A stretch of 10,108 nt of DNA, from assembly GCA_016181215.1 (NCBI GenBank), contig JACOZS010000029.1, forward strand, positions 1 to 10,108, read 5' to 3'. Below are positions 1 to 10,108 of the stretch, one piece after another. The position numbers were made by a program, and so were the translations under genes. This stretch comes from Candidatus Woesearchaeota archaeon. GTDB taxonomy: Archaea; Nanobdellota; Nanobdellia; SCGC-AAA011-G17; JACOZS01. Within the stretch, counting starts at the first letter, position 1. Every line of letters starts with the position of its first letter. The notes under the pieces are model-generated. The model worked only from the letters and a program-made list of their open reading frames with translations, was not told the origin of the DNA and searched no databases.

Positions 1-516
1 AAAGAAAATTCTGTTCTTTTAACCAGAACCTTAAATTGGGTTATAGGTGATCCTGAAAGGAAAAGTGAAAGCTTTGTCAGCATAGGAGATACCAAGATAA
101 ATGAGCCTGCTGAGATACTTTATAAGGGACCTGAGCAGCCGGTTGCGGAAAATGTGGTGTTCTATAAGGTAGGAGATGATATTTATAGTGCAAGTATATT
201 TCCTGACTCAACAGGCTTTAATAGTTTACTAGGGGCAACCTTTGCTGTGAATTATAATAAGGAATATGAGCGTGTTGGATTAAATCCTGGTTTGCAAGAG
301 GTAGTGGGGTTAACCGGAGGAAAGATGTTTGATACGAGCGATATTGATGGAATTGTAGAGCAGGCAAGAACCCTGTCTAAGAGAGTAGTATTTGGAAAAG
401 TTTATTATAGGTGGCCTTTTATATTAGCAGCAATACTCTTGTTCCTGCTTGAGATATTTATAAGGAGATTGAGTGACAGCAAAACAAAGGAGGAAGTGGT
501 TTATGAACGTTATTAA
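1..516 (+). CDS. vWA/BatA-like membrane protein, C-terminal part (5' end outside window)
   Basis: The frame is open from the first base and ends at 516, giving about 171 residues with no start in the window. The visible part begins with a segment around TRTLNWVIGDPERK, followed by beta-rich sequence (VSIGDTKINEPAEILY), a small segment LTGGKMFDTSDIDGIVEQA, and one C-terminal membrane helix (WPFILAAILLFLLEIF) capped by basic residues. This layout (extracytoplasmic domain, single final TM helix, short basic tail) is familiar from the large vWA or glutamine-amidotransferase-like membrane proteins encoded beside MoxR ATPases. That family reading is an inference from context and overall pattern, since the vWA domain itself is not in the window. 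It overlaps the next gene by 14 nt, which implies translational coupling. MoxR lies two genes downstream. An internal GTG at 154 could be mistaken for a start, but coding sequence clearly extends upstream of it. Confidence 0.7.
   Translation, partial: KENSVLLTRTLNWVIGDPERKSESFVSIGDTKINEPAEILYKGPEQPVAENVVFYKVGDDIYSASIFPDSTGFNSLLGATFAVNYNKEYERVGLNPGLQEVVGLTGGKMFDTSDIDGIVEQARTLSKRVVFGKVYYRWPFILAAILLFLLEIFIRRLSDSKTKEEVVYERY
486..493 (+). promoter_or_regulatory. Shine-Dalgarno for the coiled-coil gene
   Basis: The sequence aaaggagga lies about 10 nt before ATG 503. It supports that start over the in-frame upstream GTG at 473, and it sits inside the end of the preceding gene. Confidence 0.75.
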
Positions 517-1066
517 AAAGTTTCTGCTGAAGAGAAAGTTGAAGAAGCTAGAACAAACTGAAAGAGCCCTGGACAAGGTCAGAGAAAAGGCATTTGATAC
601 AAAATATAGAAAAGAGATTGGTGGTTCGCAAAATCAAATTCAGGTAGGAAGATTCATTACCAAAGATGCCAATATTACGCTGCTGTTTTTTGTTTTGCTG
701 GTTCTTGGAATCTTTTTGGGAGGAACGATATTTTACCAATATTTGTTCACTGACATAAATTCCAGGTATAATACCAAACTGGCGGAATTAAATAACATAA
801 CGCAGGAGCTTGAATCTAAAAAATCTGAGCTTGGACAAACAACCCAGGCGCTTGTTATTAAGAATAAACGTGAAGAAGACTTATCGCAGCAATATGAGCT
901 TATCAAATCTGACAAAGATAGTTTGGAGAAACAGAAGACTAAATTAGAATCGGATATTTCCACCCTGAACAGAGAAGTTGAACTTAGAAACCAGGAAATT
1001 GCCAGGCTTAAGGTAAAAATTGATCAATTAGAGGAAGAGATTGACGACCTGAAGGAGCAGCAATGA
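503..1066 (+). CDS. single-TM coiled-coil membrane protein
   Basis: This is a 187-residue protein of unrecognised family. The start ATG 503 is chosen for its strong Shine-Dalgarno. Residues 1-50 are highly basic (MNVIKKFLLKRKLKKLEQ). One membrane helix follows at about 56-80 (ITLLFFVLLVLGIFLGGTIF). From about residue 85 to the end there is a long, uninterrupted heptad-rich coiled coil dense in E, K, L and Q (for example IARLKVKIDQLEEEIDDLKE). By the positive-inside rule the basic N-terminus would be cytoplasmic and the coiled coil outside, but this is inference. It overlaps the vWA-like gene by 14 nt and the next gene by 4 nt, so it is part of a coupled MoxR operon. A structural or scaffolding role with its membrane neighbours is plausible, but no specific function can be read from the sequence. 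Confidence 0.8.
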   Translation: MNVIKKFLLKRKLKKLEQTERALDKVREKAFDTKYRKEIGGSQNQIQVGRFITKDANITLLFFVLLVLGIFLGGTIFYQYLFTDINSRYNTKLAELNNITQELESKKSELGQTTQALVIKNKREEDLSQQYELIKSDKDSLEKQKTKLESDISTLNREVELRNQEIARLKVKIDQLEEEIDDLKEQQ

Positions 1067-1860
1067 AAGTAATAATAGACGCGCTGCTTGAAATAAAGAA
1101 GGCCTTTTCGTTAATAAAAATTTTTAATGTGTTGCTGGATACCTTTTTGATATTTTCTGCCATATTTTTAATTCTTTCGTTGATTATGGTTACTTGGATA
1201 TTTGCTCTGGTTCCTGCTGTCGTGTATTGTGCGCTGAAATTCCACAGGCTTAGCAGAAAAAATGAATTCAGGGAAGTGGAAAGAAGAGTTCCTGTGCTAA
1301 ACGAGCAATTAAGAACCGTTGCTGATAATATCGACAGGGAAAATCCAATTATAGAAAGCCTGCACAAAGAAGTCCTCGGGAAGATGAAGCAGGTTAGAGT
1401 CTCATCTTTTATAGATCAAAAAAGAATGTTTGCTAAAACGATTGCGCTTGCATTTGTCAGTTTCATTGCTGTGCTAGTTTCTTTTAATAATGTTGTGTTT
1501 TTAGATTTTAACGAGCTTGTGTTTGAAACAATAGACAAAGCTAAAGAGCTTACTGGTAAAGACAGAGACGATAAATTTGATGAATTTGAGGATATTTATG
1601 GGTACAGGCCAAGGGATATATATGGTGATGCTAGCGTGGCAGAACTTGGCACAGAGGAGCTTTTATTGAAGATCCAGCCTCTTGCATCAGAGATAGACAT
1701 AAGTGACGTGAAGGATGCTGAAAAACACGAGTTCGGAGGAGAGTTTCCGAAAGATATATATGCTACTTCTGATGCGTCTTATGGGGATGACATTCCAAAA
1801 GAACATCAAGAGGTCGTTAAAAGGTATTTTAGTGATATAACCAAGGGAGAAAGTTCATGA
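1063..1860 (+). CDS. membrane protein of the MoxR operon
   Basis: A 265-residue protein whose ATG overlaps the previous stop (ATGA) and whose own stop overlaps the moxR start the same way, so translation of the three genes is probably coupled. It has a hydrophobic hairpin at about 22-60 (LLDTFLIFSAIFLILSLIM, then WIFALVPAVVYCALKF), a helical linker with VPVLNEQLRTVADN, and another TM segment at about 127-150 (TIALAFVSFIAVLVSF). A soluble acidic C-terminal tail of about 110 residues ends in PKEHQEVVKRYFSDI. The LNEQLRTVADN and final 'PxxHxxVVxRYF' features recall the DUF4175-type membrane proteins that accompany MoxR/vWA genes. I call this resemblance only, not a firm family assignment. Its likely role is as a membrane partner of the MoxR ATPase. 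Confidence 0.75.
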   Translation: MKVIIDALLEIKKAFSLIKIFNVLLDTFLIFSAIFLILSLIMVTWIFALVPAVVYCALKFHRLSRKNEFREVERRVPVLNEQLRTVADNIDRENPIIESLHKEVLGKMKQVRVSSFIDQKRMFAKTIALAFVSFIAVLVSFNNVVFLDFNELVFETIDKAKELTGKDRDDKFDEFEDIYGYRPRDIYGDASVAELGTEELLLKIQPLASEIDISDVKDAEKHEFGGEFPKDIYATSDASYGDDIPKEHQEVVKRYFSDITKGESS

Positions 1861-2267
1861 ATTTAGATGAAGTAAAAAAAACTTTGGATAAGGTATTTAG
1901 TGAATGCGGCCGAGTTATCGTAGGGCAGGAAGAAATGCTAAAACATATCATGACTTCCGTTTTAACAGATTCGCATGCATTGATTGAAGGATATCCTGGG
2001 TTAGCCAAAACGTTGACCGTGAGCACCTTATCAAGATTAATGGATCTAAAGTTTTCCAGGATACAAAATACTCCAGATTTAATGCCTTCTGATATTTTAG
2101 GAACGTATATTCTTGAGGAGAGCAAGGGCAAGAGAGAATTTAAGTTCCAGCAGGGACCTATATTTGCCAATGTGATACTGGCTGATGAGCTTAACAGGGC
2201 TTCTCCTAAAACGCAGAGTGCTTATCTTGAATCCATGCAGGAAAGACAGGTAACTAAAGACAGGTAA
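1857..2267 (+). CDS. MoxR-family AAA+ ATPase, N-terminal fragment (frameshifted)
   Basis: This is the first part of a MoxR ATPase, a AAA+ chaperone that remodels or activates partner proteins, often vWA-domain proteins encoded beside it. In this fragment the Walker A motif GYPGLAKT is at residues 45-52 and the Walker B VILADE at 106-111, followed by the MoxR-typical LNRASPKTQSAYLESMQERQ. The frame then ends at a TAA at 2265-2267, just before sensor 1. The cause is an exact 14-bp tandem duplication at 2242-2269. Deleting one copy restores ERQVTLGNSTFKLDKPFLVL, a normal MoxR sequence. The start ATG overlaps the upstream stop by 4 nt. Without the duplication and the intein the gene would encode about 310 residues, the usual MoxR length. 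As it stands the fragment has the nucleotide-binding core but lacks sensor 1 and the helical lid, so it should not be functional alone. Confidence 0.9.
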   Translation: MNLDEVKKTLDKVFSECGRVIVGQEEMLKHIMTSVLTDSHALIEGYPGLAKTLTVSTLSRLMDLKFSRIQNTPDLMPSDILGTYILEESKGKREFKFQQGPIFANVILADELNRASPKTQSAYLESMQERQVTKDR

Positions 2268-2269
2268 CT
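2242..2269 (+). repeat. 14-bp exact tandem duplication that breaks moxR
   Basis: The 14-mer aaagacaggtaact occurs twice in direct succession, at 2242-2255 and 2256-2269. Fourteen is not a multiple of three, so two copies shift the frame and expose a TAA. One copy would give an uninterrupted, family-conforming MoxR. Confidence 0.95.
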
Positions 2270-4687
2270 CTTGGGAATTCAACATTTAAATTGGATAAGC
2301 CGTTTCTGGTGCTGGCTACCCAGAACCCAATTGAACAAGAAGGAAGTTTGGCTTTGGATCAACCCGTTTTTATAGATGGAGAGTTGAAGAATGGTTATGA
2401 GCTATTAAGGGAAATGAAGGATGTAGGGGTTGTTGAACAGAGTAAGAAGTGCCTGTATATGTTGCCTGATTCCTATACCTTGGCGCTTGGCGCTGATGGA
2501 AGATTACAAAAGAATAAATGTTTGCTTTATACTCTGCCATATGAAGGAGATCTAATTGCCGTTAAAACTAAACAGGGGCGTTGTGTAACTGTAAGTGGAA
2601 ATCATCCTTTCTTGGTAAATGAGAAGGGGAAGGTATCTTGGAAACGGGCTGAGGAACTGCAAGAAGGAGATTATTTAGTAAGTCCAGCCAAGATATCATC
2701 TAGTGTAGAGAAAACCGAATTAATTAACCATCATGAAGCCTTGAATCTGGTCTCTAAAAAATACAAGGTTGTTAGGTTTAAGGAAATGGTTGAATTACGC
2801 GATAAAACTTGTGATTTTGAAAAAGACAAATTAAAGTTATTGAATGGCGAGGATTTCACTAAATTGCGCATAGTGTCTTGGCTATCCATTAAGCGCCTTG
2901 CTAAAAAACTTGGGTTGAATAAGGCTGGTTATTGGCAGCTCGTTAGGTTTTTAAGAAGAAATACCAATAATGAATATATAAAGAATAAATTAGTTGATTA
3001 CTTTAGTAGAAATAAACCTCGGCTCGATGGTAAAGATTATGTTGAAAGTTTCTCTATAAATTCCATAAAGCCATTTAAGGTTGATGAAGATGTTGCTGCG
3101 TGGCTTGCTTTCTTGCAGTCAGATGGAACGGTACGGGATACTGTAATTGCAGCTTATCAAAAGAACTATCCGCAGGAACTTGCTAGATTTGTAAAAACAA
3201 CAATTAACAAACTTGGTATGAAAATAAGTTATACTAAAACTACCAAACGTGATGGTACTAGGGTTGTAATTCAATCTAAACCCCTGGTGGATTATTTAAA
3301 GTTTAGATTTGGTATAGAGCATAATAAAGTTCCTAGCTGGTTTATATCATTGCCTATTAAATTTGTGAGATCTTATCTTAGGACTTTCATATCGTTAGAA
3401 TCCCACTTTGATATTAAAACCAGGCGCATTACTTTTGTTCAAAAGAATTTTAATACGGTCAATACCCTGAGGTATATGCTTCTTAAAGACGGAATAAACA
3501 GTTGGCTAAAGAAGGATAGTGGTGGTATTTGGGGGTTTAGAATACAAGGGAGAGATTTAAACAGGTTTATTGGCAAGATTGGGTGGGTTGATGCGCGTAA
3601 AATTAAGAGATTCCGTGACGAGGTTCCAGAAAACTTTGCTATCGGTACTTCAAGCAGGGTTATTCCTTTACCTAAGGACATGATAGTAAAAGTGTGTAAG
3701 CTACTTGGACTAAACTCATTCCATGCCTATAAGAACAGAAAGAGATTTTTAGATATGGACTGGTATTTTGCATACAAGGCCTGTCAGCAAGGAAGAGAGG
3801 TTGTTAGCATAGATCTCTTTAAAAAGTTGGTAAGGGGATTCAGAAAAGAATTAAAAAAGCGCAGGGGGGTTAATTTTGCGGAATTGATGGAGAGAGATAT
3901 TCGGGAAGCTGCTGTTCTTATTGGAATACCAATAACCGAGGTTGCTGAAGCAATTAATACTTCTCATAATTCGGTTTGGGGTGTTTATCAAGGTAAAAAA
4001 CAAGCCAGCTTAGAGATGGTAAGTTTTCTTGAAGAGAGTTACACTAAAAAACTGGGAGAGGTTGAGAGGATAGTTGATTATTTAGATCAGTTAGCTTCTA
4101 GAGATGTTATTTATGATAAGATTGTTTCTTTGAGAATCCGGCCTTTTTCCGGAAAGGTTTATGGTCTAACTGTTCCTGGACTTCAAAATTATGTCGCGGG
4201 TTTTGGGGCTTGCGGAATAAATCATAATACTTTTCCATTACCTGAGGCACAGGCAGACAGGTTTCTTTTGAAAATTAGAGTTGAATATCCTACTTTTACT
4301 GAAGAGATGGAAATTGTTGACAGGTACGCTGAAACTTTGAAATCTGTTGATTTAAAGCCTGTTTTGAAGAAGGATATGTTAATGCAACTTCAGGGATTGG
4401 TCAGGCAAGTCCCTATTGCAAATGATGTGAAAAAATATGCTGTTGACTTAGTAACTAAAACCAGAAATAGGAGGGATTTGGTTGAGTACGGTGCTTCTCC
4501 AAGGGCGTCTATAGGTTTGATACTGGCTGCTAAAGCACATGCGTTGATTGAAGGAAGAAAATATGTCAGCAAGGAAGATATAAATCACATGGCCTTACCT
4601 ATATTAAGACACAGGATAATTTTAAGTTTTGAGGCTGAGAGAAATAATCTAAAAGAAGATGATGTGATTAAGGGGTTGTTGAAATAG
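2258..4687 (+). CDS. MoxR-family AAA+ ATPase, C-terminal fragment with intein
   Basis: This is the reading frame that continues moxR after the duplication. It is open from 2258 (RQVTLGNSTFKLDKPFLVL) and has no convincing start of its own; a TTG at 2291 lacks a clear Shine-Dalgarno. It contains sensor 1 (ATQNPIEQEG), then a 628-residue intein, then the rest of MoxR from TFPLPEAQADRFLLKI to the end. The C-terminal extein carries the MoxR sensor-2/lid region (YGASPRASIGLILAAKAHAL and LPILRHRIILSFEAE). After splicing it would rejoin as EQEG-TFPLPEAQ, matching the normal family sequence. The gene ends convergently with the reverse transcriptase gene and overlaps it by 20 nt. In a typical moxR cluster a DUF58 gene would follow, but none is present here. 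Confidence 0.9.
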   Translation, partial: RQVTLGNSTFKLDKPFLVLATQNPIEQEGSLALDQPVFIDGELKNGYELLREMKDVGVVEQSKKCLYMLPDSYTLALGADGRLQKNKCLLYTLPYEGDLIAVKTKQGRCVTVSGNHPFLVNEKGKVSWKRAEELQEGDYLVSPAKISSSVEKTELINHHEALNLVSKKYKVVRFKEMVELRDKTCDFEKDKLKLLNGEDFTKLRIVSWLSIKRLAKKLGLNKAGYWQLVRFLRRNTNNEYIKNKLVDYFSRNKPRLDGKDYVESFSINSIKPFKVDEDVAAWLAFLQSDGTVRDTVIAAYQKNYPQELARFVKTTINKLGMKISYTKTTKRDGTRVVIQSKPLVDYLKFRFGIEHNKVPSWFISLPIKFVRSYLRTFISLESHFDIKTRRITFVQKNFNTVNTLRYMLLKDGINSWLKKDSGGIWGFRIQGRDLNRFIGKIGWVDARKIKRFRDEVPENFAIGTSSRVIPLPKDMIVKVCKLLGLNSFHAYKNRKRFLDMDWYFAYKACQQGREVVSIDLFKKLVRGFRKELKKRRGVNFAELMERDIREAAVLIGIPITEVAEAINTSHNSVWGVYQGKKQASLEMVSFLEESYTKKLGEVERIVDYLDQLASRDVIYDKIVSLRIRPFSGKVYGLTVPGLQNYVAGFGACGINHNTFPLPEAQADRFLLKIRVEYPTFTEEMEIVDRYAETLKSVDLKPVLKKDMLMQLQGLVRQVPIANDVKKYAVDLVTKTRNRRDLVEYGASPRASIGLILAAKAHALIEGRKYVSKEDINHMALPILRHRIILSFEAERNNLKEDDVIKGLLK
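2345..4228 (+). other. intein (628 aa) in MoxR, with LAGLIDADG-type endonuclease domain
   Basis: This is a protein-splicing element that excises itself from the MoxR precursor. It begins with Ser1 in block A (SLALDQPVFIDG) and has a block B GNHPFLV at residues 85-91 with the conserved His87. It ends with block G (VYGLTVPGLQNYVAGF ... GINHN, residues 605-628), whose terminal His-Asn precedes a +1 Thr. All residues expected for class 1 splicing with Ser nucleophiles are therefore present. A first LAGLIDADG-like helix WLAFLQSDGT is at 253-262. The second, around FVRSYLRTFISLESHF (about 340-355), lacks the usual Asp-Gly, so the homing endonuclease may be inactive. Helix-turn-helix-like segments occur near residues 178-215 (SIKRLAKKLGLNKAGYWQLV) and about 518-555 (ITEVAEAINTSHNSVWGVY). 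The length is at the large end for inteins. Boundaries are inferred from block motifs and the rejoined extein. Confidence 0.92.
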
Positions 4688-5741
4688 CGTTATTAATTTT
4701 GCTCAGTATTATTCTTTTTAGTTTGTGTGTATTTGCCCACCTTATGTAACCGAACCAGCCTTCTATGCTTGAACTAATATCTTCTTTGGTAATTGAACCG
4801 TTTTTGTACATTTCTATTTTACGCATTAGGTTCAATTCAAACTTTTTAAGATTACTTTTTCTCAGGAGTTTATGGTGAAAGAAGATATTGTATCCAAGAA
4901 GTAATATTCCGTTTCTTAAGGGGGTTATTTTAGTTTTATCCCTGTGCAATTCAAGCTTAAGTTTATCTTTTAGCAAGTTGCTTATTTCTTGTTTCCATAG
5001 TTCCAATAGATTCTTATTTGGATGTAATATGATAAAATCATCTACGTATCTTATGTAGTATTTTGCTTTTAGTTTGTGTTTCACGAAATAGTCTAATTCG
5101 TTCAAGTAGACATTTGCGAAGAATTGAGAAGTCATGTTTCCTAAAGGCATGCCTTTACCTTGGGTTTCAGTTTTGAAATTGTTTAGTATCTGTTGAGTTA
5201 ACCTGATTATGTCTTCATCTTTGATTTTTTTCCTTAGTATGTTTATCAAAATTTCATGATCTACTGTATCAAAGTAATGTTTTATATCGGCTTTTAGAGC
5301 GTAGCCTGTTATTGAGTTGGCATTATATGAATTTTTTACTAGCTGTCCGTTTTTTGATGCCTTTCTTTTAAATTTATCAAATCTAAAAACGGCTTTATGC
5401 GTTCCTTTATTTATTTGATTTGCGTGAGAATCGTAGATAAACATTTTTTCAAAAATGGGCCCCATTATGTTGATTAGAGCATGGTGCACTATCCTGTCTC
5501 TGAAGTGAGAAGCATGGATTACTCTTGATTTTGGATCCTTTATCGTAAATCTTTCTAGGGACCTTGGATAATACTTTTGTGATACTAGTTCTTGTTTTAA
5601 TTTATTTAGGTTTTGTTTCAAATTTTTTTCAAATCCTAAAACGTATGGTTTTTTAGATTTCCTCTTCTTGGCTTTCTTAAATGCAGATTCAAGGTTTTCT
5701 ATGGAACATAGAGTTTTGTATAAATTTTTGTAGGTTTTCAT
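4668..5741 (-). CDS. DGR-type reverse transcriptase
   Basis: A 357-residue reverse transcriptase, within the usual DGR RT length. The start is set at the ATG of MKTYKNLYKTLCS (5741), because the longer open frame to 5906 only reads through the TR. The motifs run in order: SRVIHASHFRDRIVHHAL at about 72-89, FIYDSHANQINKGTHKA at 101-117, ALKADIKHYFDTVDH at 148-162 (catalytic Asp152), GMPLGNMTSQ at 197-206, YVDD at 232-235 (catalytic Asp234/Asp235), LLGYNIFF at 281-288, and a C-terminal thumb-like SSIEGWFGYIRWANTHK. The LGxxxSQ form of motif 4 is the recognised hallmark of DGR RTs, where group II intron RTs have QGxxxSP. There is no X/maturase or endonuclease domain. The TR ends 20 nt upstream of the start, and no strong Shine-Dalgarno is visible. 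Its role is to reverse-transcribe the TR RNA with adenine-specific infidelity. The C-terminus overlaps the moxR end by 20 nt. Confidence 0.93.
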   Translation of the reverse strand: MKTYKNLYKTLCSIENLESAFKKAKKRKSKKPYVLGFEKNLKQNLNKLKQELVSQKYYPRSLERFTIKDPKSRVIHASHFRDRIVHHALINIMGPIFEKMFIYDSHANQINKGTHKAVFRFDKFKRKASKNGQLVKNSYNANSITGYALKADIKHYFDTVDHEILINILRKKIKDEDIIRLTQQILNNFKTETQGKGMPLGNMTSQFFANVYLNELDYFVKHKLKAKYYIRYVDDFIILHPNKNLLELWKQEISNLLKDKLKLELHRDKTKITPLRNGILLLGYNIFFHHKLLRKSNLKKFELNLMRKIEMYKNGSITKEDISSSIEGWFGYIRWANTHKLKRIILSKINNAISTTP

Positions 5742-5760
5742 TGTAATGCCATGACCCAGA

Positions 5761-5868
5761 GTATTGCAACCGCAGCAATCTCGTCTTGTTATAAAAGATT
5801 TCGAGTTCTGCGGATTCCTGTTGCAGTTGAGCTTGGCCCTACCAGCGCAGGTGCTGAACCTCGCGACA
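5761..5868 (-). repeat. DGR template repeat (TR)
   Basis: A 108-nt segment homologous to the VR at 6172-6257, in the same orientation and 20 nt before the RT start. Apart from a 22-nt extra segment (5778-5799) it aligns to the VR without gaps over 86 columns. Of 14 mismatches, 12 are at TR coding-strand adenines (12 of 21 adenines changed, against 2 of 65 other bases). In the target frame the TR has A-rich codons (AGG, AGC, ACC, AAG, AAC, AGG, AAT, AAC), the usual DGR design. Both ends are GC-rich: tgtcgcg on the upstream side and gctgcggttgca on the downstream side, the latter the likely initiation-of-mutagenic-homology segment. Confidence 0.93.
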
Positions 5869-6042
5869 ACCCGGACAGATGTAGCAAATCCATTAAGTTG
5901 CACCATAACTTTAGGTTTCGCTCTAAACTTTCCAAGGGTTTGGTCATTGTTACTTGCTATTGTTATTGTATTTTATGGCGTTTAGACTCAATCGTCCACG
6001 CACTATGGATCTGCGTGTACACTGGGTTTGTTAACTTTCATT

Positions 6043-6067
6043 GAGGTTCCAACAGGTTTTGGAACTC
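6043..6067 (-). repeat. imperfect hairpin between VR and TR
   Basis: gaggttccaa (6043-6052) can pair with ttggaactc (6059-6067) around a 6-nt loop, with a core of 7 consecutive pairs plus a bulge or wobble. It could be a structural element of the TR RNA or the end of the target mRNA. No U tract follows. Confidence 0.45.
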
Positions 6068-6075
6068 TTAAGTTA

Positions 6076-6087
6076 ACGCCATGGCGT
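6076..6087. repeat. 12-bp perfect palindrome
   Basis: acgccatggcgt is perfectly self-complementary and lies 9 nt from the hairpin at 6043-6067, in the spacer of the DGR. Its function is unknown. Confidence 0.45.
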
Positions 6088-6148
6088 ATTGGAAGACTTA
6101 AACCTGATTTAAAGGGTTTACTATTTTGCCGGATTTTCTGATGAAATT

Positions 6149-6526
6149 TTATGATGGGCTGCGCGCGACGCGTACTGCAACCGCAGCATCCGAGTCCTGC
6201 GGATACCAGTCGCAGCTGAGCATGGCCCCCCCAGCGCTGGCGCCGAACCCCGCGACAGTCTCAACTTCCTCTTGTGGTCTGGAATTAACGCGCCATAAAA
6301 AGGGGTCTACTCCTGTTAACCATGACCAGACATTCTGGATTTCTGCTGTATTATCTGTACCAAGAAGGGCTTTGTATGGAGCTGGAGTTTTGGTGTTTTT
6401 TACAAATTCATCTGGACCGACCATAGCTTCTAAGACTTCATGCTGATCTGGCAATCCGTAGTTATGTATGACTTTATCTGGTCCTGAAGGTGTATGTATT
6501 ACTCTTGTAAGGGTAGTTAGCCACTG
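6149..6526 (-). CDS. DGR variable (target) protein, C-terminal fragment with VR
   Basis: This is the second half of the DGR target gene, in a frame shifted -1 relative to the first half. It is open from 6526 (QWLTTLTRVIHTPSGPDKVI) and ends at 6149, about 125 residues. A TTG at 6454 is the first start-like codon, but no ribosome site supports it, so this is a continuation and not a separate gene. The C-terminus (VAGFGASAGGAMLSC, then DWYPQDSDAAVAVRVAR) is encoded by the VR plus about 20 nt of downstream sequence. Its pattern of Gly/Ser-rich turns with a final VRVAR strand resembles the C-type-lectin/FGE-like variable domains of DGR proteins. About eleven codons differ from the TR by adenine changes, for example AAG to ATG, AAC to GAC, AGG to TGG and AAT to TAT. 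The predicted role is a displayed ligand-binding protein. No signal peptide or anchor is visible. Confidence 0.82.
   Translation of the reverse strand, partial: QWLTTLTRVIHTPSGPDKVIHNYGLPDQHEVLEAMVGPDEFVKNTKTPAPYKALLGTDNTAEIQNVWSWLTGVDPFLWRVNSRPQEEVETVAGFGASAGGAMLSCDWYPQDSDAAVAVRVARSPS
6172..6257 (-). repeat. DGR variable repeat (VR)
   Basis: An 86-nt segment at the 3' end of the target gene, matching the TR. Coding-strand changes are A-to-G, A-to-T and one each of other types, and nearly all are non-synonymous. It ends 21-23 nt before the target stop codon. It is markedly GC-rich compared with the surrounding A/T-rich DNA and contains a run of seven C (seven G on the coding strand). Confidence 0.93.
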
Positions 6527-6825
6527 TTAACCATATTATCGCTAATGAACCTTCTGGCTTCTTCTGTTGTATGGTCTGTTCTTCTTTCATATAGTGCTTT
6601 AAATAAAGCATGATATAATGGGAAGTCTCCTACGTGGAATTCTCCTTTTGGTATTGCTTTTCTTGAGTCTTCTGCCCATCGGTCTTGTGTTTTACTGGAG
6701 CCGTTGTTTAGTAATACTTTTCCTAAATCGACTACGTAAATTCCGTTTCTGTAGTTTACTCCTGGGATTCTCCAGAAATCTGTTTTGTCTTCTATGTTTG
6801 ATGTTTTTGTTGGGTTGGATGCCAT
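6517..6825 (-). CDS. DGR variable (target) protein, N-terminal fragment
   Basis: A 102-codon frame starting MASNPTKTSNIEDKTDFWRI and ending in a TAA at 6517-6519. The start is supported by GAGGT (6839-6835 on the - strand) about 9 nt upstream and a TATA-like box beyond it. The content is a soluble domain with FWRIPGVNYRNGIYVVDLGK, DRWAEDSRKAIPKGEFHVGD, and a helical LYHALFKALYERRTDHTTEE stretch ending RRFISDNMVN. The next frame continues naturally (QWLTTLTRVI), so one base lost near 6525-6531 would explain the break. The intact protein would be about 226 residues, and the C-terminal VR supplies the variable face. I see no TM helix or secretion signal in this half. The fold of the N-terminal half is not recognised. 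Confidence 0.8.
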   Translation of the reverse strand: MASNPTKTSNIEDKTDFWRIPGVNYRNGIYVVDLGKVLLNNGSSKTQDRWAEDSRKAIPKGEFHVGDFPLYHALFKALYERRTDHTTEEARRFISDNMVNSG

Positions 6826-6833
6826 ATTGGATT

Positions 6834-6869
6834 AACCTCGCATGTGGTTGTTTCCTCTATTTTAAAAAT
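6834..6869 (-). promoter_or_regulatory. predicted promoter and RBS of the DGR target gene
   Basis: On the - strand a TATA-like tatttttaaaatag (about 6869-6859) lies about 35-40 nt before the ATG at 6825, which puts a transcription start near 6838. GAGGT at 6839-6835 is the likely Shine-Dalgarno. The start site estimate is approximate. Confidence 0.45.
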
Positions 6870-6870
6870 A

Positions 6871-6906
6871 CCCGGGGAAGCCCCCCCGAAGAGGAAGCTT
6901 CCTGGG
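6871..6906. repeat. GC-rich hairpin in the divergent intergenic region
   Basis: cccggggaagc (6871-6881) pairs with gcttcctggg (6897-6906), giving 10 pairs with one bulged G and one wobble around a 15-nt loop containing a C run. The internal palindrome ggaagcttcc (6893-6902) offers an alternative fold. It lies just upstream of the DGR target promoter. It could be an upstream terminator, a regulatory site or a boundary of the DGR insertion. Confidence 0.45.
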
Positions 6907-7000
6907 AAAAAAGAGGTGATATTGTAAAAACCAGAAGATAAGATATTTAAATCTTTCTAATTGTAACTATTTTAAAATGGTGGCTATGTAAAAAGCGAGA

Positions 7001-7009
7001 TTTTAAATA
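7001..7009 (+). promoter_or_regulatory. archaeal TATA box of scpA (leaderless start)
   Basis: ttttaaata preceded by purine-rich gcgaga (BRE-like) is centred about 27 nt before ATG 7032. Transcription would begin at or next to the start codon, as in leaderless archaeal mRNAs. No Shine-Dalgarno precedes the ATG. Other TATA-like runs at 6948-6955 and 6970-6978 are less well placed. Confidence 0.6.
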
Positions 7010-7031
7010 GGTTCTTTTGGATTTTAGGGTT

Positions 7032-7271
7032 ATGCAAGAGAGGCTGTTTGATATGCTGGTCAACCAGGACGAGATAACCTGGCAGGCCATTATCTATGAC
7101 CTGGTTAAAAGCGAGCAGATGGATCCCTGGGACATAGACATTAATATTCTAACCCATAGATATCTAGAAACTGTAAGGGGGTTAGAAGAACATAATTTTT
7201 TTATCTCTGGAAAGGTTATTCTGGCTGCTGCAATATTGCTTAAAATTAAATTCAGACAAGTTACTCAATGA
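7032..7271 (+). CDS. scpA: ScpA (segregation and condensation protein A), N-terminal fragment
   Basis: The N-terminal part of ScpA, the kleisin that bridges the SMC heads in the chromosome-condensation complex. The start is the ATG of MQERLFDMLVNQDEITWQAI, chosen for the TATA box about 27 nt upstream. A TTG at 7017 is in frame but upstream of the predicted transcript start. Diagnostic sequence includes LVKSEQMDPWDIDINILTH (the ScpA 'mDpwDIDI' signature) and GKVILAAAILLKIK. At 7251 one extra T in the aaattcag context throws the frame off, and it ends in RQVTQ at 7271. Skipping that base gives KSDKLLNEYLANLDSMMFQ, as the family requires. The break is one base in a poly-A/T context, which is compatible with a sequencing error. 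ScpA is normally important for chromosome segregation, so real loss would be surprising. Confidence 0.85.
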   Translation: MQERLFDMLVNQDEITWQAIIYDLVKSEQMDPWDIDINILTHRYLETVRGLEEHNFFISGKVILAAAILLKIKFRQVTQ

Positions 7272-7734
7272 ATACCTGGCAAATTTAGATTCAATGATGT
7301 TCCAGCATGACCAGGATCTATTAGAGGATGATCAACCAATAAAATACGGAGATCAGATAATACCTAATCTGCTCATAAAAACGCCACAGGCGAGAAAGAG
7401 AAAAATAAATTTAAACGATCTTATGAATGCCCTGAATTTAGCATTGAAGGTTGAGCATAAGAGATTCTTAAGAAAGGAAAAAGAAAGAATTCTAAGGCCT
7501 GTTCTGCTGCCTATCAGGAGTATTGACATAACAAAAATTATAAAAGAGGTTTATGAAAAGATAGTCGGCCTTTTCAAGGACAGACAGGAATTGACATTTA
7601 CAGAACTAGTAGGAAGCGACAGAAAAGAAGATAAAATATTAACTTTCATTCCTCTGCTTCATTTGTGCAGCAAGCATAAAGTTGACTTAGAGCAGGAAGA
7701 GCATTTTGGGGAGATAAAGATAAAGTTGATGTGA
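7252..7734 (+). CDS. scpA: ScpA, C-terminal fragment
   Basis: The continuation of ScpA in the +1 frame, from SDKLLNEYLANLDSMMFQHD to the stop at 7734, about 160 residues. It contains the basic linker (TPQARKRKINLNDLMNALN), the central helical region, and the C-terminal winged-helix part (TFTELVGSDRKEDKILTFI, then PLLHLCSKHKVDLEQEEHF and GEIKIKL) that contacts an SMC head in the family. An ATG at 7294 is the first conventional start in this frame, but it lacks a ribosome site and would omit conserved sequence. The whole gene with the frame repaired encodes about 233 residues, normal for an archaeal ScpA. No smc or scpB lies in the window. The next gene begins 1 nt after the stop. Confidence 0.85.
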   Translation, partial: SDKLLNEYLANLDSMMFQHDQDLLEDDQPIKYGDQIIPNLLIKTPQARKRKINLNDLMNALNLALKVEHKRFLRKEKERILRPVLLPIRSIDITKIIKEVYEKIVGLFKDRQELTFTELVGSDRKEDKILTFIPLLHLCSKHKVDLEQEEHFGEIKIKLM

Positions 7735-7735
7735 T

Positions 7736-7954
7736 ATGATGGATCCGGCGTGGTTTTTTGGATTAGGAATGGGATTTATGCTGTTAATCGGTTTAATTTG
7801 GATCTTAGCTTTGATTTTTTGGATTTGGATGATTACTGATTGTGTAAGCAGAAAGTTTAAGAATGGTTCAGACAAAATTGTTTGGGTTTTGGTTTTGATA
7901 TTTTTAAACGTTTTGGGAGCGGGAATATATTATTTTATCGTGAAATCTAAATAA
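7736..7954 (+). CDS. PLDc_N-like two-TM small membrane protein
   Basis: A 72-residue protein with two membrane helices: LGMGFMLLIGLIWILALIFW (about 9-31) and VWVLVLIFLNVLGAGIYYFI (about 49-68). Between them is the short charged loop ITDCVSRKFKNGSDKI. The pattern 'W-hydrophobic-D-C-x(8)-D-K-x-x-W-hydrophobic-N-hydrophobic-G-x-x-x-Y-Y' is that of the PLDc_N domain (phospholipase D nuclease N-terminal family), small membrane proteins of unclear function that are common alone in archaea and bacteria. It starts 1 nt after the scpA stop, with ATGs at both 7736 and 7739, either possible. It probably shares the scpA transcript. Confidence 0.75.
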   Translation: MMDPAWFFGLGMGFMLLIGLIWILALIFWIWMITDCVSRKFKNGSDKIVWVLVLIFLNVLGAGIYYFIVKSK

Positions 7955-7955
7955 A

Positions 7956-7962
7956 AAGGAGG
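7956..7962 (+). promoter_or_regulatory. Shine-Dalgarno of the 92-residue membrane protein
   Basis: aaggagg, 7 nt before ATG 7970, is a near-perfect ribosome binding site that fixes this start. Confidence 0.8.
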
Positions 7963-7969
7963 ATTAACT

Positions 7970-8248
7970 ATGAAAGAGATAAAAAAATTGGAGATGTGGT
8001 CTATTTCCAAGATATTTGGAATATTCGGGTTTGTTTTGGGTCTGTTGTCTGGATTGGTGGCTTATTTTGGAGCTAAATATTTTGATATGTCTGGCATGAT
8101 GCCTCAGGGCATGATGATAAATGCGCAGGTGATTTTCGCAGCACCGATACTGAATGCTGTAGTCTATTTCCTGTTTGGAATAGTATTTGTGCTAGTGTAC
8201 AATTTCGTAGCGCCAAGAATTGGAGGATTTAAAGTAGAATTCAAATAA
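7970..8248 (+). CDS. small two-TM membrane protein (DUF3566-like)
   Basis: A 92-residue protein. A short N-terminal cytosolic strand MKEIKKLEMWSISKIFGIFG leads into a first hydrophobic helix (GFVLGLLSGLVAYFGAKYF). A Met/Gly-rich loop (DMSGMMPQGMMINAQ) follows, then a second hydrophobic region (IFAAPILNAVVYFLFGIVFV, LVYNFVAP) and a final strand GGFKVEFK. The arrangement 'IKKLxxxSxxKIxG-TM-loop-TM-GGxxxE' is typical of small archaeal proteins resembling DUF3566. This is pattern recognition and not a confirmed family match. The start is fixed by its Shine-Dalgarno. It is 15 nt downstream of the PLDc_N-like gene and is the last gene of the + strand cluster. Function unknown. Confidence 0.7.
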   Translation: MKEIKKLEMWSISKIFGIFGFVLGLLSGLVAYFGAKYFDMSGMMPQGMMINAQVIFAAPILNAVVYFLFGIVFVLVYNFVAPRIGGFKVEFK

Positions 8249-8262
8249 TTTTTTATTTTTTT
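8247..8262 (+). terminator. T-rich archaeal terminator
   Basis: attttttatttttttat follows directly after the stop of the preceding gene. Oligo-T tracts without a hairpin terminate transcription in archaea. The tract separates this cluster from the convergent hisS gene, whose stop lies at its edge. Confidence 0.55.
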
Positions 8263-9385
8263 ATAAATTCTTCAATTCTTCTACTTTGATTAATTTTTCT
8301 TTACCTGTTCTCATGTCTCTTAGTTTAACCTTATTTTGTTTTAATTCCTCTGGTCCTAGTATTAGAACGTATGGAATCTTCTTTGAGTTGGCATACTCTA
8401 AATTTTTAGAGATGCTTCTGTCTAATATATCCATATCGGAGTTAATGCCGTATAATCTTAGTTTCTTCAGTATCTCCAGTGATTCTTCAGCTGTCTTAAT
8501 CGGAATTATGAAGATTTTGACTTCTGATTCTTGGAATTCGCGCTTTTCATTTTGAATCGCATCATATATTCTATCAAGACCGAAAGATATTCCTGTTGCT
8601 GGATATTTCTGATTGCTTTCTAATAGATTTGAAATCATATCATCATATCTCCCGCCTCCACCAACAGAGCAGATTTCATTATTTTGAAGAATTACCTCAA
8701 AAATTGGGCCGGTGTAATAAGCAAGACCTCTGGCTAAAGAGGGATCAAATATCAACTCTGTATTTTTAACGTAATTTAGAATTTTTTCAACCTCATCCAA
8801 GCCGGATTGATCTTTTAATGTTTTTCTTAAGTTTTTTATTTTTTCCTGGTTGGAACCTTTGATCAGTATCAGTTTTAAGATGCTGTCTATCTGTTTTTTA
8901 TCAAATCCCTTTTCCTTAAGTTCCTTTGTTACGCCAGATTCTCCAAGTTTGTATAACAGGCTGATGCATTCTGCATCTGCCATCATTGATGAAGAACCAA
9001 TTATGTCGGCATCACATTGGTAAAATTCACGTACTCGGCCTTTTTCAACTGGTCCGTCACGGAAAACGCGTTCTATTTGATAGCGCTTGAATGGCATCTT
9101 TAAGTTCGGGTTCATGCCAACAAATCTGGCTAAAGGAACTGTTAAATCATACCTTAACCCTAATTCGCGAGATCCTTGGTCTTTCAATTTAAAGGTTTCT
9201 TTCAGGATTTCTGAACCTCCAGCATATTTAGAAGAGAGAACTTCAAATCTTTCTAATATTGGTGTCTCTAAAGGATCAAACCCGTATAATTCAAAGACGG
9301 CTTTTATAGTATCCTGTATGTAATCCCTAATTATTTTCTCTTTTGGCGGAAAATCACGGGTCCCTTTTGCTCTTTCAAGTTTCAT
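8261..9385 (-). CDS. hisS: histidyl-tRNA synthetase
   Basis: HisRS attaches histidine to tRNA-His using ATP (class II synthetase). The 374-residue protein begins with MKLERAKGTRDFPP, the conserved N-terminal region. Motif 2 is RYQIERVFRDGPVEKGRVRE at 101-120 with Arg109, followed by FYQCDADIIG. The HisRS-specific LARGLAYYTG is at 217-226, GGGGRYDDMI at 242-251, and motif 3 ATGISFGLDRI at 263-273. The anticodon-binding domain occupies about 285-374, beginning VKIFIIPI, with YVLILGPEEL near the end. It is shorter than the usual 400-450 residues, mainly in the insertion domain and loops, as expected for a reduced genome. AGAGGT 5 nt before ATG 9385 serves as the ribosome site. tRNA-His lies 22 nt upstream in the same direction, so co-transcription is likely. 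Confidence 0.95.
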   Translation of the reverse strand: MKLERAKGTRDFPPKEKIIRDYIQDTIKAVFELYGFDPLETPILERFEVLSSKYAGGSEILKETFKLKDQGSRELGLRYDLTVPLARFVGMNPNLKMPFKRYQIERVFRDGPVEKGRVREFYQCDADIIGSSSMMADAECISLLYKLGESGVTKELKEKGFDKKQIDSILKLILIKGSNQEKIKNLRKTLKDQSGLDEVEKILNYVKNTELIFDPSLARGLAYYTGPIFEVILQNNEICSVGGGGRYDDMISNLLESNQKYPATGISFGLDRIYDAIQNEKREFQESEVKIFIIPIKTAEESLEILKKLRLYGINSDMDILDRSISKNLEYANSKKIPYVLILGPEELKQNKVKLRDMRTGKEKLIKVEELKNL

Positions 9386-9407
9386 TTTATACCTCTTGTT
9401 TTTGAAG

Positions 9408-9480
9408 GGCGATCTGGGAGAATCGAACTCCCGTCTTCCGGGCCACAGCCGGATGCTCTAACCACTGAGCTAAGACCGCC
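9408..9480 (-). tRNA. tRNA-His (anticodon GTG)
   Basis: A complete cloverleaf reads on the - strand. The acceptor stem gcggtct/agatcgc has an extra encoded 5' G (G-1, position 9480) opposite C73 (9408), the identity element of tRNA-His. The D stem is gctc/gagc. The anticodon stem tccgg/ccgga encloses loop ctgtggc, giving anticodon GTG. The T arm is gggag-ttcgatt-ctccc. CCA is not encoded and there is no intron. hisS begins 22 nt downstream. Confidence 0.97.
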
Positions 9481-9619
9481 ATTTTGATTATAGAATTCTC
9501 TAGCTGTTTTATAAGGTTTTTGAATAAAGCAAGAGCTATTTAAAAGTCTAGAATTACTGGTTATGAACTAAACCAACTCTTGTTGTTTTCATATGTATAC
9601 TGGAGCATATAAGTGGTAT
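9481..9619 (-). promoter_or_regulatory. tRNA-His/hisS promoter region
   Basis: This 139-nt gap holds no gene. On the - strand, cttataaaa (9516-9508) lies about 30 nt before the tRNA and acttttaaatag (9548-9535) further upstream. Either could be the TATA box of the tRNA-His/hisS unit. No clear terminator of the upstream nucleotidyltransferase gene was identified. Confidence 0.45.
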
Positions 9620-10108
9620 TTAAATGTTTCTACGCTTTTCATTATCAAACATAATCTTGTTTGCTTTATGCATACTTTCGAAAGTGCCTGCATCTGTCCA
9701 TTCTCCTTCAAATATTAAATATTTCAACACGCCTTTTTTTAAGTAGTAATTATTGACGTCAGTTATTTCCAACTCTCCTCTGGCAGAAGGCTTCATGGTT
9801 TTTATCACATCAAACACGCTTTTTGGATAAATATAAAGCCCGGTTACTGCGTAGTTGCTGGGAGGATTTTTGGGTTTTTCTATTATATTAATCAGGTTAT
9901 TTTCCTGATCAAATTCTGCGCAACCAAATCTATGCGGATTATTAACTTCATTTAGTAGTATGCCAGCTTCTTCTTTGGATAATTTAAATTTATTAACCTC
10001 GCCTATAAAAACGTTATCACCAAGGATTACAATTATATGTTCTGTATTTTCTGCAAAATCCTCACATAGAGAAAGGGCTTGAGCTATTCCTCCTGCTTCA
10101 TCCTGTAT
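9620..10108 (-). CDS. RmlA-like glucose-1-phosphate thymidylyltransferase, C-terminal part (5' end outside window)
   Basis: The visible 162 residues read from the right edge to the stop at 9620. They match a sugar-1-phosphate nucleotidyltransferase of the RmlA/RfbA type, which makes dTDP-glucose (or another NDP-sugar) for surface polysaccharide synthesis. Recognisable segments are DEAGGIAQALSLCEDF (substrate loop), ILGDNVF (the conserved LGDN), RFGCAEFDQENNLINIIEKP, SNYAVTGLYIYPKSVFDVIK, SARGELEITDVNNYYL and WTDAGTFESM. These are the family's sugar- and metal-binding stretches. The N-terminal nucleotide-binding GGxGTRL motif lies beyond the window. Lacking that part, the exact sugar and nucleotide cannot be fixed, and UTP-using relatives remain possible. 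The gene is upstream of tRNA-His and points the same way. Confidence 0.9.
   Translation of the reverse strand: MQDEAGGIAQALSLCEDFAENTEHIIVILGDNVFIGEVNKFKLSKEEAGILLNEVNNPHRFGCAEFDQENNLINIIEKPKNPPSNYAVTGLYIYPKSVFDVIKTMKPSARGELEITDVNNYYLKKGVLKYLIFEGEWTDAGTFESMHKANKIMFDNEKRRNI

What the first reader, a model, noticed from the sequence alone, without database searches (positions are those of the whole stretch)
4668..6825. Diversity-generating retroelement in a probable DPANN archaeon
The - strand order target/VR - TR - RT, the LGNMTSQ motif 4 and YVDD of the RT, and the TR/VR mismatch pattern (12 of 21 TR adenines changed, against 2 of 65 other bases) together identify a DGR by direct sequence evidence. 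The target protein is a fresh candidate for a displayed variable ligand-binder of a host-dependent archaeon.
Basis: partly seen in the sequence, partly recalled or inferred. Interest (0 to 1): 0.9.

Follow-up and report, generated by a model that had tools for sequence, protein, structure and literature searches.

The report
Gene-diversifying retroelement with spliced template
A tiny archaeon carries a genetic element that rewrites one of its own genes from a template, and the template appears to hold a short intron that the cell's transfer-RNA splicing machinery removes before the template is copied back into DNA.

Summary
The diversity-generating retroelement (DGR) is real: DGR-type RT, TR, and a VR at the 3' end of a target whose relatives model as a C-type-lectin fold. 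12 of 21 TR adenines differ against 2 of 65 other bases. The genome holds three such RTs, and this TR also matches a VR on another contig. DGRs of this kind in nanoarchaea are published.

The block has the geometry of an archaeal bulge-helix-bulge (BHB) intron, and the VRs join where the splicing endonuclease should cut. Among 253 non-redundant RT loci, TR-only blocks of 9 nt or more occur in 22 of 109 archaeal DGRs with a VR and in 0 of 66 others. Of 27 blocks 21 fit the canonical BHB; shuffles give 0.15. The helices co-vary. EndA and RtcB genes are present in 16 of 16 genomes checked.

Best reading: the template RNA is spliced before reverse transcription, and VRs record it. No RNA evidence exists here. 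My searches of an open-access library found no prior report.

The parts
4668..5741 (-). DGR reverse transcriptase gene (start ATG at 5739-5741; the longer ORF to 5906 runs through the TR)
   Evidence: PF00078 6.5e-19, PHROG 1423 1e-118, best solved structure 8ub7
5761..5777 (-). TR, 3' exon (17 nt)
   Evidence: TR/VR alignment
5778..5799 (-). 22-nt block present in TR, absent from both VRs: predicted BHB intron
5777..5805 (-). BHB core: central helix CTCG (5802-5805) with CGAG (5780-5783); 5' bulge AAA (5799-5801); 3' bulge ATT (5777-5779)
   Evidence: canonical geometry H=4, inner helix 4 bp; fold z -3.72 for 5761-5825 and -2.14 for 5765-5812
5800..5868 (-). TR, 5' exon (69 nt)
   Evidence: TR/VR alignment
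5876..6053 (-). Rfam RT-16 RNA, upstream of the TR
   Evidence: RF03019, 69.1 bits, E 2.1e-9
6162..6172 (-). short GC hairpin (CGCG-TCG-CGCG) just after the VR, inside the end of the target gene
   Evidence: read by eye; no test made
6172..6257 (-). VR, at the 3' end of the target gene, without the 22-nt block
   Evidence: 12 of 21 A and 2 of 65 other bases differ from TR
6149..6454 (-). target gene, C-terminal piece
   Evidence: ORF; relatives in L052 and L048
6517..6825 (-). target gene, N-terminal piece (frame broken between the two pieces)
   Evidence: ORF; relatives in L048 and L052

Best explanation
A DGR whose template RNA carries an archaeal BHB intron. A transcript through the RT-16 element and the TR folds into a bulge-helix-bulge around the 22-nt block. 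The tRNA-splicing endonuclease (EndA) cuts after the second nucleotide of each bulge, RtcB joins the exons, and the join restores an AAT codon that the intron splits. The error-prone RT copies the spliced TR, changing adenines, and the cDNA replaces the VR at the end of the target gene, in cis here and in trans on contig C33. Shown: the DGR parts, the adenine pattern, the block missing from both VRs, the BHB geometry with matching junctions, co-variation, and the presence of EndA and RtcB genes. Inferred: transcription, that these enzymes act on this RNA, and that splicing comes before copying.
For: The block is missing from both VRs of the window's TR. TR-only blocks of 9 nt or more occur in 22 of 109 archaeal DGRs with a VR and 0 of 66 others; the opposite (block only in VR) occurs once, L317. 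21 of 27 unique blocks have, at a placement allowed by the TR/VR alignment, a full 4-bp central helix, 3-nt bulges cut after nucleotide 2 and an inner helix of 2 bp or more; shuffles expect 0.15; slid positions in the same TRs give 0 of 1674. Pairing is kept in 145 of 147 cells with 29 double changes, shuffle maximum 14. L079 has three such blocks and L086 two, at different sites with different helices. TRs with several VRs: both or all VRs lack the same block in L041 (2), L044 (2), L052 (3), L058 (2). 18 of 21 canonical blocks join as AA|Y. EndA and RtcB in 16 of 16 genomes checked. L042: one VR lacks the block, another holds a copy of it with adenine changes inside, as expected if spliced and unspliced RNA can both be copied. 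rtcB genes of four of these genomes are interrupted by short BHB-like inserts whose removal restores the conserved reading.
Against: No RNA data. The blocks are related, so the P value (4e-47) overstates; in the RT tree the trait needs 8 changes and well-supported branches force only 3. Six of 27 blocks are not canonical: L089-1, L275-1 and L278 are near misses, L057, L101 and L275-2 do not fit. The second VR of L247 is best placed one base off the canonical junction. 16 of 22 blocks with a full helix are multiples of three, so for these the reading frame does not demand removal. In the local fold of the window the 3' bulge is partly closed by pairing with the AA before the helix.
Confidence: 0.88

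Rival explanations
1. Template jump: the RNA is not spliced; the reverse transcriptase skips a stable hairpin in the TR during cDNA synthesis and so deletes it.
For: The block folds as a hairpin, and hairpins can make reverse transcriptases jump (recalled). A few junctions are off the canonical place (L247 second VR).
Against: The junctions are not at the foot of the inner hairpin but two nucleotides into each bulge, in 21 of 27 blocks. VRs of one TR share the junction in L041, L044, L052 and L058. A 4-bp helix with two 3-nt bulges has no reason to be conserved with double changes under this reading. No such block in 66 bacterial and IMG/VR DGRs, though these are also less related.
Confidence: 0.07
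2. Dead templates: hairpin elements inserted into TRs after the VRs had been written; such TRs are no longer used.
For: The window contig has broken frames in moxR, target and scpA, and the window's TR has G at four places where VR2 has A, so TR and VR2 have drifted apart.
Against: The pairing is kept across diverged TRs with double changes; the junction fits the splicing rule; L042 has a VR that contains an adenine-mutated copy of the block, so a TR with the block has been copied.
Confidence: 0.04
3. Assembly or sequencing artefact of this contig.
For: Draft genome, 66% complete, 85 contigs, with several frame breaks on this contig.
Against: The same kind of block recurs in independent assemblies. 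The pattern CTCGAAATYTN{2,25}ARACGAGA is in 13 of 103 genomes of the order (15 hits; 0 with the pattern reversed), and by my comparison 12 of the 15 hits lie close upstream of a DGR RT.
Confidence: 0.01

Closest known systems
DGRs of DUSEL4 Nanoarchaeota (Paul et al. 2015, PMC4372165; passages seen)
   Same: Several DGRs in one small archaeal genome, targets without recognisable family, C-terminal VR; in many relatives the TR ends GGAATA and the VR GGGGTA, like the TGGAAT/TGGGGT reported there; hairpin within the target gene.
   Different: The passages that I saw report no TR-only block or intron; the word 'intron' there refers to group II introns in the passages shown. In the window the ends read GCAATAC and GCAGTAC. 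I did not examine those genomes.
Bordetella phage BPP-1 DGR (prototype; recalled, RT structure 8ub7 found)
   Same: RT family, adenine mutagenesis, TR to VR transfer.
   Different: No natural intron in TR. That a self-splicing intron placed in TR by experimenters was lost from VR (Guo et al. 2008) is recalled; the paper was not held.
Archaeal BHB introns of tRNA, rRNA and cbf5 mRNA (PMC2738675, PMC7714728; passages seen)
   Same: 4-nt helix between two 3-nt bulges, cut between second and third bulge residue.
   Different: Here in the template RNA of a retroelement, 15-42 nt long, up to three per template.
Rfam RT-16 RNA (RF03019)
   Same: Matches just upstream of the TR in the window and in 12 of 14 further DGR loci searched (not L089, L049).
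   Different: The window match ends at 5876, before the TR, so it does not cover the intron.
Nanoarchaeota DGR target of C-type-lectin fold, 5ioo
   Different: 10% sequence identity over the aligned part; the window's own target was not modelled.

Membership tests
Diversity-generating retroelement | RT of the DGR type | tested here: met
   Best solved structure 8ub7 (DGR identity recalled); PHROG 1423; groups with archaeal RTs that have TR/VR pairs
Diversity-generating retroelement | TR and VR nearly identical except at TR adenines | tested here: met
   12 of 21 A against 2 of 65 others; second VR 10 of 21 A against 4 of 65 others
Diversity-generating retroelement | VR at the end of a target gene of C-type-lectin fold | tested here: met
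   VR at the 3' end of the target ORF; fold tested on relative P0001, 96% identical to the L052 target; window target itself broken and not modelled
Diversity-generating retroelement | Accessory gene such as avd | tested here: inconclusive
   No separate minus-strand ORF of 60 aa or more between target and RT; no search with an Avd model was made
Diversity-generating retroelement | Active mutagenic retrohoming | not testable with these tools
   No population or RNA data
Archaeal BHB intron | 4-bp central helix between two 3-nt bulges | tested here: met
   Window: CTCG/CGAG, bulges AAA and ATT; 21 of 27 blocks canonical
Archaeal BHB intron | Exon junction two nucleotides into each bulge | tested here: met
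   Both VRs of the window's TR; 21 of 27 blocks; exceptions told
Archaeal BHB intron | Genome encodes splicing endonuclease and ligase | tested here: met
   PF01974 and PF01139 in the window's genome and 15 others; the rtcB match of the window's genome is in two pieces
Archaeal BHB intron | Spliced RNA observed | not testable with these tools
   Only DNA is available; the VR stands in for the spliced product

The most novel reading that the evidence does not exclude
Splicing is a working part of the retroelement and not a passenger. The intron usually ends 15-19 nt before the TR end and splits a mutable AAY codon, so only spliced template writes that codon as a unit. It would keep template and target apart (a TR overwritten by its own cDNA would lose the intron) and tie diversification to the cell's tRNA-splicing activity. 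Splicing would also be alternative: the L042 TR has written one VR without the block and one with it, which gives length variants besides sequence variants.
Probability: 0.35. Interest if true: 0.95.

Novelty: new variant of a known kind. Interest (0 to 1): 0.86.

Why it matters
If right, this is a natural intron in the template of a mutagenic retroelement, and the VRs are a DNA record that the template RNA was spliced before it was copied. It would make the tRNA-splicing endonuclease and ligase host factors of archaeal DGRs, add a class of substrate for them, and allow RNA splicing in uncultured DPANN archaea to be read from genome sequence alone. It also warns that DGR finders which expect TR and VR of equal length may miss or misread such elements.

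Tried and rejected
Assembly artefact as the cause of the block: rejected because the block recurs in other genomes. BHB introns as the cause of the frame breaks in the window's moxR, target and scpA: I looked at the target and scpA breaks in three frames and at the moxR sequence by eye and saw no such geometry; no formal test was made. moxR shows a short tandem duplication. I cannot tell error from real lesion. BHB introns as the cause of split RT genes in relatives: of six looked at, five break at a run of G. Viral origin: as a single query the window RT finds two IMG/VR contigs at 35% identity; with the alignment as query the best are 58% and 50%. The pattern scan of IMG/VR gave 44 contigs, which I did not examine. 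PF00078 is common, so alone did not show three DGRs: L005 has its own TR/VR pair; for C39 (L004) no VR was found beside a run of N, only an RT-16 match.

Rows dropped before the counts: 26 exact duplicates, loci without a VR over the score limit, and 9 loci with a repeat that failed the mismatch limits (L119, L143, L147, L154, L155, L156, L163, L195, L212). Blocks that do not fit the BHB (L057, L101, L275-2) are kept in the counts.

Papers: search listings only; passages of PMC4372165, PMC8144416, PMC3240598, PMC2738675, PMC7714728, PMC8867640 and PMC6642488; no whole paper. 'No prior report' rests (0 papers hold both 'bulge-helix-bulge' and 'diversity-generating retroelement') and on the listings, all in an open-access library without most subscription journals.

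Full report
1. What was claimed and what is there. This holds. The RT (4668-5741) hits RVT_1 (E 6.5e-19), PHROG 1423 (E 1e-118) and among solved structures best 8ub7 (E 2.3e-41; its identity as the Bordetella phage DGR RT is recalled). An RNA of Rfam family RT-16 lies just upstream of the TR (5876-6053).

2. The genome. The window is contig C14 of a 450-kb, 85-contig genome rated 66% complete, with three RVT_1 matches, on C14, C39 and C78. C78 (L005) has its own TR/VR pair. For C39 (L004) no VR was found, but an RT-16 match lies beside its RT. The window's TR also matches a second VR, on C33: 10 of 21 A changed, 0 of 24 C, 4 of 25 G (all to A), 0 of 16 T. The four G-to-A differences cannot come from adenine mutagenesis of the present TR, so the TR has changed since, or another template wrote that VR. 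RT matches occur in 41 of 103 genomes of the order at E 1e-30 and in 100 of 378 genomes drawn from the class at E 1e-50. Named duplicates of same-order genomes are labelled Woesearchaeota, Nanoarchaeota or archaeon.

3. The block. The TR is 108 nt, the VR 86. The difference is one block, 5778-5799, missing from both VRs. In the window it reads CTCG AA|A TCT...AGA CGAG AT|T, which has the form of the archaeal bulge-helix-bulge: a 4-nt helix between two 3-nt bulges (passage of PMC7714728), cut between the second and third bulge residue (passage of PMC2738675). The VR junction falls on the predicted cuts.

4. The survey. 279 loci went into the scan; 26 exact duplicates were dropped, leaving 253. 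A VR with DGR-like differences was found for 109 of 162 archaeal, 62 of 75 IMG/VR and 4 of 16 bacterial loci. TR-only blocks of 9 nt or more occur in 22 of the 109 archaeal DGRs and in none of the 66 others; a VR-only block occurs once (L317). Over the archaeal pairs 1948 of 3618 TR adenines differ against 106 of 8198 other bases (these pairs were selected partly for that contrast). The limits (score 34; at least 20% and 5 of the A; at most 12% of others) were set by me after the first cases. Two of the IMG/VR contigs, L158 and L159, group with archaeal RTs.

5. The BHB test. The 33 gaps collapse to 27 unique blocks in 22 TRs. For each I listed the junction placements that need the fewest non-adenine changes (1 to 9 per block) and asked whether one has a full 4-bp helix in register with 3-nt bulges and an inner helix of at least 2 bp. 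21 of 27 do, in 18 TRs; shuffles of exon and intron letters with the same number of placements expect 0.15 (P 4e-47 if independent). Slid positions in the same TRs give 0 of 1674. The blocks are related, so that P is too small; but L079 (three blocks), L086 (two) and one of L089 have other helices at other sites, each with a shuffle chance of 0.002 to 0.025. Near misses: L089-1, L275-1, L278. No fit: L057, L101, L275-2. The second VR of L247 is best placed one base off. Outside this count, L255 has the motif and a VR that by eye joins at the predicted site with two non-adenine mismatches, the second VR of L251 likewise, and L050 has the motif but no VR was found. Canonical BHB-like placements also turn up in TR-side stretches of some DGRs without a gap (one search lists 13 loci besides L255), so geometry alone is not proof; the match of geometry and junction is.

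6. Pairing. In the 21 canonical blocks seven pair columns hold 145 standard pairs of 147, with 29 double changes; 2000 shuffles reach at most 121 pairs and 14 double changes. Relatedness can inflate such counts. The window's stretch 5761-5825 folds better than all 200 shuffles (z -3.72); the shorter 5765-5812 gives z -2.14 with 5 of 200 as good. In that fold the AA before the helix pairs with TT of the 3' bulge.

7. Junction and code. In 18 of 21 canonical blocks the exons join as AA|Y; of 17 placed in a frame, 13 put this in frame as an AAY codon. AAY is the usual variable codon of DGR templates (recalled). Of 22 blocks with a full helix, 16 are multiples of three and 6 are not. The window's is 22 nt: left in, it would shift the frame of the end of the target.

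8. Copies with the block. The L042 TR has one VR without the block (at -486) and one with a copy of it, 3 nt shorter and with adenine changes inside (at -3014); one frame of that copy is open. So a template with the block has been copied too.

9. Machinery. PF01974 (EndA) and PF01139 (RtcB) match in 16 of 16 genomes with TR blocks (the genomes of L057, L101, L255 and L050 were not in this set). In several of them rtcB is itself in pieces. For L052 and L329 a BHB placement (28 and 32 nt) restores the conserved reading GG.G.DINCG; for L330 and L331 listed placements (31 and 32 nt) restore HWGYG by eye. Several BHB placements are possible in such stretches, so the protein reading carries the weight. 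PMC7714728 counts one mRNA as known carrier of the motif before its own work (passage).

10. Evolution. In a tree of 111 RTs the archaeal rows form one group with two IMG/VR rows (SH-aLRT 99). The 17 rows with blocks (near misses included) need 8 changes, against 16.0 in shuffles; well-supported branches force at least 3. The trait is partly inherited and partly gained or lost. L046, in the same 11-row group as the window (support 92), has a TR without the block.

12. Novelty. Several DGRs per nanoarchaeal genome are published (PMC4372165, passages). No paper in the library holds both 'bulge-helix-bulge' and 'diversity-generating retroelement', and the listings showed nothing on introns in natural TRs. 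Two papers that I wanted were not held. So: a known kind of element with a template that seems to be spliced, which I believe is new.

13. Limits. All is inferred from DNA, mostly of metagenome-assembled genomes. The population test was not possible. Single bases of this contig should not be trusted, given its broken frames; the block itself recurs elsewhere.

Noticed in passing
L052 about 4620-4650, L329, L330, L331 (rtcB genes of relatives): rtcB, the gene of the splicing ligase, is interrupted by inserts of 28-32 nt with BHB geometry whose removal restores conserved motifs, at two different sites: probable mRNA introns.
   Followed up: partly
L262, L249, L263, L265, L264, L326 and seven others, just before RT motif 4: A run of 7 or more G lies before motif 4 in 13 of 159 archaeal DGR RTs; the frame is open in 7 and broken in 6. 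It could be phase variation, frameshifting or homopolymer error.
   Followed up: partly
window 1857-4687 (+): A moxR-type ATPase gene carries an intein with a LAGLIDADG domain; its frame is broken near 2250-2290, where a short tandem duplication lies.
   Followed up: no
window 7032-7734 (+): scpA is in two ORFs with the frame broken near 7260-7290.
   Followed up: no
G000:C33:3031-3116 (L040): Second VR of the window's TR, at the end of a paralogous target gene without an RT on that contig; four TR G positions read A there.
   Followed up: yes
L005 8015-8347 (-): In the second DGR of this genome the VR is followed by about 50 more residues of a helix-like tail in the target ORF, so the VR is not at the end.
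   Followed up: no
G038:C1 and G063:C16: RtcB matches are split inside one long open frame (975 and 981 aa), which looks like an intein near the site where relatives have a short insert.
   Followed up: no
L046 (TR upstream of RT): TR without the block whose sequence reads like a joined form (TTCGAATGC): possible loss of the intron by copying back into TR.
   Followed up: no
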